Origin: Burkholderia contaminans
Lineage (GTDB): Bacteria; Pseudomonadota; Gammaproteobacteria; Burkholderiales; Burkholderiaceae
Assembly (NCBI RefSeq): GCF_029633825.1
Contig: NZ_CP090641.1
Location: 2,418,001-2,482,000, forward strand
DNA length: 64,000 nucleotides
Direction of reading: 5' to 3'
The translations under genes and the position numbers were made by a program. The notes beneath the pieces were generated by a model. The model did no database searches, was not told the DNA's origin, and saw only the letters and a list, made by a program, of their open reading frames with translations. Below are positions 1-64,000 of the stretch, piece after piece. Positions within the stretch are counted from its first letter, which is position 1, and each line of letters begins with the position of its first letter.

Positions 1-1340
1 TGGCCGCGTTCGCGATCGAGGCTGCGGCGATAGTGCCGGCACCCGGCGGCGAGCAGCAGCGCGGCGAGCGTGGCCGCCGCGACGTTGACGATCGACATCG
101 AATGACCGACCGCCGCCGGCGCGCCGAACACGCGGTCGGTGAACAGCGCGACGACGGTCGTGCCGATCCCGAGCGCGATCAGGTTCGACACGAGCAGGAA
201 CAGCGCGGAGATCTGCGCGCGCATCTGGTTCGGCGCGAGCGTCTGCATCGCGGCGGTGGACGTCGGCATCGGGAACGACGCGAAGAACATCGCGACGACG
301 AGCATCGCGAGCGACGCATGCAGCGAATCGAGCTGCGTGAACAGCGTCGCGGGGATCACCATGCACGCGGCGCCGATCGCGCCGGCGCGCATCGGCGCAT
401 CGCTGCGGCCGCGCTTGAGCAGCCAGTCGTTGAGCCAGCCGCCGCAGAACACGCCGGCCGTGTTCGCGACCAGCAGCACGATGCCGAGCGTGTAGCCGGC
501 TTCGACGGCCGTCATCCCGAAGCGGCGGATATAGAACGCGGGCGTCCAGCTCAGCAGGCAGTACAGCGTCATCGCGTAGAACGAGAAGCCGAGGTAGTGA
601 CACGAGAAGGTCGCGCGATGCGTGCCGACGAAACGCAGCGAATCGCGCATCGACACGCGCCGCACGGCGCCCGAGCGATCCTGCGCGAGCCCCTTGCGTT
701 GCGGGTCGCGCACGGTCGCGGCGAACAGCAGTGCCACGAGGATTCCCGGCAGCCCGACGATCAGGAACGTGACCTGCCACGCATGCACCTGGCCGACCAC
801 CGGCAGCGTGAACGCGCTCGCATGCTTGAGCAGCGCGATCACGTAGCCGCCGATCAGGAACGCGACACCGCCGCCGATGAACGAGCCGAGCGAATACACG
901 GCGATCGCGCGCCCGAACTTCTCCTTCGGGAAGTAGTCGGCGAGCATCGAATACGCGCCGGGCGACAGCGCGGCTTCGCCCACGCCGACGCCCATCCGCG
1001 CGATGAACATCTGAACGAAATGCTGGCTGAGCCCGCACGCGGCGGTCGCGACGCTCCACAGCGCGATGCCGAGCGAGATGATCCGCGGCCGCGCGTAACG
1101 ATCGGCGAGATAGGCGACGGGCAGCCCCATCACCGCATAGAACAGCGAGAACGCGAAACCGTTCAGCAGGCTGAACTGCGTGTCGGACAGGTGCAGGTCG
1201 CGCTTGATCGGCTCGATCATCAGCACGAGGACCTGGCGGTCGACGAACGAAAAGACGTACGCGAGCATGCAGATGACGACGACATACCATTCGTACGTAT
1301 AGCGCTTGCCGTCGGCAGCGCGGGCCGTGGATGCGGACAT
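1..1340 (-). CDS. MFS transporter, spinster-like (3' end outside window)
   Basis: Major facilitator superfamily carrier of the inner membrane. The protein opens with a short cytoplasmic tail and a first helix ending in FVDRQVL, a pattern typical of spinster-type and related organic-acid carriers. The motif-A loop between helices 2 and 3 reads GLPVAYLADRYARPR. At least ten hydrophobic helices are visible before the gene runs off the left edge. The ATG at 1340 is preceded on the minus strand by CTGGAGAA at normal spacing. It is divergent from the porin at 1751, so an outer- and an inner-membrane entry route may share a promoter region. The substrate cannot be told from sequence. Confidence 0.85.
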   Translation of the reverse strand, partial: MSASTARAADGKRYTYEWYVVVICMLAYVFSFVDRQVLVLMIEPIKRDLHLSDTQFSLLNGFAFSLFYAVMGLPVAYLADRYARPRIISLGIALWSVATAACGLSQHFVQMFIARMGVGVGEAALSPGAYSMLADYFPKEKFGRAIAVYSLGSFIGGGVAFLIGGYVIALLKHASAFTLPVVGQVHAWQVTFLIVGLPGILVALLFAATVRDPQRKGLAQDRSGAVRRVSMRDSLRFVGTHRATFSCHYLGFSFYAMTLYCLLSWTPAFYIRRFGMTAVEAGYTLGIVLLVANTAGVFCGGWLNDWLLKRGRSDAPMRAGAIGAACMVIPATLFTQLDSLHASLAMLVVAMFFASFPMPTSTAAMQTLAPNQMRAQISALFLLVSNLIALGIGTTVVALFTDRVFGAPAAVGHSMSIVNVAAATLAALLLAAGCRHYRRSLDRERG

Positions 1341-1750
1341 GCGGATTCTCCAGGAGCGGGCGGTGGAAACGCGCGGCAGCGGCCTGGCGGGCCGGGCGCC
1401 GTCGCGGCGCGAAAGCGTGCGGGGGCACGTGTCGGAGACGCAGCGTAGTCGGCCAAATCCGGCCGCCATAGCCGGAGTGACAGCCGCGCCACACGGGCAT
1501 TTACCGACCCGGATAAAGAAAACACCAGGGTCTCGCGCGCCGGCCGCCGCGCAGCGCGCCTGCGGCGGGGCGCGCGTGCATCATGCGGCGCATCTATAAG
1601 CGTTATAGAGCGCATTGCGTCGACGTCCGAAATTGTCGTTCCTAGACTCGGCCCGTTTTTGATCGGCAGCGTTGGCCCTTTGCGGCGAACGCGCTTCATG
1701 CCACGCGGCGCGATGCCGACCGGCGCCGCAAACTCTACGGGACGACGACG
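1341..1750. other. Divergent intergenic region between MFS carrier and porin
   Basis: 410 bases without a convincing gene. It should carry the promoters of both flanking genes. The only clear structure is a 17-bp perfect palindrome at 1593-1609, listed separately. A Shine-Dalgarno-like GGGACGACGACG tract precedes the porin ATG. Confidence 0.5.
1593..1609. promoter_or_regulatory. Perfect palindrome, candidate regulator operator
   Basis: The sequence TCTATAAGCGTTATAGA has 7-bp arms around a 3-nt centre and contains the T-N11-A form favoured by LysR-type regulators. It lies about 140 bp upstream of the porin ATG in the divergent region. A LysR gene sits just beyond the porin, so it is a natural candidate ligand, but the pairing is inferred. 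Confidence 0.4.
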
Positions 1751-2869
1751 ATGAACCAACCGAACGGGCGGGCCGACCGGCTTGCCGTACCGCTTGCCGC
1801 GCTGCTTGCCTGCGCGGCGCTGCCCGCATTCGCGCAATCGAGCGTGACGCTCTACGGCCGCATCGACACCGCGATCGAATACGCGAACGCCGGGCCGAAC
1901 CACGTGACGCGCATGGGCAGCGGCAACCTGTGGGCGTCGCAGTGGGGGCTGAAGGGTGTCGAGGATCTCGGCGGCGGCTACGCGACGATCTTCAAGCTGG
2001 AAGACGGCTTCAATGCGGGAAGCGGCGCACTGTCGAACGGCAGCGCACTGTTCGGCCGCGAGGCGTGGGTCGGCGTCACGGGGCCGTTCGGTGGCGTGCA
2101 GTTCGGCGAGCTTTACACGATCCTGCACACGACGCTCGTCACGTACAGCCTGCCGGGCCTCGGCGCGGGGCTCGCGTGGGGCAACGCGACGAACAACTTC
2201 GTCGGGCCCGCGTTCCTGCGCGTGCGCAACTCGATGCGCTACACGTCGCCGCGCGCGGCGGGCTTCATGCTGAGGGCGATGGCCGCGCGCGGCACCAACG
2301 GCGCGGCCGGCCAGCCGGCGACGCTCGGCGATACGTACGGCGCGGGGCTCAACTACGTGCAAGGCGGCCTGTCGGTCGACGTCGACTACATGCAGCAGAA
2401 GTTCAGCCCGGTGGCTGCGGCCGCGCTCGGCGACACGAGCCCGGCCGCGAACGGCAACTACACGCTGGGCGCGATTTCGTACGATTTCCGCGTCGTGAAG
2501 GTCGCCGCGCTGTACATGCGCCATCGCGGCGGCCCCGACGTCGCGACCGCGATCGACAGCCAGAGCGCGTATCCGCACAGCGACATCATGGAGCTGAGCG
2601 CGACGGTGCCGATCGGGCGTGCGTCGCTGCTGCTGAGTGTCGGCCATTACCACAAGGTCGCGGACAGCGACGGCAACGCCGATTCGTACGGCATCCGATT
2701 CGACTATCCGCTGTCGAAGCGCACCGTGCTGTACACGGGCGCCGCGATGGTGCGCAACGGCGCGCACGCACGCTTCGTCGTGAACGGCGCGGCGGGTGGC
2801 GGCGCCGCGGTCGCGAAGCCGGGCGCGACCGCGAGTTCGATCGTCGCGGGCATCCTCACGTCGTTCTGA
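1751..2869 (+). CDS. Outer-membrane general porin (OmpC/Omp32-like family)
   Basis: Trimeric beta-barrel porin of the beta-proteobacterial type, 372 residues. A Sec signal peptide of about 28 residues ends ALPAFA-QS, and the mature protein starts with SSVTLYGRIDTAIEY, the classical first strand of Burkholderia porins. Typical motifs follow: WGLKGVEDLGGG, FKLEDGFN and FGREAWVG. The chain ends in Phe, as the BAM insertion signal requires. It probably admits the small hydrophilic solute handled by the neighbouring MFS carrier and dehydrogenases; that link is inferred from position. Confidence 0.93.
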   Translation: MNQPNGRADRLAVPLAALLACAALPAFAQSSVTLYGRIDTAIEYANAGPNHVTRMGSGNLWASQWGLKGVEDLGGGYATIFKLEDGFNAGSGALSNGSALFGREAWVGVTGPFGGVQFGELYTILHTTLVTYSLPGLGAGLAWGNATNNFVGPAFLRVRNSMRYTSPRAAGFMLRAMAARGTNGAAGQPATLGDTYGAGLNYVQGGLSVDVDYMQQKFSPVAAAALGDTSPAANGNYTLGAISYDFRVVKVAALYMRHRGGPDVATAIDSQSAYPHSDIMELSATVPIGRASLLLSVGHYHKVADSDGNADSYGIRFDYPLSKRTVLYTGAAMVRNGAHARFVVNGAAGGGAAVAKPGATASSIVAGILTSF

Positions 2870-2955
2870 ACGCTTCGGACGATTCGGACGATTCGGTCGC
2901 TTTGGTCGGTTTGACCGCCTAGCACCTGCGTGCGCATCCGCACCCGCTTGTGCCG

Positions 2956-3990
2956 CTACGCGCAGGCGGGCGGTTGCGGCGCGAGCCATGCGTCGAACGG
3001 CGCCAGCTCGCCGATGTTGAACAGTTCGAGCAGCAGCGCGCGCAGCCAGCGATGGCCGGGGTCGGCGTCGAAGCGCCGATGCCAGTATGCGTTGACGGCC
3101 CATTCGCCCGCACCGGCGATCTCGTACAGCGCACACGGCTGCCGCGCCGCGAACGTGATCGCGATCGTCTCCGGCAGGATCAGCGCATAGTCGCCGTCCT
3201 GCAACAGCGCGGGCACCACCAGGAAATCGGGAAGCGCCGCGCGCACGCGCGGCATCAGCCCGTGCCGCTCCAGCAGCTGCATCGATTGCGGATGCGACGC
3301 GACCGCGACGAAGCGCAGCGTCTCGGGCGCGTCGCCATCGAGCACGTAATCGGCGGGCAGCGCGACGCGCTGCGCGGTGCGGCGCGGCATCAGCAGCACG
3401 CAGCGCTCGTGCAGCAGCGCGGTGCGCTGGAAGTGGCTCGACGCGTCGGCAAAATGCCCGAGCGCGAAGTCGATCCGCCCCGATTCGAGCGCGACGTTGA
3501 GCTGGCATTCGTCGACGTGCAGCGTCTCGATCACCGCACCCGGCGCGCGGCGGTCGAATGCGGCAAGCAGCGTCGGCAGGAACGCGCTCGCCGCGAAATC
3601 GCTCATGTGCAGGCGGAACACGCGCTGCGTGCTGTCGGGCGTGAAGCGCGAGCCTTCGTCGAGCACGTCCTGCAGGATTGCGAGCGCCTTGTCGACCGAC
3701 AGCGCGAGCCGCTGCGCGCGCGGCGTCGGCTCGACGCCGGTGCCGGTGCGCACGAACAGCGCGTCGCGGAACATCAGCCGCAGCCGGCCGAGCGCGTAGC
3801 TGACGGACGGCTGCGTGACGCCGAGCCGCAGCGCCGCGCGGCCGACATGCCGCTCCTCGTACACGGCACGAAACGTCTTCAGCAAGTTGAGGTCGAGATC
3901 CTGCACGCGCAGTTCGGACGGGTCGGTGTCGTGCGGTGCGGATTCGTTGCGGGCCGGGGCCGCCGGGCGGCCAGGTGCGGAGTACGTCAT
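2956..3990 (-). CDS. LysR-family transcriptional regulator
   Basis: 344-residue LTTR. After a poorly conserved N-terminal tail of about 30 residues comes LNLLKTFRAVYEERHVGRAALRLGVTQPSVSYALGRLR in segments, the winged helix-turn-helix, followed by the effector-binding domain (SDFAASAFLPTLLAAF, DFALGHFAD). The ATG at 3990 overlaps the stop of the upstream AraC gene by four bases (ATGA), so the two regulators are translationally coupled. This double-regulator arrangement next to the dehydrogenase pair suggests they sense the same compound or its breakdown product. It could also act on the porin, which it faces convergently, through the palindrome at 1593-1609. Confidence 0.9.
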   Translation of the reverse strand: MTYSAPGRPAAPARNESAPHDTDPSELRVQDLDLNLLKTFRAVYEERHVGRAALRLGVTQPSVSYALGRLRLMFRDALFVRTGTGVEPTPRAQRLALSVDKALAILQDVLDEGSRFTPDSTQRVFRLHMSDFAASAFLPTLLAAFDRRAPGAVIETLHVDECQLNVALESGRIDFALGHFADASSHFQRTALLHERCVLLMPRRTAQRVALPADYVLDGDAPETLRFVAVASHPQSMQLLERHGLMPRVRAALPDFLVVPALLQDGDYALILPETIAITFAARQPCALYEIAGAGEWAVNAYWHRRFDADPGHRWLRALLLELFNIGELAPFDAWLAPQPPACA

Positions 3991-4961
3991 CGGGGTTGCC
4001 TCGCGGTGACGGAAGGCGCGTGGCCGTACCGCCGCGCATATGCCTTCGCGAAATGGCCGAAGCCATGGATGCCGTGTGCGATCAGCACGTCGGTCACGCT
4101 GCGCGCGTCGCCGCATTGCAGCGCCGCGTGCACGGCGGCGAGCCTGCGATCGCGCACATAGGCGGCCGGCGTGGTGTGCAGGAATGCGCGGAACGCGTGC
4201 TGCAGCGTGCGTGGCGCGACGCCCGCGACGGCCGCCAGCGCGGCGAGTGCGAGCGGTTCGCCGAGGTGCGCGTCGACGTGATCGCATGCGCGCCGCACGT
4301 GTGCCGGCAGCGGCGGCGTGCCGCGCGTGAGCGCATCGCTGTACGAATGCGGCAGGTGCGTGAGCAGCAGCGACATCAGCCACGTCGTGAGGTCGGCGCC
4401 GAAGGTCGTCGCGGCCGTGCCGATGCCCGGCTGCGCGCCGAGCCGGCACAGGTATTCGAAGGTCGGCAGCAGCAGCGCGGCGCCCGCGCCGGTGCCACCG
4501 GCCGCGAGATCGAACTGCAGCGGCCGCGTGAGCGTGGCCTGCAGCATGTCCTGCAACTTGCGTTCGAGCGCGCCGCGTTCGAGTCGCAGCACGAGGTTGC
4601 GGCAATCGGGGCTCGTGCTCAGGCGGCTCGCGAGCGCCGGCGACGACACGGTCAGTTCGCCGGGGCCGGCGCGCGCGACGACGCTGCCGGCCTGCAGCTC
4701 GCATGCACCGGCGAGCGTCAGCCTGAACAGGAAGTGGTCGGCGTCGTCGCCGAAATCGATGCGCGTTTCGCGGCCATAGCAGAGTTCGAGCAGCGCGCCG
4801 TGATGCAGCGGCACTTCGTACAGCTCCGCATGAAACGGATCGAGGCCGCGCGCGGCCATCCGGTGTGGCCCGAGGCGGTGCGCGACCGCGCGTTCGACTT
4901 CATCGGGGGCGTGCAGTGTGCCGAGCCGGTTCGGCGCATGGCGGGACAGGGCGATATCCAT
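3987..4961 (-). CDS. AraC-family transcriptional regulator
   Basis: 324 residues. The N-terminal half matches the AraC-binding-like domain 2 type (ELYEVPLHHGALLELCYG). The C-terminal third carries the double HTH with RTLQHAFRAFLHTTPAAYV and a degenerate second helix pair ending HGFGHFAKAYARRYGHAPS. It is divergent from the opine-dehydrogenase-like gene, with 156 bp between starts, and leads a two-gene regulatory operon with the LysR gene. A role as activator of the 5118-7246 operon is inferred from this geometry. Confidence 0.9.
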   Translation of the reverse strand: MDIALSRHAPNRLGTLHAPDEVERAVAHRLGPHRMAARGLDPFHAELYEVPLHHGALLELCYGRETRIDFGDDADHFLFRLTLAGACELQAGSVVARAGPGELTVSSPALASRLSTSPDCRNLVLRLERGALERKLQDMLQATLTRPLQFDLAAGGTGAGAALLLPTFEYLCRLGAQPGIGTAATTFGADLTTWLMSLLLTHLPHSYSDALTRGTPPLPAHVRRACDHVDAHLGEPLALAALAAVAGVAPRTLQHAFRAFLHTTPAAYVRDRRLAAVHAALQCGDARSVTDVLIAHGIHGFGHFAKAYARRYGHAPSVTARQPR

Positions 4962-5117
4962 TCACGAACCTCGTAGCGGATGCGGATGCGGCGGGCGCGG
5001 CGGCGTGCACATTGCCGCGATTGCGTTGCGCGAACGGGCGCGCCGTTGCGCGTTTTGAAGCGACGCGGTGAAAGCCGCCGCGTAGTCTGGGAAACACTCA
5101 ATCACCGGGAGAAGACG

Positions 5118-6242
5118 ATGAAGGTATGTGTTCTGGGCGGCGGCCACGGGTGCCATGCGGCGGCGATCGACCTGCTCGAGAAGGGCCATGACGTGACGTG
5201 GTGGCGGCGTGACCGCGAGCCGCATGCGCGGTTGCGCGAGCTGGGCGTGCTGAACGTGACCGACTATCGCGGCAAGCGCGCGGTGCCGCTCGGCGATGCG
5301 CCGGGTGCGATCCGCCTGACCGGCGATCTCGCGGCCGCGCTGCGCGGCGCGCAGTTGGTCGTGGTGCCGCTGCCTGCCACGTCGCACGACGCGCTCGCCG
5401 CACAGGTTGCGCCGTTGCTGGAGGACGGCCAGGTCGTGTTTCTGCCGCCCGGCACGTTCGGCAGCTTCGTGTTCGCGCAGGCGGCGGCTGATGCCGGAAA
5501 CCGTTCGCGCGTCGCATTCGCCGAGACGGGCACGCTGCCGTACCTCGTGCGCAAGCATGGCGACAACGACGTCGTGATCAGCGCGTATGCAACGCGCTTG
5601 CCGACCGGCGTGTTGCCGGCGACTGCGGCCGGCTGGGCGTTCGACGTGCTGCGCGCGGGCTATCCGTCGGTCGAGCCGGTCGAGGATGCGTTGTCCGGCG
5701 CGCTGATGAACGCGGGGCCCGTGATCCATCCGCCGCTGATCCTGATGAACGCCGGGCCGCTCGAACACTTCGACGCATGGGACATCCACAACGAAGGCAC
5801 GCAGCCGTCGATCCGCCGCGTGACGAATGCGCTCGACGCCGAACGCATCGCGTTGCGTGACGCGCTCGGCTACCGCGCGCCGCATTTCCCGCTCGCGGAT
5901 CATTACGCGACCGAAGGCGACGAATGGATGTACGGGCGCGGCGCGCACGGCAAGCTGACCGATAGCGGCGACTGGCGCGAGAAGATCGATTTGCGTACCC
6001 ATCGCTACATGCTCGAGGACACCCGGCTCGGGCTGTCGTTCATCGTGTCGTGCGGGCGCTGGGCCGGCGTGCCGACGCCGGTTGCGCAGGGGCTGCTGAG
6101 CATCGCGAGTGCGGTTGCGGAGCGCGACCTGTATGCGCAAGGGCGCACGCTGGAGCGGCTGGGCATTGCGGCGCTGTCGAAGGACGCGATGCGTGCGCTG
6201 CTCGACGTGGGCGTCACGGGCGTCACGGGAGTTTCAGCATGA
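5118..6242 (+). CDS. Octopine/nopaline dehydrogenase-family NAD(P) oxidoreductase
   Basis: 374 residues. The N-terminus MKVCVLGGGHGCHAAAIDLL is a Rossmann dinucleotide site. The middle and C-terminal parts match the NAD/NADP octopine/nopaline dehydrogenase alpha-helical domain, with the signature stretch GPVIHPPLILMNAG followed by LEHFDAWDIHNEG containing a conserved His. Family members reversibly reduce imines made from an amino acid and a 2-oxo acid, though many bacterial members act on other 2-hydroxy or 2-amino acids. The start at 5118 follows GGGAGAAG. It overlaps the next gene by four bases, so the two enzymes probably act in sequence. The HcnABC-type opine-oxidase-like operon nearby makes an opine or N-substituted amino acid substrate attractive but unproven. 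Confidence 0.82.
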   Translation: MKVCVLGGGHGCHAAAIDLLEKGHDVTWWRRDREPHARLRELGVLNVTDYRGKRAVPLGDAPGAIRLTGDLAAALRGAQLVVVPLPATSHDALAAQVAPLLEDGQVVFLPPGTFGSFVFAQAAADAGNRSRVAFAETGTLPYLVRKHGDNDVVISAYATRLPTGVLPATAAGWAFDVLRAGYPSVEPVEDALSGALMNAGPVIHPPLILMNAGPLEHFDAWDIHNEGTQPSIRRVTNALDAERIALRDALGYRAPHFPLADHYATEGDEWMYGRGAHGKLTDSGDWREKIDLRTHRYMLEDTRLGLSFIVSCGRWAGVPTPVAQGLLSIASAVAERDLYAQGRTLERLGIAALSKDAMRALLDVGVTGVTGVSA

Positions 6243-7246
6243 GCGCGGCCGAATTGACGCGCGTGCACGTGCTCGGCGCGGGGCGCATGGGGCAGGGGAT
6301 CGCGCTCGTGTTCGCGTTCGCGGGGCTCGACGTGACGCTGATCGACTTCAAGCGGCGCGATGCGGTTGGCCAACGCGCCTTCGACGATCGCGCGCGCGAC
6401 GAGATCGCGAGGCCGTTGCACGCGCAGGTCGCGCTCGGTCGCATCGACGCCGCGCAGGCCGATGCGGTCGTCGCGCGCATCGCGATCGTCGCGCGGGACG
6501 GCGCTGCCGAAGCCGTGCGTGATGCGGAGGTCGTGTTCGAGGCGCTGCCCGAGGTGCTCGACGCAAAGGCGGATGCATTGCGCTGGCTCGGCGAGCATGT
6601 CGATGCGCGCGCAACGATTGCGTCGACCACGTCGACGTTCGTCGTCACCGAATTGCAGCGCCATGTCGTTCACCCCGAACGGATGCTGAACGCGCACTGG
6701 CTGAACCCCGCATTGCTGATGCCGCTCGTCGAGATCAGCCGCAGCGACGCAACCGACCCGTCGGTGGTCGATGCGCTCGCCGCGCTGCTTGTGCGCGTCG
6801 GCAAGAAGCCGGTGATTTGCGGGCCGGCGCCCGGCTACATCGTGCCGCGCATCCAGGCGCTCGCGATGAACGAGGCCGCGCGGATGGTCGAAGAGGGTGT
6901 TGCAAGCGCGGAGGATATCGATACGGCCATCCGCACGGGTTTCGGCCCGCGCTTCGCGGTGCTCGGGCTGCTCGAATTCATCGACTGGGGCGGCTGCGAC
7001 ATCCTGTACTACGCGTCGAAGTACCTGGCCGGCGAGATCGGCCCGCGCTTCGCGCCGGCCGCGAGCGTCGTGCGCAACATGGAAACCGGGCGCGACGGTG
7101 TGCGCACGGGGGCCGGCTTCCACGACTATGCGAACGTGGACGTGCCCGCATACATGCGGCAGCGGCTCGGCGAATTCGCGCGGCTGCTCGATCACCTGGG
7201 ATTGGCGCCGGTGTTCGACGGCGGGCGGCGCGACCCGCGCGAGTAG
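6239..7246 (+). CDS. 3-hydroxyacyl-CoA dehydrogenase-family NAD oxidoreductase
   Basis: 335 residues. An N-terminal Rossmann fold (VHVLGAGRMGQGIALVFAFAG) is followed by EALPEVLDAKADALRWL, by NAHWLNPALLMPLVEI with the catalytic His, and by the helical C-terminal domain with PGYIVPRIQALAMNEAARM. The length is nearer to single-function 3-hydroxybutyryl-CoA or L-carnitine dehydrogenases than to long FadB proteins. Those two activities cannot be separated by eye. It overlaps the upstream opine-dehydrogenase-like gene (ATGA), and a hairpin about 40 bp past its stop should end transcription. Confidence 0.85.
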   Translation: MSAAELTRVHVLGAGRMGQGIALVFAFAGLDVTLIDFKRRDAVGQRAFDDRARDEIARPLHAQVALGRIDAAQADAVVARIAIVARDGAAEAVRDAEVVFEALPEVLDAKADALRWLGEHVDARATIASTTSTFVVTELQRHVVHPERMLNAHWLNPALLMPLVEISRSDATDPSVVDALAALLVRVGKKPVICGPAPGYIVPRIQALAMNEAARMVEEGVASAEDIDTAIRTGFGPRFAVLGLLEFIDWGGCDILYYASKYLAGEIGPRFAPAASVVRNMETGRDGVRTGAGFHDYANVDVPAYMRQRLGEFARLLDHLGLAPVFDGGRRDPRE

Positions 7247-7282
7247 TGCTGGTCGCGCGGACCACCCGGCCGCGCGCGCTCG

Positions 7283-7312
7283 CGGTGCCACGATAGCGCG
7301 CACGTGGCACCG
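7283..7312. terminator. Hairpin between convergent genes
   Basis: A 10-bp perfect stem (CGGTGCCACG / CGTGGCACCG) with a 10-nt loop lies between the convergent dehydrogenase and MHS-symporter genes. There is no clear T-run, so it would be a weak intrinsic or bidirectional terminator. Confidence 0.55.
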
Positions 7313-7380
7313 TGAGCCGGTGAGCCGCTCGCCCGCCGGAAACGGCGAAGGCACGGATGCGGCCCGCGCGTGCAGCACGC

Positions 7381-8718
7381 TCACGCCGTGTCGCCACGCG
7401 TGCCGGCGTCGGGCGCGACGTGCGTCTCGCGCATCACGCACAGCGTCGCGACGGTCACGAGGCCGAGCGCGATGAGGAACAGCGATACCGGCCACGACGC
7501 CTGGTAGCGCACGAGCAGCGCGGTCGCGATCAGCGGCGACATCCCGCCCGCGAAGATCGATGCGACTTCATGCCCGAGCGCGACACCGGAGTAACGCACC
7601 TCGGTGCTGAACAGCTCGCCGACGAGTGCGGGCAGCGTGCCGATCATCGCGCCGTGGCTCACGGCGGTGCCGACCGTGAGCGCGAGCCACACGAGCGGCG
7701 TCGCGCGTGTGTCGAGCAGCCAGAAGAACGGGAACGCGCACGCGACGAGGCTCAGCGCGCCGATCAGGTACACGGGTTTGCGGCCGATCCGGTCGGACAG
7801 CCGGCCCCACGCGAGCATCGCGCCCATCTCGACGATCATCGCGATCATCACGCCGGTCAGCATCACGCCGTTCGGGATGCCGACGTATTTGCCGTAGACG
7901 AGCGAGAACGCGAGGAAGATGTACGCGCCGCCGTTCTCGGCCACGCGCAGCCCCATCGCGAGCAGGATTTCCTTCGGATGGCGGCGGATGCACTCGACGA
8001 TCGGCAGGTGCGTGTGCGCGCCGCGCTTGCCCGCCTGCTCGAAGTCGCGGCTTTCGGGCAGGTGGCGGCGGATATAGATGCCGATCGCGAAGATCACGAT
8101 GCTCGCGAGGAACGGCAGCCGCCAGCCCCAGGTGCGGAACGCGTCGGCCGGCAGCGCCTGCGCGGCGAGAAACGCGGCCGACGACAGCACGAAGCCGCCG
8201 CCCACGCCGAGCTGGCTCCACGCGGCGTAGTAGCCGCGCTGTTCCGGCGGGGCGTTCTCGCTGATCATCAGCACGCCGCCGCCCCATTCGCCGCCCGACG
8301 CGATGCCTTGCAGCAGCCGCAGCACGACGAGCGCGGCCGGTGCCCACAAGCCGACCTGCGCATAGGTCGGCAGCAGGCCGATCGCGAAGGTCGATGCACC
8401 CATGATCAGCAGCGTCCAGACGAGTGACGCCTTGCGCCCGTAGCGATCGCCGACGTGGCCGAACACGATCCCGCCGAGCGGCCGCGCGACGAAGCCCAGC
8501 GCGAAGGCCGCGAACGCGGCGAGGCTGCCGGCGAGCGGCGATGCGCCGGGCGGAAAGAACACGTGGCCGAATACCAGCGCGGCGGCCGTGCCGTAGACGA
8601 AGAAGTCGTACCACTCCATCGCGTTGCCGGCGACGGAGGCGATGACGATCCGGCGCAGCTGCCGGTCGGCGAGCGGCCGGGCGGCGCTCGGGGATTGCAC
8701 GGTGTCGGTCGGATACAT
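7381..8718 (-). CDS. MHS-family MFS metabolite:H+ symporter
   Basis: 445 residues with about 12 membrane helices. The N-terminus (RRIVIASVAGNAMEWYDFFVYGTAAAL) and GHVGDRYGRKASLVWTLLIMG are hallmarks of the metabolite:H+ symporter family (ShiA, ProP and alpha-ketoglutarate carriers). The ATG at 8718 was chosen because the residues upstream are low-quality and the family starts just before the RRIVIAS helix. It lies downstream of the ABC/flavoenzyme operon on the same strand, 166 bp after the binding-protein gene with a hairpin between, so it is probably transcribed separately. Substrate unknown; a dicarboxylate or product of the adjacent pathway is plausible. Confidence 0.88.
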   Translation of the reverse strand: MYPTDTVQSPSAARPLADRQLRRIVIASVAGNAMEWYDFFVYGTAAALVFGHVFFPPGASPLAGSLAAFAAFALGFVARPLGGIVFGHVGDRYGRKASLVWTLLIMGASTFAIGLLPTYAQVGLWAPAALVVLRLLQGIASGGEWGGGVLMISENAPPEQRGYYAAWSQLGVGGGFVLSSAAFLAAQALPADAFRTWGWRLPFLASIVIFAIGIYIRRHLPESRDFEQAGKRGAHTHLPIVECIRRHPKEILLAMGLRVAENGGAYIFLAFSLVYGKYVGIPNGVMLTGVMIAMIVEMGAMLAWGRLSDRIGRKPVYLIGALSLVACAFPFFWLLDTRATPLVWLALTVGTAVSHGAMIGTLPALVGELFSTEVRYSGVALGHEVASIFAGGMSPLIATALLVRYQASWPVSLFLIALGLVTVATLCVMRETHVAPDAGTRGDTA

Positions 8719-8850
8719 GGCGGACTCTGAAGGGGGAGGCAGGCGCGTGCCGTCTGTGCAGCACTGCGGGCTAGTGTTGTCGGCACCGCGCCCCCGGTCA
8801 AATCCGCAGAAAAAGGGGAGGGTCATCACTCCCGCTGATGATGGTCATGC

Positions 8851-8874
8851 GGCGCGCGGCCGTGCCCGCGCGCC
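8851..8874 (-). terminator. GC hairpin after the ABC/oxidase operon
   Basis: GGCGCGCGG and CCGCGCGCC form a perfect 9-bp stem with a 6-nt loop, starting about 10 bases past the stop codon of the binding-protein gene. No T-run follows on the minus strand, so its strength is uncertain. Confidence 0.45.
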
Positions 8875-8884
8875 CGGCATGCCG

Positions 8885-9931
8885 TTACCGCTCGATCTGC
8901 CGGTTCCAGCGCGTATCCCACTGCGCACGGCGCGCGTTGATGGCCGTCCAGTCGACGACCGTCACCTTGCGCACGAGATCGTCGACGTTGCCGAGGCTCT
9001 GCTGCATCGCGGCGGGCATCTTCGCGACGCGGTTGGTCGGGATCTGCTTGCCGGCTTCGGCGGCTTTCGTCTGCGCGGGTGCGGACAGCAGGAACTGCGC
9101 GAGCTTTTGCGCCAGTTGCGGATCGGGATTGTTCGCGACCACGCACAGGTCGACGAGCAGCAGCACCGGGCCTTCCTTCGGGTTCGCGTACGCGACCGGG
9201 ATGCCCTTGTCCTGCAGGTCGCCGACGCCGGTCGGCGTGAGCGGGAACAGGCCGGCCTCGCCGGTCTGCACCATCTCCGAGATCTTCGCCGAGTTGGGGA
9301 TGTACTCGACGACGTTCGGCCCGACCGTGCTCGCCCACTTGCTGAAGCCGGGCTCGACGTTCTGCTCGCTGCCGCCGAGCAGCCGGTTGATCGCGAGGAA
9401 GCCGTGCAGCCCGAACGTGCTGCTCGACGCCGACTGGAACACGACCTTGCCCTTGTATTTCGGATCGGCGAAATCCATCCACGACGTCGGCGGCGCCCAG
9501 CCTTTGTCCGCGAACAGCTTCCGGTTGTACGCGATGCCGGTCATCCCGAGCTGCACGCCCGCGCCCACGTCGTCCTTCATCCGCGCAAACGGGTACAGCT
9601 CCTTCAGCACCGGCGAATCGTCGAGCTTCTGGCACACGCCGAGGCTGACCGCGCGCGCCATCACGCCGTCGTCGAGGAACGCGACGTGGATCTGCGGCTT
9701 GTTGCGGTTCGCGAGCAGCTTCGCGAGCACGTCCGACGACGTGCCGGGCACGATGACGACCTTCACGTTGTTCGCCTTCTCGAAGTCGGGCAGCACCTGG
9801 CTCGTATAGGCCTTCTCCATCGGGCCGCCGTTCATGCCGACGTAGATCGTCTTCGTTTGCGCGAACGCGGGCGCGCTCGCGCCGGCGACGCAGAGGGCGG
9901 CGGCGGCCGCGATCGTTCCGAGCAGTTTCAC
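8885..9931 (-). CDS. ABC transporter substrate-binding protein, polyamine/iron type
   Basis: 348-residue periplasmic binding protein of extracellular solute-binding family 1 (PotD-like). The signal peptide KLLGTIAAAAALCVAGASAPAFA-QT is clear. The mature protein contains MTGIAYNRKLF and PPTSWMDFADPKYKGKV, both conserved in spermidine/putrescine-type binding proteins. Translation should start at the GTG at 9931: AGAGGAG is well placed, and the GTG overlaps the stop of the preceding flavoenzyme (GTGA). It is the last gene of the operon, separated from its permease genes by the three oxidase subunits, which ties import and oxidation of the same solute together. Confidence 0.9.
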   Translation of the reverse strand: MKLLGTIAAAAALCVAGASAPAFAQTKTIYVGMNGGPMEKAYTSQVLPDFEKANNVKVVIVPGTSSDVLAKLLANRNKPQIHVAFLDDGVMARAVSLGVCQKLDDSPVLKELYPFARMKDDVGAGVQLGMTGIAYNRKLFADKGWAPPTSWMDFADPKYKGKVVFQSASSSTFGLHGFLAINRLLGGSEQNVEPGFSKWASTVGPNVVEYIPNSAKISEMVQTGEAGLFPLTPTGVGDLQDKGIPVAYANPKEGPVLLLVDLCVVANNPDPQLAQKLAQFLLSAPAQTKAAEAGKQIPTNRVAKMPAAMQQSLGNVDDLVRKVTVVDWTAINARRAQWDTRWNRQIER

Positions 9932-11079
9932 TTGTGGGTCTCCTCTTGAGGGAAAGGGATGGTCGGCGTGGCTTGCGGGGCGAATCGACCGATCGAGAAC
10001 GCGTCGAGCGGCGTGGCGGTTTCTCCGGTCGTGACGAGATCGGCGAGCACGTCGCCCACGCCCGGCGCGAGCAGGAACCCGCCGCCGGAAAAACCGAATG
10101 CATGCAGCAGGCGCGGCGTCGTGCGGCTCGCGCCGATGATCGGGTTGTGGTCGGGCGTGCAGCCTTCGACGCCGCTCCACGTGCGAATCAGCAGCGCGTC
10201 GCGCAGCGCGGGCAGCAGTGCGCACGCGTCGCGCATCGCCGCACGTGTCGTATCGACCGACGGCTGGCCGAACTCGCCGTCGCCGCGGCCGCGCCCGCCG
10301 CCGATCACGCAGTTGCCGCGCGCGACTTGCCGCGCGTACACGCCGCCGCCGTATACGCCGAGGTTGTGCGTGATGAACGGCGGCAGCGGTTCGGTCACCC
10401 ACATGTTCGGGTAGATCGGCTCCATCGGCACGGCTTCGCCGAAGCGCTCGGCGATCGTGTTCGCCCACGCGCCGGCCGAATTGATCAGCCACGTTGCGCT
10501 GCACGCGCTGCGGCCTGCTTGAAAGTGGAAGCGCGTGCCGTCGTGGTGAACGTCGCCGACCGGCGTGTGCTCGAACACGTCGGCGCCCGCCGCGCGGGCC
10601 GCGCGCGCGAACGCGGGCGACACGAGGCGCGGGTTCGCGTGGCCGTCGGTCGCGCACAGCGAACCGCCGAGCGCCGCGCGGCCGAGCCACGGATAGCGGC
10701 GGCGGAACGCGTCGCCGCGCATCACCTGCAGCGGCAGGCCGTGCTCGCCGGCGAGCGTCGCGTATGCGTCGAGCGCGTCGAGATCGGCGTCGCTGCGCGC
10801 GAGCCGCAAGTGGCCCGACACGACGAATTCGCCGTCGATGCCGATCAGCTCGGGCAGGCGATCCCAGATGCGCCGTGCACGCAGCGCGAGCGGCAGCTGC
10901 TCGGCCGGACGGCCCTGGCAGCGCACGCCGCCGTAGTTCACGCCGCTCGCCTGCGCGCCGCAGTCGCGCCGCTCGAACAGCCCGACGTGCAGGCCGCGCC
11001 GTGTCAGCGCCAGCGCGGCCGATGCGCCGACGAGGCCACCGCCGACGATCGCGACGTCGTAATGCCGGTGCTCACTCAT
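9928..11079 (-). CDS. FAD-dependent oxidoreductase, DAO family (HcnC/opine-oxidase-B-like)
   Basis: 383 residues of the D-amino-acid-oxidase/glycine-oxidase family. The N-terminal FAD site is YDVAIVGGGLVGASAALALTRRG; the C-terminal part has TWSGVEGCTPDHNPIIG and GFSGGGFLLAPGVGDVLADLV, the usual flavin-contacting loops. It overlaps the upstream HcnB-like gene by eight bases. In HcnABC, opine oxidases and hydroxyproline dehydrogenases, this beta subunit oxidises the C-N bond and hands electrons to the alpha/gamma subunits. It should therefore be the catalytic subunit here. Confidence 0.9.
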   Translation of the reverse strand: MSEHRHYDVAIVGGGLVGASAALALTRRGLHVGLFERRDCGAQASGVNYGGVRCQGRPAEQLPLALRARRIWDRLPELIGIDGEFVVSGHLRLARSDADLDALDAYATLAGEHGLPLQVMRGDAFRRRYPWLGRAALGGSLCATDGHANPRLVSPAFARAARAAGADVFEHTPVGDVHHDGTRFHFQAGRSACSATWLINSAGAWANTIAERFGEAVPMEPIYPNMWVTEPLPPFITHNLGVYGGGVYARQVARGNCVIGGGRGRGDGEFGQPSVDTTRAAMRDACALLPALRDALLIRTWSGVEGCTPDHNPIIGASRTTPRLLHAFGFSGGGFLLAPGVGDVLADLVTTGETATPLDAFSIGRFAPQATPTIPFPQEETHK

Positions 11080-12505
11080 CGCGCGCCTCGTCGGGAATCG
11101 CCGCGACATCGTCGCCCGCGAGTGCGGCCGAGATCGGGAACGGCTTCACGGGTGGTTGCACGCGCAACCGGCCGATATCGGCAAGCGGGCGGCCGGTTTC
11201 GGCGGCCAGGACGAGCGCGGCCGCATCGCCGCACATGCGGCCCTGGCAGCGGCCCATCCCCACGCGCGTCAGTGCCTTCAAGCGGTTCAGTTCGGTCGCT
11301 GCGCCGTCACGGATGCAGCGGCGCAGCGTGCCCGCATCGATCTCCTCGCAGCGGCACACGATCGTGTCGTCGGCGCAGCGCGCGGCCTGCTCGACGGGCA
11401 GCGCGAACGCCGCTTCCAGGCCCGCGCGGAACGTGCCGATGCGCGCGAGCGTGCGTTCGAGCGTCGCCGCATCGGGCTTGCCGGACGGCGACGGCGGCGC
11501 GATGCCGGCATCGTCGAGCACGGCGAGCGCCGCGCGCCGGCCCGACGCTTCGGCCGCGTCGGCGCCCGCGATGCCCGCGCCGTCGCCCGCGACGTAAATC
11601 CCGCGCACCGACGTGCGGCCGGCCGCGTCGCGCTCAGGCAGCCACGCACGGTTGACCGGGTCGAAACCGAACCGGCAGCCGGCAAGATCGGCGAGCTGCG
11701 TTTCCGCACGCAGGCCGAAGCCGAGGCCGAGCGCATCGCAGTCGAGCTCGCGCGGCGGTGCATCGGCGCCGGCTGCGCGCCAGGCGAGCCCCGTCACATG
11801 GTGCTCGCCGAGCACGCGCTCGAGCGTGACGCCCGTTTCGATCGCGATACCCCGCGCGCGCAGCCAGCCGATGTAATAGAGCCCCTTCGCGAAGATCGAC
11901 GGGATGCGCAGCAGTGCGGGCGCGGCGGCAGCCTGGCGGCGCAGCGGGCTCGTGTCGAGCACGGCCGTGATCTGCGCGCCGGCCTTCGCATACTGGTATG
12001 CGACGAGATACAGCAGCGGCCCCGTGCCTGCGAACACGATGCGCCGGCCGATCGCGCAGCCCTGCGCCTTCAGCGCGACCTGCGCGCCGCCGAGCGTATA
12101 GACGCCTGCGAGGGTCCAGCCCGGCACCGGCAGCATGCGGTCGATTGCGCCGCTTGCGACGATCAGGTGCGAATACGGCACGGTGACTTCGCGGCCGCCC
12201 TGCAGCGTATCGACGCGGCCCGCACCGCACGCCCACGCAAGCGTGTCCGGCCGGTAGTCGACGTGCGGCAGCAGCGCTTCCATGGTCCGGTGCACGGCGT
12301 CGGCCTTGGCGGCTTCGAACCCGTACAGCGTTCGCTTGCTGCGCACGAAAGCGCCGCTCGCCGGCGGTTGCCGGTAGATCTGCCCGCCCCAGCGCGCGTT
12401 CTCGTCGATCACGACGGGGCGCAGCCCCGCGTCGACCAGCGCCTCGGCCGCGCGTACCCCGGCCGGGCCCGCGCCGACGATCACCGGTTGCAGTGCGTCG
12501 TTCAT
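11072..12505 (-). CDS. FAD/NAD(P) oxidoreductase with BFD-like [2Fe-2S] domain (HcnB/opine-oxidase-A-like)
   Basis: 477 residues. The N-terminal dinucleotide site is PVIVGAGPAGVRAAEAL and a second nucleotide site is RRIVFAGTGPLLYLVAYQY, as in pyridine-nucleotide oxidoreductases. The C-terminus is a bacterioferritin-associated-ferredoxin-like domain whose four Cys are at 384, 386, 420 and 425 (CxC-X33-CxxxxC), a [2Fe-2S] site. This build is that of HcnB, OoxA and NoxA. It overlaps the HcnA-like gene by four bases. It should relay electrons from the DAO-type subunit; the final acceptor is unknown. Confidence 0.9.
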   Translation of the reverse strand: MNDALQPVIVGAGPAGVRAAEALVDAGLRPVVIDENARWGGQIYRQPPASGAFVRSKRTLYGFEAAKADAVHRTMEALLPHVDYRPDTLAWACGAGRVDTLQGGREVTVPYSHLIVASGAIDRMLPVPGWTLAGVYTLGGAQVALKAQGCAIGRRIVFAGTGPLLYLVAYQYAKAGAQITAVLDTSPLRRQAAAAPALLRIPSIFAKGLYYIGWLRARGIAIETGVTLERVLGEHHVTGLAWRAAGADAPPRELDCDALGLGFGLRAETQLADLAGCRFGFDPVNRAWLPERDAAGRTSVRGIYVAGDGAGIAGADAAEASGRRAALAVLDDAGIAPPSPSGKPDAATLERTLARIGTFRAGLEAAFALPVEQAARCADDTIVCRCEEIDAGTLRRCIRDGAATELNRLKALTRVGMGRCQGRMCGDAAALVLAAETGRPLADIGRLRVQPPVKPFPISAALAGDDVAAIPDEARDE

Positions 12506-12846
12506 CGCGAGTCTCCGGTTGCAACGGGCTGCACGCCTGTGAGAATCCGCATGCCGTCGGCGATCGGCGTCGAGCATGCGCGCACGCGTGCGCCTGCCTC
12601 GGTGCGCACCCAGCAGTCCTGGCACGCGCCGATCAGGCAGAAGCCCGCGCGCGGCAGGCCGCTGAATTCGCTGGTACGCACGCGGCGCTGCGCGACGAGG
12701 ATCGCGGTGAGCACGGTGTCGCCGGCAAGTGCCTGCGCGGGGCGGCCGTCGAGCGTGAACGCGACGGCGGCACGCTCGCGCTCGGCGACGCGCACGAACT
12801 GCGCGCCGTCGTCGACGGGTTCGGTTGAACGGGAAACGGAAGTCAT
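12502..12846 (-). CDS. (2Fe-2S)-binding small subunit, HcnA/opine-oxidase-gamma-like
   Basis: 114-residue ferredoxin-like subunit. Cys70, Cys75, Cys78 and Cys91 (pattern CxxxxCxxC...C within FCLIGACQDCWV) form a plant-type [2Fe-2S] site. Single-domain proteins of this size are the third subunit of HcnABC-like dehydrogenases. The start lies two bases after the permease stop, and the end overlaps the HcnB-like start (ATGA), so all three subunits are co-translated with the importer. Confidence 0.9.
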   Translation of the reverse strand: MTSVSRSTEPVDDGAQFVRVAERERAAVAFTLDGRPAQALAGDTVLTAILVAQRRVRTSEFSGLPRAGFCLIGACQDCWVRTEAGARVRACSTPIADGMRILTGVQPVATGDSR

Positions 12847-12848
12847 CG

Positions 12849-13643
12849 TCAGTGTTGGCCGATCAGGATGCGGTTCAGGCCGTACACGCGATCGAGCAGC
12901 AGCATCGCGCCGGCGGTGATGAAGATGACGAGCGCCGACACCGACGCCATCATCGGGTCGATCGACTCGGTCGCGTACATGTACATGCGCACCGGCAGCG
13001 TGACCGTCTGCGGCGACGTGACGAAGATCGACATCGTCAGTTCATCGAAGCTGTTGATGAACGCGAGCAGCCAGCCGCCGGTGATGCCGGGCACGATCAT
13101 CGGCAGCGTGATGCGGCGGAAGATCGTCCACGGGTCCGCGCCGAGCGAGCACGCGGCCTGCTCGATGCTGCGGTCGAGGCCGGCGACGGACGCAAGCACG
13201 AGGCGCATCACGAACGGCGTGATGACGATCATGTGCGCGAGCACGAGCCACGCGAACGAGCCGGTCGCGCCGATCAGCGCGAAGAAGCGCAGCAACGCGA
13301 TCCCGAGCACGAGGCCGGGAATCACCAGCGGCGACAGCAGCAGCCCGTTCAGGAACGCGCGGCCCGGAAACGTCGCGCGGCCGATCGCGAGGCCCGCCGG
13401 CAGCGCGATCGCGAGCGACAGCGTCGCCGACGCGAAGGCGAGCTTCAGGCTGTTGAAGAACGCGGTGACGAAGTCGGGGTAGTCGAGGATCGCGCGGAAC
13501 CAGCGCAGCGACAGCCCGTGGGTCGGCAGCGTCAGCGTTTCGTCCGGCGTGAACGCGACCAGTACGACGATCGCGAGCGGCGCGAGCACGAACACGATCA
13601 CGAGCGTGTGGAACGCGAGGGCGAAGGGGCCGTTCTTTCTCAT
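12849..13643 (-). CDS. ABC transporter permease, PotC type
   Basis: 264 residues with six membrane helices. The EAA-type coupling loop reads EQAACSLGADPWTIFRRITLPMIVPGI, the region that docks on the ATPase. The N-terminus (FHTLVIVFVLAPLAIVVLVAF) is typical of spermidine/putrescine PotC-like proteins. The ATG at 13643 overlaps the stop of the first permease (ATGA). It pairs with that permease to form the channel. Confidence 0.92.
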   Translation of the reverse strand: MRKNGPFALAFHTLVIVFVLAPLAIVVLVAFTPDETLTLPTHGLSLRWFRAILDYPDFVTAFFNSLKLAFASATLSLAIALPAGLAIGRATFPGRAFLNGLLLSPLVIPGLVLGIALLRFFALIGATGSFAWLVLAHMIVITPFVMRLVLASVAGLDRSIEQAACSLGADPWTIFRRITLPMIVPGITGGWLLAFINSFDELTMSIFVTSPQTVTLPVRMYMYATESIDPMMASVSALVIFITAGAMLLLDRVYGLNRILIGQH

Positions 13644-14617
13644 CGGGATGCGCCTCCGAGGCTGCGCGCGTAGCGGCGTTCGAGCACGCGGTAGTAGGTG
13701 AGCATCACGACGAGGTTCGCGACCAGCAGCAGCACCGCGATCGTCGCGCCGAGCGGCCAGTTCAGCGAGCCGAGGAATTCGTCGTACACGGCCGTGGCCG
13801 CGACCTTCAGCCGGCGTCCGCCGAGCAGGCCGGGAATCGCGAACGCGCTCGCCGACAGCCCGAACACCATCAGGCTGCCCGACAGCACGCCCGGCATCAG
13901 CTGCGGCAGCACGATGCGGCGCAGCGTCGTGAACGGCGACGCGCCGAGCGACAGCGCCGCGTACTCGGTCTGCGGATCGAGCCGTTGCAGCGCGGTCCAC
14001 ACGGGAATCACCATGAACGGCAGCATCACGTGCACCAGCGCGATCACGATCGCGAAGGTCGTGTATTCGAGCTTGTACGGCCCGAGGCCGACGAGCCCGA
14101 GCGCCTGGTTCACGAGCCCGCTCGTGTTCAGCAGCATGCTCCAGCCGAACGCACGCACGACGACCGACACGAGCAGCGGCGCGAGGATCGCGAGCAGGAA
14201 CAGCGAGCGCCACGGGTCGCGCATTTTCGACAGCACGTACGCTTCCGGCGTGCCGATCGCGACGCAGATCGCGGTGGTCAGCGCGGCGATCCCGAACGTG
14301 CGCAGGAAGATCGTGTGAAAGTACGACGAGCCGAGCACTTCCGCGTAGTTGCCGAACTGGAATGCGGCGATCGGGCCGGTCGCCGGGTCGTAGCGGTAGA
14401 ACGTCAGCACGAGCGTCATCGCGAGCGGCACGAGCACGAGCGCGGCGAACAGCGCGAATGCGGGGGCGCACATCAGCCACAGCGGCGCATGCGCGCGCCA
14501 GGTCGCGCGCGGTGCGCGTCCGGCGGCGGTGCGTGCCGGCGTGGCCGCCGGCGCGTCGGGCTGCGCGAGGCTGGCCGGCACGCCGTCGGTGGTCAGCGGG
14601 CGGGAGGGCTGTCGCAT
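13640..14617 (-). CDS. ABC transporter permease, PotB type
   Basis: 325 residues: about 45 residues of cytoplasmic Ala/Pro/Arg-rich lead, then six membrane helices. The coupling loop is EYAALSLGASPFTTLRRIVLPQLMPGV. The start codon at 14617 directly abuts the stop of the ATPase gene (TGA-ATG), which indicates translational coupling. Confidence 0.92.
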   Translation of the reverse strand: MRQPSRPLTTDGVPASLAQPDAPAATPARTAAGRAPRATWRAHAPLWLMCAPAFALFAALVLVPLAMTLVLTFYRYDPATGPIAAFQFGNYAEVLGSSYFHTIFLRTFGIAALTTAICVAIGTPEAYVLSKMRDPWRSLFLLAILAPLLVSVVVRAFGWSMLLNTSGLVNQALGLVGLGPYKLEYTTFAIVIALVHVMLPFMVIPVWTALQRLDPQTEYAALSLGASPFTTLRRIVLPQLMPGVLSGSLMVFGLSASAFAIPGLLGGRRLKVAATAVYDEFLGSLNWPLGATIAVLLLVANLVVMLTYYRVLERRYARSLGGASR

Positions 14618-15700
14618 TCAGGCCTCCCGGCGCATCACGCGCACCGCGTCGCTGTGCCAGTCGATGCCGACCGGCGCGCCTTCCGCGAGCGGTTCCGCGC
14701 CTTCGTTCTGGCAGCATACGAGCACTTCGCCGAGCGCGCTGTCGACGCGGTACAGCCACTGGCTGCCGAGAAAGAAGCGGCTCGTGACGGTCGCGGCGAA
14801 GCGGCCGGCGTCGGGGGTGCACAGCCTCAGTTTTTCCGGACGGATGCAGACCGACACCGCGTCGCCGATGCGCACGTCGCGCTCGCGCGGCGGCAGGTGC
14901 GCGGTATGGCCCGTCTCGGTGAGGTCGTGCCCGAGGTCGATGCGGATCGCGTCGCCGTCGTGCGCGACGATCGTGCCGGGCAGCAGGTTCGCCTTGCCGA
15001 TGAACTGCGACACGAAGTGGTTCTCCGGGCGTTCGTACGCGCGGTACGGCGTGTCGGTCTGCGTGATGCGGCCTGCTTCCATCACGACCACGCGGTCGCT
15101 GATCGACAGCGCTTCCGATTGATCGTGCGTGACCATGATCGTCGTCGTGCCGATCTTGCGCTGGATCGCGCGCAGCTCGAACTGCATGTCCTCGCGCAGC
15201 TTCGCGTCGAGGTTCGACATCGGTTCGTCGAGCAGCAACACGGGCGGTTCGATCACGACTGCGCGCGCGATCGCGACGCGCTGCCGCTGGCCGCCCGACA
15301 GCTCGCGCGGAAAGCGGTGCGCGAGGGCGTCGAGGCGCACGAGCGCAAGCGCCGCGCGGATGCGCTCGGCGCGCTCGGCCTTGTCGACGCCGCGCATGTC
15401 GAGGCCGAAGCCGACGTTTTCCGCGACGCTCATGTGCGGAAACAGCGCATAGCTCTGGAACACGATGCCGAGCCCGCGCCGGTTCGGCTTCAGGTGCGTG
15501 ATGTCCTGCCCGTCGAGCGCGATGCGCCCGCGCGTGACGTCGACGAAGCCGGCGATCATCTGCAGCGTGGTGGTCTTGCCGCAGCCCGACGGCCCCAGCA
15601 GCGACACGAATTCGCCTTGTTCGACCGACAGGTTGACGTCGGCGACGGCGGTGAGGTCGCCGAAGGTTTTCGTCAGATCCGTAAGCGTGAGAAACGACAT
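14618..15700 (-). CDS. ABC transporter ATP-binding protein, PotA type
   Basis: 360 residues. Walker A is GPSGCGKTT, the Q-loop FQSYALFPH, the signature LSGGQRQRVAIARA, Walker B VLLLDEPMSNLD, and the H-loop VTHDQ. The C-terminal 120 residues form a TOBE/OB-fold domain (VCIRPEKLRL), as in polyamine, iron and sulfate importers. It is the first gene of the seven-gene operon, divergent from the IclR regulator at 15995. GGGAGCTTCCC-type bases upstream include a short Shine-Dalgarno. Confidence 0.94.
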   Translation of the reverse strand: MSFLTLTDLTKTFGDLTAVADVNLSVEQGEFVSLLGPSGCGKTTTLQMIAGFVDVTRGRIALDGQDITHLKPNRRGLGIVFQSYALFPHMSVAENVGFGLDMRGVDKAERAERIRAALALVRLDALAHRFPRELSGGQRQRVAIARAVVIEPPVLLLDEPMSNLDAKLREDMQFELRAIQRKIGTTTIMVTHDQSEALSISDRVVVMEAGRITQTDTPYRAYERPENHFVSQFIGKANLLPGTIVAHDGDAIRIDLGHDLTETGHTAHLPPRERDVRIGDAVSVCIRPEKLRLCTPDAGRFAATVTSRFFLGSQWLYRVDSALGEVLVCCQNEGAEPLAEGAPVGIDWHSDAVRVMRREA

Positions 15701-15815
15701 GGGAAGCTCCGGGTTCGCACACCGCGTGGCCGGTGTACCGATGACGCGGACTCTAGCCAGCCATATTTCGGAGCGTCAATTTCGAATTCTGCTGAACGGG
15801 ATGAATCTCGAAAAA

Positions 15816-15832
15816 ATTCCGGTCAGCGGAAT
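15816..15832. promoter_or_regulatory. Palindrome in the IclR/ABC divergent promoter
   Basis: ATTCCGGTCAGCGGAAT has perfect 6-bp arms around a 5-nt spacer. It is about midway between the divergent starts at 15700 and 15995, in a locally AT-richer stretch. IclR-type proteins bind imperfect palindromes of this size, so this is a candidate autoregulatory operator. Confidence 0.45.
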
Positions 15833-15994
15833 GGATGGTCGAATCCCGTGAAAATCGTTCCGCTGGATGACGAGCGGTCGAGCCGCGAAACACACGCGTC
15901 AATCCCGTGTACACCCGGATGCCCGCGGATTTTCGGCCGGACGACAATGGCGGCTCGCATATTCCGTTCAATGAAATCACCGAGGAGAGCCGGC

Positions 15995-16882
15995 ATGCAG
16001 GAACCCCATTCGCCCGGAACGTCGCGGGCCGCACGCGCGGCGCACCCGGACGAGGACGCCGCCGATCCGGCCGGTGCGCCGGGCACCGGCATGCTGCAGC
16101 GTGCGTTCGCGATCTTGCGCGCGCTGGCCGGCATGCAGCAGGACGGCGTGCGCGTCACGCATCTCGCGAAGGCCGTCGGCCTCACGCAGGGCACCGCGCA
16201 CCGGATCCTGCAATCGCTGATCGCCGAAGGGATGGTCGAGCAGGACGAGCAGTCGAAGCTGTACCGGTTGAGCGTCGACTTCTTCGCGCTCGCCGCGCAG
16301 GCCGGCAACCCGAGCAGCATGCGCACGCTGTGCCGCCCCGCGTTGCTGCGGCTGTGCGCGAGTCTCGGCGAGACGATCTTCCTGCTCGTGAAGAGCGGCT
16401 TCGACGCGGTGTGTCTCGACCTGTGCGAAGGGCCGTTCCCGATCCGCTCGTTCACCGGCGACATCGGCGGGCGCATCGCGCTCGGCGTCGGGCAGGGCAG
16501 TCTCGCGATTCTCGCGTTCCTGCCCGAAGCGGAGCGCGAGGAAGTGATCCGCTTCAACGTGCCGCGCATTCGCGGCTATGGCGTGCTCGACGAGGTGTAT
16601 CTGCGCACCGAGATCGAACGCGTGCGGCAACTTGGTTACGCGGGCCGCAACAGCGGCGTGCTCGACGGGATGGCCGGCGTCGCGGTGCCGATTCTCGATC
16701 GCACCGGGTATCCGGTCGGCGCGCTGAGCGTCGGCACGCTGGCGTCGCGCCTCGGCAACGACCGCATGCCGATGGTCGTCGAACTGCTGCGGCGCCAGGC
16801 CGATGCGATCGGGCCGCGCACGAACCCGTTCGACGCCGCGCTGCGGCGGCCGATGCACGGGCTATCCGGGAAAACCGCATAG
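15995..16882 (+). CDS. IclR-family transcriptional regulator
   Basis: 295 residues. A winged HTH (MLQRAFAILRALAGM, then RVTHLAKAVGLTQGTAHRILQSLI) precedes the IclR effector domain (SLGETIFLLVKSGFDAVCL, GVAVPILDRTGYPVGALSV). I chose the ATG at 15995 because GAGGAG lies eight bases upstream. It is divergent from the ABC/oxidase operon and upstream of the porin-symporter-amidohydrolase set, so it may control both. Confidence 0.92.
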   Translation: MQEPHSPGTSRAARAAHPDEDAADPAGAPGTGMLQRAFAILRALAGMQQDGVRVTHLAKAVGLTQGTAHRILQSLIAEGMVEQDEQSKLYRLSVDFFALAAQAGNPSSMRTLCRPALLRLCASLGETIFLLVKSGFDAVCLDLCEGPFPIRSFTGDIGGRIALGVGQGSLAILAFLPEAEREEVIRFNVPRIRGYGVLDEVYLRTEIERVRQLGYAGRNSGVLDGMAGVAVPILDRTGYPVGALSVGTLASRLGNDRMPMVVELLRRQADAIGPRTNPFDAALRRPMHGLSGKTA

Positions 16883-16939
16883 GCGCATCACGCGTCGCCG
16901 TTTCGTCAGCTTGCTTACGCGAGCCATTCACGTCTGAGC

Positions 16940-16982
16940 AAAGCGCGCCGCGTCCAGCGGACTTGCGCGCTTTCGTTTCTCT
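16940..16982 (+). terminator. Intrinsic terminator after the IclR gene
   Basis: AAAGCGCGC and GCGCGCTTT form a 9-bp stem, and inside it GTCC-AGC-GGAC forms a second stem. CGTTTCTCTT follows. It lies 58 bp beyond the IclR stop. Confidence 0.65.
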
Positions 16983-17071
16983 TGCAGCGGCGCACCGCCC
17001 CCGCTCATCTCCCCGTCATTCGAATTTCAACTGCCGCCCAGTTGAACATTTCATTTCTTGATGTGATTGCG

Positions 17072-17088
17072 GCTGGATACCATCCAGC
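17072..17088. promoter_or_regulatory. Palindrome upstream of the second porin
   Basis: GCTGGATACCATCCAGC has perfect 7-bp arms around three bases, about 90 bp upstream of the porin ATG in an AT-richer promoter stretch. It is a candidate operator; the IclR protein encoded just upstream is a possible ligand. Confidence 0.4.
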
Positions 17089-17177
17089 GACTGTCTATAC
17101 AACCCGATCGGCGCGTGTGGGCAGGATCAAAAAAACACAACACATCAATGAACAGGTTCGGAGAGGAGAAGACGGAG

Positions 17178-18305
17178 ATGGTGCGAATGAAGGGTGGGAA
17201 GACGGGCGCCGCGTGCATGAGCGCGGCCATCGCGATGGTGTTCGCCGGCGCCGCGCACGCGCAGTCGACGGTGACGCTGTACGGGATCGTCGACGCGGGC
17301 GTGACCTACACGAACAACGCGAAGGGCCATGCGCTGTGGCAATTCACCGGCGGCAGCGAATCGGGCCCGCGCTGGGGCTTGATCGGCACCGAGGATCTCG
17401 GCGGCGGGCTGAAGGCGAACTTCCGCCTCGAGAACGGCTTCAACGTCGCGAACGGCGCGCTCGGGCAGGGTGGCCGGATGTTCGGGCGTTCGGCGTGGGT
17501 CGGCCTGAGCGGCGCGAACTGGGGCGCGGTGACGCTCGGCCGCCAGTACAACTCGACGCAGGACATCCTCGGCTCGCTTCAGATGAGCAGCTTCCTCGCG
17601 CAGTACTCGACGCACCCGTTCGACAACGACGACATCAACAACACGTTCCGCACCAACAACGCGGTGAAGTACGTGTCGCCGACGATCGCGGGCCTGCAGG
17701 CGAACCTCGTGTACGGCTTCTCGAACTCGACCGGCTTCGCGAACGACAACACCTGGAGCGCGGGCGTCACCTACGTGAACGGGCCGCTCAACGCGGGCGC
17801 CGCGTATGCACGCGTGAACCATCCGGCGGTCAGCACGAGCGGCGCGGTTGCTTCGGATAACTACTATCCGGCGTCCGCATCGGTGTTCGGCGCGAGCCTC
17901 GGCAACGCGATCCGCCAGCAGATCTGGGGCGCGGGCGGCAGCTACGCGATCGGGTCGGCCACCCTCGGCCTGCTGTACACGGGCTCGAACTTCGGGCAGG
18001 CGACGGGCGGCGCGCTGCGCTTCAACAACTACGAAGGCAGCCTGCGCTACCTGATCACGCCGGCGCTGATGGCCGCGGCCGGCTACACCTATACGCAGGT
18101 TGCGCGCGCCAGCGACAGCGGCCACTACCACCAGGTATCGGCCGGCGCGCAGTACCTGCTGTCCAAGCGCACCGACGTGTACGTAAACGGCTTCTACCAG
18201 AAGGCGTCGTCGGGTGTCGGCCGTGCGTGGATCGACGGGACCGACGGCCCGTCGTCGACGACGTCGCAGGTGGCGGTGGTGGTCGGCATCCGCCAGAAGT
18301 TCTGA
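17178..18305 (+). CDS. Outer-membrane general porin
   Basis: 375 residues. The start at 17178 follows GAGAGGAGAAG and gives a charged n-region and a signal peptide ending GAAHA-QS. The mature N-terminus STVTLYGIVDAGVTY, RWGLIGTEDLGGGLKANFRLENGFN and the C-terminal RQKF are typical Burkholderia porin motifs. It is followed closely by the DUF3311/symporter pair, forming a probable uptake and catabolism operon through to the amidohydrolase. Confidence 0.93.
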   Translation: MVRMKGGKTGAACMSAAIAMVFAGAAHAQSTVTLYGIVDAGVTYTNNAKGHALWQFTGGSESGPRWGLIGTEDLGGGLKANFRLENGFNVANGALGQGGRMFGRSAWVGLSGANWGAVTLGRQYNSTQDILGSLQMSSFLAQYSTHPFDNDDINNTFRTNNAVKYVSPTIAGLQANLVYGFSNSTGFANDNTWSAGVTYVNGPLNAGAAYARVNHPAVSTSGAVASDNYYPASASVFGASLGNAIRQQIWGAGGSYAIGSATLGLLYTGSNFGQATGGALRFNNYEGSLRYLITPALMAAAGYTYTQVARASDSGHYHQVSAGAQYLLSKRTDVYVNGFYQKASSGVGRAWIDGTDGPSSTTSQVAVVVGIRQKF

Positions 18306-18344
18306 TGTCCTGACGCGTTCGCGTGTCTTCCGGAGGAGACGGAA

Positions 18345-18566
18345 ATGAAACTCAAACTGTTGCTGGCGGCGTTGCCGTTCGTCGGGATGTATGCGGGCGG
18401 CTCGATCGCCGAGGTGCGGCCGCTGCTGTTCGGCCTGCCGTTCCTGCTCGTGTGGAACCTGATCTGGATGGCGGCGACCGCCGCGATCCTCGCGATCCTG
18501 TTCCATCTCGATGAACGCGACGAGCGCGACGCGGCCCGCGCCGGCCGCTCGGGAGACACGCGATGA
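18345..18566 (+). CDS. DUF3311 small membrane protein
   Basis: 73 residues with two membrane helices (LLLAALPFVGMYAG and LLFGLPFLLVWNLIWMAATAAILAILF) and a charged cytoplasmic tail. Proteins of this DUF3311 type are usually encoded just before an SSS-family symporter and are thought to be its small partner. A strong GGAGGAG precedes the ATG, and the stop overlaps the symporter start by four bases. Confidence 0.88.
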   Translation: MKLKLLLAALPFVGMYAGGSIAEVRPLLFGLPFLLVWNLIWMAATAAILAILFHLDERDERDAARAGRSGDTR

Positions 18567-20041
18567 ACGCATCGATCCTCATCATCGCGGCGTTCGCCGT
18601 GTTCGCGTTGGCGATCGGCGTGATGGCGCGCCGCGGCCGCAAGCTCACGCTCGAGCAGTGGGCGGTCGGCGGCCGCGGCTTCGGCTCGCTGCTCACGTTC
18701 CTGCTGATGGCCGGCGAAGCGTTCTCGACGTTCTCGTTCCTCGGTGCGAGCGGCTGGACCTACAGCAAGGGCGTGCCCGCGTTCTACATCCTGTCGTACG
18801 GCTGCCTCGCGTTCGTGATCGGCTACTGGATGCTGCCGGCGATCTGGCGTTACGCGAAGGCGCGCGGGCTCGTGTCGTTCGCCGACTACTTCGCGGCGAA
18901 GTACGACAGCCGGGCGATCGGCGTGCTGGTGTCGGTCGTCGCGGTGTTCGCAATGGTGTCGCTGCTGATGATCCAGTTGCGCGGGCTTGGCGTGATCGTG
19001 TCGGAGATGTCGTACGGGCTGATTCCGCAAGCGGCCGCGATCTGGATCGCCGCGACGCTGATGGCCGTGTACATGGTCGTGTCGGGCATCCACGGCTCGG
19101 CGAGCATCGCGATCTTCAAGGACGTGCTGATCCTCGCGATCGCGATCTTCCTCGGCCTGTACCTGCCGATGCATTACTACGGCGGCCTCGGCGCGATGTT
19201 CGCGAAGATCGACGCCGCGCATCCGGAACTGCTGCGCATGCCCGAGCATGGCTTCAACCTGAGCTGGTACAACTCGACGATCCTGCTCACGTCGCTCGGC
19301 TACTACCTGTACCCGCACGGTTTCACCGCGATCTACGTCGCGAAGGACGAGAGCGCGCTGCGCCGCAACGTGATCCTGATGCCGCTGTACCAGGTGCTGA
19401 TCGCGTTCCTGTTCCTCGTCGGCTTCGCGGCCGTGATGACCGTGCACGGGCTCGAAGGCGCGCAGGCCGATCTCGCGCTGCTGCGCCTCGTGAAGCAGAC
19501 GTTCCCCGCATGGTTCGTCGGCATCGTCGGCGGCACGGGCCTGCTGACCGCGCTGGTGCCGGGTTCGCTGATCATGCTGAACGCGTCGACGACGATCGCG
19601 CGCAACATCTACCGCGAAGGTTTCGCGCCGAACGCGACCGACCGCGAGGTGACGCGCGTTGCACGGATCGCGCTGCCGATCTTCACGCTGGTGGTCGTCT
19701 ACTTCGTGCTGCGCGGCGGCGCGACGTTCGTCACGCTCGCGATCTTCTCGTCGAGCCTGCTCACGCAGCTCGTGCCGATGCTCGCGTCGAGCTTCCTGAA
19801 GCGGCCGTTCGGCACGCGTGAAGGCGCGTTCGCGGGCATCGCAGCCGGCGCGATCGTGATCGCGATGACGAACTACTATGGCGTGACGCTCGCGTCGCTG
19901 TTCCCCGGCGCGTCGAACACGCTGACGTCGATCAACCCCGGGCTCGTCGCGCTCGCGGTGAATGCGGTGGTGTTCATCGTGATCAGCGCGGGGCAGCGCA
20001 GGCTGAAGGCGCGTATCGCGGCGCCGGCCGGGTCCGTGTGA
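18563..20041 (+). CDS. Sodium:solute symporter (SSS family)
   Basis: 492 residues with about 13 membrane helices. WAVGGRGFGSLLTFLLMAGEAFSTFSFLGASGW is the conserved helix 1-2 region of the SSS family, and the core continues with the LeuT-like repeats. With its DUF3311 partner it resembles the uncharacterised YhjB/YhjC pair of Bacillus. The amidohydrolase 56 bp downstream suggests that the imported compound is a nitrogen heterocycle or a related amide; that is inference. Confidence 0.92.
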   Translation: MNASILIIAAFAVFALAIGVMARRGRKLTLEQWAVGGRGFGSLLTFLLMAGEAFSTFSFLGASGWTYSKGVPAFYILSYGCLAFVIGYWMLPAIWRYAKARGLVSFADYFAAKYDSRAIGVLVSVVAVFAMVSLLMIQLRGLGVIVSEMSYGLIPQAAAIWIAATLMAVYMVVSGIHGSASIAIFKDVLILAIAIFLGLYLPMHYYGGLGAMFAKIDAAHPELLRMPEHGFNLSWYNSTILLTSLGYYLYPHGFTAIYVAKDESALRRNVILMPLYQVLIAFLFLVGFAAVMTVHGLEGAQADLALLRLVKQTFPAWFVGIVGGTGLLTALVPGSLIMLNASTTIARNIYREGFAPNATDREVTRVARIALPIFTLVVVYFVLRGGATFVTLAIFSSSLLTQLVPMLASSFLKRPFGTREGAFAGIAAGAIVIAMTNYYGVTLASLFPGASNTLTSINPGLVALAVNAVVFIVISAGQRRLKARIAAPAGSV

Positions 20042-20097
20042 CGGCGTGACGGCCGGAAGGCATTGAAATCAATCGAACGACAACAGGACACTGTGCG

Positions 20098-21570
20098 ATG
20101 ACTACCGAGGGCAATCAAGCGGACAACCGCGAAGCGATCGACACGCTGATCGCGAACGGCTGCGTGATCACGATGGACCCGCAGCGGCGCGTGATCGAGC
20201 GCGGCGCGGTTGCCGTGAGCGGCGATCGTATCGTCGCCGTGGGCGGCACCGATGAACTGCAGGCCCGCTACCGGGCCGCACGCACGATCGACGCGCGCCG
20301 CAAGGCCGTGCTGCCGGGCCTGATCGATGCGCATGCGCATGCGGGCCACGCGATGCTGCGCACGATCGGCGGCGCGGACGGCGACGCATGGTCGGCCGCG
20401 GCCGAGACGATCTACACGCGCGCATCCGACGAGGCATTCTGGGAAACCGAGTCGCACCTTGCCGCGCTCGAGCGGCTGAAGGCCGGCGTGACGACGGGCG
20501 TGTCGCTGCTTGGCGGCGGCAATTCAATCATGCGCGTCGACGATCCGGTCTATGCACGGCGCCATTGCGATGCGGTCGTGCGCACCGGTACGCGCTCGAT
20601 CGTCGCGGTCGGCCCGTCCCGACCGCCCGCGCCGCGTGCTTATACACGCCACACGCCGGACGGCAGCGACACGCGCGACATCGACTTCGACACGATGTAC
20701 GCAGTGTCAAAAAGCATCATCGACGAATGCCACGGCGATGCCGATGGCCGGATCCGCATCGCGCTCACGCTGCCCGTGTACGGGCCCGAGCACGACCCCG
20801 AACTCGCGCGGTACGAACACGACTTCCGCGACCAGGCCGCCCGTTACGGCGCGCTGGCGCGCGAGCGCGGGCTGACGTTCACGCAGGACGGCCACCGCGC
20901 GGGCACGCTCGCGTTCGCGCATCGCGAGCTCGGCCTGCTCGGCCCGACGTCATTCATGTCGCACAGCATCGACCTGACCGACGACGACATCGCGGCATGC
21001 GTCGAGACGGGCACCGCGATCGTTCATAACCCGAGCGCGATCATGTCGATCCTCGGTCGCTGCCCGGTGCCCGAGCTGATCGATGCGGGCGTGACGGTGG
21101 CGATCGCGTCGGACGGCGCGGCGCCCGATCGCGGCTACGACATGTTCCGCCATATGTGGCAGTGCATGCATTACCACCGCCGGCATTTCCGCGACCCGGA
21201 CGTGCTGCCGCACGGCAAGGTGCTGGAGATGGTGACGATCGACGCGGCGAAGGCGCTGTCGGTCGATCACGAAGTCGGTTCGCTCGAAGCCGGCAAGCTC
21301 GCCGACGTCATCCTCGTCGACCTGTTCCGGCCGCACATGATGCCGATGAACATGCCGGTGTATCGCGTGACGTGCTTCGCGAACGCGGCCGACGTGTGCA
21401 TGACGATGGTCGGCGGCAGGGTGCTGATGGAGGATCGGCGCGTGTTGTCGGTCGACGAGCGTGCGATTCTCGAGCGGGTGAACGAAGTCGCGGAAATCAC
21501 GATCGAGCGCAGCGGGTTGCGTCATTTGCTCGACGAGCCGAAGACGCTGTGGGGGCGCAGCCGCTATTGA
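20098..21570 (+). CDS. COG0402 amidohydrolase (SsnA/chlorohydrolase/deaminase type)
   Basis: 490 residues, metal-dependent TIM-barrel hydrolase flanked by a beta-sandwich (N-terminal ANGCVITMDPQ, C-terminal EAGKLADVILVDL). The first metal pair is His79 and His81 in LIDAHAHAGH. The strand-6 His is in FMSHSIDL and the strand-8 Asp in ASDGAAPD (about residue 340). The strand-5 segment, normally an H-x-x-E pair, instead reads FTQDGHRAG, so one metal ligand or the catalytic Glu is changed. Relatives deaminate or dechlorinate triazines, guanine, cytosine or S-adenosylhomocysteine. The substrate here is unknown and may be unusual. Confidence 0.88.
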   Translation: MTTEGNQADNREAIDTLIANGCVITMDPQRRVIERGAVAVSGDRIVAVGGTDELQARYRAARTIDARRKAVLPGLIDAHAHAGHAMLRTIGGADGDAWSAAAETIYTRASDEAFWETESHLAALERLKAGVTTGVSLLGGGNSIMRVDDPVYARRHCDAVVRTGTRSIVAVGPSRPPAPRAYTRHTPDGSDTRDIDFDTMYAVSKSIIDECHGDADGRIRIALTLPVYGPEHDPELARYEHDFRDQAARYGALARERGLTFTQDGHRAGTLAFAHRELGLLGPTSFMSHSIDLTDDDIAACVETGTAIVHNPSAIMSILGRCPVPELIDAGVTVAIASDGAAPDRGYDMFRHMWQCMHYHRRHFRDPDVLPHGKVLEMVTIDAAKALSVDHEVGSLEAGKLADVILVDLFRPHMMPMNMPVYRVTCFANAADVCMTMVGGRVLMEDRRVLSVDERAILERVNEVAEITIERSGLRHLLDEPKTLWGRSRY

Positions 21571-21654
21571 CTGACATAATTTGACACGACGGGCAGAACT
21601 CTTGTCGGTGTTGCGGCGACTAAGGAATCGCCACATTGACAGGAGTAGAGATAA

Positions 21655-22119
21655 ATGAACGCCAGGATTCCCCTCGCCGCTGCCGCGCTGATCCTTGCCC
21701 AGGCCGCATGGGCCGCGGGCCCCACGCCGACGAAAACCTGGACGATGAGCGCGATCCCCGGCGATCGCGCGGCGAGCGATGCGTTCGCCGCGATGAAGAA
21801 AGGGCACACGGTGCCTGCGTGGGCGACGAACGGCACCGAATCTCCGGGAACCACCGTCGTGTTCGGCGGGCACGACGTCTACGTGATGACCGCTTGCAAG
21901 CCGCACAGGTGCGGGTCGGAGCGCATCGCGGTGCTGTACGACCCGCAGAAGAAGGTCATGTACGGGGTGCTGTCGGTTGCCGGTCCGAAGGAGGGCGCCG
22001 AGAAGCTGACGTGGCTCAATATCGGCGGCGGTAACGAATCGATCGACGGACGGACGATTCTGTATGCGGCACTGACGGGCAGCCTCGAGAACCACCCGGA
22101 CGCGTTCAATTACAAGTGA
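21655..22119 (+). CDS. ivy: Ivy-family C-type lysozyme inhibitor
   Basis: 154 residues. The signal peptide ends AAWA, giving a periplasmic protein of about 134 residues. The CKPHRC hexapeptide at residues 81-86 is the disulfide-closed inhibitory loop of the Ivy family; its His inserts in the lysozyme active site. The length and the following IAVLYDPQKKVMYGVL strand fit the family. The ATG follows ACAGGAGTAGAGATAA. It protects peptidoglycan from host or predator lysozyme. It is monocistronic, with a strong intrinsic terminator downstream. Confidence 0.93.
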   Translation: MNARIPLAAAALILAQAAWAAGPTPTKTWTMSAIPGDRAASDAFAAMKKGHTVPAWATNGTESPGTTVVFGGHDVYVMTACKPHRCGSERIAVLYDPQKKVMYGVLSVAGPKEGAEKLTWLNIGGGNESIDGRTILYAALTGSLENHPDAFNYK

Positions 22120-22191
22120 CGCCGGCCGATTGACGGCCTTTCAGGCATCGATCGCCATCGCTGCACGAACGGGCCGGCCGAAGTGAAGCAG

Positions 22192-22229
22192 GGGCGTCGC
22201 GCGATCATGCGCGGCGCCCTTTTTCTTTT
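22192..22229 (+). terminator. Intrinsic terminator of ivy
   Basis: An 11-bp stem (22192-22202 with 22209-22219, one G-T pair) with the loop GATCAT is followed by TTTTTCTTTT. It is a textbook rho-independent terminator 72 bp past the ivy stop. Confidence 0.9.
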
Positions 22230-22264
22230 GCCGGCGAGGCGCGGTCGGCATGCAACTGCGAAGA

Positions 22265-22786
22265 TCAGCGACGGTAAATGAACTCCAGGTCGGTCGCTTC
22301 CCCTACCTTGAAATCGTACGTGCCGACCTTCCTGAAACCGGCTTTCTCGTAGAAGGCGATGGCCTTCGCGTTGCCGGACCACACGCCGAGCCACACCGGG
22401 CCGGGGCGCTCCGTGGCCAGATAGTCCAGTGCGGAATCGAACAACGCGCGCCCGGCGCCGGTCCCTTGCGTCCCGCGCCGAAGGTAGATCTGATGGATCT
22501 CCCCCGACCCGTCGGCCACCTCCGGGTGCGGGAGCTTGCACGGCCCCGCGTGCGCATACCCCACCAGCCGGCCGTCGTCGCTTTCGGCGACCCACGTGCG
22601 GCACTGGGGATCGTTGAGCTGGCCCGCGACCGTTTCCACCGAGTAGGCCTGGGTCTCGTACGCAGCCAGATCGTGCGGCGGGTAGTCGATATTGAATCCG
22701 TCTTGCAGAAAGGTTTCGCGGAACGTGTCGCGCTTCAGTTCGGCGAGCGGGATGGCATCGGAGGGCGTGGCAACGCGGATCAACAT
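22265..22786 (-). CDS. GNAT-family N-acetyltransferase
   Basis: 173 residues. The acetyl-CoA site is in IYLRRGTQGTGAGRALFDSALDYL (motif A, R/Q-x-x-G-x-G/A pattern), followed by VWSGNAKAIAFYEKAGFRKVGTYDF (motif B). MLIRVATPSDAIPLAELKRDTF is a normal GNAT N-terminus and sets the start at 22786. It faces ivy convergently; the ivy terminator separates them. Substrate unknown; relatives acetylate small amines or protein N-termini. Confidence 0.9.
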   Translation of the reverse strand: MLIRVATPSDAIPLAELKRDTFRETFLQDGFNIDYPPHDLAAYETQAYSVETVAGQLNDPQCRTWVAESDDGRLVGYAHAGPCKLPHPEVADGSGEIHQIYLRRGTQGTGAGRALFDSALDYLATERPGPVWLGVWSGNAKAIAFYEKAGFRKVGTYDFKVGEATDLEFIYRR

Positions 22787-22989
22787 GAAGGATGGCTGGG
22801 TTGGTGGGTCGGGCCGACAGTTTATCCCGGCTGACGACAGGCTTGCGAGCGCCTGGTCGATCTGCGTGCGAGCCGCGCCAGGGGCGTGTGCGCCGGAACC
22901 TGATCGACCGCAAGGCGATCGTGCCGATGCCGGTGGTTGACCGCCGACGGACATGCTAGGATTTCCGACAAACAACTTCGGAGACTGCC

Positions 22990-23373
22990 ATGCCGTTCAT
23001 CTGCGAAAACGTTGCATGCCGCGCCGTGCTGGCTCGCGGGCAGGTCAGGCCCCATCAAGAGGACTCCGGGTGGTGCTTCTACTGCCCGGACTGCAACACC
23101 CGGAACGAGTTGATGTATGTCGACGTGGCCGGCGGCGCCGTCGAGCTGGTTCAGCCGGAGCGGGCCAGCCCGCCGCACAAGGTGGTTGCGACGGCCCGAC
23201 CGCTGCAGGATGGCAAGTACGCGGCACAGTTGAGCGTTCAGCGGGCGCTCGCCGTGAAGGGAACGTACGCGGCCGAAGAACACTGGGATGAACTCGGTGT
23301 GTTCGGCGACGCGCAGGAAGCCGTCGCGCACGCGAAGTCGTTCGCAACCGACCTGCTGCAGCGAGCCGCGTAG
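22990..23373 (+). CDS. Hypothetical protein with N-terminal zinc-ribbon-like Cys set
   Basis: 127 residues, family not recognised. Cys at 5, 10, 29, 32 and 35 (ICENVAC then CFYCPDC) could bind zinc or an iron-sulfur centre. The second half has EHWDELGVFGDAQEAVAHAKSFATDLLQ, a short helical region. The ATG follows CGGAGACTGCC. It has its own promoter region divergent from the GNAT gene and ends just before a hairpin at 23398. Confidence 0.7.
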   Translation: MPFICENVACRAVLARGQVRPHQEDSGWCFYCPDCNTRNELMYVDVAGGAVELVQPERASPPHKVVATARPLQDGKYAAQLSVQRALAVKGTYAAEEHWDELGVFGDAQEAVAHAKSFATDLLQRAA

Positions 23374-23397
23374 TCTAAATCATTCGGTCAACGAAGA

Positions 23398-23429
23398 AGC
23401 GGTGTCGCGCACGCATGCGTGACACCGCT
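23398..23429. terminator. Bidirectional hairpin between convergent genes
   Basis: AGCGGTGTC and GACACCGCT form a perfect 9-bp stem enclosing the palindrome ACGCATGCGT. It lies between the convergent zinc-ribbon and amino-acid-binding-protein genes. Short pyrimidine-rich tails follow on both strands. Confidence 0.6.
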
Positions 23430-23451
23430 TTGCGCTGTCCGTTCTCGCCCG

Positions 23452-24222
23452 TCAGTTGTAGATGTCGAACGAGAAATACTTCTTCGCGATCCGCTGGTAC
23501 GTCCCGTCCTGGATCAGGCTCGCAAGCGCCTGGTTGATCTGCGTGCGCAGCGCGTCGTCGTCCTTGCGCACGCCGATCGCCGAACCGACGCCGAGCGTCT
23601 TCGGGTCATGCAGCGGCGGCCCCGCGAATTCGAAGTTCGCGCCCTTCGCGGTTTTCAGGAAACCGAGGTCGGCCTGCACCGACGATTGCAGCGACGCATC
23701 GAGCCGCCCCGACAGCAGGTCCTGGTAGACGAGATCCTGCGTCTGGTACGTGCGGACGATCACGCCCTTCGGCTCCCAGTACGTGCGCGCATAGGTTTCC
23801 TGCGTCGAACCCTGCTCGACGCCGACGCTCTTGCGCTGCAGCGATTCGGGCGTCGGCTGCAGGTTCGAGCCGCGCCGCGCGACGAGCCGGGGCGGCACGT
23901 TGTTGATCTTGTCCGTGAACGCGATCTGCGCGAGGCGCTTCTCGGTCACGCTCATGGACGACAGCACGCCGTCGAACTTGCGCGCCTTCAGCGCGGGGAT
24001 CATCCCGTCGAACGCGTTCTCGACCCACACGCAGCGCACCTTCATCCGTTCGCAGATCGCGTTGCCGAGATCGATGTCGAAGCCGACGAGCTTGCCGTCG
24101 GGCGCGAGCGATTCGAACGGCGCATAGCTGGGGTCGACGCCGAGGCGCAGCACCGCCGGGTCTTTCGCGGCGGCGGCGCCGGCCGTCAGCGCGAGCGCGA
24201 CGGCCAGCACGAGTTTTTTCAT
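23452..24222 (-). CDS. Periplasmic amino-acid-binding protein (ArgT/HisJ type)
   Basis: 256 residues, extracellular solute-binding family 3. The signal peptide KKLVLAVALALTAGAAAA-KD is followed by LRLGVDPSYAPFESLAPDGKLVGFDIDLGNAICERM, the diagnostic family stretch. Later motifs are DGMIPALKARKFDGVLSSMSVT and GSTQETYA. The family binds Lys, Arg, ornithine or His. There are no ABC permease or ATPase genes beside it, so it either works with a transporter encoded elsewhere or is an orphan receptor. Confidence 0.92.
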   Translation of the reverse strand: MKKLVLAVALALTAGAAAAKDPAVLRLGVDPSYAPFESLAPDGKLVGFDIDLGNAICERMKVRCVWVENAFDGMIPALKARKFDGVLSSMSVTEKRLAQIAFTDKINNVPPRLVARRGSNLQPTPESLQRKSVGVEQGSTQETYARTYWEPKGVIVRTYQTQDLVYQDLLSGRLDASLQSSVQADLGFLKTAKGANFEFAGPPLHDPKTLGVGSAIGVRKDDDALRTQINQALASLIQDGTYQRIAKKYFSFDIYN

Positions 24223-24365
24223 GTCTGTCTCCAATACCGATTGATCGTGTTTGTCTTGAAGCGAACCAGCGGCCGTCGGGCGTGACTGCCCGCGCCCGGC
24301 CATGCGCGGGCGGCTGGACGTTGCGCCGGAAGCGATCGGCGAAACGTCCGGATTCGAAGGGGGCG

Positions 24366-25595
24366 TTAGCGGGCGGCGCCGGTGATGCGCACCATGCCGT
24401 GCCGGTAGCCGGCGGGCGCGAACGCGGCGTTCAGGGCTGCCATCGCGGCGATCACGCCGAGATGGATCCACCACGCGATCGCGAAGCCGCCGCCCGCGTC
24501 GCGCAGCCAGCCGATCAGCCAGGGGCTTGCCGCGACGGTCAGGAAGCCGATGCCCTGCACGAACGCGGCGAGCGCGCCGGCGAGCCGCGCATCGGGCAGG
24601 TGGTCGAGCGTGACGATCAGGCTCATCGAGAAGAAGCCGCCGAGACCGAGGCCGACGCTCGCGACCCAGAACCACGGCGCGAGCGCGGGCAGCGTCGCGA
24701 ACCCGATGAAGCCGGCCGCCTGCAGCGCGAGCGTGAGCCACAGCACGGCGCGGCGGTCGGGCGAGCGTTTTGCGAGCATCGGCATCGCGAGCGCGCCGAT
24801 CGCCTGGAACAGTGCCATCCACGCGAGCAGGTTGCCGCTCGCTTGCGGACTCATCCCGATGCTGTGGTAGAACGCGGGCAACCACGCGACGAGGCTGGCG
24901 TAGCCGCTGTTGCTGAGCCCGAAGAACAGCGCGAGCAGCCACGCGCGCGGAACGCGGGCGAACGCGGTGAGCGGAACCGATACGGCCGTCGCGCGCACGG
25001 CGTCGCGCGGCGCCTTCGCCCGCCACAGCGCGAGCGTGACGAGCGCCGGTACGGCCCACACGGCGAGCGCGAGATGCCAGCCGCCATGCGCGGCGAGCCA
25101 CGGGCTCGCGACCGCGCCGAATGCGCCGCCGCCGACCAGCGCGGCCGAATAGAGGCCCATCGCGAGCGGCAGCCGGTCGACGAACCAGCGTTTGGCGAGG
25201 CCGGGTACGAGCGCACGGATCACGGCGACACCGGCGCCCGCGACGATCGCGGTGCCGATCAGGCCGGTGCTGCCGCCGGTCCACAGGCGCGCGGTGCAGC
25301 CGGCCGCGATCAGCGCCAGCGCGACTGTCAGCGCGCGCTGCTCGCCAACGCGCCGCGCGAGCCCGACGCCGACCCCGGCGACGACACCCATCAGCACGAA
25401 CGGCAGCGTGGTCAGCAGCGCGGCCGCGCGAAAGCCGAGGCCCGTGTCGGCGCGTACGACGTCGAGCACGGGGCCGAACGCGGTCAGGAACGGGCGCAGG
25501 TTGAGGCCGGCCAGCACCAGCAGCGCGAGCGCGCCATAGGACACGGAAGCCGCATGCGGGCGGTGGACGGCTTGCGCGGTGCCGGGGTCGGACAT
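24366..25595 (-). CDS. CynX/NimT-family MFS transporter
   Basis: 409 residues with 12 membrane helices. LVLAGLNLRPFLTAFGPVL near the N-terminus is the signature of CynX/NimT carriers (cyanate and 2-nitroimidazole families), as is GLSNSGYASLVAWLPAFYHSIG. It may run with the binding-protein gene, which is 143 bp downstream, but no overlap suggests an operon. Substrate unknown. Confidence 0.9.
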   Translation of the reverse strand: MSDPGTAQAVHRPHAASVSYGALALLVLAGLNLRPFLTAFGPVLDVVRADTGLGFRAAALLTTLPFVLMGVVAGVGVGLARRVGEQRALTVALALIAAGCTARLWTGGSTGLIGTAIVAGAGVAVIRALVPGLAKRWFVDRLPLAMGLYSAALVGGGAFGAVASPWLAAHGGWHLALAVWAVPALVTLALWRAKAPRDAVRATAVSVPLTAFARVPRAWLLALFFGLSNSGYASLVAWLPAFYHSIGMSPQASGNLLAWMALFQAIGALAMPMLAKRSPDRRAVLWLTLALQAAGFIGFATLPALAPWFWVASVGLGLGGFFSMSLIVTLDHLPDARLAGALAAFVQGIGFLTVAASPWLIGWLRDAGGGFAIAWWIHLGVIAAMAALNAAFAPAGYRHGMVRITGAAR

Positions 25596-25801
25596 CGGGA
25601 TGCTCCAGGGAGGGGCCGGTGGCCCTGAGATGCGATGCCGAAAGGGTAAGCGCGCGCTGCGCCAGGTGAAAATTAAATATTCGACTGGGAATCAGTGCGA
25701 AATGTGATGGGGCGGAGCGGGGCGACGGGGACGGATGGGGGCCGCCGGCGGTGGCGGGCGATACGGCGTGACGGCATCTTCGTCAGATGAAACACGCACC
25801 G

Positions 25802-26659
25802 TCACGCGACGGGCATCTGCTCGGCCAGCGCTTGCGCGCGCGCGGCCACCAGCGTCCGGACGAGCGCGCGATCGGCCGCCGTTTCCGGCGTAAAGATCAC
25901 GAGCGTCTGGTCGGGCCGGCCGCTGACTGCGAACGCCGAGTATTCGAGCGCGATGCGCCCGACGGCAGGATGGTGGATCTCCTTGGTCCCTTCTTCGTGC
26001 GAGCGGACATCGTGGTCGCGCCACAGCGCGTCGAATTCCGCGCTCGCCGCGCGCATCTCGTCGACGAATGCCTGAACGGCCTGCGTCGCACCGCCGCGCG
26101 CGACGTCGGCGCGAAACGCGCCCACCGCGAACCGCGCGACGCGTTCCCAGTTCGCCTGCACGCGGCGCACGTGCGGATCGACGAAGATGAGCCGCAGGAT
26201 GTTGCGCCGCTCCGGCGACAGCGCGGTGTAGTCGGTCAGCGTTGCCGCTGCCGCGTCGTTCCACGCGACGACGTCCCACGTCGCCGAGCGTACGATCGCG
26301 GGGCTCGCGTCGAGCGAATCGAGCACGTGCTGCACGCGCGGCGACACATGGTCGGCTGCGTGATAGCGCACTTCCGGCAGGTGGCCGACGCCGATCAGGA
26401 ACAGGTGCTCGCGCTCGGCATCGTTCAGCAGCAGCGCGCGGGCGAGCCGGTCGAGCACGTCGGCCGACGGCGCACCGCCGCGCCCCTGTTCGAGCCACGT
26501 GTACCACGCGGTGCTCACGTGCGCGCGCTGGGCGACTTCCTCGCGCCGCAGGCCCGGCGTGCGGCGGCGCGTGGCCGGCAGGCCGAGCGCGGCCGGGTCG
26601 AGTTTTTCACGGCGGGCCCGAAGGTATGCGCCGAGCAGGTTGTCAGGGGCGTCAGCCAT
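25802..26659 (-). CDS. XRE-type regulator with MmyB-like ligand domain
   Basis: 285 residues. An N-terminal helix-turn-helix ([25 protein letters not shown]) is followed by the MmyB-like PAS-related ligand domain ([32 protein letters not shown]). Family members bind fatty-acid-like ligands and usually repress an adjacent reductase. Here the divergent neighbour is an SDR-type reductase, with a perfect palindrome in the 96-bp gap. Confidence 0.92.
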
Positions 26660-26673
26660 AGCCTGTTAGTTCG

Positions 26674-26685
26674 TTTACCGGTAAA
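26674..26685. promoter_or_regulatory. Perfect palindrome between the MmyB regulator and reductase
   Basis: TTTACCGGTAAA is a 12-bp perfect palindrome 15 bp from the regulator start and about 70 bp from the reductase start. It is the likely operator of the XRE/MmyB protein. Confidence 0.55.
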
Positions 26686-26755
26686 ACCGTCACGACTTCA
26701 CCGTGCGCGGCGATCGACAGATAGTAAGCCTCCCTGCCATCCGGAGGTGTTGAAC

Positions 26756-27649
26756 ATGCGTGTCTTTGTTACTGGAGCGTCGGGCTTCGTCGGCTCTGCC
26801 GTCGTGGCCGAACTCGTTGCTGCCGGGCACTCGGTGCTCGGTCTCGCGCGGTCCGATGCGGCCGCGTCGTCGGTTGCGGCGGCCGGCGCCGATGTCCATC
26901 GCGGGTCGCTCGAGGATCTCGACAGCCTCACGCGCGGCGCCGAAGCCGCCGACGCGGTGATCCATACGGGATTCAATCACGACTTCTCGCGCTTCGCGCA
27001 GAACTGCGAGCTCGATCGCCGCGCGATCGAGACGATCGGTGCGGTGCTCGCGGGCTCGGCGCGGCCGCTGGTCGTCACGTCGGGCCTCGCGCTCGTCGCA
27101 CCGGGGCGCGCGGCAACCGAGGACGATCCGCCCGTGCCCGTGTCGTCAACCTACCCGCGGGCGTCCGAAGCGACCGCGGCCGCGCTGGAAGCGCGCGGCG
27201 TGCATGCGTTGGTCGTGCGTCTGCCGCCGTCCGTGCATGGCGACGGCGATCACGCGTTCGTGCCGCGCCTGATCGCGTTCGCGCGGGAGAAGGGCGTGTC
27301 GGCCTACATCGGCGAAGGCGACAACCGCTGGCCGGCCGTGCACCGGCTCGACGCGGCGCGCGTGTACCGGCTCGCGATCGAGCGTGGTGCGGCCGGCGCA
27401 CGCTATCACGCGGTCGACGATACGGGTGTGCGGTTCAGGGACATCGCGGAAGTGATCGGCCGGCGGCTTAACGTGCCGGTCGTCGCGAAGACGGCGGCGG
27501 AAGCGGGCGAGCACTTCGGCTGGTTCGCGATGTTCGCGGGAATGGATGCGCCCGCAACGAGCGAGCGCACGCGTGCATCGCTCGACTGGGCGCCGACGCA
27601 GCCGGGGCTGCTGGCCGATATCGACCGGCCGCGGTATTTCGAAGGCTGA
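26756..27649 (+). CDS. Extended SDR / NAD-dependent epimerase-dehydratase-like reductase
   Basis: 297 residues. The nucleotide site is [33 protein letters not shown] in segments. The usual active-site Tyr-x-x-x-Lys is replaced by the region [14 protein letters not shown], in which Tyr is kept but the Lys is not seen at +4. This subfamily is commonly annotated as NAD(P)-dependent oxidoreductase paired with an MmyB regulator. The ATG at 26756 follows CCGGAGGTG. Its substrate is unknown. Confidence 0.87.
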
Positions 27650-27706
27650 GCGGGGCGGCGGGCGTGCCGTCGTATCCAAACAAGCGGCACGCCCGCGTTG
27701 CAGCGT

Positions 27707-27811
27707 TCAGACCGTGACGACGACCTTCCCGACTTGCGCGCCGGCTTCCATGTAGCGATGCGCTTGCGCGATGACGTCGAATGCTTCGCCAGTCGCATCA
27801 AGCATCTTCAT
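27707..27811 (-). pseudogene. C-terminal remnant of a zinc-type alcohol dehydrogenase/quinone oxidoreductase
   Basis: The minus strand reads 34 codons then a stop. The last 26 residues, EAFDVIAQAHRYMEAGAQVGKVVVTV in parts, match the extreme C-terminus of medium-chain dehydrogenases (family form xIAxAHRYLExGxQVGKVVVTV). The catalytic and Rossmann domains are gone. The similarity ends where the AT-rich leader of the NRPS-like gene begins, so the remnant probably marks the junction of an insertion or deletion. It is too short to be functional. Confidence 0.75.
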
Positions 27812-27918
27812 CGTTTCGCCTTTCGTTTCAGCCGCCATCCATCTCGTGCGCAGAATTGCTTTTTATTCATTCAAATCTATATTGGGATCTGTTCGTTTCG
27901 ATGCGAGGAATCAAAACG

Positions 27919-30909
27919 ATGACGACTCAATCGAATGTGCTCGAGAAGTTTCAGATGTGCGCGGCCGTACGAGGCGACACGTCGGCCGTGGTGTCGGAAC
28001 AAGCGTGCCTGAGTTACCGCGAGCTCGATCGTCGGAGCGACGCGATTGCCGGTGCATTGCGAGGCCGGGGCATCGGGCGCGGCAGCCTGGTGCCGATCGA
28101 GGCCGCGCGTAACGTCGACTTCATCGTCGGTATCCTCGGCATCCTGAAGGCCGGCGCGACGTATGTCCCGATCGACGAACGTTATCCCGACGCCCGCAAG
28201 GATCTCATCCTGCAGCAATGCGATGCGTCGCTGGTGTTGACGGCCCGCGCGACACAGCGGGACGCGGCCGTTCCGTTCATCAGCGTGGCGGACCTGTCGG
28301 TGCGGCGGCCCGACCGGGACGACGCGCATGCGACGCAACCCGCCGATGCGCCGGAGGGCGCGATCTACGTGATCTTCACGTCCGGCTCCACGGGCGCGCC
28401 GAAAGGCGTCATCGTCGAACATGCCGCCGTGGCCACACTCGTCGGCTGGCACAACGCGCGTTTTTCGATGAATGCCGAAAGCCGCGCGACGCTGATGGCG
28501 GGCCTCGGCTTCGATGTATCGCAGTGGGAAATCTGGTCGGCCCTCTGCGCGGGGGCGACGCTGTTCCTGCCGGACGACGAAACGCGTTTCGACGCCGATG
28601 CGCTCGTCGGCTTCTTCACCCGTCACCGGATCACGCATGCGTACGTGCCGACCGTGATGGTGGCCGACGTGGTGGGTGTCGGCCAGCCGACGGACCTGAA
28701 GCTCGAGTATCTGTTCACGGCCGGCGAAAAGCTCGATCCGGTCGATACCGATCGAGTCAGTTACACGGTGGTCGATTACTACGGGCCGACCGAAGCGACG
28801 ATCTTCGCGACGTATCACGTCGTTCCGAGCGCGACGCTTGGCCGTCCGGCATCGATCGGACACCCGGTCGGCAATACCGAGATCCTGATCCTGAACGATG
28901 CGCAGGAAGCGGTGGGGGAGAACGACGTCGGCGAGATCTGCATCGGCGGGCCAGGCTTGGCCCGCGGCTACCTGAACAACCCTGCGTTGACTCGCGAGAA
29001 ATTCCGTCCGCATCCGCAACGGCCGGACCGGATCATCTATCGCACGGGCGATCTCGGGCGCCGGCTGAACGACGGCTCGATCCAGTTTCTCGGCCGTCTG
29101 GACGATCAGGTCAAGATTCGCGGCAACCTGGTCGAGCTGAGCGAAATCCAGGCGGTGCTCGCCAGAGCGGACGTGGTACGCAAGGCGCTGGTGCTGGCGT
29201 TGCCCCGCATCGCCGGAACCGGCAAGGAACTGGTTGCGTTCGTCGTGCCGGCTGATCCCGCCGTGCCGCCCGAGCAGGTCGTCGACGCGCTGAAGGCAAG
29301 CGTGCGGCAATACCTGCCGGATTACATGTGGCCTGTCGGTCACGTGCTGCTCGACGACATCCCCGTGACGGCGAACGGCAAGACCGACCGGGCCGCGCTG
29401 CAGCAGCGTTACCACGACGAACTGCGCAACCGGACCGAGCAGGAGTCGTATACCGCCGTCGAGCGGATCTTGGCGGATGCTTTCGTCGCGCTGACCGGCC
29501 ATGCGTCGTTTCGCAAGACCGACAGTTTCTTCGACATCGGCGGCAATTCGCTGCTGACGGCGAAGCTTGCCAGGGCGCTGTCGGATGCCGCGGGCACGAA
29601 GATGCTGATCCGTGACGTCTACGAGCACTTGTCGGTGGAAGGGCTCGCAGGCGAGATCGAGCGGCGTGTCGCGGCGGCGCTCGAGATCGACCGCGAGCCC
29701 GTTTATGCGCTCTCGAACGATATCCGCGTGCCGGCGCAGGCGGATTTCAGTGGCGCCTTCGACATCGCGCTGCTGGCGCGCCCGCGCACGATTCTGCTGA
29801 CGGGCGCCACGGGGTTCGTCGGCGTTCATTTGCTGGCCGAACTGCTCGCGACGACGTCGGCGATCGTGCATTGCCTGGTGCGTGCGGAAGATGCCGCCGC
29901 GGGACGTGCGCGGATCGACGAAAAGCTGCGTGCCTACGACGTGAACCTCGGGCCGGACGAGCGATCCCGCATCCGCGTGTGGGCGGGTGATATCACGCAG
30001 GCGCGCTTCGGGCTGGACGAGCGGCACTACGCGGCGCTGGCGGACGAAATCGACATCGTTTACCACTCGGCTGGCGCGGTCAATTTCATCCAGCCGTATT
30101 CGTTCATGAAGAAGATCAACGTGGACGGCCTGACCCAGATCCTCGCTTTCGCCGGGTGCAGGCGCACCAAGGCGCTGATCCTGCTGTCGACGATCTCGGT
30201 GTACAGCTGGGGGCATCGCTTCACCGGCAAGGCCATGATGACCGAAGCGGACGACATCGATCAGAACCTGCCGGCGGTGCTCGAGGACATCGGCTATACG
30301 CGCAGCAAATGGGTGATGGAAAAAATGGCCGACCTGGCGGCGCAGCACGGCCTGCCGCTGATGACGTTCCGTCTCGGCTACGCGACGTTTCACGGCGAGA
30401 CCGGCGTCAGCGCCGATTATCAATGGTGGGGGCGGCTCGTGAAGACGTGCATGGCGCTCGGTACCGTGCCCGACCTGGAGGACCTGCGCGAAGGGCTGAC
30501 GAGCGTGGATTACATGACGAAAGCGCTTGCGTGGATTTCGCGCAATCCGGCGGCGCTGGGGCGGAAATTCAACCTGATCAATTCGCCCGAGGCCAACCTG
30601 ACGCTTCGGGAGTTCTTCTCGAGGCTGGAACGCTACTTCGGCTTGCGGTTCCGGGTCGTGCCGTTCCGCGAATGGCGCGATGCGTGGAAGACCGATATCG
30701 ACGCACCGCTCTATCCGCTATTGAGCCTGTTCGACGACAACATTCGCGACGGGATGTCCACGGCCGAGCTGTATCAGAACAATTACGTGTGGGACTGCCG
30801 CAACGTGATCGAATTTCTCGAAGGCAGCGGCATCGCGCAGCCGGCATTTTCCCGCGAGCAACTGGCGCGGTACATGGAGCGGTCGATCGGCCATCGGGTT
30901 GCGGGGTGA
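27919..30909 (+). CDS. Stand-alone A-T-R enzyme (NRPS-like carboxylic acid/amino acid reductase)
   Basis: 996 residues, three domains. Adenylation (about 15-500): FTSGSTGAPKG at 153-163, YYGPTEATIF at 287-296, YRTGDLG, GRLDDQVKIRGNLVEL, TANGKTDRAAL. Asp199 (FDVSQW) matches the Asp that holds an alpha-amino group, so an amino acid is the likely substrate. Thiolation: DSFFDIGGNSLL with phosphopantetheine Ser544. Thioester reductase (from about 620): TGATGFVG at 628-635, catalytic Tyr793 and Lys797. There is no condensation domain. Known relatives (Lys2, PvfC, HamD) release aldehydes that can dimerise to pyrazines. The start at 27919 follows GCGAGGAA. No tailoring genes adjoin it, and a PPTase must act from elsewhere. 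Confidence 0.93.
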   Translation: MTTQSNVLEKFQMCAAVRGDTSAVVSEQACLSYRELDRRSDAIAGALRGRGIGRGSLVPIEAARNVDFIVGILGILKAGATYVPIDERYPDARKDLILQQCDASLVLTARATQRDAAVPFISVADLSVRRPDRDDAHATQPADAPEGAIYVIFTSGSTGAPKGVIVEHAAVATLVGWHNARFSMNAESRATLMAGLGFDVSQWEIWSALCAGATLFLPDDETRFDADALVGFFTRHRITHAYVPTVMVADVVGVGQPTDLKLEYLFTAGEKLDPVDTDRVSYTVVDYYGPTEATIFATYHVVPSATLGRPASIGHPVGNTEILILNDAQEAVGENDVGEICIGGPGLARGYLNNPALTREKFRPHPQRPDRIIYRTGDLGRRLNDGSIQFLGRLDDQVKIRGNLVELSEIQAVLARADVVRKALVLALPRIAGTGKELVAFVVPADPAVPPEQVVDALKASVRQYLPDYMWPVGHVLLDDIPVTANGKTDRAALQQRYHDELRNRTEQESYTAVERILADAFVALTGHASFRKTDSFFDIGGNSLLTAKLARALSDAAGTKMLIRDVYEHLSVEGLAGEIERRVAAALEIDREPVYALSNDIRVPAQADFSGAFDIALLARPRTILLTGATGFVGVHLLAELLATTSAIVHCLVRAEDAAAGRARIDEKLRAYDVNLGPDERSRIRVWAGDITQARFGLDERHYAALADEIDIVYHSAGAVNFIQPYSFMKKINVDGLTQILAFAGCRRTKALILLSTISVYSWGHRFTGKAMMTEADDIDQNLPAVLEDIGYTRSKWVMEKMADLAAQHGLPLMTFRLGYATFHGETGVSADYQWWGRLVKTCMALGTVPDLEDLREGLTSVDYMTKALAWISRNPAALGRKFNLINSPEANLTLREFFSRLERYFGLRFRVVPFREWRDAWKTDIDAPLYPLLSLFDDNIRDGMSTAELYQNNYVWDCRNVIEFLEGSGIAQPAFSREQLARYMERSIGHRVAG

Positions 30910-30936
30910 GCGCGACAACCGCATACCGCTCGCCCC

Positions 30937-30963
30937 CGGGCGGCGTCGATGCACCGCCGCCCG
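30937..30963. terminator. GC hairpin between convergent genes
   Basis: CGGGCGGCG and CGCCGCCCG form a 9-bp perfect stem with a 9-nt loop between the A-T-R gene and the MerA-like gene. There is no T-run; weak evidence for a bidirectional terminator. Confidence 0.4.
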
Positions 30964-30970
30964 CCGCCCG

Positions 30971-32350
30971 TCATTCGACCGGATGCAGATCCTGCAACAG
31001 CGTCGGCACGAGCTCCGACACGGTCGGGTGGATGTGCATCGCGCGGCTGATCGTCGTGTACGGCGCGCCCGCGGCCATCACGTCGAGCATGCCGTGCACG
31101 ACTTCGTCGCCCGTCACGCCGAGGATCGACGCGCCGAGGATCGCGTGGCTGTCCGCGTCGACGATCACCTTCATGAAACCCAGGCTCTCGCCTTTTTCCA
31201 CCGCACGGCCGACGCGCGTCATCGGGCGTGTGCCGACGAGCAGCCGGCGGCCGGTCTGCTTCGCTTCCGCGAGCGTCATGCCGACGCGGCCGAGCGGCGG
31301 ATCGACGTACAGCGCGTACGCTGCGATGCGATCGGACACCTTGCGCGGATCGTTGTCGAGCAGGTTGGCCGCGACGATCTCGTAGTCGTTGTACGCGGTG
31401 TGCGTGAACGCGCCGCGCCCGTTGCAGTCGCCGAGTGCCCAGATGCCGGGCACGTTCGTGCGCAACTGGTCGTCGACCTCGATGTAGCCGCGCGCGTCGG
31501 TTGCGACGCCCGCGCGTTCGAGCCCGAGATCGTCGGTGTTCGGCACGCGTCCGACCGCGAGCAGCAGGTGCGAGCCCGCGACCTCGCGGCCGCCGCCCGT
31601 GCAGTCGAGGCCGACCGCAATGCCGCTGCCGTCGCGCCGCGCGCTCAGGCAGGTCGCGTCGAGCTGCACGTCGATCCCTTCGTTTTCGAGGATCTCGCGC
31701 ACCGCCTGCGACACGTCTTCGTCCTCGCGCCGGATCAGGCGCGAACCCTTCTCGACGATCGTGACCTTCGACCCGAAACGGCGATACATCTGGCCGAACT
31801 CGAGCCCGATGTAGCTGCCGCCGACGATCACGAGATGCTCGGGCAGGAAGTCGACGTCCATCATCGTCGAGTTGGTCAGGTACGGCACCGTGTCGAGGCC
31901 GGGCATGGCCGGCACCTGCGCGCGCCCGCCGACGTTGATGAAGATGCGCTCGGCTTCGAGCAGTGCGTCGCCCACGCGCACGGTGGTCGCGCCTTCGAAG
32001 CGCGCATGACCGTGGATGACGGTCGCGTTTTCCAGCCCGCGCACCCACTGCTCGACACCCTGGTTCGAGCGCCCCGAGATCTGGTCCTTGCGTGCCTTCA
32101 CGGCTTTCATGTCGACGGTGACGGGGCCGCCGACCGACACGCCGTATTCACCGGCGCGGCGCGCGAGGTGCGCGGCGTAGGCGCTTGCGATCAGCGTCTT
32201 GGTCGGGATGCAGCCGGTGTTCACGCAGGTGCCGCCGAAGCGGCCGCGCTCGATGATCGCGACCTTCATCCCGGCGGCGGACAGCCGCGCGGCGAGTGGC
32301 GGGCCGGCCTGACCGGTGCCGATGACGATCGCGTCGAAGTGTTGCGTCAT
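30971..32350 (-). CDS. MerA-like pyridine nucleotide-disulfide oxidoreductase
   Basis: 459-residue flavoprotein of the mercuric reductase/lipoamide dehydrogenase group. FAD site FDAIVIGTGQAGPPLAARL; redox disulfide Cys42 and Cys47 in GGTCVNTGCIPTK; NAD site LVIVGGSYIGLEFGQMYRRFG; second FAD motif GIWALGDCNG; dimer-interface catalytic motif HIHPTVSE. There is no N-terminal heavy-metal domain and no C-terminal vicinal Cys pair, so it is not a true mercuric reductase. RclA-type or other NAD(P)H-linked reductases are the best comparison. Confidence 0.9.
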   Translation of the reverse strand: MTQHFDAIVIGTGQAGPPLAARLSAAGMKVAIIERGRFGGTCVNTGCIPTKTLIASAYAAHLARRAGEYGVSVGGPVTVDMKAVKARKDQISGRSNQGVEQWVRGLENATVIHGHARFEGATTVRVGDALLEAERIFINVGGRAQVPAMPGLDTVPYLTNSTMMDVDFLPEHLVIVGGSYIGLEFGQMYRRFGSKVTIVEKGSRLIRREDEDVSQAVREILENEGIDVQLDATCLSARRDGSGIAVGLDCTGGGREVAGSHLLLAVGRVPNTDDLGLERAGVATDARGYIEVDDQLRTNVPGIWALGDCNGRGAFTHTAYNDYEIVAANLLDNDPRKVSDRIAAYALYVDPPLGRVGMTLAEAKQTGRRLLVGTRPMTRVGRAVEKGESLGFMKVIVDADSHAILGASILGVTGDEVVHGMLDVMAAGAPYTTISRAMHIHPTVSELVPTLLQDLHPVE

Positions 32351-32558
32351 GACGTCCTCCAGTGCGGGTGCAGCGAGGGAGCGTAGGCGGGCGAGCCGCG
32401 TGCGCGGCCGGCGCAGGGTCGCGCGACGGCGAGCGCCTATGGTAGTCCTGTTGGCGTGCGCTCGCGAGCGGTGGCGGGGCGGGATGCGATGGCGTCTGAC
32501 CGAAGCCGCATCCGCCGCCGCGCGACGCAACCGGCCGCGGCGCGTTGCGCCGGCCGCG

Positions 32559-33137
32559 TCAGTCCTTGCGTTGCCACTGACTGAACGACACCGGCCGGTG
32601 CGCGTCGGCGCGCGTGACGGTGACGTGGTCGGGCTGGTCGTCGAGCGGAAACGATTCGGTGACGATCCGGTTCGAAAACAGCCATCCGTGCGTGCGCGCG
32701 TCGTAGCGGAACGTCACGTAGTCGCTCCAGTGCTGCCCGCACGCGACGAAGTTCTGCACCGTGAAATAGCGGCCTTTTATCGCGAAGCCGTTGTCGGCGG
32801 CATCTTCGGGATCGAACGGATCGCACTGGCCGCCTTCGTTCGCGCGCAGCACGACCTGGTCGTTGCGCGCGACGAGCCGGAATGCGTGATCCGGTTGTTC
32901 CTCGAAGATCAGCAGCGGACGCGGCGACGGCTGCTCGCGCGTATCGACCGCCCGATGCACGACGACGAGGAAGCTGCGCCGCCCGTTGTCGAGATCCGGC
33001 CCCGCATGCGCGAGCAGCGGCTGGTAGCCGGGCGGTAACTGCGCGGCGACCGATTTCGGCAGGTCGGCTGCGCGGGCGTTGAACGAAAACGCGGCGAGCA
33101 GCGGGAGGAACACGATGGGTAGGCGGGAAACGCGCAT
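32559..33137 (-). CDS. Secreted hypothetical protein
   Basis: 192 residues. A signal peptide MRVSRLPIVFLPLLAAFSFNARA-AD is clear, giving a periplasmic protein of about 168 residues. It contains two Cys (GGQCDPFD and FVACGQHW) that could pair, and DYVTFRYDARTHGWLFSN, a pattern seen in small beta-rich proteins. The family is not recognised. It follows the GNAT gene on the same strand with a 49-bp gap. Confidence 0.8.
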   Translation of the reverse strand: MRVSRLPIVFLPLLAAFSFNARAADLPKSVAAQLPPGYQPLLAHAGPDLDNGRRSFLVVVHRAVDTREQPSPRPLLIFEEQPDHAFRLVARNDQVVLRANEGGQCDPFDPEDAADNGFAIKGRYFTVQNFVACGQHWSDYVTFRYDARTHGWLFSNRIVTESFPLDDQPDHVTVTRADAHRPVSFSQWQRKD

Positions 33138-33186
33138 CACGGGGTGTCCGGTCGAATGGAGGAAGGCGGTGCCGATGGCGAGGATG

Positions 33187-33651
33187 TTACAAGTCCCGCC
33201 CGAGAAACTCGGCGCCCGGCACCGGGTTGAACGCGACGGGCGGTGCGGGCGCGAAGCCGAGCGACGCATACAGTTTCCTGGCGGCGACGAATTCGGGCAG
33301 CACGTCGAGGCACATGCGCGCATAGCCGGCCGCTTTCGCGTCGTGCAGCAGCCGTTCGACGAGCTGGCGGCCGACGTTCAGCCCGCGCGCTTCGGGGCGC
33401 ACGTAGACGCGCTTCATCTCGCACGTCGTCGCGTCGATCTCGCGAAACGCCGCGCAGCCCACCGCGCGCCCGTCCCGCCACGCGAGCAGCAGCAGCCCGC
33501 GCGGCGCAGCGTACTTGCCCGGCAGCGCGGCGATCTCGGGCTCGTAGTCCTGGAATTCGAGGCTGACGGTCGGGCTCGCGATGTACTCGCGGAAGATCGC
33601 CTCGACGGCACGGGCGTCGTCGGGATAGCGGGCGGTGCGAATCTCGATCAT
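33187..33651 (-). CDS. GNAT-family N-acetyltransferase
   Basis: 154 residues. MKRVYVRPEARGLNVGRQLVERLLHDAKAAGYARMCLDVL covers motif A with its acetyl-CoA pyrophosphate loop (R-x-x-G-x-N/G), and AARKLYASLGFAPAPP covers motif B. The ATG at 33651 is the most conserved start (MIEIRTARYPDD). Substrate unknown. The LysE exporter is divergent, 150 bp away. Confidence 0.9.
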   Translation of the reverse strand: MIEIRTARYPDDARAVEAIFREYIASPTVSLEFQDYEPEIAALPGKYAAPRGLLLLAWRDGRAVGCAAFREIDATTCEMKRVYVRPEARGLNVGRQLVERLLHDAKAAGYARMCLDVLPEFVAARKLYASLGFAPAPPVAFNPVPGAEFLGRDL

Positions 33652-33801
33652 GGGCAGGGCGCGAATGACAGGAAAGAGGGCCAGCATAGCAGCGACAAGC
33701 CGCTTTCGGCCATGCGCGAAGCGTGCCAGAATCAGCGGCTCGACCGTCGGAAACGACACGCCGGCGCTGGCGATTCGGCGTCGCTCACCAAGGAGACTTC
33801 G

Positions 33802-34440
33802 ATGACTGCATCGGCTGCCGTACTCGCCATCCTGGCCGCGCTGTTTCTCGGCGCGATGATTCCGGGCCCGAGCTTCGTGCTGGTCGCCCGCAATTCGATC
33901 GGATTGTCGCGCCGCGACGGGCTGGCCACCGCGCTCGGCATGGGCATCGGCGGCATCGTGTTCGGCGGTATCGCGCTGGCCGGGCTCTATACGCTGCTGC
34001 AGGCCGTCGAATGGTTGTACGTGGGCCTCAAGGTGGCGGGCGGCGCGTACCTGATCTACATGGCGTCGAAGATCTGGCGCGGCGCCGACCGGCCGATCGC
34101 GATGGACGATCCGCAGGCGATGGCCGGCGGCAGCGCGCGCAAGTCGTTCTGGACGGGCCTCACGACCCAGCTCAGCAACCCGAAGACGGCGATCTGGTAC
34201 GGCAGCATCTTCGCGGCGCTGCTCCCGCAGCATCCGCCGCTGTGGTGCTATCTGGCGCTGCCGCCGCTCGTGTTCGGCGTCGAGTTCGGCTGGTACACGA
34301 TCGTCGCGCTGTGCTTTTCCACGCGCCGGCCGCGCGAGCTCTACCTGCGCGCGAAGAAGTGGGTCGACCGCATCGCCGCCGGCGCGATCACGCTGCTCGG
34401 GCTGCGACTGATCCTGAATGCCCCGAAAGCGGGCATCTGA
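33802..34440 (+). CDS. LysE-family amino-acid exporter
   Basis: 212 residues with six membrane helices. The N-terminus contains FLGAMIPGPSFVLVARNSIGLSRRDGLATALG in pieces, the LysE/RhtB signature around the PGP motif. SFWTGLTTQLSNPKTAIWYGSIFAALLP is the second family hallmark. AAGGAGAC precedes the ATG. It exports amino acids or homoserine-lactone-like molecules; the exact solute is unknown. Confidence 0.93.
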   Translation: MTASAAVLAILAALFLGAMIPGPSFVLVARNSIGLSRRDGLATALGMGIGGIVFGGIALAGLYTLLQAVEWLYVGLKVAGGAYLIYMASKIWRGADRPIAMDDPQAMAGGSARKSFWTGLTTQLSNPKTAIWYGSIFAALLPQHPPLWCYLALPPLVFGVEFGWYTIVALCFSTRRPRELYLRAKKWVDRIAAGAITLLGLRLILNAPKAGI

Positions 34441-34527
34441 CCGCTTCCATTCCCGATCCGCATCGCCCGTCAGCCGGGCATTCCCGTGGCCGGCTGCCGG
34501 CGCACACCGCGCGAACGCGAATCGGCA

Positions 34528-35739
34528 TCAGGCTTCGCTGAACCGCGCCAGCAGCGCCGCGAACCGCGTGTCGTCCGGGAATGCCTTCACTTCATAGCGC
34601 ACCGGGCGATGCACGGTGGCCGTCATCAGGTCGCCGCACGTGTGCAGCAGCTCGGCCAGCGGCACGTAAGCGGACTGCCCCGTCGAGCCGCGATGGAGCG
34701 CGACGATATCCGTCTCGGGCAGCAGGGAAGGCACGCCGTCGCTCCACACGCCGACGCTGAACAGGCTGCCGTCCTGGCGCTTGTACACCGAGTAGGTCGC
34801 CACGAAGATGTCGGTGCCGTCGCGCTCATGCACGTCGTTGAGCAGCATCCGCTGATCCTGGTAGTCGCCCGCGAGCTCGCCGATGCGCAGCGCATGCAGC
34901 TTCGCTTCGAGCCCTGCCGGCACGAAGCGCTGCCAGGCGGCGCCGTCCCAGCGCAGCATCAGCGGAGGCAGCGGGCGCGGCTGCGCCTGCGCCTGTTCGG
35001 CGAGGTCGACCATGGCGGCGAGCCCGGTCGGATTGCGGTCGCCGGTGAGCAGCAGCACCGCGCGGTTCGGCGCCATCACGACCGGTGCGCCGGCGATCGG
35101 CTGGCGGTGAAGCAGGTCGGTCAGCAGCAGCCGCGCCGCGTCGTAGGAGTCGTCGAATTGCGACAGGAACACGCCGTTCGGCAGCGCGGCCCACGGCTTC
35201 GACGATTCGGCCCGCAGGTTGTCGATCGCGATGTCGCAGGCTTCGTCGAACGAGACGCCCCATTGGTCGAGCGTCGCGGTCGGCAGGCGCGCGATGTTGA
35301 ACTCGCCGTCGTACGCGATGCCGATTTCGATGTTCTCGCAGAGCGGCCGGAACGCCAGCGCCGTGATACCGGGCTGCCCGGCCAGTTGCAGCGTGGCCAC
35401 GCAGCGCTCGGTCGCGCTGCGGATCACGGGCCGCAGCTTCGCGCGCGCGGCGGCGAAATCCGTCGGGATCTCGTGCTGCATCATCGCGTTCGCCTGCCGC
35501 TTCAGCACGGTGTCCCGCTCGGACGGTTTCGCGGCCGCGTAGTCGCGGAACAGGTTGTGCAGGTTGATGATGTTCGACGGCGCATCCGACTGGACGAGGC
35601 AGCCTTTCTCGTCCTCGTGCCGCCAGGTGCGGGTGTCGCCCGATGCGCGCAGCGTGGCGATCAGGCGTTCCGCGAAGGCCTGCGGGGTCGGCGGTTTGCC
35701 GAAACGGTCGCGCAGGCGCGTGACGAGATTGGCAAGCAT
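34528..35739 (-). CDS. DUF1444-family protein
   Basis: 403 residues, cytoplasmic, no signal peptide or membrane helix. The N-terminal region RLRDRFGKPPTPQAFAERLIATLRASG and the later IGIAYDGEFNIARL match DUF1444 proteins such as YtpQ, whose function is not established. The C-terminal third has TDIFVATYSVYKRQDGSLFSVGVWSDGVPSLLPETD. The ATG at 35739 was chosen because reading further upstream gives only low-complexity sequence. It is divergent from the DUF3348/DUF802 operon. Confidence 0.82.
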   Translation of the reverse strand: MLANLVTRLRDRFGKPPTPQAFAERLIATLRASGDTRTWRHEDEKGCLVQSDAPSNIINLHNLFRDYAAAKPSERDTVLKRQANAMMQHEIPTDFAAARAKLRPVIRSATERCVATLQLAGQPGITALAFRPLCENIEIGIAYDGEFNIARLPTATLDQWGVSFDEACDIAIDNLRAESSKPWAALPNGVFLSQFDDSYDAARLLLTDLLHRQPIAGAPVVMAPNRAVLLLTGDRNPTGLAAMVDLAEQAQAQPRPLPPLMLRWDGAAWQRFVPAGLEAKLHALRIGELAGDYQDQRMLLNDVHERDGTDIFVATYSVYKRQDGSLFSVGVWSDGVPSLLPETDIVALHRGSTGQSAYVPLAELLHTCGDLMTATVHRPVRYEVKAFPDDTRFAALLARFSEA

Positions 35740-36153
35740 CGTGGGCGGTCGGGCCGGGCCCGTCTGTTGTCGTTGTGGGTCGGTGGCGCCTGCTCTCAGG
35801 GCGCCGCCCGCGGCCGGCACACGTGGCTCGGCGGGTGTTGCGATGGTAGCGCAACGGGGCCGGTATCGTCGGACGATATTCGCAACCGGTGGGTGATTTG
35901 GCGGTGGGTGGCAGGAGCTGGGACAGGATCTGGAGCCAGGGCCAGGGCCAGGGGCAGGGGCAGGGGCAGGGGCAAGGGCAAGGGCAACGGCGCGGCAGGA
36001 CCGTCCCCGCAGCAGCCCCCGTTCGCCCGCCAAGCCTTGCGCGGCGGGCGTTCGCGTGTGTCGCACGCCGCGCCGAACGGCGCCGCTTCCCCGATTCTGG
36101 CGGCCCACCTCCCGGCGACGTGTAAACTGCTGCCTTTTTTGACGGTTTGCAGC
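35740..36153. other. Divergent intergenic region with G-run repeat
   Basis: 414 bases with no credible gene. It separates the DUF1444 gene from the DUF3348-DUF802-MotB-like operon. It holds the G-run repeat at 35938-35985 and, near the operon, TGTAAACTGCTGCC with a TTTTTT run. Promoters of both transcripts must lie here. Confidence 0.55.
35938..35985 (+). repeat. Hexanucleotide G-run repeat, G-quadruplex-prone
   Basis: Four GGGG runs at 35951-35954, 35957-35960, 35963-35966 and 35969-35972 are separated by CA, with further GGG runs at 35945, 35976 and 35982. The plus strand fits the G-quadruplex pattern very well; the repeat unit is CAGGGG, degrading to CAAGGG. Confidence 0.9.
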
Positions 36154-36927
36154 ATGGTGCAAGCACCTCCGCGCCCGGCACTGAGCGGCCCCGCGCTCGT
36201 CCGGCTGCTCGCGCGCCTGGCCGATGCCGACATCGCGGAATCCCGGCAGACGCTGTCCGACCGGCTGAGCCAGTGGCTCGGCTGGACCGACGCGATCACG
36301 CTGTCGTCCGCGCTGAACGCGAGCCCGCCCGGCGTCGCGGCCGGCGTGCGCGGCTACGACGCGGAGCGCGACTGCGCGCGCGTGCGCCACGAGCTCGCGC
36401 AGGCGATCACGGCCGCCAATCGGCCCCGTGCGCGGCGCCGGCCCGGCGATCCGCCGCCGCCGGCCGCCGACACGGCCGATTTCGCGGACTTCCGGCAGCG
36501 TTATCTGTCCCTGCAGCAGGACATGGAAACGGCGATCGGCCAGTTACGCGGCCGCCTGCGGGTCGCGGTTGCCGCCCGCTCGTCCGGGATGGCGCGGCTC
36601 GCGACGCTCGACGCCATCATGGAGCGCGTGCTCGGCGCGCGCGAGCGCAGCCTGCTGTCGTCGATCCCCGCGCTGCTCGGCACGCGTTTCGGGCGGCTGC
36701 GCGACGCGGAGCGGCAGGCGCTGGCCGATGCCGAATCCGCGGCTGCAGCCACGGCCGATCCGGCCGATGACGGCGCGGTGGCGGCCGATGGCACGGCCGT
36801 CGCGGCGATCGTGCCCGGCGCATGGCTCGATACGTTTCGCGACGAGATGCAGAGCATCCTGCTTGCCGAACTCGAAGTCCGGTTTCAAACGGTAGACGGG
36901 CTGCTCGCGGCCCTTCGCACCAGCTAA
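36154..36927 (+). CDS. DUF3348-family protein
   Basis: 257 residues, cytoplasmic, helical. The N-terminal LVRLLARLADADIAESRQTLSDRLSQWLGWTDAITLSSAL is the recognisable DUF3348 core; FADFRQRYLSLQQDMETAIGQLRGRLR follows and the C-terminus ends DEMQSILLAELEVRFQTVDGLLAAL. It is first in a four-gene operon whose next gene starts 10 bp downstream. The family has no known function. Its constant association with a MotA-like DUF802 protein suggests a soluble accessory of that membrane complex. Confidence 0.88.
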   Translation: MVQAPPRPALSGPALVRLLARLADADIAESRQTLSDRLSQWLGWTDAITLSSALNASPPGVAAGVRGYDAERDCARVRHELAQAITAANRPRARRRPGDPPPPAADTADFADFRQRYLSLQQDMETAIGQLRGRLRVAVAARSSGMARLATLDAIMERVLGARERSLLSSIPALLGTRFGRLRDAERQALADAESAAAATADPADDGAVAADGTAVAAIVPGAWLDTFRDEMQSILLAELEVRFQTVDGLLAALRTS

Positions 36928-36937
36928 TCAACACGCT

Positions 36938-39900
36938 ATGTCCAGAATTCGCCTTGATCTCGTTGTCTTCGTCGCCGGTCTGCTCGCTGTGGGCTGGATC
37001 GGCGTCGGCTATGTCGCGTCGAACCCGCTGGCGGCGGCCGTCACGCTGCTGATCGCCGCGTGCTACGTCGCCGGCGCATGGGAGCTGCTGCGCTACCGGC
37101 AGGCCACCGCCACGCTGTCGCGCGCGGTCGCCGGCCTGACCGAGCCGCCCGCGAAGCTCGACACGTGGCTCGATACGCTGCACCCGGGCCTGCGCGGCGC
37201 CGTGCGCGCGCGGGTCGAAGGCGCGCGCGTCGCGCTGCCGGGCCCGTCGCTCACGCCTTACCTCGTCGGCTTGCTCGTGCTGCTCGGCATGCTCGGCACG
37301 CTGCTCGGGATGGTCGTCACGCTGAAGGGCACCGGCGCTGCGCTCGAAAGCGCGACCGATCTCGATGCGATCCGCGCATCGCTGATCGCGCCGGTGAAGG
37401 GCCTCGGGTTCGCATTCGGCACGTCGATCGCCGGTGTCGCGACGTCCGCGATGCTCGGGCTGCTGTCCGCGCTCGTGCGCCGCGAGCGGATCGACGCGGC
37501 CCAGCAGCTCGACGCGAAGATCGCGACGACGCTGCGCGTGCATTCGTCCGCGCACCAGCGCGACGAATCGTTCCGGCTGCTGCAGCGCCAGGCCGACGTG
37601 ATGCCGTCGCTGGTCGACCGGCTGCAGACGATGATGACGACGCTCGAAGCGCGCAGCGTCGCGCTGCACGATCGCCAGATCGAAAGCCAGCAGGCATTTT
37701 TCGACCGGACCGAGCGCGCCTATGCGGGCCTCGCGTCGAATGTCGGCGACGCGCTGAAGGAAAGCGCCGCCGAAAGCGCGCGCGTAGCCGGTGCCGCGCT
37801 GCAGCCGGTCGTCGCCGCGACGATGACCGGGCTCGCGCAGGAGATGGCCGCGCTGCGCGACACCGTGACGGGTGCCGTGCAGCGTCAGCTCGACGGGCTG
37901 ACGGACGGCTTCGAGAAGACCACCGGCAACGTGACGGCCGTCTGGAACCGCGCGCTCTACGAACAGCGCCGCGCGGGCGATGCCGTCGCGCAGCAGCTGC
38001 AGACGACGCTCGGCCAGTTCACCGACACGTTCTCGCAGCGTTCGGCGGACCTGCTCGACGGCGTGGCGACGCGTCTCGAATCGACTGAAAGCCGCCTGTC
38101 GGACGCATGGCGCGATGCGCTGTCGCGCCAGGAGCAGGTCGGCGAGACGCTGGCGGGCCAGCATGCGCGCGCGCTGGGCGAGGCCGCCGCGGCGTTCGAA
38201 CGCCATTCCGGCGCGACGCTTGCCGCGATGCGCGAGTCGCACGCGGGGCTGCAGGCCGACCTGGCGGCGCGCGACGAACAGCGCGTCGCCGCGTGGAACG
38301 ATTCGCTGGCCGCGATGGCCGCAAAGCTCGGCGACGAATGGCAGCGCGCCGGCGTGCACAGCGCAGCCCGTCAGCAGGAAATCTGCGACGCACTGGCGCA
38401 AACGACGCGCGATCTCACGGCGCAGGCTGCGACGTTCGAACAACGTTCGAACGCGTTGCTGTCGACGATCCGCGATTCGCATGCCGGCCTGCAGACGCAA
38501 CTGGCTGCGCGTGACGAGGAACGCCTCACTGCGTGGAACGACTCGCTGGCCGCGATGGCCGCGAAGCTCGGCGACGAATGGCAGCGTGCAGGTGTACACA
38601 GTGCGGGCCGTCAGCAGGAAATCTGCGACGCACTGGCGCAAACGACGCGCGATCTCACGGCACAGGCGTCGACGTTCGAACAACGCTCGAATGAATTGCT
38701 GTCGACGATCCGCGATTCGCACACGGGCTTGCAGACGCAACTGGCTGCACGCGACGAAGAACGCCTCACTGCATGGAACGACTCGCTGGCCGCGATGGCC
38801 GCGAAGCTCAACGACGAATGGCAGCGCGCAGGTGTACATAGTGCGGGCCGTCAGCAGGAAATCTGCGACGCACTGGCGCAAACGACGCGCGACCTGACCG
38901 CGCAGGCATCGACGTTCGAACAACGCTCGAATGAGTTGCTGTCGACGATCCGCGATTCGCACACGGGCCTGCAGACGCAGCTTGCCGCACGCGACGAAGA
39001 ACGCCTCACTGCGTGGAACGACTCGCTGGCTGCAATGGCCGCGAAGCTCGGCGACGAATGGCAGCGCGCGGGCGTGCACAGTGCGGGCCGTCAGCAGGAA
39101 ATCTGCGACGCACTGGCACAAACGACGCGCGATCTCGCGGCACAGGCGTCGACGTTCGAACAACGCTCGAATGAATTGCTGTCGACGATCCGCGATTCGC
39201 ATGCCGGCCTGCAGTCGCAACTGGCCGCGCGCGACGAAGAACGCCTCGCTGCATGGAACGACTCGCTCGCCGCGATGGCCGCCGCGCTGCGCGACGAATG
39301 GGCGCAGACGAGCGCGCAGGCCGCGACGCGCCAGCAGGACATCTGCGACACGCTGGCCCGCACCGCGAACGACATCACCGCGCAGGCACAGGTGCACGCG
39401 AGCGACACGATCAACGAGATCGCGCGCCTCGTGCAGGCTGCATCGGAGGCGCCGAAGGCCGCGGCCGACGTCGTCGCCGAGCTGCGCCAGCGCCTGTCCG
39501 ACAGCCTGGTGCACGACACCGCGATGCTCGAGGAGCGCAGCCGCCTGCTCGCGACGCTCGAAACGCTGCTCGGCGCGGTCAACCACGCGTCGACCGAACA
39601 GCGCACCGCGATCGACGCGCTCGTCAGCACGTCGGCCGACCTGCTCGACCGCGTCGGCGCGCGCTTCAACGACACCGTCGATGCCGAAACACGCAAGCTC
39701 GACTCGGTGGCCGCGCAAGTCACGGCAGGCGCCGTCGAGGTCGCGAGCCTCGGCGACGCGTTCGGGATGGCCGTGCAGGTATTCGGCGAGTCGAACGACA
39801 AGCTGCTGACCCATCTGCAACGCATCGAGGCCGCGCTCGAGAAGTCGCTCGCGCGCAGCGACGAGCAGCTCGAGTACTACGTCGCGCAGGCGCGCGAGGT

Positions 39901-39985
39901 GATCGACCTGAGCATGATGTCGCAGAAGCAGATCGTCGAAGACCTGCAGCAGCTCGCCGGCCGGCGGGCGAGCGTCGGAGCGTAA
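36938..39985 (+). CDS. DUF802 / MotA-TolQ-ExbB-like membrane protein with long repeat tail
   Basis: 1015 residues. Four membrane helices lie at about 7-27, 30-50, 106-127 and 155-182. The last two, YLVGLLVLLGMLGTLLGMVVTLKGTG and LGFAFGTSIAGVATSAMLGLLSALV, match the proton-channel helices of MotA, TolQ, ExbB and ZorA. The remaining 830 residues are a cytoplasmic helical tail with four near-identical 80-residue repeats (about 448-768) and a C-terminal coiled coil. The MotB-like gene starts four bases later. Family logic predicts a pentamer around a MotB-like dimer, driven by ions, with the tail transmitting motion. A structural reading is inference; the channel motifs and repeats are direct. 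Confidence 0.9.
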   Translation: MSRIRLDLVVFVAGLLAVGWIGVGYVASNPLAAAVTLLIAACYVAGAWELLRYRQATATLSRAVAGLTEPPAKLDTWLDTLHPGLRGAVRARVEGARVALPGPSLTPYLVGLLVLLGMLGTLLGMVVTLKGTGAALESATDLDAIRASLIAPVKGLGFAFGTSIAGVATSAMLGLLSALVRRERIDAAQQLDAKIATTLRVHSSAHQRDESFRLLQRQADVMPSLVDRLQTMMTTLEARSVALHDRQIESQQAFFDRTERAYAGLASNVGDALKESAAESARVAGAALQPVVAATMTGLAQEMAALRDTVTGAVQRQLDGLTDGFEKTTGNVTAVWNRALYEQRRAGDAVAQQLQTTLGQFTDTFSQRSADLLDGVATRLESTESRLSDAWRDALSRQEQVGETLAGQHARALGEAAAAFERHSGATLAAMRESHAGLQADLAARDEQRVAAWNDSLAAMAAKLGDEWQRAGVHSAARQQEICDALAQTTRDLTAQAATFEQRSNALLSTIRDSHAGLQTQLAARDEERLTAWNDSLAAMAAKLGDEWQRAGVHSAGRQQEICDALAQTTRDLTAQASTFEQRSNELLSTIRDSHTGLQTQLAARDEERLTAWNDSLAAMAAKLNDEWQRAGVHSAGRQQEICDALAQTTRDLTAQASTFEQRSNELLSTIRDSHTGLQTQLAARDEERLTAWNDSLAAMAAKLGDEWQRAGVHSAGRQQEICDALAQTTRDLAAQASTFEQRSNELLSTIRDSHAGLQSQLAARDEERLAAWNDSLAAMAAALRDEWAQTSAQAATRQQDICDTLARTANDITAQAQVHASDTINEIARLVQAASEAPKAAADVVAELRQRLSDSLVHDTAMLEERSRLLATLETLLGAVNHASTEQRTAIDALVSTSADLLDRVGARFNDTVDAETRKLDSVAAQVTAGAVEVASLGDAFGMAVQVFGESNDKLLTHLQRIEAALEKSLARSDEQLEYYVAQAREVIDLSMMSQKQIVEDLQQLAGRRASVGA
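38281..39240 (+). repeat. Four tandem 240-bp repeats inside the DUF802 gene
   Basis: Four head-to-tail 240-bp units (38281, 38521, 38761, 39001) differ at only a few positions each; a diverged fifth half-unit follows from 39241 and a diverged quarter precedes 38281. Each unit encodes 80 residues with WNDSLAAMAAKLGDEWQ, RQQEICDALAQTTRDL and FEQRSNELLSTIRDSH. Near identity at silent sites indicates recent expansion or gene conversion. Confidence 0.95.
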
Positions 39986-39988
39986 CGC

Positions 39989-40633
39989 ATGCACGACGAA
40001 ATCGACGGCGACGCAACCTCCGCGCCGGTATGGCCCGCGTTCGCCGACCTGATGTCGGTGCTGCTCGGCGCGTTCGTGCTGATTCTCGTCGGCGTGATCG
40101 GCATGCAGCTTCAGCTCACGTCGAAGCTCGAGGAAGCCGTGCGTGCGCGCCAGCAGGAAGCGCAGCAGCGCAAGTCGCTCGAGCAGGCGCTCGCCGGGCC
40201 GCTTGCAGCCGGCCGCGTGACGCTCGTGAACGGGCGCATCGGCATCAGCGGCAACGTGCTGTTCGCGCTGAACTCCGACCAGTTGCAGCCCGCGGGCCGC
40301 GACCTGCTGAAGACGCTGGCCGCGCCGTTGGGCACCTACCTGAAGACGCGTGACGAGATCCTGATGATCAGCGGCTTCGCCGACGACCAGCAGGTGCACG
40401 CGGGCAACCGCCTGTTCGCGGACAACTGGGAACTGTCGGCCAAGCGTGCGTTGACGGTCACGCGTGCGCTGATCGACGCCGGCGTGCCGGCGTCGTCGGT
40501 GTTCGCGGCGGCGTTCGGCTCGGAGCAGCCGGTCAGCTCGAACGCGGACGATGAAGGCCGCGCGAAGAACCGTCGCGTGGAGATCGCGCCGGTGCCGCGC
40601 AAGTCGGCTTCGAACGGAGGGAAGGCGAAGTGA
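39989..40633 (+). CDS. MotB/OmpA-like peptidoglycan-binding partner
   Basis: 214 residues. The N-terminal membrane helix VWPAFADLMSVLLGAFVLILVGVIGM carries Asp20 in FADLM, the position of the ion-binding Asp of MotB, TolR and ZorB. A short coiled linker (about 45-70) leads to an OmpA-like domain (GNVLFALNSDQLQPAGRDLL, ISGFADDQQ, NWELSAKRALTVTRALIDAGV, DDEGRAKNRRVEI), which binds peptidoglycan. Together with the DUF802 protein it makes a MotAB-type ion-driven unit. Its stop overlaps the DUF2894 GTG start. Confidence 0.92.
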   Translation: MHDEIDGDATSAPVWPAFADLMSVLLGAFVLILVGVIGMQLQLTSKLEEAVRARQQEAQQRKSLEQALAGPLAAGRVTLVNGRIGISGNVLFALNSDQLQPAGRDLLKTLAAPLGTYLKTRDEILMISGFADDQQVHAGNRLFADNWELSAKRALTVTRALIDAGVPASSVFAAAFGSEQPVSSNADDEGRAKNRRVEIAPVPRKSASNGGKAK

Positions 40634-41256
40634 CCGGCGAAGTGACCGGCGACGCGACGCACGTTCGCGCGACGCTCGACGCATGGCGCGAGCAGGGCGC
40701 CGACCGGCTCGATCCCGTGCGCTTTCACCGGATCGACGCACTCGAACGGCGCGCGGCCGCGCTCGAAGGCGAAGCGCGTGCGTTGCTCGACGCGCGGCTG
40801 GCGACGCTGATCGAAGGTTTTGCGGAAGTGGTGGCGTGCGCCGGTGAAACGGCAACCGCGAGCAGCGCGACAGGTGCGCCCGCGCGCGGCGCGCTGGCGG
40901 AACTCGTCGAGCGGCTCGCGCGCGATGTGCAGGCCGACCGGCGCGGGCTCGATCCCGAGCTGGTCGACTACTTCCGCACGATGTGGTCGAAGGTCCGCAC
41001 CGAACAGCAGTATCGCCAGTCGCTCGACCAGGTGCCGCGCAACGCGGGGCCGCTCAATTCGAACAGTCTCGTGCACCGGTCGCTCGCGACGATGCGCGAG
41101 TTGTCGCCGGCTTATCTGCAGCAGTTCCTGTCGTATGTCGACGCGCTCGCGTGGCTCGAGGATCTCGCCGGCGGCGGCGCGCAGCCCGAGAAGGAAGCGC
41201 CGCGGGCGAAGGCGGCCAAACCGGCGAAGAAGGCGACGCGCGCCAAGGCGCGGTAA
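40630..41256 (+). CDS. DUF2894-family protein
   Basis: 208 residues, cytoplasmic, starting at a GTG that overlaps the preceding stop (GTGA). The core is RATLDAWREQGADRLDPVRFHRIDALERRAAALEG, then DYFRTMWSKVRTEQQYRQSLDQVPRNAGPLNSNSLVHRSLATMRELSPAYLQQFLSYVDALAWLEDL in segments. The C-terminus is Lys/Ala-rich and basic, possibly nucleic-acid or membrane-surface binding. This family is known only from this gene cluster type and has no assigned function. Confidence 0.88.
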   Translation: MTGEVTGDATHVRATLDAWREQGADRLDPVRFHRIDALERRAAALEGEARALLDARLATLIEGFAEVVACAGETATASSATGAPARGALAELVERLARDVQADRRGLDPELVDYFRTMWSKVRTEQQYRQSLDQVPRNAGPLNSNSLVHRSLATMRELSPAYLQQFLSYVDALAWLEDLAGGGAQPEKEAPRAKAAKPAKKATRAKAR

Positions 41257-41288
41257 CGCTGCGCGCGTTCACGAACGAACGCGGATTG

Positions 41289-41861
41289 CTACCGGCCCGG
41301 TTCCGCCTCGTGGATCGCCGCGCGCAGTGCGTGCAGCGCATCGGCCAGCGCCGATGCGAACGGCGGATGCGCGGCGATGCCCGCCGCGTCGAGCTGGCTC
41401 CCGAGGATCGGCAGCGTGATCGACGCGGGTTCGACGATGCGTGCCGACATCATCGACAGCGTTTCCCGCAGCGCCGCGTCCGCATGCGTTGCGCGTGGCG
41501 ATGCGTTCAGCACGGCGACCGGCTTGTACACGACGGCTTCGCACCCCACGATCCAGTCCAGCGCGTTCTTCATCACGCCCGTTACGCCGTGTGCGTATTC
41601 CGGGCTCGCGATCAGCAGGCCGTCTGCGGCATTCACGCGGTCGATCAGGTCGCGCACCACGGCGGGCGACGGATATTCGGTATCGGGATTGAACAGCGGG
41701 AATTCACCGAGACGATCGAAGCGCGCGATGCGCATGCCGCGCGGCGCGACGAGCGCGGCCGCATCGAGCAGCGCGGCGTTATACGACTGCGCGCGGAGGC
41801 TGCCGCACAGCGCGACGATGTCGATGTGGCGGTCGGCGTGGGGGCGGGGATCGGTGGTCAT
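41289..41861 (-). CDS. NADPH-dependent FMN reductase
   Basis: 190 residues, flavodoxin-like. The FMN phosphate loop is CGSLRAQSYNAALL, and SPEYAHGVTGVMKNALDWIVG is the second flavin loop and dimer region of the NADPH-dependent FMN reductase/azoreductase family. Such enzymes supply reduced flavin or reduce quinones and chromate. The ATG at 41859-41861 starts just before the conserved IDIVALCGS strand. It lies convergent to the MotAB-like operon and is unlikely to be part of it. Confidence 0.9.
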   Translation of the reverse strand: MTTDPRPHADRHIDIVALCGSLRAQSYNAALLDAAALVAPRGMRIARFDRLGEFPLFNPDTEYPSPAVVRDLIDRVNAADGLLIASPEYAHGVTGVMKNALDWIVGCEAVVYKPVAVLNASPRATHADAALRETLSMMSARIVEPASITLPILGSQLDAAGIAAHPPFASALADALHALRAAIHEAEPGR

Positions 41862-41919
41862 CGATGGGCGTGTCGGTTGGCGCGTTGCGTAGCGGTGAGC
41901 GTCGCGCGGGTCGCACGGA

Positions 41920-42510
41920 TTATCGCACTGGTGTTCGGGCGGCACCGGCCATCCCCGTCGCGCGCGCGAATTCCCCGATCTCCCATCCATGACCGAGCAT
42001 CAGCCGCCGCGTATGCAGCGCGCCATGCACGTGGTCGTCGACGGTTTCGCCGAGATAACGCAGCGCACGTCCGTCGATATCGACGAAGCCGTGCCGGTAA
42101 TCCTGCGCGAGCGCCGTCCACAACTGTGCGGCGCCGACCGACTGGCGCGCGCCGCTGATCAGGCACAGGCCAGCGTCGAGTCCCCAGCGATACAGCGTCG
42201 TCGCCAGCCCCTTGCGTTGCGCGGATCCGCGCAGCCGCGTATGCGGCGCGCGCAGGTAGCGGTCGGCGCGGCGCGGGATTTCGGGCAGGCGGTTGAACAC
42301 CGTATAGCCGGCGAGCTGGCGCGCGGCCGGGTCCTCGACATACAGGAAGTATTCGCCGTCCGCTTCGCGGTGGCGGACGATCAGGCCGGAGCGGCCGAGC
42401 GCGACCGCCGGCAGGCCGTGCAGGCGATGGCCTGGCTGGTAGAGACGCGCGTAGAGCGCGTCGAGTTCATCGTCGATGTCGTGCTGGGAATGCTGTACGT
42501 CGATACGCAT
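41920..42510 (-). CDS. GNAT-like acyltransferase
   Basis: 196 residues. The acyl-CoA loop is visible as RGSAQRKGLATTLYRWGLDAG; the N-terminal half has YLYVEDPAARQLAGYTVFNRLPEIPRR and the C-terminal half EIGEFARATG. The family is that of the small GNAT-fold proteins found widely in Burkholderia. The substrate is unknown. It lies 58 bp upstream of the FMN reductase on the same strand and may share its transcript. Confidence 0.72.
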   Translation of the reverse strand: MRIDVQHSQHDIDDELDALYARLYQPGHRLHGLPAVALGRSGLIVRHREADGEYFLYVEDPAARQLAGYTVFNRLPEIPRRADRYLRAPHTRLRGSAQRKGLATTLYRWGLDAGLCLISGARQSVGAAQLWTALAQDYRHGFVDIDGRALRYLGETVDDHVHGALHTRRLMLGHGWEIGEFARATGMAGAARTPVR

Positions 42511-42576
42511 GGCAAAGGTCGCCCGTCCCGGGCGGTCCGAGAAAGTGGTTCATCGCAAAAGGGGAAAGGAATGGCT

Positions 42577-42612
42577 GCGGCCCCCGGGCTCGGCGAAGCG
42601 AGCCGGGGCCGC
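42577..42612 (-). terminator. Strong hairpin directly after the 28-codon gene
   Basis: 42577-42592 pairs with 42599-42612 (GCGGCCCC...GGGGCCGC with a two-base bulge, loop GCGAAG). On the minus strand it begins three bases past the stop codon at 42616 and is followed by pyrimidine-rich TTCCTTTCCCCTTTT. It supports the small gene as a real transcription unit. Confidence 0.65.
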
Positions 42613-42615
42613 GAA

Positions 42616-42702
42616 TCAGCTGGGGATGTGCTGGAAACCGGCGGCGATCGCGGCGAGGCCCGCGATGCAGAGTGCGAACAGGATCAGGACTTTGTGGATC
42701 AC
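42616..42702 (-). CDS. 28-residue single-helix membrane peptide
   Basis: A short gene of 28 codons with a GTG start at 42702. CTTGAGGAGAGAGAC gives a full-strength Shine-Dalgarno. The peptide has a basic N-terminus (MIHK), one continuous hydrophobic helix LILFALCIAGLAAIAAGF, and a short tail QHIPS. A strong hairpin follows the stop at once. There is no homologue that I recognise. Such peptides often modulate a membrane protein or act as toxin-like peptides, but nothing here shows which. Confidence 0.6.
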   Translation of the reverse strand: MIHKVLILFALCIAGLAAIAAGFQHIPS

Positions 42703-43066
42703 GTCTCTCTCCTCAAGAATGCGCGGCGCCTAAGGGCGGCATCGCGGAGACGGTGAGCGGCGGGCACGGCCCGCGCGGCCGTCGTGCGGGACGACGGTCG
42801 AAGGCCTGGGCGACGTATCGCTCGCGGACGGGCAGCACCATACGCGACGTGATTCGGGTGGGCAATCGGACAGAGGATGAAAAGCGACGAAAGGCGGAGA
42901 ATCGCGTCGTTTCGCGACAATTGGCCGCATGAGGGCGGGCCGCCGCCTGAGCGGAAGGCGATGCGGGCCGGCCCGACAGCTGTCGCAAGGCCGTGTGCGC
43001 ACGGCTGGTGCCTCCCAGTCGAACCGACTACACTGCGCAGTCAACGCACACCGCAAGGATTCCTCC
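42703..43066. other. Intergenic region upstream of the efflux pump leader
   Basis: 364 bases without a convincing gene. It should hold the promoter of the 28-codon gene (minus) and that of the leader-peptide/efflux transcript (plus). Confidence 0.4.
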
Positions 43067-43096
43067 ATGGGAGCCGGACCGTCCACGGATCGCTAA
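43067..43096 (+). CDS. Nine-codon leader peptide (MGAGPSTDR) of the efflux gene
   Basis: ATG GGA GCC GGA CCG TCC ACG GAT CGC TAA, with AAGGA seven bases before the ATG. The stop codon abuts a perfect 12-bp hairpin. The related cmlA resistance gene also has a nine-codon leader peptide whose ribosome stalling with chloramphenicol opens a downstream stem. The function here is inferred by that parallel. Confidence 0.6.
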   Translation: MGAGPSTDR

Positions 43097-43130
43097 GCCG
43101 CAACGACCTTCGTCAACCGGTCGTTGCGGC
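43097..43130 (+). promoter_or_regulatory. Attenuator-like hairpin before the CmlA-like gene
   Basis: GCCGCAACGACC (43097-43108) and GGTCGTTGCGGC (43119-43130) are perfect 12-bp complements with a 10-nt loop, starting one base after the leader-peptide stop. There is no T-run, so translational rather than transcriptional attenuation is more likely. The pump ATG is 71 bp downstream, after a weak Shine-Dalgarno (GAGCGG). Confidence 0.6.
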
Positions 43131-43200
43131 GATCTCCCGTTGTCCCTCGCTGACCAGGCAGATCGCCGCCAGATTCCCTTTTCTGAGCGGATGCCTTGTC

Positions 43201-44433
43201 ATGCCTGAACAATCCACGCCCGTCTGGGCCTATTCGTTACCGTCGGCGCTGCTGCTGATGGCGCCTTTCGATCTCCTCGCTTCGATGGCGATGGACGTGT
43301 ACCTGCCGGTGATCCCGGAGATGCCGTCCGCGCTGGGCACGTCGCCGGCCATCGTCCAGTTGACGCTGAGCGTCTATATGGTCGTCCTCGGCCTGGGCCA
43401 GATGCTCTTCGGCCCGTTGTCGGACCGTGTCGGCAGACGCCCGGTGGTGCTCGGCGGTGCGCTGTGTTTTGCGGCAGCTTCGCTGGCACTTGCGATTGCC
43501 ACGGGCGGCGGCCTGTTCGCCACGCTGCGCGTGCTTCAGGCGCTGGGCGCGTCAGCCGCGCTCGTTGCAACGTTCGCGACCGTTCGCGATGTCTACGCCG
43601 ATCGCCCTGAAGGCCGCATGATCTACAGCCAGTTCGGCGCGATGCTGGCGTTCGTTCCCGCACTGGGTCCGCTGCTCGGCGCGGCCATCGCGACAGCCTG
43701 TGGATGGCGCGCGATTTTCGCGACGCTCGGCCTGCTGGGTCTGCTCGCGTGCGGCCGTGCGTGGCCACGCTGGCACGAAACGCGGCCGCGGACGGCGAAC
43801 CGGCAGGGGCCGTCCGTCGCTTCGATTCTCGGCAGCCGGCCCTTTCAGGTTCACACGCTTGCATTTGCCGCCGCGATGGGCGCGTTCTTCGTGTTCTTCT
43901 CCACCGCGCCGCGCGTGCTGGTCGGAGGGGCCGGCTATTCGCGCGTGGCATTCGGCGTGGCGTTTGCGACCGTCGCGATCGTGATGGTCGTCGTGTCGCG
44001 CTTCGCGGGGACGTTCGTGTCGAGGTGGGGCGAGGCCGGCTGCGTTGCGCGAGGGGCGCTCACGATGATGACCGGTGCGATCGTGCTGGCCGTCTGCACG
44101 GTCCTGGCGAAGCCGTCGTTCGCGACGTTCGTGATGCCGATGTGGCTGGTAGCGGTCGGTATCGTGCTGATGTCGTCGGTGTCCGCGAACGGCGCGCTGC
44201 GCGATTTCGGCGATGCCGCCGGCAAGGCGGTTGCGCTCTACTACGCGGTGCAGGGCGTGATCGTCACCGGCGTGGGCACGCTCGCGACGCTGGTCTTCGA
44301 CGGTGCTACCGCGTGGCCGCTGGCGGCCTGCTGTTTCGGTATGGGCCTCGCGAGCTTCGTCGCGATCAAGGGGCTGACGCGTGCGACCGGTCGCGCGCGT
44401 GACGGGCGCGACAGCAGCCTTTCGTTCGACTGA
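43201..44433 (+). CDS. CmlA/FloR-like MFS drug efflux protein
   Basis: 410 residues, 12 helices. The N-terminus WAYSLPSALLLMAPFDLLASMAMDVYLPVIPEMPSALGT in pieces and GLGQMLFGPLSDRVGRRPVVLGG follow CmlA and FloR very closely, including the AMDVYLP helix-1 motif and the ATVRDVYA segment. CmlA and FloR export chloramphenicol and florfenicol. The chromosomal copy in a soil Burkholderia may be their progenitor type. The ATG at 43201 matches the start of that family and leaves the leader and hairpin upstream. Confidence 0.9.
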   Translation: MPEQSTPVWAYSLPSALLLMAPFDLLASMAMDVYLPVIPEMPSALGTSPAIVQLTLSVYMVVLGLGQMLFGPLSDRVGRRPVVLGGALCFAAASLALAIATGGGLFATLRVLQALGASAALVATFATVRDVYADRPEGRMIYSQFGAMLAFVPALGPLLGAAIATACGWRAIFATLGLLGLLACGRAWPRWHETRPRTANRQGPSVASILGSRPFQVHTLAFAAAMGAFFVFFSTAPRVLVGGAGYSRVAFGVAFATVAIVMVVVSRFAGTFVSRWGEAGCVARGALTMMTGAIVLAVCTVLAKPSFATFVMPMWLVAVGIVLMSSVSANGALRDFGDAAGKAVALYYAVQGVIVTGVGTLATLVFDGATAWPLAACCFGMGLASFVAIKGLTRATGRARDGRDSSLSFD

Positions 44434-44520
44434 GCATGCGCGCAGCGACGCGCTGTGGTGTCGGGCCGCGCGGCGCGCCGATGAAGTGGCGGGGCAGCCT
44501 GCCCCGCCATTCCAACCGTA

Positions 44521-45804
44521 TCAAGCCGGCGCGCGTTGCCCGAATGCCTGCCTGATCCGCGCGAACAGCCCGTGTTGCTCGATCCATTCGGCATACGCGC
44601 GATAGTCTGGGTCGCGCATCAGGTGGCGCTCTTCCGTCTTCGCCCGCGTGTAGTAGATCAGGTTGATCGCGACGAGCCCCGCGCAGTGCATGAGCCCTAC
44701 CTGCCAGCCGAGCGGCTCGACGAACGGCACCGACACCATCCAGTACGACAGGTTCTTCGTGATGTACGCCGGATGCTTCGTGAAGCGGTACGGGCCCGAC
44801 GTGATGATCCCGCGGTTGGTGAGGTTCGAGAAACGCAGCCCGAACGAGATCGTGCACAGCGCGTAGGTCAACAGCAGCAGGATGATCACCGAGCCCCAGA
44901 TCACGCGCAGCGTCGGGGCCGACATCAGCCAGTTGTCCCAGAACATCGAGCCTTCGTAGCGGATGTAGTTGTTCGAGAACAGCGACCAGAACGGCTGGTA
45001 GCACATCAGCGCGGCCACCCAGCCGAGCGTCGTCGGCTCGACGGTGCGCACGTGGCTGTCGAGGATGCGGAACGTGCACAGGTAGCCGACGGTGCCGAAC
45101 ATCAGGTCCATCGTGAACGACAGGTCGTACATGAACACGAAGGTCGCGATCGTCATCGGCGCATGCATCGCGTTCGCGAGCGACGCGGTCAGGTGATCGG
45201 CGTCCTTCGACAGGTAGACGGTCATCAACGGCAGGAAGAACGCCTTCACGCCCCAGCCGGCCAGCATCTCGCGCACCGGCTTCCAGCTTGCGGGCCGCTC
45301 GCGGCGGAACAGGAAGCGGCCCCACAGCAGGTACGCGTCATCGGTCTCGCGCTGGTGGCGGTCCATCCAAGCGAAGTAGAACGGCGCGGCGACGATCACG
45401 TACGGCGCGAGCGAGCGCAGCAGCGACCAGAACGGCAGGTAGAACCGGCCGTGGTATTCGGGCAGCAGCCAGTAGATCACGCCGATGCCCGCATAGATCG
45501 ACGTCAGCGCGCCGAGCCGTGTCGCGACGCGCGCGATGCCGAGCGGCCGGACGGCCTGCCGCGACAGGCCCGCGCTCGGGCGCAGGTAGACGCGCGAGAT
45601 GAAGATTTCGTGCAACGCGATCGTGCCGATGATCGCGAGGCTCGCGATGACGGCGCGCGTGGCTGCGTCGAGGGCCGGCTGGTCGCGCGTGATCCACAGC
45701 GCGAAGAGCCCGGCGGTGATGCCGAGCAGGCCGGCGCGCAGCGGCGTGGCGGAACGGGGTGGGCGGTCCTGGACCGCGGCGATGCCGTCAAGCGTGGAAT
45801 TCAT
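44521..45804 (-). CDS. ICMT/PEMT-like membrane methyltransferase
   Basis: 427 residues, about ten membrane helices. The last 100 residues contain TSGPYRFTKHPAYITKNLSYW and RAKTEERHLMRDPDYRAYAEWIEQHG, the SAM-binding and catalytic motif of isoprenylcysteine carboxyl- and phospholipid methyltransferases. The N-terminal 290 residues form an unusually long extra membrane region. The ATG at 45804 follows CGAGGATCC. It is next to the Gly-Thr-Ser repeat protein on the same strand; a lipid or surface-polymer substrate is a guess. Confidence 0.82.
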   Translation of the reverse strand: MNSTLDGIAAVQDRPPRSATPLRAGLLGITAGLFALWITRDQPALDAATRAVIASLAIIGTIALHEIFISRVYLRPSAGLSRQAVRPLGIARVATRLGALTSIYAGIGVIYWLLPEYHGRFYLPFWSLLRSLAPYVIVAAPFYFAWMDRHQRETDDAYLLWGRFLFRRERPASWKPVREMLAGWGVKAFFLPLMTVYLSKDADHLTASLANAMHAPMTIATFVFMYDLSFTMDLMFGTVGYLCTFRILDSHVRTVEPTTLGWVAALMCYQPFWSLFSNNYIRYEGSMFWDNWLMSAPTLRVIWGSVIILLLLTYALCTISFGLRFSNLTNRGIITSGPYRFTKHPAYITKNLSYWMVSVPFVEPLGWQVGLMHCAGLVAINLIYYTRAKTEERHLMRDPDYRAYAEWIEQHGLFARIRQAFGQRAPA

Positions 45805-45924
45805 GATCGGATCCTCGTACGGATGAGGGCCGGCGCCCCCGCTTGGCGGGTGACGCCGGCCGTCGGCCGGGCTTTGTATGGATGCGCGCCCGGCCATTGG
45901 CCTGTGGTTCTGTCAGATAAAGCG

Positions 45925-48099
45925 TTACTTCTTGTTGCCGCCGCCCAGCAATCCGCCCAGGAGGTTCGTCACCGGCGACAGCAGGTTGCCGGCGCCGCCC
46001 GCGGCACCACCGTTCGAGCCGCCGGTGAGGCCACCCACCACGGAGCCGCCACCCGCCGGCGTCGTGACCGAGCCGGCCGCACCGCCACCGCCGGGGCTGA
46101 CCGTGCCGGCGGCGCCCGCGGCGCCTGCCGGCGTCGTGAGCGCACCCGTCACCGTGCCGACCGGGCCGCTCGACAGCAGGCCGCCGAGCGTGCCCGTCAC
46201 GTTGCCGCCCGGCGTCGTGACCGTGCCGGTGAGGCTGGCGCCGAGCGGCGTCAGCGAGTTGACGAGGTTGGTGACCGGCGCGAGCAGGCCGCCGATACCC
46301 GCGCCACCGGTGCCGCTGGTGCCGCCCGTGCCACTCGTTCCGCCGGTACCGCTCGTGCCGCTCGTGCCGCTCGAACCGAGGCCGCCGAGCGCACCCGTCA
46401 GCGAGCCGAGCAGGCCCGTGACCGGTCCGAGCGGGCCGCCGCTGCTCGTGCCGCTGGTGCCGCCCGAACCGCTCGAGCTGCCGCCGCCCGGGCCGCCCGT
46501 CAGCGTGCCGAGCAGGCCCGTGATCGGGGCGAGCGGGTTGCTGCCGCCCGTGCCGCTGCTGGAGCTGCCCGCGTTGTTGTCGTGGACGAGGCCGCCGGTG
46601 GACGTCACCGTGTTGCCGAGCTGCGCCACGACGCCGCCGAGCGCGCCGCCGACCGGGTTGTCGGTCGCGCCGCCGACCTTCGTGCCGGCGCTGGCGAGGC
46701 CGTTGCCGAGCGCGCTCAGCAGGCCGTTGAGCGGCGTGCCGAGCAGCGTGACGCCGCCGAGCGTCTGCGTGGCGCCCGGCGTCGTGACCCCGCCGGTCAG
46801 CGTGTTCGTGATCGGGTTGATCACCTTGCCGACCTGCGTCTCGAGCTGCTGGACCGGCGAGCTGTTCAGCGCCGTGTTGAGGCCCGACGCGGTCGAGTTG
46901 ACGGCGCCGCCGACGGTGTTGACGAGATCGCCGACGAGCGTCGTGACCGGCGACAGCGGCGACAGCGGGCCGGAGCCGAGGCTCTTCACCGCGTTGCCGA
47001 GGTTGTTGACCGCGCCGCCGGCGCCGGTCAGCAGGCCGGTGGTCGACGTCAGCGTCGGTCCGAGCGGGTTGGCCGACACGCCGATCGAGCCGAGACCGGC
47101 CGCGACGCCGTTGCCGAGCGCCTGCACGCCGTTGCCGAGGCTCGTGACCGCGTTGCCGACGCTGGTGGCCGTCGTCGGGTTCGTGCCGGGGATCTGCACG
47201 CCGCCGATCTGCGCGCCGCCGGTTGCGACCGTCGTGCCGAGTGCCGTCACGAGGTTGCCGGATTTCTGGAGGACATTGCCGAGGGGGGTGACGCCGGTGC
47301 CGGAGGTGCCCGAGGTGCCGGAGGTGCCCGAGGTACCGGAGGTGCCCGAGGTACCGGAGGTGCCCGAGGTACCGGAGGTGCCCGATGTGCCCGACGTGCC
47401 CGACGTGCCGGAAGTACCCGACGTGCCGGAGGTACCCGACGTGCCGGAGGTACCCGAGGTGCCGGAGGTGCCCGAGGTACCGGAAGTACCCGACGTGCCG
47501 GAAGTACCTGACGTGCCGGAAGTACCTGACGTGCCGGAGGTGCCCGAGGTGCCAGACGTACCGGAAGTGCCCGACGTGCCGGAGGTACCCGAGGTGCCGG
47601 AAGTACCCGAGGTGCCGGAAGTACCCGAGGTGCCGGAAGTACCCGAGGTGCCGGAAGTACCCGAGGTGCCGGAAGTACCCGAAGTACCGGAAGTGCCCGA
47701 CGTGCCGGAAGTACCCGAGGTGCCGGAAGTACCCGACGTACCGGAGGTACCCGACGTGCCGGAGGTACCCGACGTGCCGGAGGTACCCGACGTGCCGGAA
47801 GTACCCGACGTACCGGAAGTACCCGACGTACCGGAGGTGCCCGAAGTGCCGGAAGTACCCGAAGTCGTACCCGACGTCCCGGACGAACCCGACGTACCAG
47901 AAGACCCCGACGTACCCGAAGACCCCGACGTCCCAGAAGACCCCGACGACCCCGAGGTCCCCGAACTGCCGCCCGACCCGGACGTGCTCGGCTTGATTGT
48001 CGGCGGCGTTGTCGGTCCATCGACCGAGCCGCAACCATAGAGTGCGAGCAGCGACGAGACGGCCATCGTTACCGTCGTCTTCTTGAAGAGTTTGTGCAT
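45925..48099 (-). CDS. Collagen-like Gly-Thr-Ser repeat surface protein
   Basis: 724 residues. The N-terminal signal reads [25 protein letters not shown]; Cys in LYGC makes a lipoprotein likely, though Tyr at -2 is unusual. After a Thr/Pro linker comes a tract of GSS/GTS then roughly 60 GTS triplets, a Gly-X-Y array of the collagen kind. The C-terminal 400 residues are repetitive Gly/Thr/Leu/Val units ([24 protein letters not shown]), probably beta-rich. Burkholderia collagen-like (Bucl) proteins are surface proteins of this type. The plus-strand reading frame over it (PEVPDVP) is an antisense artefact. Confidence 0.85.
47290..47985 (-). repeat. 9/18-bp tandem repeat encoding (GTS)n
   Basis: About 60 units of nine bases, each Gly-Thr-Ser on the minus strand; synonymous GTGCC/GTACC alternation makes an 18-bp higher-order period. 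The array is a likely length-variable VNTR. Its three-base periodicity keeps every frame open on both strands. Confidence 0.95.
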
Positions 48100-48457
48100 G
48101 TTGGCCTCGACATTGGAAGTGTGTCCAAGCCACCACTGCAAATTCCGCGCCACGGCAGTTTTCCCGAAACGGTGTCGCGCTTTATTTCAGAAATCGGGAA
48201 TATACGTGCGATTTAAACGGAGTACCGGGGCTTTCGCGCGACGGGCACGCAGGGTGCGCAGGCGCGGCGGTTGCGATGTTCCCGCGCGCCGCCGTAACGT
48301 GCGGCGTGATGTTACGTAGCGTTCGATATTGCGCGGCACGGGCGCCTCGAACCGAGGGCCGCATCTTTGACGAAACGCGCCGGCCCGATGAACATGGCGC
48401 GACATCCCCGGCTGCCGGCGACGCCGCAACGACCACGACTCCACACAGGACACGGAC
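48100..48457. other. Divergent intergenic region
   Basis: 358 bases with no gene seen. CGTAAC (48293-48298) and GTTACG (48311-48316) form an inverted repeat with a 12-nt gap upstream of the CMD gene, a possible operator. The stretch 48140-48230 is AT-richer and probably holds the surface-protein promoter. Confidence 0.4.
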
Positions 48458-48856
48458 ATGAGCGAACAGGACAGGGAATACGGCAAGGCGCGACGCATCG
48501 ACGTGATGGGCGAGGCGTTCGTCGAGCGTGCGATGCGTGACCTCGACGGTTTTTCGCGGCCGCTGCAGAACTGGCTGAACGAGCACGCGTGGGGCAGCAC
48601 GTGGCAGCGGGGCGGGATCGACCTGAAGACGCGCAGTTTGTGCACTTGCGCGATGCTGGCGGCGCTTGGCCGCAGCACGGAACTGAAGGGTCACGTTCGC
48701 GGTGCGCTCAACAACGGCGCGAGCCTCGTCGAGATCCGCGAGGTGTTGCTGCACAGCGCGCTGTACGCGGGCGCGCCGGCCGCGGTCGAGGCGTTCCGCA
48801 GCGCGCGGGAGGTGATCTCGGATCTCGGGCTGTCGCTGCCCGACGACGAAGCCTGA
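48458..48856 (+). CDS. Carboxymuconolactone decarboxylase-family protein
   Basis: 132 residues, helical CMD fold. DLKTRSLCTCAMLAALGRSTELKGHVRGALNNGAS carries the conserved Cys and the His of the PcaC-like subgroup. PcaC removes CO2 from 4-carboxymuconolactone in protocatechuate breakdown, but many members are peroxidases of the AhpD type or of unknown activity, and no pca genes adjoin. It converges on the hydrolase-BVMO operon. Confidence 0.85.
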   Translation: MSEQDREYGKARRIDVMGEAFVERAMRDLDGFSRPLQNWLNEHAWGSTWQRGGIDLKTRSLCTCAMLAALGRSTELKGHVRGALNNGASLVEIREVLLHSALYAGAPAAVEAFRSAREVISDLGLSLPDDEA

Positions 48857-48913
48857 TTCCGCCACAGCGCCGGCGGCACGGCACGGAATCAGGCTCTGCT
48901 ACACGGTTTCGGC

Positions 48914-49897
48914 TTATGCGATGCGTGCCGACGGCGCGGCAACCTCGGCCGGCGCAGCGGCGACTTCGAGCAACCAGTCGGCGGTGGCCTCCGGAATCGT
49001 GACCGGCAGCATGTGCCCGCCCTCGACGACCTTCAGCCGCACGCGCGCCGATTTCTTCGCGAGCGCTTCGCCGTGCTCGCGCCAGTTCAGGATCGGATCG
49101 GCACGGCCGTACAGCACGTCGACCGGCAGCGCGAGGTCAGGGTAGCGGCGTTCCATCGCGGGCAGGTCGACCGGTGCCGACAGCAGGTCGGTCGCCGTTG
49201 CGTAAAACACGTGCGGGCGCATCCCGAGCAGTCCACCCCCCTTTACCGGGAAGTCGCGCGGCACGTCTTCCGGCGCGAACACCTGGCGCACGGCCTTGCG
49301 GCCGGTCAGGATCGTCAGCGGAATCGCGAAGGTCCACGACACGAAGCGGCGCACCAGCGGCGACGGCAGCATCAGCGGCTTGAACGGCGCCGGCGGCTCG
49401 CTCTGCTCGTGCGACAGCGGCGCGATCAGCGCGAGGCGGCTCACGCGGTCCGCATGATTGAGGCCGACCGCGAGCGCGATCGCGCCGCCGAGCGAGTGGC
49501 CGACCAGCACCGGCTTGTCGAGCTGCAGCGCGTCGATGAACGCGGCGACCGTGCGGGCCTGCGCGAACACGTTCGCCTGCGAACCCGCGCCGCGCAGCGA
49601 GCGGCCGGCACCCGGCCGGTCGATGAGGATCACGCGATGCTGCTGCGCGAGCCGCGCGAGCGGCAGGTACGCGAAATTGCGCAGTTGCCCCGCGAGCCCG
49701 TGGACGAACACGATCGGCGGCCCGTTGCCGTATTCGACGTAGTGGATGCGGTCGCCGCCGATGTCGACGAAGCGCCCTTCGGGCGGAAACGCGCGCGTCA
49801 CGCGGCGGGCCACGTAGCCGGTAAACAGCGCGAGCGCGGCGAGCACCGCGACGACGCCGAGCAGCACGTTCTGGATCAGATGGAGCGTATGGGTCAT
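48914..49897 (-). CDS. Alpha/beta hydrolase with N-terminal membrane anchor
   Basis: 327 residues. An uncleaved helix NVLLGVVAVLAALALFTGYVA anchors it. The catalytic domain has FVHGLAGQLRNF (oxyanion side), nucleophile Ser in VLVGHSLGGAIALAVG, acid Asp in YGRADPILNW, and His in VEGGHMLPVTI. It is the third gene of the SDR-BVMO-hydrolase operon, seven bases after the monooxygenase stop. Together these suit hydroxyl to ketone, ketone to ester or lactone, then ester hydrolysis. Confidence 0.9.
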   Translation of the reverse strand: MTHTLHLIQNVLLGVVAVLAALALFTGYVARRVTRAFPPEGRFVDIGGDRIHYVEYGNGPPIVFVHGLAGQLRNFAYLPLARLAQQHRVILIDRPGAGRSLRGAGSQANVFAQARTVAAFIDALQLDKPVLVGHSLGGAIALAVGLNHADRVSRLALIAPLSHEQSEPPAPFKPLMLPSPLVRRFVSWTFAIPLTILTGRKAVRQVFAPEDVPRDFPVKGGGLLGMRPHVFYATATDLLSAPVDLPAMERRYPDLALPVDVLYGRADPILNWREHGEALAKKSARVRLKVVEGGHMLPVTIPEATADWLLEVAAAPAEVAAPSARIA

Positions 49898-49904
49898 GTC
49901 GGCC

Positions 49905-51479
49905 TCAACGGGTTTCGAGTGCGGGTTCGGCAACCGGCGACGTCGCGGCCGGCCCGGTTTTCGCGCGGCGTTCGAACTGCATCGCCGAATCGGCGAGTCC
50001 GCTGAACTTCAGCGATGCGAGATCGAGCACGTAGTTCTGATGGAATTTCCACGGCTTGCTGTGCCCCTGCTTCGGCAGGATGCCGGCCGCGCGCTGGATG
50101 TAGCCCGAGCTCAGGTTGACGGCCGGCACGTTGCCGAGGTCGCCGGTGCCTAGCCGCGGCACGCACGTGTCGTAGCCGTTCGCGCGCATGTGGTTGAGCA
50201 GCCGGCACACGTAGCGCGCGATCAGCTCGGCCTTCAGCGTCCACGACGCATTCGTGTAGCCGAACGACGACGCGAGGTTCGGCACGTCGCTGTACATCAT
50301 GCCCTTGTACGACACGGTGTCCGGCAGGTTGACCGCGCGCCCGTCGACGGTGACGCGCGCGCCGCCGAGCATCTTCACCTTCAGACCGGTCGCGGTGACG
50401 ATCACGTCCGCGTCGAGCTGCTGGCCGCTCTTCAGCTTGAGGCCGGTCGGCGTGAAGCGCTCGATCTCGTCGGTGACGATCGACGCGCGGCCCGAGCGGA
50501 TCGCCTTGAACAGGTCGCCGTTCGGCACGAGGCACACGCGCTGGTCCCACGGCATGTAGCGCGGCGTCAGGTGCTTCGCGACGTCGAAGCCGGGGCCGAC
50601 CTGCTTGCTGGCCGCGCGGATAATGAACTGCTTCGTCCGGTCGGGCTTGCGGCGCGACACGTTGTACAGGTACATCGTCAGCAGTACGTTCTTCACGCGC
50701 ACGAGCCGGTGCGCGAGCCGCGACGGCAGCACGCGGCGCAACGCGTTCGCGATCCTGTCGCGCGCGGGCAGCGACACGATGTAGGTCGGCGAGCGCTGCA
50801 GCATCGTCACGTGCTGCGCATCGGCCGCCATCGACGGCACGAGCGTGACGGCCGTCGCGCCGCTGCCGATCACGACCACGCGCCGGTTCGCGTACGACAG
50901 GTCCTTCGGCCAGTGCTGCGGATGCACGAGCTTGCCTTCGAACGTGTCCATCCCGGCCCAGTCGGGCAGGTAGCCGGCGTCGTAGTCGTAATAGCCGCTG
51001 CACATGAACAGGAAGCGGCAGGTGTAGACGAGCGAGTCGGTCGCACCGTTTCGCGTGCGCTCGATGCGTACCGTCCAGCGCGCGCGGTTCGAGTCCCAGT
51101 CGGCTGCCACCACCTTCTGGCCGTAGCGGATCGTCTTGTCGATGCCGTACGCGCGTGCGGTATCGCGGATGTAGTCGAGGATCGTCTGGCCGTCCGAGAT
51201 CGCCTTGTCGCTGTGCCACGGCCGGAAGCTGTAGCCGAGCGTGAACATGTCGGAATCCGAACGGACGCCCGGATAGCGGAACAGATCCCAGGTGCCGCCG
51301 ATCGCGTCGCGCGCCTCGACGATCGCGACGCTCGCATACGGGCAGCGCTGCTTCAGGTGATAGGCCGCACCGATGCCGGACAGGCCGGCGCCGACGATCA
51401 GCACGTCGAGGTCGTAACTGTCGCCACGGGCGTCGGGGGCGGGCGGCGCGTCGCGCCGGTCGGTCGTCGTCGAGGTCAT
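49905..51479 (-). CDS. Baeyer-Villiger-type flavin monooxygenase
   Basis: 524 residues. FAD motif VLIVGAGLSGIGAAYHL, the Baeyer-Villiger fingerprint FxGxxxHxxxW(P/D) as FEGKLVHPQHWP at 180-191, and the NADPH motif VVVIGSGATAVTL at about 203-214. The protein inserts oxygen next to a ketone carbonyl using NADPH and O2. The start overlaps the SDR gene by four bases (ATGA), as expected for a shared transcript. The arrangement resembles the mymA-type cluster of mycobacteria, where the substrate is still uncertain. Confidence 0.92.
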   Translation of the reverse strand: MTSTTTDRRDAPPAPDARGDSYDLDVLIVGAGLSGIGAAYHLKQRCPYASVAIVEARDAIGGTWDLFRYPGVRSDSDMFTLGYSFRPWHSDKAISDGQTILDYIRDTARAYGIDKTIRYGQKVVAADWDSNRARWTVRIERTRNGATDSLVYTCRFLFMCSGYYDYDAGYLPDWAGMDTFEGKLVHPQHWPKDLSYANRRVVVIGSGATAVTLVPSMAADAQHVTMLQRSPTYIVSLPARDRIANALRRVLPSRLAHRLVRVKNVLLTMYLYNVSRRKPDRTKQFIIRAASKQVGPGFDVAKHLTPRYMPWDQRVCLVPNGDLFKAIRSGRASIVTDEIERFTPTGLKLKSGQQLDADVIVTATGLKVKMLGGARVTVDGRAVNLPDTVSYKGMMYSDVPNLASSFGYTNASWTLKAELIARYVCRLLNHMRANGYDTCVPRLGTGDLGNVPAVNLSSGYIQRAAGILPKQGHSKPWKFHQNYVLDLASLKFSGLADSAMQFERRAKTGPAATSPVAEPALETR

Positions 51480-52402
51480 GCGGGGTCCTTGGTCGGCGTG
51501 GTCGGGAGCGCGGCCGGGGCATGCGCGCGTTCTCCCACTGGGACTTCCTTCGGTCGGAGGTTGCGTGCCCGGGCGCGGCGTACGTGGCGCAGCATCAGCC
51601 ACTGGTAGCCGGCGCCGAGCACGCGCGCGATCCGGTCGAGCCGGCGCGCATCGGCGCCCACGAGCACGCGGCGCGCATTGCGCTCGACACCCGCGAGGAT
51701 CTGCCGCGCGGCGTCGTCGGCCGTCGTCGCGTTGATCAGGCGGTTGGCCTGGCGGCGATGGGTCGCTTCGTCCTGGCCGGTGAGCGCATGGATGCTGGTA
51801 TCGACGCGGCCTGCGTCGACGATATTCGTCGCGACGCCGCCCGGATGCACGCAGGTCGCGCTCACCGGCGCACCGTCGAGTTCGAGCTCCATCCGCAGCG
51901 CCTCGGTAAAGCCGCGCACCGCGAACTTGGTCGCGTTGTACGCGCTTTGGGTGGGCATCGCGACGAGGCCGAACAGGCTCGACGTGTTGACGATGTGCCC
52001 GTCGCCCGACGCGCGCAGATGCGGCAGGAACGCCTGCGTGCCGTGCACGACGCCCCAGAAATTGATGCCGACGATCCATTCGAGATCGGCGATGCGCGCG
52101 GTCTCGGCGCTGGCGGCCAGCGACACGCCCGCGTTGTTGAAGACCAGGTTGACCTTGCCGTGCTCGGCCCGCACGAAATCGGCCCACGCGAACACCGCAT
52201 CGCGGTCGGCGACGTCGAGCCGCCGCGTGCTCACGCGCACGCCGTGCTGCGCGCAGGCGGCCGCCGTGCCGGCGAGCCCGACGTCGTTGACGTCGGCGAG
52301 TGCGACCTCGCAGCCGCGCCGCGCGAGCTCGACCGCGAGGCTGCGGCCCATGCCCGAACCGGCGCCCGTGATCGCGGCAACCTTGCCGGAAAACCCCTTC
52401 AT
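51476..52402 (-). CDS. Short-chain dehydrogenase/reductase
   Basis: 308 residues. Cofactor loop AAITGAGSGMGRSLAVELA; NNAG at LVFNNAGVS; catalytic Ser in NTSSLFG and Tyr-x-x-x-Lys as SAYNATKFAVRGF. It is longer than classical SDRs, with a basic C-terminal tail. First gene of the operon, divergent from the TetR gene; it would oxidise an alcohol to the ketone used by the BVMO. A reductase role in the other direction cannot be excluded. Confidence 0.92.
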   Translation of the reverse strand: MKGFSGKVAAITGAGSGMGRSLAVELARRGCEVALADVNDVGLAGTAAACAQHGVRVSTRRLDVADRDAVFAWADFVRAEHGKVNLVFNNAGVSLAASAETARIADLEWIVGINFWGVVHGTQAFLPHLRASGDGHIVNTSSLFGLVAMPTQSAYNATKFAVRGFTEALRMELELDGAPVSATCVHPGGVATNIVDAGRVDTSIHALTGQDEATHRRQANRLINATTADDAARQILAGVERNARRVLVGADARRLDRIARVLGAGYQWLMLRHVRRARARNLRPKEVPVGERAHAPAALPTTPTKDPA

Positions 52403-52450
52403 CCGTCGTTCCTCCCGTTCCGCTTGCGCTGTACCGGCGGCGCATCTATT

Positions 52451-52470
52451 GTGGTGTTGTTCGTCACCAC
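52451..52470. promoter_or_regulatory. Inverted repeat between TetR and SDR genes
   Basis: GTGGTG and CACCAC, separated by 8 bases, lie in the 88-bp divergent gap. A TetR dimer operator of about 20 bp is expected here. Confidence 0.45.
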
Positions 52471-52490
52471 TTTAGTTTTCGGGTGTCCTG

Positions 52491-53156
52491 ATGTCAAATA
52501 GCGGAATGGAGAAAGCACTCGAAACGGAAAAAACGGAAAAAAGGGGCCGGTCGTATGGTGGCGTGGCGCCCGAGGTGCGGGCCGCGGAGCGGCGCGACGC
52601 ACTGATTCGCGCGGCGACGCGCGTGTTCGGCACGGTCGGATTCCGTAAGGCGACCGTGCGGTCGATCTGCCAGGAAGCGAAGCTGAACGATCGCTATTTC
52701 TATGCGGCGTTCGACAGCACCGAGGATTTGCTGCGCTGCACCTACCTGCATCATGCGCAGCAGCTGCACGAAGCGGTCGCGCGGGCGGTGGCCGAGCGCG
52801 GCGGCGATCTGCGCGAGAGCGTCGACGCGGGGCTCGCCGCGTTCTTTGCGTTCCTGCGCGACCCGTGCGCGGCGCGCGTGCTGCTGCTCGAGGTGATGGG
52901 CGTGAGCGCGGATACCGACATGACCTACCAGCGCATGCTGATCGACTTCGGCAAGCTGATCATGGCGATCGGCGCGCCGCGCGAAGCGGCGACGCCTGCG
53001 GAGCGCACCGAGCAGCGGCTGATCGGGCTCGCGCTCGTCGGCGCGATGACGAACGTCGGCGCGGCGTGGCTGCTCACCGACTATCGCGATCCGGAGGCGC
53101 AGATGGTCGCGAGTTGCAGGAAGGTGCTGTTGGGGACGTTGCGGGAGGTGGGGTAA
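52491..53156 (+). CDS. TetR-family transcriptional regulator
   Basis: 221 residues. The HTH is ALIRAATRVFGTVGFRKATVRSICQEAKLNDRYFYAAFDSTEDLLR in parts, with the TetR helix-3 RYFYAAF. The ligand domain is all-helical. The divergent SDR-BVMO-hydrolase operon is the likely target. Two upstream ATGs are possible (52491 and 52506); the first is kept because the operator-to-start spacing is natural. Confidence 0.92.
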   Translation: MSNSGMEKALETEKTEKRGRSYGGVAPEVRAAERRDALIRAATRVFGTVGFRKATVRSICQEAKLNDRYFYAAFDSTEDLLRCTYLHHAQQLHEAVARAVAERGGDLRESVDAGLAAFFAFLRDPCAARVLLLEVMGVSADTDMTYQRMLIDFGKLIMAIGAPREAATPAERTEQRLIGLALVGAMTNVGAAWLLTDYRDPEAQMVASCRKVLLGTLREVG

Positions 53157-53225
53157 CCGGAAGGCATCGCGCTTTTGCATGGCCGCCCGGCATTGCCGGT
53201 CGAAAATGGAAATAAAACATCAGCT

Positions 53226-53256
53226 GCACGGCTACCGGAGCCGTGCTGTTTTCTTG
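53226..53256 (+). terminator. Intrinsic terminator of the TetR gene
   Basis: GCACGGCT and AGCCGTGC form an 8-bp stem with the loop ACCGG, followed by TGTTTTCTTG, 69 bp after the stop. Confidence 0.8.
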
Positions 53257-53387
53257 CTCGATTTAATCGCCTTTTGCATAAATAAAAAATCGGCGATATT
53301 TGGGGGTAAAAAATTTCAAGAAACTGTCATTGTTTTTAATTCTGATTCCATGTGGCGGTGAATTGATCAAAACAACGTGGAGCGAAT

Positions 53388-53428
53388 TAAAAAGCGGCGC
53401 AAGGCGAAATCCGGTTCGCATTGCGCCG
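53388..53428 (-). terminator. Intrinsic terminator of the lectin gene
   Basis: On the minus strand CGGCGCAA pairs with TTGCGCCG, with a further GCGAA/TTCGC stem inside, then CTTTTTAATT. It is 40 bp past the lectin stop. Confidence 0.85.
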
Positions 53429-53468
53429 ATCGTGGCGCGAAACCCCCTCGCGCCCCAGGCACGCTCGA

Positions 53469-53732
53469 TCAGGAACCCGTATAGCCGCCCCGGGTCCAGC
53501 CGTCGCCATCCCAGCACCACTCGGTCGTCGAGCCGCCGCTGGTCGCGTACACGCGGATGTGGACCGCGCTTCCGGCCAGCCAGCACGTGGCGGACACGTT
53601 GTCGCCTGCCTGGTTGAACGCGCCCGTGTACCAGTTCTGGCCGTCGTAGCAGCGTTCGGTGATCTTGTTGCCGTTGGCCGTGTAGACGCGGATCGACGGC
53701 GTGGTTCCCCATGAAATTGCGGCGGTTTGCAT
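53469..53732 (-). CDS. bambL: Fucose-binding lectin, BambL/RSL family
   Basis: 87 residues, no signal peptide. It consists of two similar blades: [19 protein letters not shown] and [19 protein letters not shown], each with the Arg, Glu and Trp that hold fucose. Three chains make a six-bladed propeller in BambL and in Ralstonia RSL. The sequence matches BambL from memory at nearly every position. The ATG follows AAGGAG. The gene is A/T-richer than its neighbours in its flanks and looks acquired. It binds fucosylated host glycans; its secretion route is unknown. Confidence 0.93.
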
Positions 53733-53765
53733 TTTAGACTCCTTGATTGAATAAATTGGAGAATT

Positions 53766-53775
53766 GAAACGTTTC
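53766..53775. promoter_or_regulatory. GAAACGTTTC palindrome upstream of the lectin
   Basis: A 10-bp perfect palindrome with the central CG typical of LacI/GalR-family sites lies 34 bp upstream of the lectin ATG. It may be the operator of a sugar-responsive regulator encoded elsewhere. Confidence 0.35.
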
Positions 53776-53963
53776 GGTAAACGCAAATCATCGTATTACC
53801 GGGAATAAGATTAGTAGAAAAATGGGAAAGGCAATGCCTGTTTTTTGGAGATGATAAAGGGCGTATTCGTTTTGAATGAGAAAGCCCGGAGAAAGGATAT
53901 TGGAGGTGAGTCAATGCGCCTGGATTGCAAGCGGTCGTGCCGGAGGGGGCCGGCTATCCGGAA

Positions 53964-54914
53964 TCAGCTGCTTGTGGGTGGTGCTCGCGTCGCATCCACC
54001 CGCGTCCCCGCCGTCTCCCCGATCCTCGCCTTCATCGCGTCGACGAACGCCCGTACTTTCGGCGAAGGCAGCCGCGTCGACGGATATACCGCATGAATCC
54101 CGGCCGGCGCCGAGCGCCACGTGGGCAACAACCGCACGAGCCGGCCGGCTGCGACGTCGTCGGCGGTCGAGAAATCCGTCAGCAGCCCGAAGCCGCCGCC
54201 CGCTAGCACGATCGCGCGGCACGCGGTGGCGGTGTTCGACACGACCTGCGCGACACAGCGCACGGAAGCGGTGTCGCCTTTCTCGTCTTCGAGTTCGACC
54301 GTATGCGGGCGCGGCAGCGTCGACAGCATCACGAACGGCAGCGCGGCGAGCGCATCCGGATCTTGCGGCCGCCCGTGGCGCGCGACGAACGCGGGGCTCG
54401 CCACCAGCCATTTCTCGTACGTGCCGAGCTGCACCGCCCGATAGTTCGAATCGGCGAGGCGGCCGATGCGGATCGCGACGTCGAGGTTGTCCGCGACGAG
54501 ATCGACCACGCGGTCGTTCGCGACGAGTTCGACGTCGAGCCCCGGATGCCGGTCGCGCAACGCGACCACGGCAGGCGCGACCACCAGCGCGCCGTAGTCG
54601 ATCGGCACGCTCACGCGCAGCGTGCCCCGCAGCGGCCCCGCATCGGACGACACCGCGTCGAGCGCGCTTTCGGCGGCGCGCACGATGTCGCGGCACGCGT
54701 CGTAGAACGCCCGCCCCGCATCGGTCACGCTCAGCCGCCGCGTGGTGCGCACCAGCAGGTTCGCGCCGACCTCGGATTCGAGGCGCTGCATGTGCGTGCT
54801 GACGACCGTCTTCGCCAGGCCGAGCCGCTCGGCCGCGGCTGTCAGCGAGCCGGCGTCGACCACCGCGACGAAGATCGCCAGCCGGTTCAGGTTCACGTCG
54901 CGCAGATCGGCCAT
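53964..54914 (-). CDS. LysR-family transcriptional regulator
   Basis: 316 residues. HTH: LNRLAIFVAVVDAGSLTAAAERLGLAKTVVSTHMQRLE in segments, then the effector domain with VPIDYGALVVAPAVVALRDRHPGLDVEL. The C-terminal IHAVYPSTRLPSPKVRAFVDAMK is that of the CrgA/DmlR subgroup. It is divergent from the GST gene with a 126-bp gap and probably regulates it and the fusion enzyme after it. Confidence 0.93.
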   Translation of the reverse strand: MADLRDVNLNRLAIFVAVVDAGSLTAAAERLGLAKTVVSTHMQRLESEVGANLLVRTTRRLSVTDAGRAFYDACRDIVRAAESALDAVSSDAGPLRGTLRVSVPIDYGALVVAPAVVALRDRHPGLDVELVANDRVVDLVADNLDVAIRIGRLADSNYRAVQLGTYEKWLVASPAFVARHGRPQDPDALAALPFVMLSTLPRPHTVELEDEKGDTASVRCVAQVVSNTATACRAIVLAGGGFGLLTDFSTADDVAAGRLVRLLPTWRSAPAGIHAVYPSTRLPSPKVRAFVDAMKARIGETAGTRVDATRAPPTSS

Positions 54915-55040
54915 CGTCGATTGTCCTATGGGAAAGGATAATGTTTCCGCGATTATCCGTCTTCTGGTGACGAACGGCGAGCGTTACGCTGCAGTCGTTC
55001 GTCGCCGATCCCCGGCGGCGCGAGAGTCAGGAGCGTTTCC

Positions 55041-55685
55041 ATGTCTGCCGCCAACAAGCCTGCTTCACCGATTCGTGTCTATTCATTCCTGCTCTCGGGG
55101 CACGCCCATCGCGTCCGGTTGTTCGTGTCGCTGCTCGGCCTGCCGTCCGAAACCGTCGATGTCGATCTGGCGGCCGGCGCGCAGCACGAACCGGCGTTCC
55201 TCGCGCTCAATCCGCTCGGGCAGGTGCCCGTGATCGACGACGGCGGCACGGTGATCGCCGATTCGAACGCAATCCTCGTGTATCTCGCGAAGCGCTACGG
55301 CGACGCGCACTGGCTGCCCGACGATCCGGCTGGCGCGGCGCTCGTGCAGCGCTGGCTGTCGTATGCGGCGGGGCCGATCGCATCAGGGCCGGCTGCCGCG
55401 CGGCTCGTGACCGTATTCGGCGCGAAGCTCGACCAGGAGGCCGCCAAGCGCACGGCCGCGAAGGTGCTCGACGTGATCGACCGCGAGCTGGCCGGCAAGC
55501 CGTTCGCGGCCGGCGCGCAGCCGACGATCGCCGATATCGCCGCTTACTCGTACATCGCGCATGCGCCGGAGGGCGGCGTGTCGCTCGAACCGTATCCGCA
55601 CGTGCGTGCGTGGCTCGCGCGCATCGAGGCGCTGCCGGGCTTCGTCGCGATGCCGACGACGCGCGCGGGCCTGCTCGCCGCGTAA
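55041..55685 (+). CDS. Glutathione S-transferase
   Basis: 214 residues. The thioredoxin-like N-domain has LLSGHAHRVRLFVSLLGLP (the GSH-activating Ser region) and NPLGQVPVIDDGGTVIADSNAILVYLAKRYG, where cis-Pro and the Glu/Asp-Ser GSH site are found. The helical C-domain ends with QPTIADIAAYSYIAHAPEGG, the N-capping box. It detoxifies electrophiles or carries out a glutathione-dependent step. The next gene starts 36 bp downstream, so they form one transcript. Confidence 0.93.
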   Translation: MSAANKPASPIRVYSFLLSGHAHRVRLFVSLLGLPSETVDVDLAAGAQHEPAFLALNPLGQVPVIDDGGTVIADSNAILVYLAKRYGDAHWLPDDPAGAALVQRWLSYAAGPIASGPAAARLVTVFGAKLDQEAAKRTAAKVLDVIDRELAGKPFAAGAQPTIADIAAYSYIAHAPEGGVSLEPYPHVRAWLARIEALPGFVAMPTTRAGLLAA

Positions 55686-55721
55686 CGCCCACCGAAGCCG
55701 GGCCTGCCCAGGGAGAACGTG

Positions 55722-57842
55722 ATGAACACCCCGACCGCCATCGTACCGGGCTGGGAACTCGACACTGCGCCGTTTCACGCGGGCGAGCTCGCCGTGCAGC
55801 AGCGCGCGGGCGTGACGGAGGCCGCGGGTTCGGCCGGCCGGCGCGGGATCCGGCGCTTCATGCCGGACCAGCATCGGGCGTTTTTCGCGCAACTGCCGTT
55901 CTTCGTGCTCGGCGGCGTCGATGCGCACGGCCAGCCGTGGGCGACGCTGCGGGCCGGCGCGCCGGGGTTCGTGACGTCGTCCGACGCGCGCACGCTGCGC
56001 ATCGCGGCGCGCGCGCTGCCGGGCGATCCGCTGGCCGGCGCGTGGCAGCCGGGTGCGCCGCTCGGCGGGCTCGGGATTGAATTCGATACGCGGCGGCGCA
56101 ATCGCGTCAATGGCGTCGTGCGCGCGGTGGATGGCGATGCGCTGACGATCGCGGTCGAGCAGAGCTTCGGCAACTGTGCGAAGTACATCCAGGGGCGCAA
56201 GCCGACGTTCGTCGCGCGGGAAGCCGATGCGTTTGCCGAGCCGGACGTGTCGGATGCGTTGAACGACGCCGATCGCGCGCTGCTGGCCCAGGCCGATACG
56301 TTCTTCGTCGCGAGCGCGAACACGTCGGCGGACGCGGGCGCCGCGCGCGGCGCGGACGTGTCGCATCGCGGCGGGATGCCGGGCTTCGTGCGTGTCGACG
56401 ATGCACGCACGCTGACGACGCCGGATTTCAGCGGCAACCGCTTCTTCAACACGCTCGGCAATCTGCAGCACGATCCGCGTGCGGGGCTGCTGTTCGTCGA
56501 TTTCGACAACGGCGACCTGCTGTACGTGGCCGCGCGCGCCGAGATCGTGTGGGACGGGCCGCTCGTCGCGTCGTTCGATGGCGCGCAGCGCGTCGTGCGG
56601 TTCCATGTGCGGGAGGTGCGGCGCATGCGCGCGGTACTGCCGTTCCGGTGGTCGGCGGTCGAACGTGCGCCGCAGTTCGCGGCGATGGCGGCAGGTGCGG
56701 GCTCAAATGCAGCCGCAGGGGCAGGCGTGGTGGTATCGTCCGCATCCGCATCCGCATCCGCATCCGCATCCGCATCCGCATCCGCATCCGCATTGCCGAC
56801 CGCATCGACGTCGGCACCCGCATGGCGCTCACTGCGCGTTGTGAAGATCGTCGACGAAGCGCGCGCGATCCGCTCGTTCCATTTCGAGTCGGCCGACGGC
56901 GGCCCGTTGCCTGCCTACGAAGCCGGGCAGCACCTGACGCTGCGCATCCCGCTGCCGGGCAGCGATGCGCCGGCGATCCGCAGCTACACGCTCTCCGATG
57001 CGCCGGGCGGCGCGCACTATCGAATCACCGTGAAGCGCGAAGGGCGCGTCTCGGCGTGGCTGCACGATTACGCGCACGCGGGCATGACGCTCGACGCGCA
57101 GATGCCGCGCGGCCGCTTCTCGTTCGATCTCGCGAGCCCGCGCCCGGCCGTGCTCGTGTCGGCCGGTATCGGCATCACGCCGATGATCGCGATGCTGCGC
57201 CGTGCGCTGGCCGACGCGCCATCTTCGCGCCGCGTGGTGTTCGTACACGGTGCGCGTGAAGCAGCCGATCGACCGTTCGCCGAGGAACTGGCACGCGCCG
57301 CGGCGACCGACGCGCGCCTGTCGCTTCACTGGTTCGACAGTCATCCTCACGAAGGCTCGGCAGCGCATGCCGGCCGCATCGACGTCGCGCAGCTGAAGCG
57401 GATCCTTTCGTTCGACGATTACGATTTCTACCTCTGCGGGCCGTCGGCGTTCATGCGCGACTTGTACGACGGATTGCGCGCGCTGAACGTGTCGGACGAA
57501 CGCATCCGTTTCGAGGCGTTCGGGCCGTCGAGCGTGGCACGCAGCGCGACCCGCACGTCTGCCACGCCGGCGGCGGCGAGCGTGCCGGTCGTCTTCCGGC
57601 GCACCGGCCGCGAAGCCGCGTGGACGCCCGCCGACGGCTCTTTGCTCGAATTCGCGGAAGGGCAGCGCGTGGACGTGCCGTCCGAATGCCGTTCCGGGTC
57701 GTGCGGCACGTGCGCGACGCGCGTGCTGTCCGGCGCGGTCGACTACGAGCAGGCACCCGATGCACAGGTCGAACCCGGTTGCGCGCTGCTATGCGTCGCG
57801 CGGCCCGCGAAGGGGACGGAACCGCTCGTGCTCGACTGCTGA
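55722..57842 (+). CDS. PNPOx-FNR-[2Fe-2S] fusion oxidoreductase
   Basis: 706 residues. Residues 40-330 form a pyridoxamine-phosphate-oxidase-like split-barrel (FFVLGGVDAHGQPWATLRAG, FSGNRFFNTLGNLQHDPRAGLLFVDF), probably flavin binding. A (Ser-Ala)n linker follows at 340-357. Then an FNR module: FAD motif RSYTLSD near 420, NAD motif GIGITPMIAML near 480. A plant-type ferredoxin ends it, with Cys in ECRSGSCGTCATRV and CALLC. The module order resembles flavohaemoglobin reductase with a PNPOx head. Shared transcript with GST suggests electrophile or nitro-compound detoxification. ATG 55722 chosen over GTG 55719. Confidence 0.9.
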   Translation: MNTPTAIVPGWELDTAPFHAGELAVQQRAGVTEAAGSAGRRGIRRFMPDQHRAFFAQLPFFVLGGVDAHGQPWATLRAGAPGFVTSSDARTLRIAARALPGDPLAGAWQPGAPLGGLGIEFDTRRRNRVNGVVRAVDGDALTIAVEQSFGNCAKYIQGRKPTFVAREADAFAEPDVSDALNDADRALLAQADTFFVASANTSADAGAARGADVSHRGGMPGFVRVDDARTLTTPDFSGNRFFNTLGNLQHDPRAGLLFVDFDNGDLLYVAARAEIVWDGPLVASFDGAQRVVRFHVREVRRMRAVLPFRWSAVERAPQFAAMAAGAGSNAAAGAGVVVSSASASASASASASASASALPTASTSAPAWRSLRVVKIVDEARAIRSFHFESADGGPLPAYEAGQHLTLRIPLPGSDAPAIRSYTLSDAPGGAHYRITVKREGRVSAWLHDYAHAGMTLDAQMPRGRFSFDLASPRPAVLVSAGIGITPMIAMLRRALADAPSSRRVVFVHGAREAADRPFAEELARAAATDARLSLHWFDSHPHEGSAAHAGRIDVAQLKRILSFDDYDFYLCGPSAFMRDLYDGLRALNVSDERIRFEAFGPSSVARSATRTSATPAAASVPVVFRRTGREAAWTPADGSLLEFAEGQRVDVPSECRSGSCGTCATRVLSGAVDYEQAPDAQVEPGCALLCVARPAKGTEPLVLDC
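56741..56794 (+). repeat. (CGCATC)8 microsatellite in the fusion gene linker
   Basis: Eight exact CGCATC copies and a ninth CGCATT. Read in frame they give alternating Ser-Ala, forming the linker between the PNPOx and FNR modules. Unit length is a multiple of three, so slippage would change linker length without frameshift. Confidence 0.95.
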
Positions 57843-57965
57843 CGCACGCATGCGACATGCCGCCGCAGACGGCCTGCTGCGCGAAATGCGCGCGCAACTG
57901 CTTCTTTTTTCGGATGCCGGTTGGATCGACGATAGCGTCAACCGATAGATGAAAGGAGCGCAATC

Positions 57966-58169
57966 ATGAAACTGCTCGGCATGATCAAACTGGTCCTGTG
58001 GAGTTTCTTCGGCGTACGCAACAGCAAGGCGCACGCGGCCGATCTCGCCAACGTCAACTTCACGCTGCTGCCGTTCGTGGCGATCATCCTCGCGTTGCTC
58101 GTCGGCGCGGTCATCTACGGCGTCGTGCACCTGGTCGTCGATCCGACCGTGACGATGCAGGGGTTCTGA
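57966..58169 (+). CDS. DUF2970 small membrane protein
   Basis: 67 residues. The N-terminal LLGMIKLVLWSFFGVRNSKAHAADL is the DUF2970 signature, ending in a helix FTLLPFVAIILALLVGAVIYGVVHLVV. The ATG follows GAAAGGAG. Monocistronic. Function unknown; the family is common in beta-proteobacteria. Confidence 0.88.
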   Translation: MKLLGMIKLVLWSFFGVRNSKAHAADLANVNFTLLPFVAIILALLVGAVIYGVVHLVVDPTVTMQGF

Positions 58170-58747
58170 GCAGACGGCCGATGAATCGCGAGCGGGCGAA
58201 CGTTCCCGCTCAGGTTGCCGGCCGTATGACCGGCGCCTAACGGCGCGTAATGGCGCCGCTCATTGAAGCGGGCGCGCACGACGCAAGTCACGCGCCCATC
58301 GGCACCGTCGTCGTGCCGCGCGAATCGCGCTCCTCCCATTCCCGCCTTCCCCGCCCCCGTTTCGCCCGATTTCCGGGCGGTCTGCCCCGCCCGGGGTAAA
58401 ATGCGCGCCGCGCCGCGATGTCGCGCGCGACGGGCACGCCGCCGTTCCAGCGAACGGTGCGCGCCAATGCGTCGCGCCCGCACCGAGGCGTTCGAAGCGT
58501 CCCCCCGCATGACAAGACTGCGCGATGCAGCCGGCCGCCCGATACGCCCCCGACGAACCCGTCGACGGCCGCGTCGGTGCCCGGTGCGTCACCTGAATCC
58601 GATGTCCCATCCTGCGCCTTCCCGACCGAGCGGCCCGCGTGCGTGCCGCGTCGTCCGGTTCGTCTGATGAATGTCGCGCGCGGGCACGCTTCGCAGCTTC
58701 GTAACGGGTTTCGACAGGGTCGAGTGGCGAGTTTTCCATCCAGAACA
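58170..58747. other. Intergenic region upstream of the TonB receptor
   Basis: 578 bases with no gene I trust. The strand is very GC-rich and full of short dyads, such as CGGCAC/GTGCCG at 58300-58318. I looked for THI-box, cobalamin and Fur-box cores and saw none. A short GGTAAAAT at 58395-58402 could be a -10 element. Confidence 0.4.
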
Positions 58748-60978
58748 ATGACGGTGAATAGAACAACAGCGTCGCCCGCACGGCGGCGGCGCGCGAAGGT
58801 CGGGCTTGGCGTCGGTCTCGGCATCACGCTTTTCGCGGCCCAGGCCGCCGCGGCGCAGGGCGACACGCCGGCGCCGGACTCGGGGCGGCCGGCAGCGCGA
58901 CGCTGCCGACGATCACGGTGAGCGGCGAGCGCGGCAATGCGCTGCGCGTACGCAACGCGTCGGTCGCGGGGCTCGACGACACGCCGCTGCGCGACACGCC
59001 GGCGTCGGTGAGCGTCGTCACGCGCGCGCAACTCGACGACCAGCAGGCGAAGCGGTTGAGCGACGTCGTGCGCAATGATGCGTCGGTCGTCAACGACTAT
59101 GCGCCGGTCGGTTATTTCGAGGGCTTTGCGATCCGCGGCTTCCCGGTCGATCTCGCGAGCGCGATCCGGATCGACGGGCTGACGGTGTCCGGCGAGCAGA
59201 ACGTGCCGCTCGAGAACAAGGAGCGCGTCGAGATCCTGAAGGGGCTTGCCGGCATCGACAGCGGCGTCGTCGCGCCGGGCGGCGTGATCAACTTCGTGAC
59301 GAAGCGCTCGGCGAACGTTGCGAGCGTGACGGGTGGCGTCGACAGCCGCGGCTCGACGTCGGCGGCCGTCGATCTCGGCCGCCGCTTCGGCCCCGACAAT
59401 CAGTTCGGCTTCCGGATCAATGCCGCGAAGGAGAACATGCACTCGTACATCGACGGCACGAACGGGCGGCGCACGTTCGGCTCGATCGCCGCCGACTGGG
59501 ACATCAGCCCGCGTGCGAGCTTGCAGCTCAACGCCGAATTCCAGCAGTGGATCCAGCGTTCCGCCCCCGGCTATCAGCTGCTCGGCGGCACCGTCGTGCC
59601 GTCGGTCAAGACGACGTCGAAGGCGCTCGGCACGCAGCCGTGGGCGAAACCGGTGACGACCGACGCGCTGAACCTGAACGCGCGCTTCGACTACCAGTTC
59701 AACGACGACTGGAAGGCCTATATCGCCGCCGGCCGCAGCCGCACGATGATCGACGACAACAGCGCGTTCGCGTACGGCTGCTCGTACGCGGCGAGCTGCA
59801 CGGCCGGTGCGACGTCGCCGTTCTTCTTCGGCGCGAACGGCGACTACGACGTGTACGACTTTCGCAGCCCCGGCGAATATCGTCGCAACGACGACCTGCG
59901 TGCGGTCACGACCGGCAAGTTCGCCACGGGCCCGCTGCGGCACGAGCTGACGCTCGGCGTGAGCGTGCAGCGCCGCGTCGTGAGCATGGCCGACGCCGTG
60001 TACGACTACGTGGGCAGCGAGAACATCTACGGGCCCGACACGACGTTCTCGCCGTCGCCGAATTCGCCCGGCCCGTCGTATCCGCGCCTCGATGCGTGGC
60101 AGTACGGCGTGTTCGGGCTCGACCGCATCAGTATCGGCGAACACTGGCAGGTGCTCGCGGGCGGCAAGGAGGTGCTGCTGCGCCAGCGCAGCTGGAGCAG
60201 CCTCGACGGCGACGCGACGCATACCGACCGCTCGGTGTTCCTGCCGCAGGTGGCGCTCGTCTACAAGCCGGTGAACGTGCTGTCGCTATACGCGTCGTAC
60301 AGCAAGGCGCTGTCGCTCGGAGACCAGGCGCCCGTGCGTGCGACCAACGCGTATGCGTTCCTGCCGCCGGTCGAATCGCACCAGTTCGAGGTCGGCGCAA
60401 AATACGACTGGCTCGACCGGCTGAGCCTCACGGCCGCAGTGTTCTCGATCAGCAAGCCGTTCCAGTTCGCCGACCCGGACGCATCGGGCACGAGCTACAC
60501 GTTCGTGCAGCGCGGCACGCAGCGGCACCAGGGAATCGAGCTCGGCGCGGCCGGGCGCGTGACCGAGCGCCTGGGGCTGACGGCCAGCGTCGCGGCGATT
60601 CGTGCGCGTGCGTATGATTCCGGATCGCCGGCATACGAAGGGCACCAGATCATTAACGTGCCGGCGCTGCGCGCGACGGTGTATGCGGATTACGCGGTGC
60701 CGGGCGTCGCGGGGCTGAACGTGCTGGGCGGCGTCGAATACAGCGCGGCCCGCAATGCGAACGAGGAGGGCACCGCGCGCGTGCCGTCGTGGTTCGTGTT
60801 CAATCTCGGCGCGCGCTATACGACGAAGATCGGCGGCCATCGCACGGTGCTGCGCGTGTCGGTGGACAACCTGTTCAACAAGTTCTACTGGCGCGACGCG
60901 GGCGAGCAGCAGGGCGATGCGTACCTGTTCCCGGGTGCGCCGCGCACTGCGCGCGTGTCGTTGACCTATGATTTCTGA
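58748..60978 (+). pseudogene. TonB-dependent siderophore-type receptor, frameshifted near the N-terminus
   Basis: About 740 residues if repaired. The frame from ATG 58748 gives a signal-like region VGLGVGLGITLFAAQAAAAQ-GD, then runs into a stop at 58919-58921. The frame from about 58885 gives GSATLPTITVSGERGNALRVRN and the full plug and barrel (LKGLAGIDSGVVAPGGVINFVTKR, C-terminal VSLTYDF). One base seems lost within 58868-58898, near CGGGGCGGCC. It is either a real single-base deletion or a sequencing error. With no signal peptide, the 58918 GTG form could not reach the outer membrane. Its neighbours PnuC and an APH-type kinase suggest a vitamin or nucleoside ligand rather than iron. Confidence 0.8.
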
Positions 60979-61037
60979 TCGTCCGGAACCGGCCGCGTGA
61001 TGTGCGGCCCCGGCGGCTAACCTGGAGAGCACAGACG

Positions 61038-61670
61038 ATGTCCCCACTCGAAATCGCCGGCGTGATCGTCAGCGCGCTCGCGATCTGGCTGACCGCGAAG
61101 CGGCGCATGCTGTGCTGGCCGGTCGGGCTCGTGTCGGTCGCGCTGTACGGCTGGATCTTCTTCGACGCGAAGCTGTATTCGGACATGCTGCTGCAGGGTG
61201 CGTTCGCGGTGCTGCAGGTGTACGGCTGGCAGCGCTGGCTCGCGCAGCGTGCGAGCGAGGCCGATGGCGGCGCGGCACCGGCGGGGGATGTCGCACCCGT
61301 CACGGGCGTTCGGCCGATGCAGATGCTGCCCGACCTGATCGCGGCCGTCGTCGGCAGCGCGCTGCTCGGCGGCATGATGGCGCGCTGGACCGATGCGGCA
61401 CTGCCGTTCGTCGATGCATCGCTGACCGCGTTCAGCCTCGTCGCGCAATACTGGACCGCGCGGCGCTACATCGCGTCGTGGGGGCTGTGGATCGTCGTGA
61501 ACGTCGTGTACGTCGGGATGTTCGTGTTCAAGGAACTGTATCTGACGGCCGGACTCTATGCGCTGTTCATCGGGCTGGCCGTCGTCGGCTGGCGCGACTG
61601 GAGCCGCACGGCCGCGGCGCTGCGCGCGGCGGCCGGCGGTGCGCTGGCAACAGGCGGCGGCGCGCGCTGA
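61038..61670 (+). CDS. pnuC: PnuC-family vitamin/nucleoside transporter
   Basis: 210 residues, seven membrane helices. RRMLCWPVGLVSVALYGWIFFDAKLYSDMLLQ and VYGWQRWLAQ match the PnuC motif (W..G..s..lY...Y.DM.LQ), and AQYWTARRYIASWGLWIVVNVVYVGMF is the second family repeat. PnuC takes up nicotinamide riboside; PnuT relatives, often next to a TonB receptor, take up thiamin. The next gene is a kinase, which could trap the solute by phosphorylation. The exact vitamin is not decided. Confidence 0.9.
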   Translation: MSPLEIAGVIVSALAIWLTAKRRMLCWPVGLVSVALYGWIFFDAKLYSDMLLQGAFAVLQVYGWQRWLAQRASEADGGAAPAGDVAPVTGVRPMQMLPDLIAAVVGSALLGGMMARWTDAALPFVDASLTAFSLVAQYWTARRYIASWGLWIVVNVVYVGMFVFKELYLTAGLYALFIGLAVVGWRDWSRTAAALRAAAGGALATGGGAR

Positions 61671-61712
61671 TTCACGCGCCGATTCGGATTCAACCACGGA
61701 GCAACGTCGTTC

Positions 61713-62903
61713 ATGTCATTCCCACTCGAGCCGGACGGATCCCTGTCGCGTGACGTCGCGCCGCCGCAATTCGGTGTCGACGGCGAACAGGCCGAGCGCG
61801 ACTGGCCGCTGATGACACACGACGAGGTGGCGGCGGTGCTCGCACGGATCGACGGCGCCGGCGAGCCGGCGCGGCTCACATGGCACAGCCCGCGGCAGTT
61901 CGCGGCGGCCGTCCTGGTCCAGATGACGGACGGGCGCGGGCTGTTCGTCAAGCGTCATCACGTGAGCCTGCGCGATGTGGAAGGGCTCGAGGAAGAGCAT
62001 CGCTTCATCGCGCATCTTCGCGAACGCGGGATGCCCGTGGTGGATATTCTTGCCGACCGCGACGGCGCGACCGCATTCGCGTCCGGCGACTGGACCTACG
62101 AGGTGCACGTGCGCGCGCCCGGCGTCGACCCGTATCGCGGCGTGATGTCGTGGCAGCCGTTCACGCATGCTTCGCACGCGTACGCGGCCGGCCGCGCGCT
62201 AGCGGAGCTGCATCGCGCGTCGGCCGGCTACGATGCGCCGGCGCGGCCCGTGCGGACCCTGCTGTCGAGCTTTCGCGTGCTGTCGTCCGCCGATCTGGCG
62301 GGCGCGCTCGAACGCTGGGTCGACGCGCAGCCGCTGCTCGTGCGCGCGCTCGGTGCACGCGACTGGCGCGGCGACGTGGCCGACGCGATCGGCCCGTATC
62401 ACGCACGCCTCGTTCCGTTGCTGCCCGCGCTTACGCCGTTGTGGACACACGGCGACTGGCATGCGTCGAACCTGTTGTGGACCGAGGCAGGACCTGGCGC
62501 GCAGGTGCGGACCGTACTCGATTTCGGGCTGTCGGATCGCACCTGTGCGGTGATGGATCTCGCACTCGCGATCGAGCGCAATACGGTCGACTGGATGGCG
62601 CCGGCCGATGCGCGGCGCGTCGAATACGCGCAGATCGACGCGTTGCTCGACGGCTACGAATCGCTCGAACCGCTGAGCGACGAAGCCTACGCGGCGCTGG
62701 TCGCGCTGCTGCCGATCGTGCATACGGAGTTCGCGCTGGCGGAAGTCGCTTATTTCGGCTGCATCATCGATGCGCCCGCCATTGTCGACATCGCGTACGA
62801 CGGCTACCTGATCGGTCACGCTCGCTGGTTCGGCGAGCGCGACGGGCGGCAATTGCTTGACTGGCTCGTGCAGCGACGGCGCGCGAAGCAAGGGGCTGCC
62901 TGA
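61713..62903 (+). CDS. APH-type kinase (aminoglycoside phosphotransferase fold)
   Basis: 396 residues. The catalytic loop is THGDWHASNLLW (about 245-256, Brenner motif HxDxxxxN), the Mg-binding DFG is in VLDFGLSD at 269-272, and the N-lobe Lys is in GRGLFVKRHH. Such kinases phosphorylate small alcohols, choline, thiamin or homoserine rather than drugs. It is 42 bp after pnuC, so it probably traps the imported vitamin or nucleoside in the cell. An N-terminal extension of about 50 residues is not conserved. Confidence 0.87.
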   Translation: MSFPLEPDGSLSRDVAPPQFGVDGEQAERDWPLMTHDEVAAVLARIDGAGEPARLTWHSPRQFAAAVLVQMTDGRGLFVKRHHVSLRDVEGLEEEHRFIAHLRERGMPVVDILADRDGATAFASGDWTYEVHVRAPGVDPYRGVMSWQPFTHASHAYAAGRALAELHRASAGYDAPARPVRTLLSSFRVLSSADLAGALERWVDAQPLLVRALGARDWRGDVADAIGPYHARLVPLLPALTPLWTHGDWHASNLLWTEAGPGAQVRTVLDFGLSDRTCAVMDLALAIERNTVDWMAPADARRVEYAQIDALLDGYESLEPLSDEAYAALVALLPIVHTEFALAEVAYFGCIIDAPAIVDIAYDGYLIGHARWFGERDGRQLLDWLVQRRRAKQGAA

Positions 62904-63145
62904 TTCGCCGGCGGAGAATCGCTGCCACATGTGCCGATTATCCGTGTCACTGTCGTCCTTCGTGCGGCCATCGCGCCGCACATCCATCGAATCCCCCTGA
63001 TCGCCGACGCGGGGCATGGCTCCCGCAGGGTGTCGCACGCATGCGCGCGGCTGCACCCAACATGACGGAAATATCATCTTCGCCTCATGTTCGCACTGCG
63101 GCCGGACCGTAGCATCGGTCGCGAACCGTTACCGCAGAACCGAAC

Positions 63146-64000
63146 ATGCTCAAGCTCAACCTCGCCGTGGCCATCGTCTTCGCGATGGCCGCGACGGCTC
63201 ATGCGCAGCCGTCGCTGTCGCCGGGGCCGGCCCCGGCTGCCTCCGGCAGCGCCGCGCCGATCGGCGCACCGCCCCCCGACACGCTCCCTTCCCCCTCGTT
63301 GACGCTTGCCGATGCGCTATCGGTCGCGGCCCGGAACAATCCGGCGCTGCGCGGCGCCCGCGCGGACGTCGATGCGTCGGCCGGCGCACTGATGCAGGCC
63401 GGTGCGCGTCCCAATCCCGAAGTGTCGTTCCTGCAGGAAGGATTTCGTCGCGCCGAGCGCACGTCGACCGCGCTGATCAACCAGACGATCGAACTCGGCG
63501 GCAAGCGCAGCGCGCGGCTCGATGTCGCGTCGTACGGCAGGGAAGCGGCGAATGCATCGCTCGACGAGCAGGGCGCCGTCGTGCGCGCCGACGTGATCGC
63601 CGCGTTCTACGGGCTGCTCGCCGCGCAGCGCCAGCTTCAGGTGACCGAGGAATCGGCCGCGATCGCCGCGCGCTCCGCGGATCTCGCGAGCCGCCGCGCA
63701 CAGGCCGGCAAGGTGTCGCCGGTCGAGGCGACCAAGGCGCAGGTGGCGGCGGCCGGCGTGCAGATCGAAGTCGTGACCGCGCGTGGCCGTGTCGAGGTTG
63801 CGCGCGAGAAGCTGAACGCGGTGATGGGCGAAGCACGCGACGGCCTGCTGGCGGTGCAGGGCGACCTCGAAGCCGTGCCGCCGGTCGAGCCGCTGTCCGC
63901 GCTGACCGCGCAGCTCGACGATTCTCCGCTTGCCCGGATCGCACGCGCCGAGATGCTGCGCTCGAACGCGGCCGTGTCGCTCGAACGCGCGCGGCGCATT
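63146..64000 (+). CDS. TolC/CzcC-family outer-membrane efflux protein (3' end outside window)
   Basis: First 285 residues only. Signal peptide LKLNLAVAIVFAMAATAHA-QP, a Pro/Ala-rich stretch, then the outer-membrane efflux domain: LTLADALSVAARNNPALRGARADVDASAGALMQAGARPNPEVSF in segments and the helical hairpin with SRRAQAGKVSPVEATKAQVAAAGVQIE. The GKxSPxExTKAQ pattern is typical of CzcC, CusC and CnrC, outer-membrane parts of metal RND pumps. The RND and membrane-fusion genes should follow beyond the right edge. Confidence 0.92.
   Translation, partial: MLKLNLAVAIVFAMAATAHAQPSLSPGPAPAASGSAAPIGAPPPDTLPSPSLTLADALSVAARNNPALRGARADVDASAGALMQAGARPNPEVSFLQEGFRRAERTSTALINQTIELGGKRSARLDVASYGREAANASLDEQGAVVRADVIAAFYGLLAAQRQLQVTEESAAIAARSADLASRRAQAGKVSPVEATKAQVAAAGVQIEVVTARGRVEVAREKLNAVMGEARDGLLAVQGDLEAVPPVEPLSALTAQLDDSPLARIARAEMLRSNAAVSLERARRI

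What the first reader, a model, noticed from the sequence alone, without database searches (positions are those of the whole stretch)
36154..41256. MotAB-like motor operon with two unknown partners (DUF3348, DUF802, MotB/OmpA, DUF2894)
The DUF802 protein has MotA/TolQ/ExbB channel helices and an 830-residue cytoplasmic tail. The next gene carries the ion-site Asp (FADLM) plus a peptidoglycan-binding OmpA domain. This is the architecture of ZorA and ZorB in Zorya anti-phage defence, yet no ZorC, ZorD or ZorE is present; the flanking proteins are families of unknown function. The four genes are tightly coupled (10 bp, 3 bp, GTGA overlap). It may be an undescribed ion-driven machine for defence, envelope transport or signalling.
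Basis: partly seen in the sequence, partly recalled or inferred. Interest (0 to 1): 0.87.

Follow-up and report, generated by a model that had tools for sequence, protein, structure and literature searches.

The report
Zorya type III phage-defence motor operon
The four genes are a known anti-virus system of bacteria, Zorya type III, built around an ion-driven motor with a long rod; here it looks like a lasting, inherited part of the genome, and the rod seems to change length only in steps that keep its helix in register.

Summary
Four adjacent genes (DUF3348, a MotA-like protein with DUF802 repeats and a long tail, a MotB/OmpA-like protein, DUF2894) lie at 36154-41256. 'Undescribed' is wrong: all four match PADLOC's Zorya type III models (E 7.5e-83 or better) and are homologous to the Stenotrophomonas nitritireducens operon reported in 2021 to block phages in E. 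coli. ZorC, ZorD and ZorE are absent because type III lacks them by definition. Two results go beyond what I found in print. (1) In this genus the operon behaves like a core gene: DUF3348 is in 64 of 65 genomes, as is rpoB, against 28 of 65 for HsdR and 8 of 65 for CBASS; it tracks rpoB distances (rho 0.82-0.91), has few defence neighbours and had no match in the phage collection. (2) The ZorA shaft grows by tandem units of ten lengths (22-149 residues), each within 0.28 residue of whole helical turns at 3.636 residues per turn, between a conserved motor and a conserved tip. Best explanation: a wall-anchored, ion-driven motor working through ZorF and ZorG; the blocking step and its native main role are open.

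The parts
36154..36927 (+). DUF3348 protein, 257 aa (ZorF in the text of the 2021 and 2025 papers; labelled ZorG3 in PADLOC-DB 2.0.0)
   Evidence: Pfam PF11828 E 3.7e-86; PADLOC ZorG3 E 1.2e-95
36938..39985 (+). ZorA3, 1015 aa: MotA/TolQ-like motor (about 1-230), length-variable shaft, conserved C-terminal tip
   Evidence: PADLOC ZorA3 1583 bits; profile of residues 1-230 matches type I ZorA 8vvn_C E 5.1e-5; conservation profile
38226..39301 (+). 240-bp (80-aa) tandem repeat in the ZorA shaft, 4.5 copies, 89% match
   Evidence: TRF; ZorA lengths 855/935/1015 in relatives
39380..39982 (+). Conserved C-terminal tip of ZorA3 (about 200 aa), containing RSDEQLEYYVAQAREVIDLS
   Evidence: Conservation over 41 sequences: 0.93 for positions 651-675 of a 698-aa form, about as high as the channel helices; limits approximate
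39989..40633 (+). ZorB3, 214 aa: one membrane helix with Asp20, periplasmic OmpA/MotB-type domain
   Evidence: PADLOC ZorB3 E 3.2e-114; OmpA E 2.1e-18; FxDLM in 154 of 155; best PDB match 3khn 'MotB protein, putative' E 4.3e-17
40630..41256 (+). DUF2894 protein, 208 aa (ZorG in the papers' text; labelled ZorF3 in PADLOC-DB), conserved C-terminal core and Lys/Arg-rich C-tail
   Evidence: Pfam PF11445 E 1.2e-54; PADLOC ZorF3 E 7.5e-83; basic tail in 147 of 151
36116..36153 (+). Conserved stretch just before the first ATG, possibly promoter and ribosome site
   Evidence: 33 of the last 38 bases before the ATG are at least 95% conserved in 48 genus loci; function not tested

Best explanation
The operon is a Zorya type III system. 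Five ZorA3 and two ZorB3 are inferred to form an inner-membrane ion-driven rotary motor; ZorB's Asp20 takes up the ion and its OmpA domain grips the peptidoglycan. Disturbance of the wall by phage entry is inferred to start ion flow and turn ZorA, whose five tails form a rod of about 70-120 nm (at 1.5 A per residue, recalled) reaching into the cytoplasm. The conserved tip is inferred to dock DUF3348 and DUF2894; DUF2894, with its basic C-tail, is the better candidate for touching nucleic acid. My family searches showed no nuclease or helicase domain in either, so the blocking step probably differs from types I and II and is unknown. Shown here: membership, the constant four-gene set, the conserved key Asp, core-like vertical inheritance in the genus, and a shaft whose repeat units fit whole helical turns. 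Shown in print for a homologue: phage protection in E. coli. Inferred: 5:2 assembly, rotation, docking at the tip, the nucleic-acid role, and that defence is the native role.
For: All four PADLOC type III models match. L120 is the contig NZ_LDJG01000021.1 that the 2021 paper names as the source of its tested operon; identities to the window are 44, 53, 69 and 37%. The four genes stand together in 155 of 159 loci, the other four being cut by contig ends. Ion-site motif in 154 of 155 ZorB. The only credible PDB match of the ZorA motor profile is type I ZorA, 8VVN. Tail, ion flow and PG binding are important for types I and II (PMC11890865, passages). Basic DUF2894 tail in 147 of 151. dN/dS medians 0.18-0.26.
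Against: In B. cenocepacia K56-2, where Zorya III is predicted, knock-down of none of the predicted defence systems changed fitness during Bcep176 infection (PMC12584637, passages); one phage only, and the authors list other reasons, such as the systems not acting on this phage. Core-like distribution (64 of 65) and lack of defence neighbours are unusual for defence. The one positive assay that I saw is heterologous expression in E. coli. No structure could be predicted: 19 requests met a full queue.
Confidence: 0.62

Rival explanations
1. The machine's native job is not, or not mainly, phage defence. It is a core housekeeping motor of many Burkholderiaceae and some Xanthomonadaceae, for instance reacting to cell-wall damage, and the phage block seen in E. 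coli is a side effect of expression in a foreign host.
For: 64 of 65 genus genomes, equal to rpoB, against 8 of 65 CBASS and 28 of 65 HsdR. Distances follow rpoB, rho 0.82-0.91 in 29 genomes. No match in 50,697 phage records, none confirmed in IMG/VR with one peptide pattern; on plasmid records only those of 366 kb or more (27 of 72,556). 2 of 110 neighbours match PADLOC. No effect of knock-down in K56-2 with one phage.
Against: The published phenotype that I saw is phage protection, and types I and II are defence systems. The family is sparse outside a few lineages (8 of 369 in the class; 98 of 247 in the family of G447), odd for housekeeping. Neighbours give no other function.
Confidence: 0.28
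2. It is an undescribed Tol/Exb-type envelope transport or force-transmission motor.
For: MotA/TolQ/ExbB-type channel signature in ZorA.
Against: ZorB carries an OmpA-type peptidoglycan-binding domain, which TolR and ExbD lack (recalled); the long cytoplasmic tail and soluble partners point into the cytoplasm; PADLOC type III models match far better than any other PADLOC model.
Confidence: 0.04
3. It is an accessory flagellar stator.
For: The MotB-like protein matches MotB/MotD models and MotB structures.
Against: Those MotB/MotD matches are below the NCBIfam cut-offs; the one model over its cut-off among those shown is PRK09040, named only 'hypothetical protein'. None of the 20 other window ORFs scanned with Pfam is a flagellar gene (not all window genes were scanned). 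The two partner families are foreign to stators (recalled).
Confidence: 0.02

Closest known systems
Zorya type III (PADLOC 2021; S. nitritireducens DSM 12575)
   Same: Same four families in the same order; homologous at 44/53/69/37% identity.
   Different: Window ZorA is 1015 aa against 798; its shaft repeats are 80-aa units, against a 102-aa unit in S. nitritireducens.
Zorya type I (8VVN, Shewanella ANA-3)
   Same: Related ZorA motor (E 5.1e-5 over profile positions 109-193); the short form of type III ZorA (698 aa, 26 of 156) is about as long as ANA-3 ZorA (696 aa).
   Different: No ZorC or ZorD found nearby; partners are DUF3348 and DUF2894, which show no credible PDB match.
Zorya type II (8VVI, S. 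kujiense)
   Same: ZorAB motor with cytoplasmic rod and PG-binding ZorB.
   Different: No ZorE nickase found nearby; the type II tail is shorter (residues 100-378).
MotAB, PomAB
   Same: Channel signature, membrane Asp, OmpA-type domain.
   Different: No long tail and no such soluble partners in stators (recalled).

Membership tests
Zorya type III | zorA and zorB genes flanked by DUF3348 and DUF2894 genes | tested here: met
   order seen
Zorya type III | Matches of all four proteins to PADLOC type III models | tested here: met
   E 1.2e-95, 0, 3.2e-114, 7.5e-83
Zorya type III | ZorB membrane Asp and PG-binding domain | tested here: met
   FxDLM in 154 of 155; OmpA E 2.1e-18. Binding itself not tested
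Zorya type III | Homology to the experimentally tested operon | tested here: met
   44/53/69/37% to L120
Zorya type III | Protection against phage | not testable with these tools
   Published for the homologue; no effect of knock-down in K56-2 with Bcep176
Zorya type III | ZorA5B2 assembly | not testable with these tools
   Known for types I and II; structure queue full
Zorya type I | ZorC and ZorD genes with ZorAB | tested here: not met
   No such PADLOC match among the four proteins, 8 further window proteins or the 3 window-locus neighbours in A6; not every window gene was scanned
Zorya type II | ZorE nickase gene with ZorAB | tested here: not met
   Same calls and limits: 12, 93, 101
Flagellar stator MotAB | MotB model over its cut-off | tested here: not met
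   For example NF005195 58.9 bits against 300, NF006548 48.9 against 277 (best 25 of 41 shown)

The most novel reading that the evidence does not exclude
Zorya type III is not a mobile immune system but a fixed, vertically inherited innate machine of Burkholderia and its relatives, probably guarding or repairing the envelope, with phage block as one output. Its ZorA rod is a reach-setting shaft: a conserved tip is held at a lineage-specific distance from the membrane by tandem units that must be whole helical turns (about 3.635 residues per turn), so that tip and motor keep their angular phase.
Probability: 0.25. Interest if true: 0.75.

Novelty: already known. Interest (0 to 1): 0.42.

Why it matters
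It settles the finding: this is a named, partly tested system. What is worth following is that type III differs from the usual picture of defence as patchy and mobile: in this genus it is as universal as rpoB (64 of 65 each). That makes a direct test possible of whether it is immunity or a core envelope machine. The shaft gives a second test: ten different unit lengths seen in nature predict which length changes should keep the machine working.

Tried and rejected
Structure prediction of DUF3348 (A2) and DUF2894 (A3) was asked for 19 times and each time met a full queue; no fold search could follow. DUF3348 and DUF2894 show no relation by profile comparison (probability 2%). PDB searches gave nothing for DUF3348 and only chance-level matches for DUF2894. 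The weak KfrA_N match of DUF2894 (E 2.6e-4, under cut-off) was not used. Type I Zorya as a patchiness control was inconclusive: ZorB1 and ZorA1, at strict E limits, rang in 0 of 65 but also in no control genome. A search of the phage collection for the ZorA tip found nothing. A first rank-correlation run read some rpoB genes on the wrong strand (rho 0.36-0.47, mean rpoB distance 0.275); it was replaced after two failed scripts. The idea that copy-number variants are only assembly collapse was rejected for part: 5 of the 13 short forms (935 or 855 aa) lie in assemblies of at most 4 contigs; the other 8 stay open to that doubt. A note of mine gives a unit of about 118 aa; the true unit is 80 aa. 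Another ties absence to small genomes; one search also lists misses of 5.4 and 6.4 Mb, and 58 misses are not listed.

Full report
WHAT IS THERE. The window is G000:C2:2418001-2482000 of a 9.44-Mb genome in 7 contigs. The best matches of its DUF3348 protein in the plasmid collection are Burkholderia records at 88, 84 and 81% identity, so the genus is very probably Burkholderia; the genome itself is unnamed.

WHAT IT IS. All four proteins match the PADLOC models of Zorya type III: DUF3348 E 1.2e-95, ZorA3 1583 bits, ZorB3 E 3.2e-114, DUF2894 E 7.5e-83. Type III was defined in 2021 by these flanking families, and an operon of S. nitritireducens DSM 12575 (NZ_LDJG01000021.1) significantly reduced plating of at least one tested phage in E. 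coli BL21-AI (PMC8565338, passages). That contig came back in my scan as L120; its four proteins are 44, 53, 69 and 37% identical to those of the window. The absence of ZorC, ZorD and ZorE is the definition of the type, not a puzzle. The papers' text calls DUF3348 ZorF and DUF2894 ZorG, whereas PADLOC-DB labels them the other way round.

KEY PARTS. The ZorB motif with Asp20, FxDLM, is present in 154 of 155 proteins (the exception, L040, is out of frame there) and invariant in the 21 of alignment A4; the OmpA domain is closest in the PDB to a putative MotB (3khn, E 4.3e-17). The profile of the first 230 residues of ZorA has one credible PDB match, 8vvn_C (E 5.1e-5), the type I ZorA of Shewanella ANA-3 (PMC11890865, passages). 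Conservation along 41 ZorA, mostly of the short form, is 0.94 in the channel helices, 0.50-0.63 over positions 326-475, 0.73-0.93 over 476-675 and 0.69 in the last 23; the peak, 0.93, is the stretch around RSDEQLAYYVAQAREVIDLS. So the protein reads as motor, variable shaft, conserved tip. The last 20 residues of DUF2894 carry a net charge of +4 or more in 147 of 151 proteins, against 0 of 154 for DUF3348 and 58 of 151 for ZorB (loci with cut or badly started genes, L074, L102, L112, L145, L164, were left out). Basic tails suggest nucleic-acid contact; that is inference.

ONE UNIT, TOGETHER. Of 159 loci examined (60 of the genus with the window's own, 19 of the family or class, 80 named) 155 hold all four genes in order; in the other four (L074, L165, L184, L186) the contig ends inside the operon. 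One of the 155, L040, has an out-of-frame zorB start.

CORE, NOT PATCHY. In the genus DUF3348 is found once in 64 of 65 genomes, the miss being an 82%-complete assembly and one match being partial. rpoB, as a yardstick for a core gene, is found in 64 of 65; CBASS (SMODS) in 8 of 65; type I restriction (HSDR_N) in 28 of 65. In the family 171 of 249 genomes and 11 of 25 genera have it; in the class 8 of 369 genomes; in the family of G447, whose DUF3348 is 80% identical to a Stenotrophomonas one, 98 of 247 genomes and 19 of 54 genera. So it is core in this genus and, by the listings, common in some others, but far from universal. At least one of three neighbouring genes of the window (Pyr_redox, FMN_red, ICMT) is kept beside it in 49 of 60 genus loci, own included. 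Protein distances follow rpoB DNA distances with rank correlation 0.894, 0.911, 0.818 and 0.848 over 29 genomes (largest of 1000 permutations 0.58); with rpoB protein 0.82-0.86 (largest 0.64). dN/dS medians are 0.24, 0.24, 0.18 and 0.26 over 60 close pairs per gene, the first 60 found; they share genomes and are not independent. No match in 50,697 phage records; one pattern-based scan of IMG/VR confirmed none; 27 of 72,556 plasmid records match, all 366 kb or longer, 7 of them called mobilizable. Of 110 proteins beside the operon, called by a crude coding-bias rule in 33 chosen loci (one gave none), 2 match a PADLOC model at 1e-10 (mad2) and no Pfam family occurs in more than 6. PMC11890865 calls the distribution of the subtypes 'typical of anti-phage systems' (passages); for type III in this genus these counts say otherwise. 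My searches for a published statement that type III is core or vertically inherited (listings, with passages of PMC12584637 and PMC9148166) showed none; subscription papers are mostly not held.

THE SHAFT. In the main clade of the genus (48 loci) ZorA is 1015 (35), 935 (9) or 855 aa (4), with nothing between: steps of exactly 80. On a tree of the operon without the tail these lengths change at least 13 times. Of 156 ZorA examined, 48 show no tandem unit (37 of them 695-701 aa) and 108 do. The fundamental units are 22, 33, 40, 51, 62, 69, 80, 87, 98 and 149 residues; five of these (22, 33, 40, 69, 149) rest on one protein each. I did not count multiples, the 102 of seven proteins (taken as twice 51) or a 55 beside 87 in one protein. 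All ten lie within 0.28 residue of whole turns at 3.636 residues per turn; the mean cosine is 0.96 at the best period, 3.635, and none of 20,000 random sets with free period reached it. Hydrophobic periodicity measured on 37 short-form tails peaks at 3.655-3.675 overall, 3.68 near the motor, 3.605-3.62 in residues 400-600 and 3.57 in 500-690. The match is therefore only rough: at 3.655 the mean cosine is 0.71 (p 0.0003) and at 3.667 it falls to 0.43 (p 0.023). Staying in register is expected of any continuous coiled coil, so this supports a rod rather than proving a special mechanism. [quoted passage not shown] type III looks different. A search for a published account of ZorA tail repeats (listing) showed none.

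HOW IT LIKELY WORKS. By homology to types I and II, where tail, ion flow and PG binding are important (PMC11890865, passages), wall disturbance would open a ZorA5B2 motor and turn a rod that engages soluble partners. In type III those are DUF3348 and DUF2894. No enzyme domain was recognised in them, so the blocking step is unknown. Against a purely defensive role: in B. cenocepacia K56-2, where Zorya III is predicted and its first one or two genes change on infection, knock-down of none of the predicted systems altered fitness with phage Bcep176 (PMC12584637, passages).

VERDICT. The core-like inheritance and the shaft whose units fit whole turns are the parts worth a specialist's time.

Noticed in passing
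L154:8001-12234: A contig titled Bacillus subtilis SK7B5 carries a complete Zorya III operon like those of Stenotrophomonas and its kin; the record is probably mislabelled or contaminated.
   Followed up: no
L040 (G010), start of zorB: The first part of ZorB is out of frame in this relative (gap of 44 bases; start does not match); broken gene or sequencing error, not decided.
   Followed up: no
window 34528-36390 (-): A 620-aa ORF with a DUF1444 match just under cut-off overlaps the start of DUF3348 on the other strand; its true start probably lies further in.
   Followed up: no
window 27781-30909 (+): AMP-binding, carrier and reductase (NAD_binding_4) domains in one 1042-aa protein, the build of a carboxylic acid reductase (recalled).
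   Followed up: no
G078, G113, G225, G270: DUF3348 is hit as two matches with weaker E-values in these family genomes; possibly broken or divided genes.
   Followed up: no
PADLOC-DB 2.0.0 against PMC8565338: The labels ZorF and ZorG are swapped between the database and the paper's text.
   Followed up: yes
L089, 1110-aa ZorA: This relative has an 80-aa unit that is itself two 40-aa halves (offsets 40, 80, 120, 160).
   Followed up: partly
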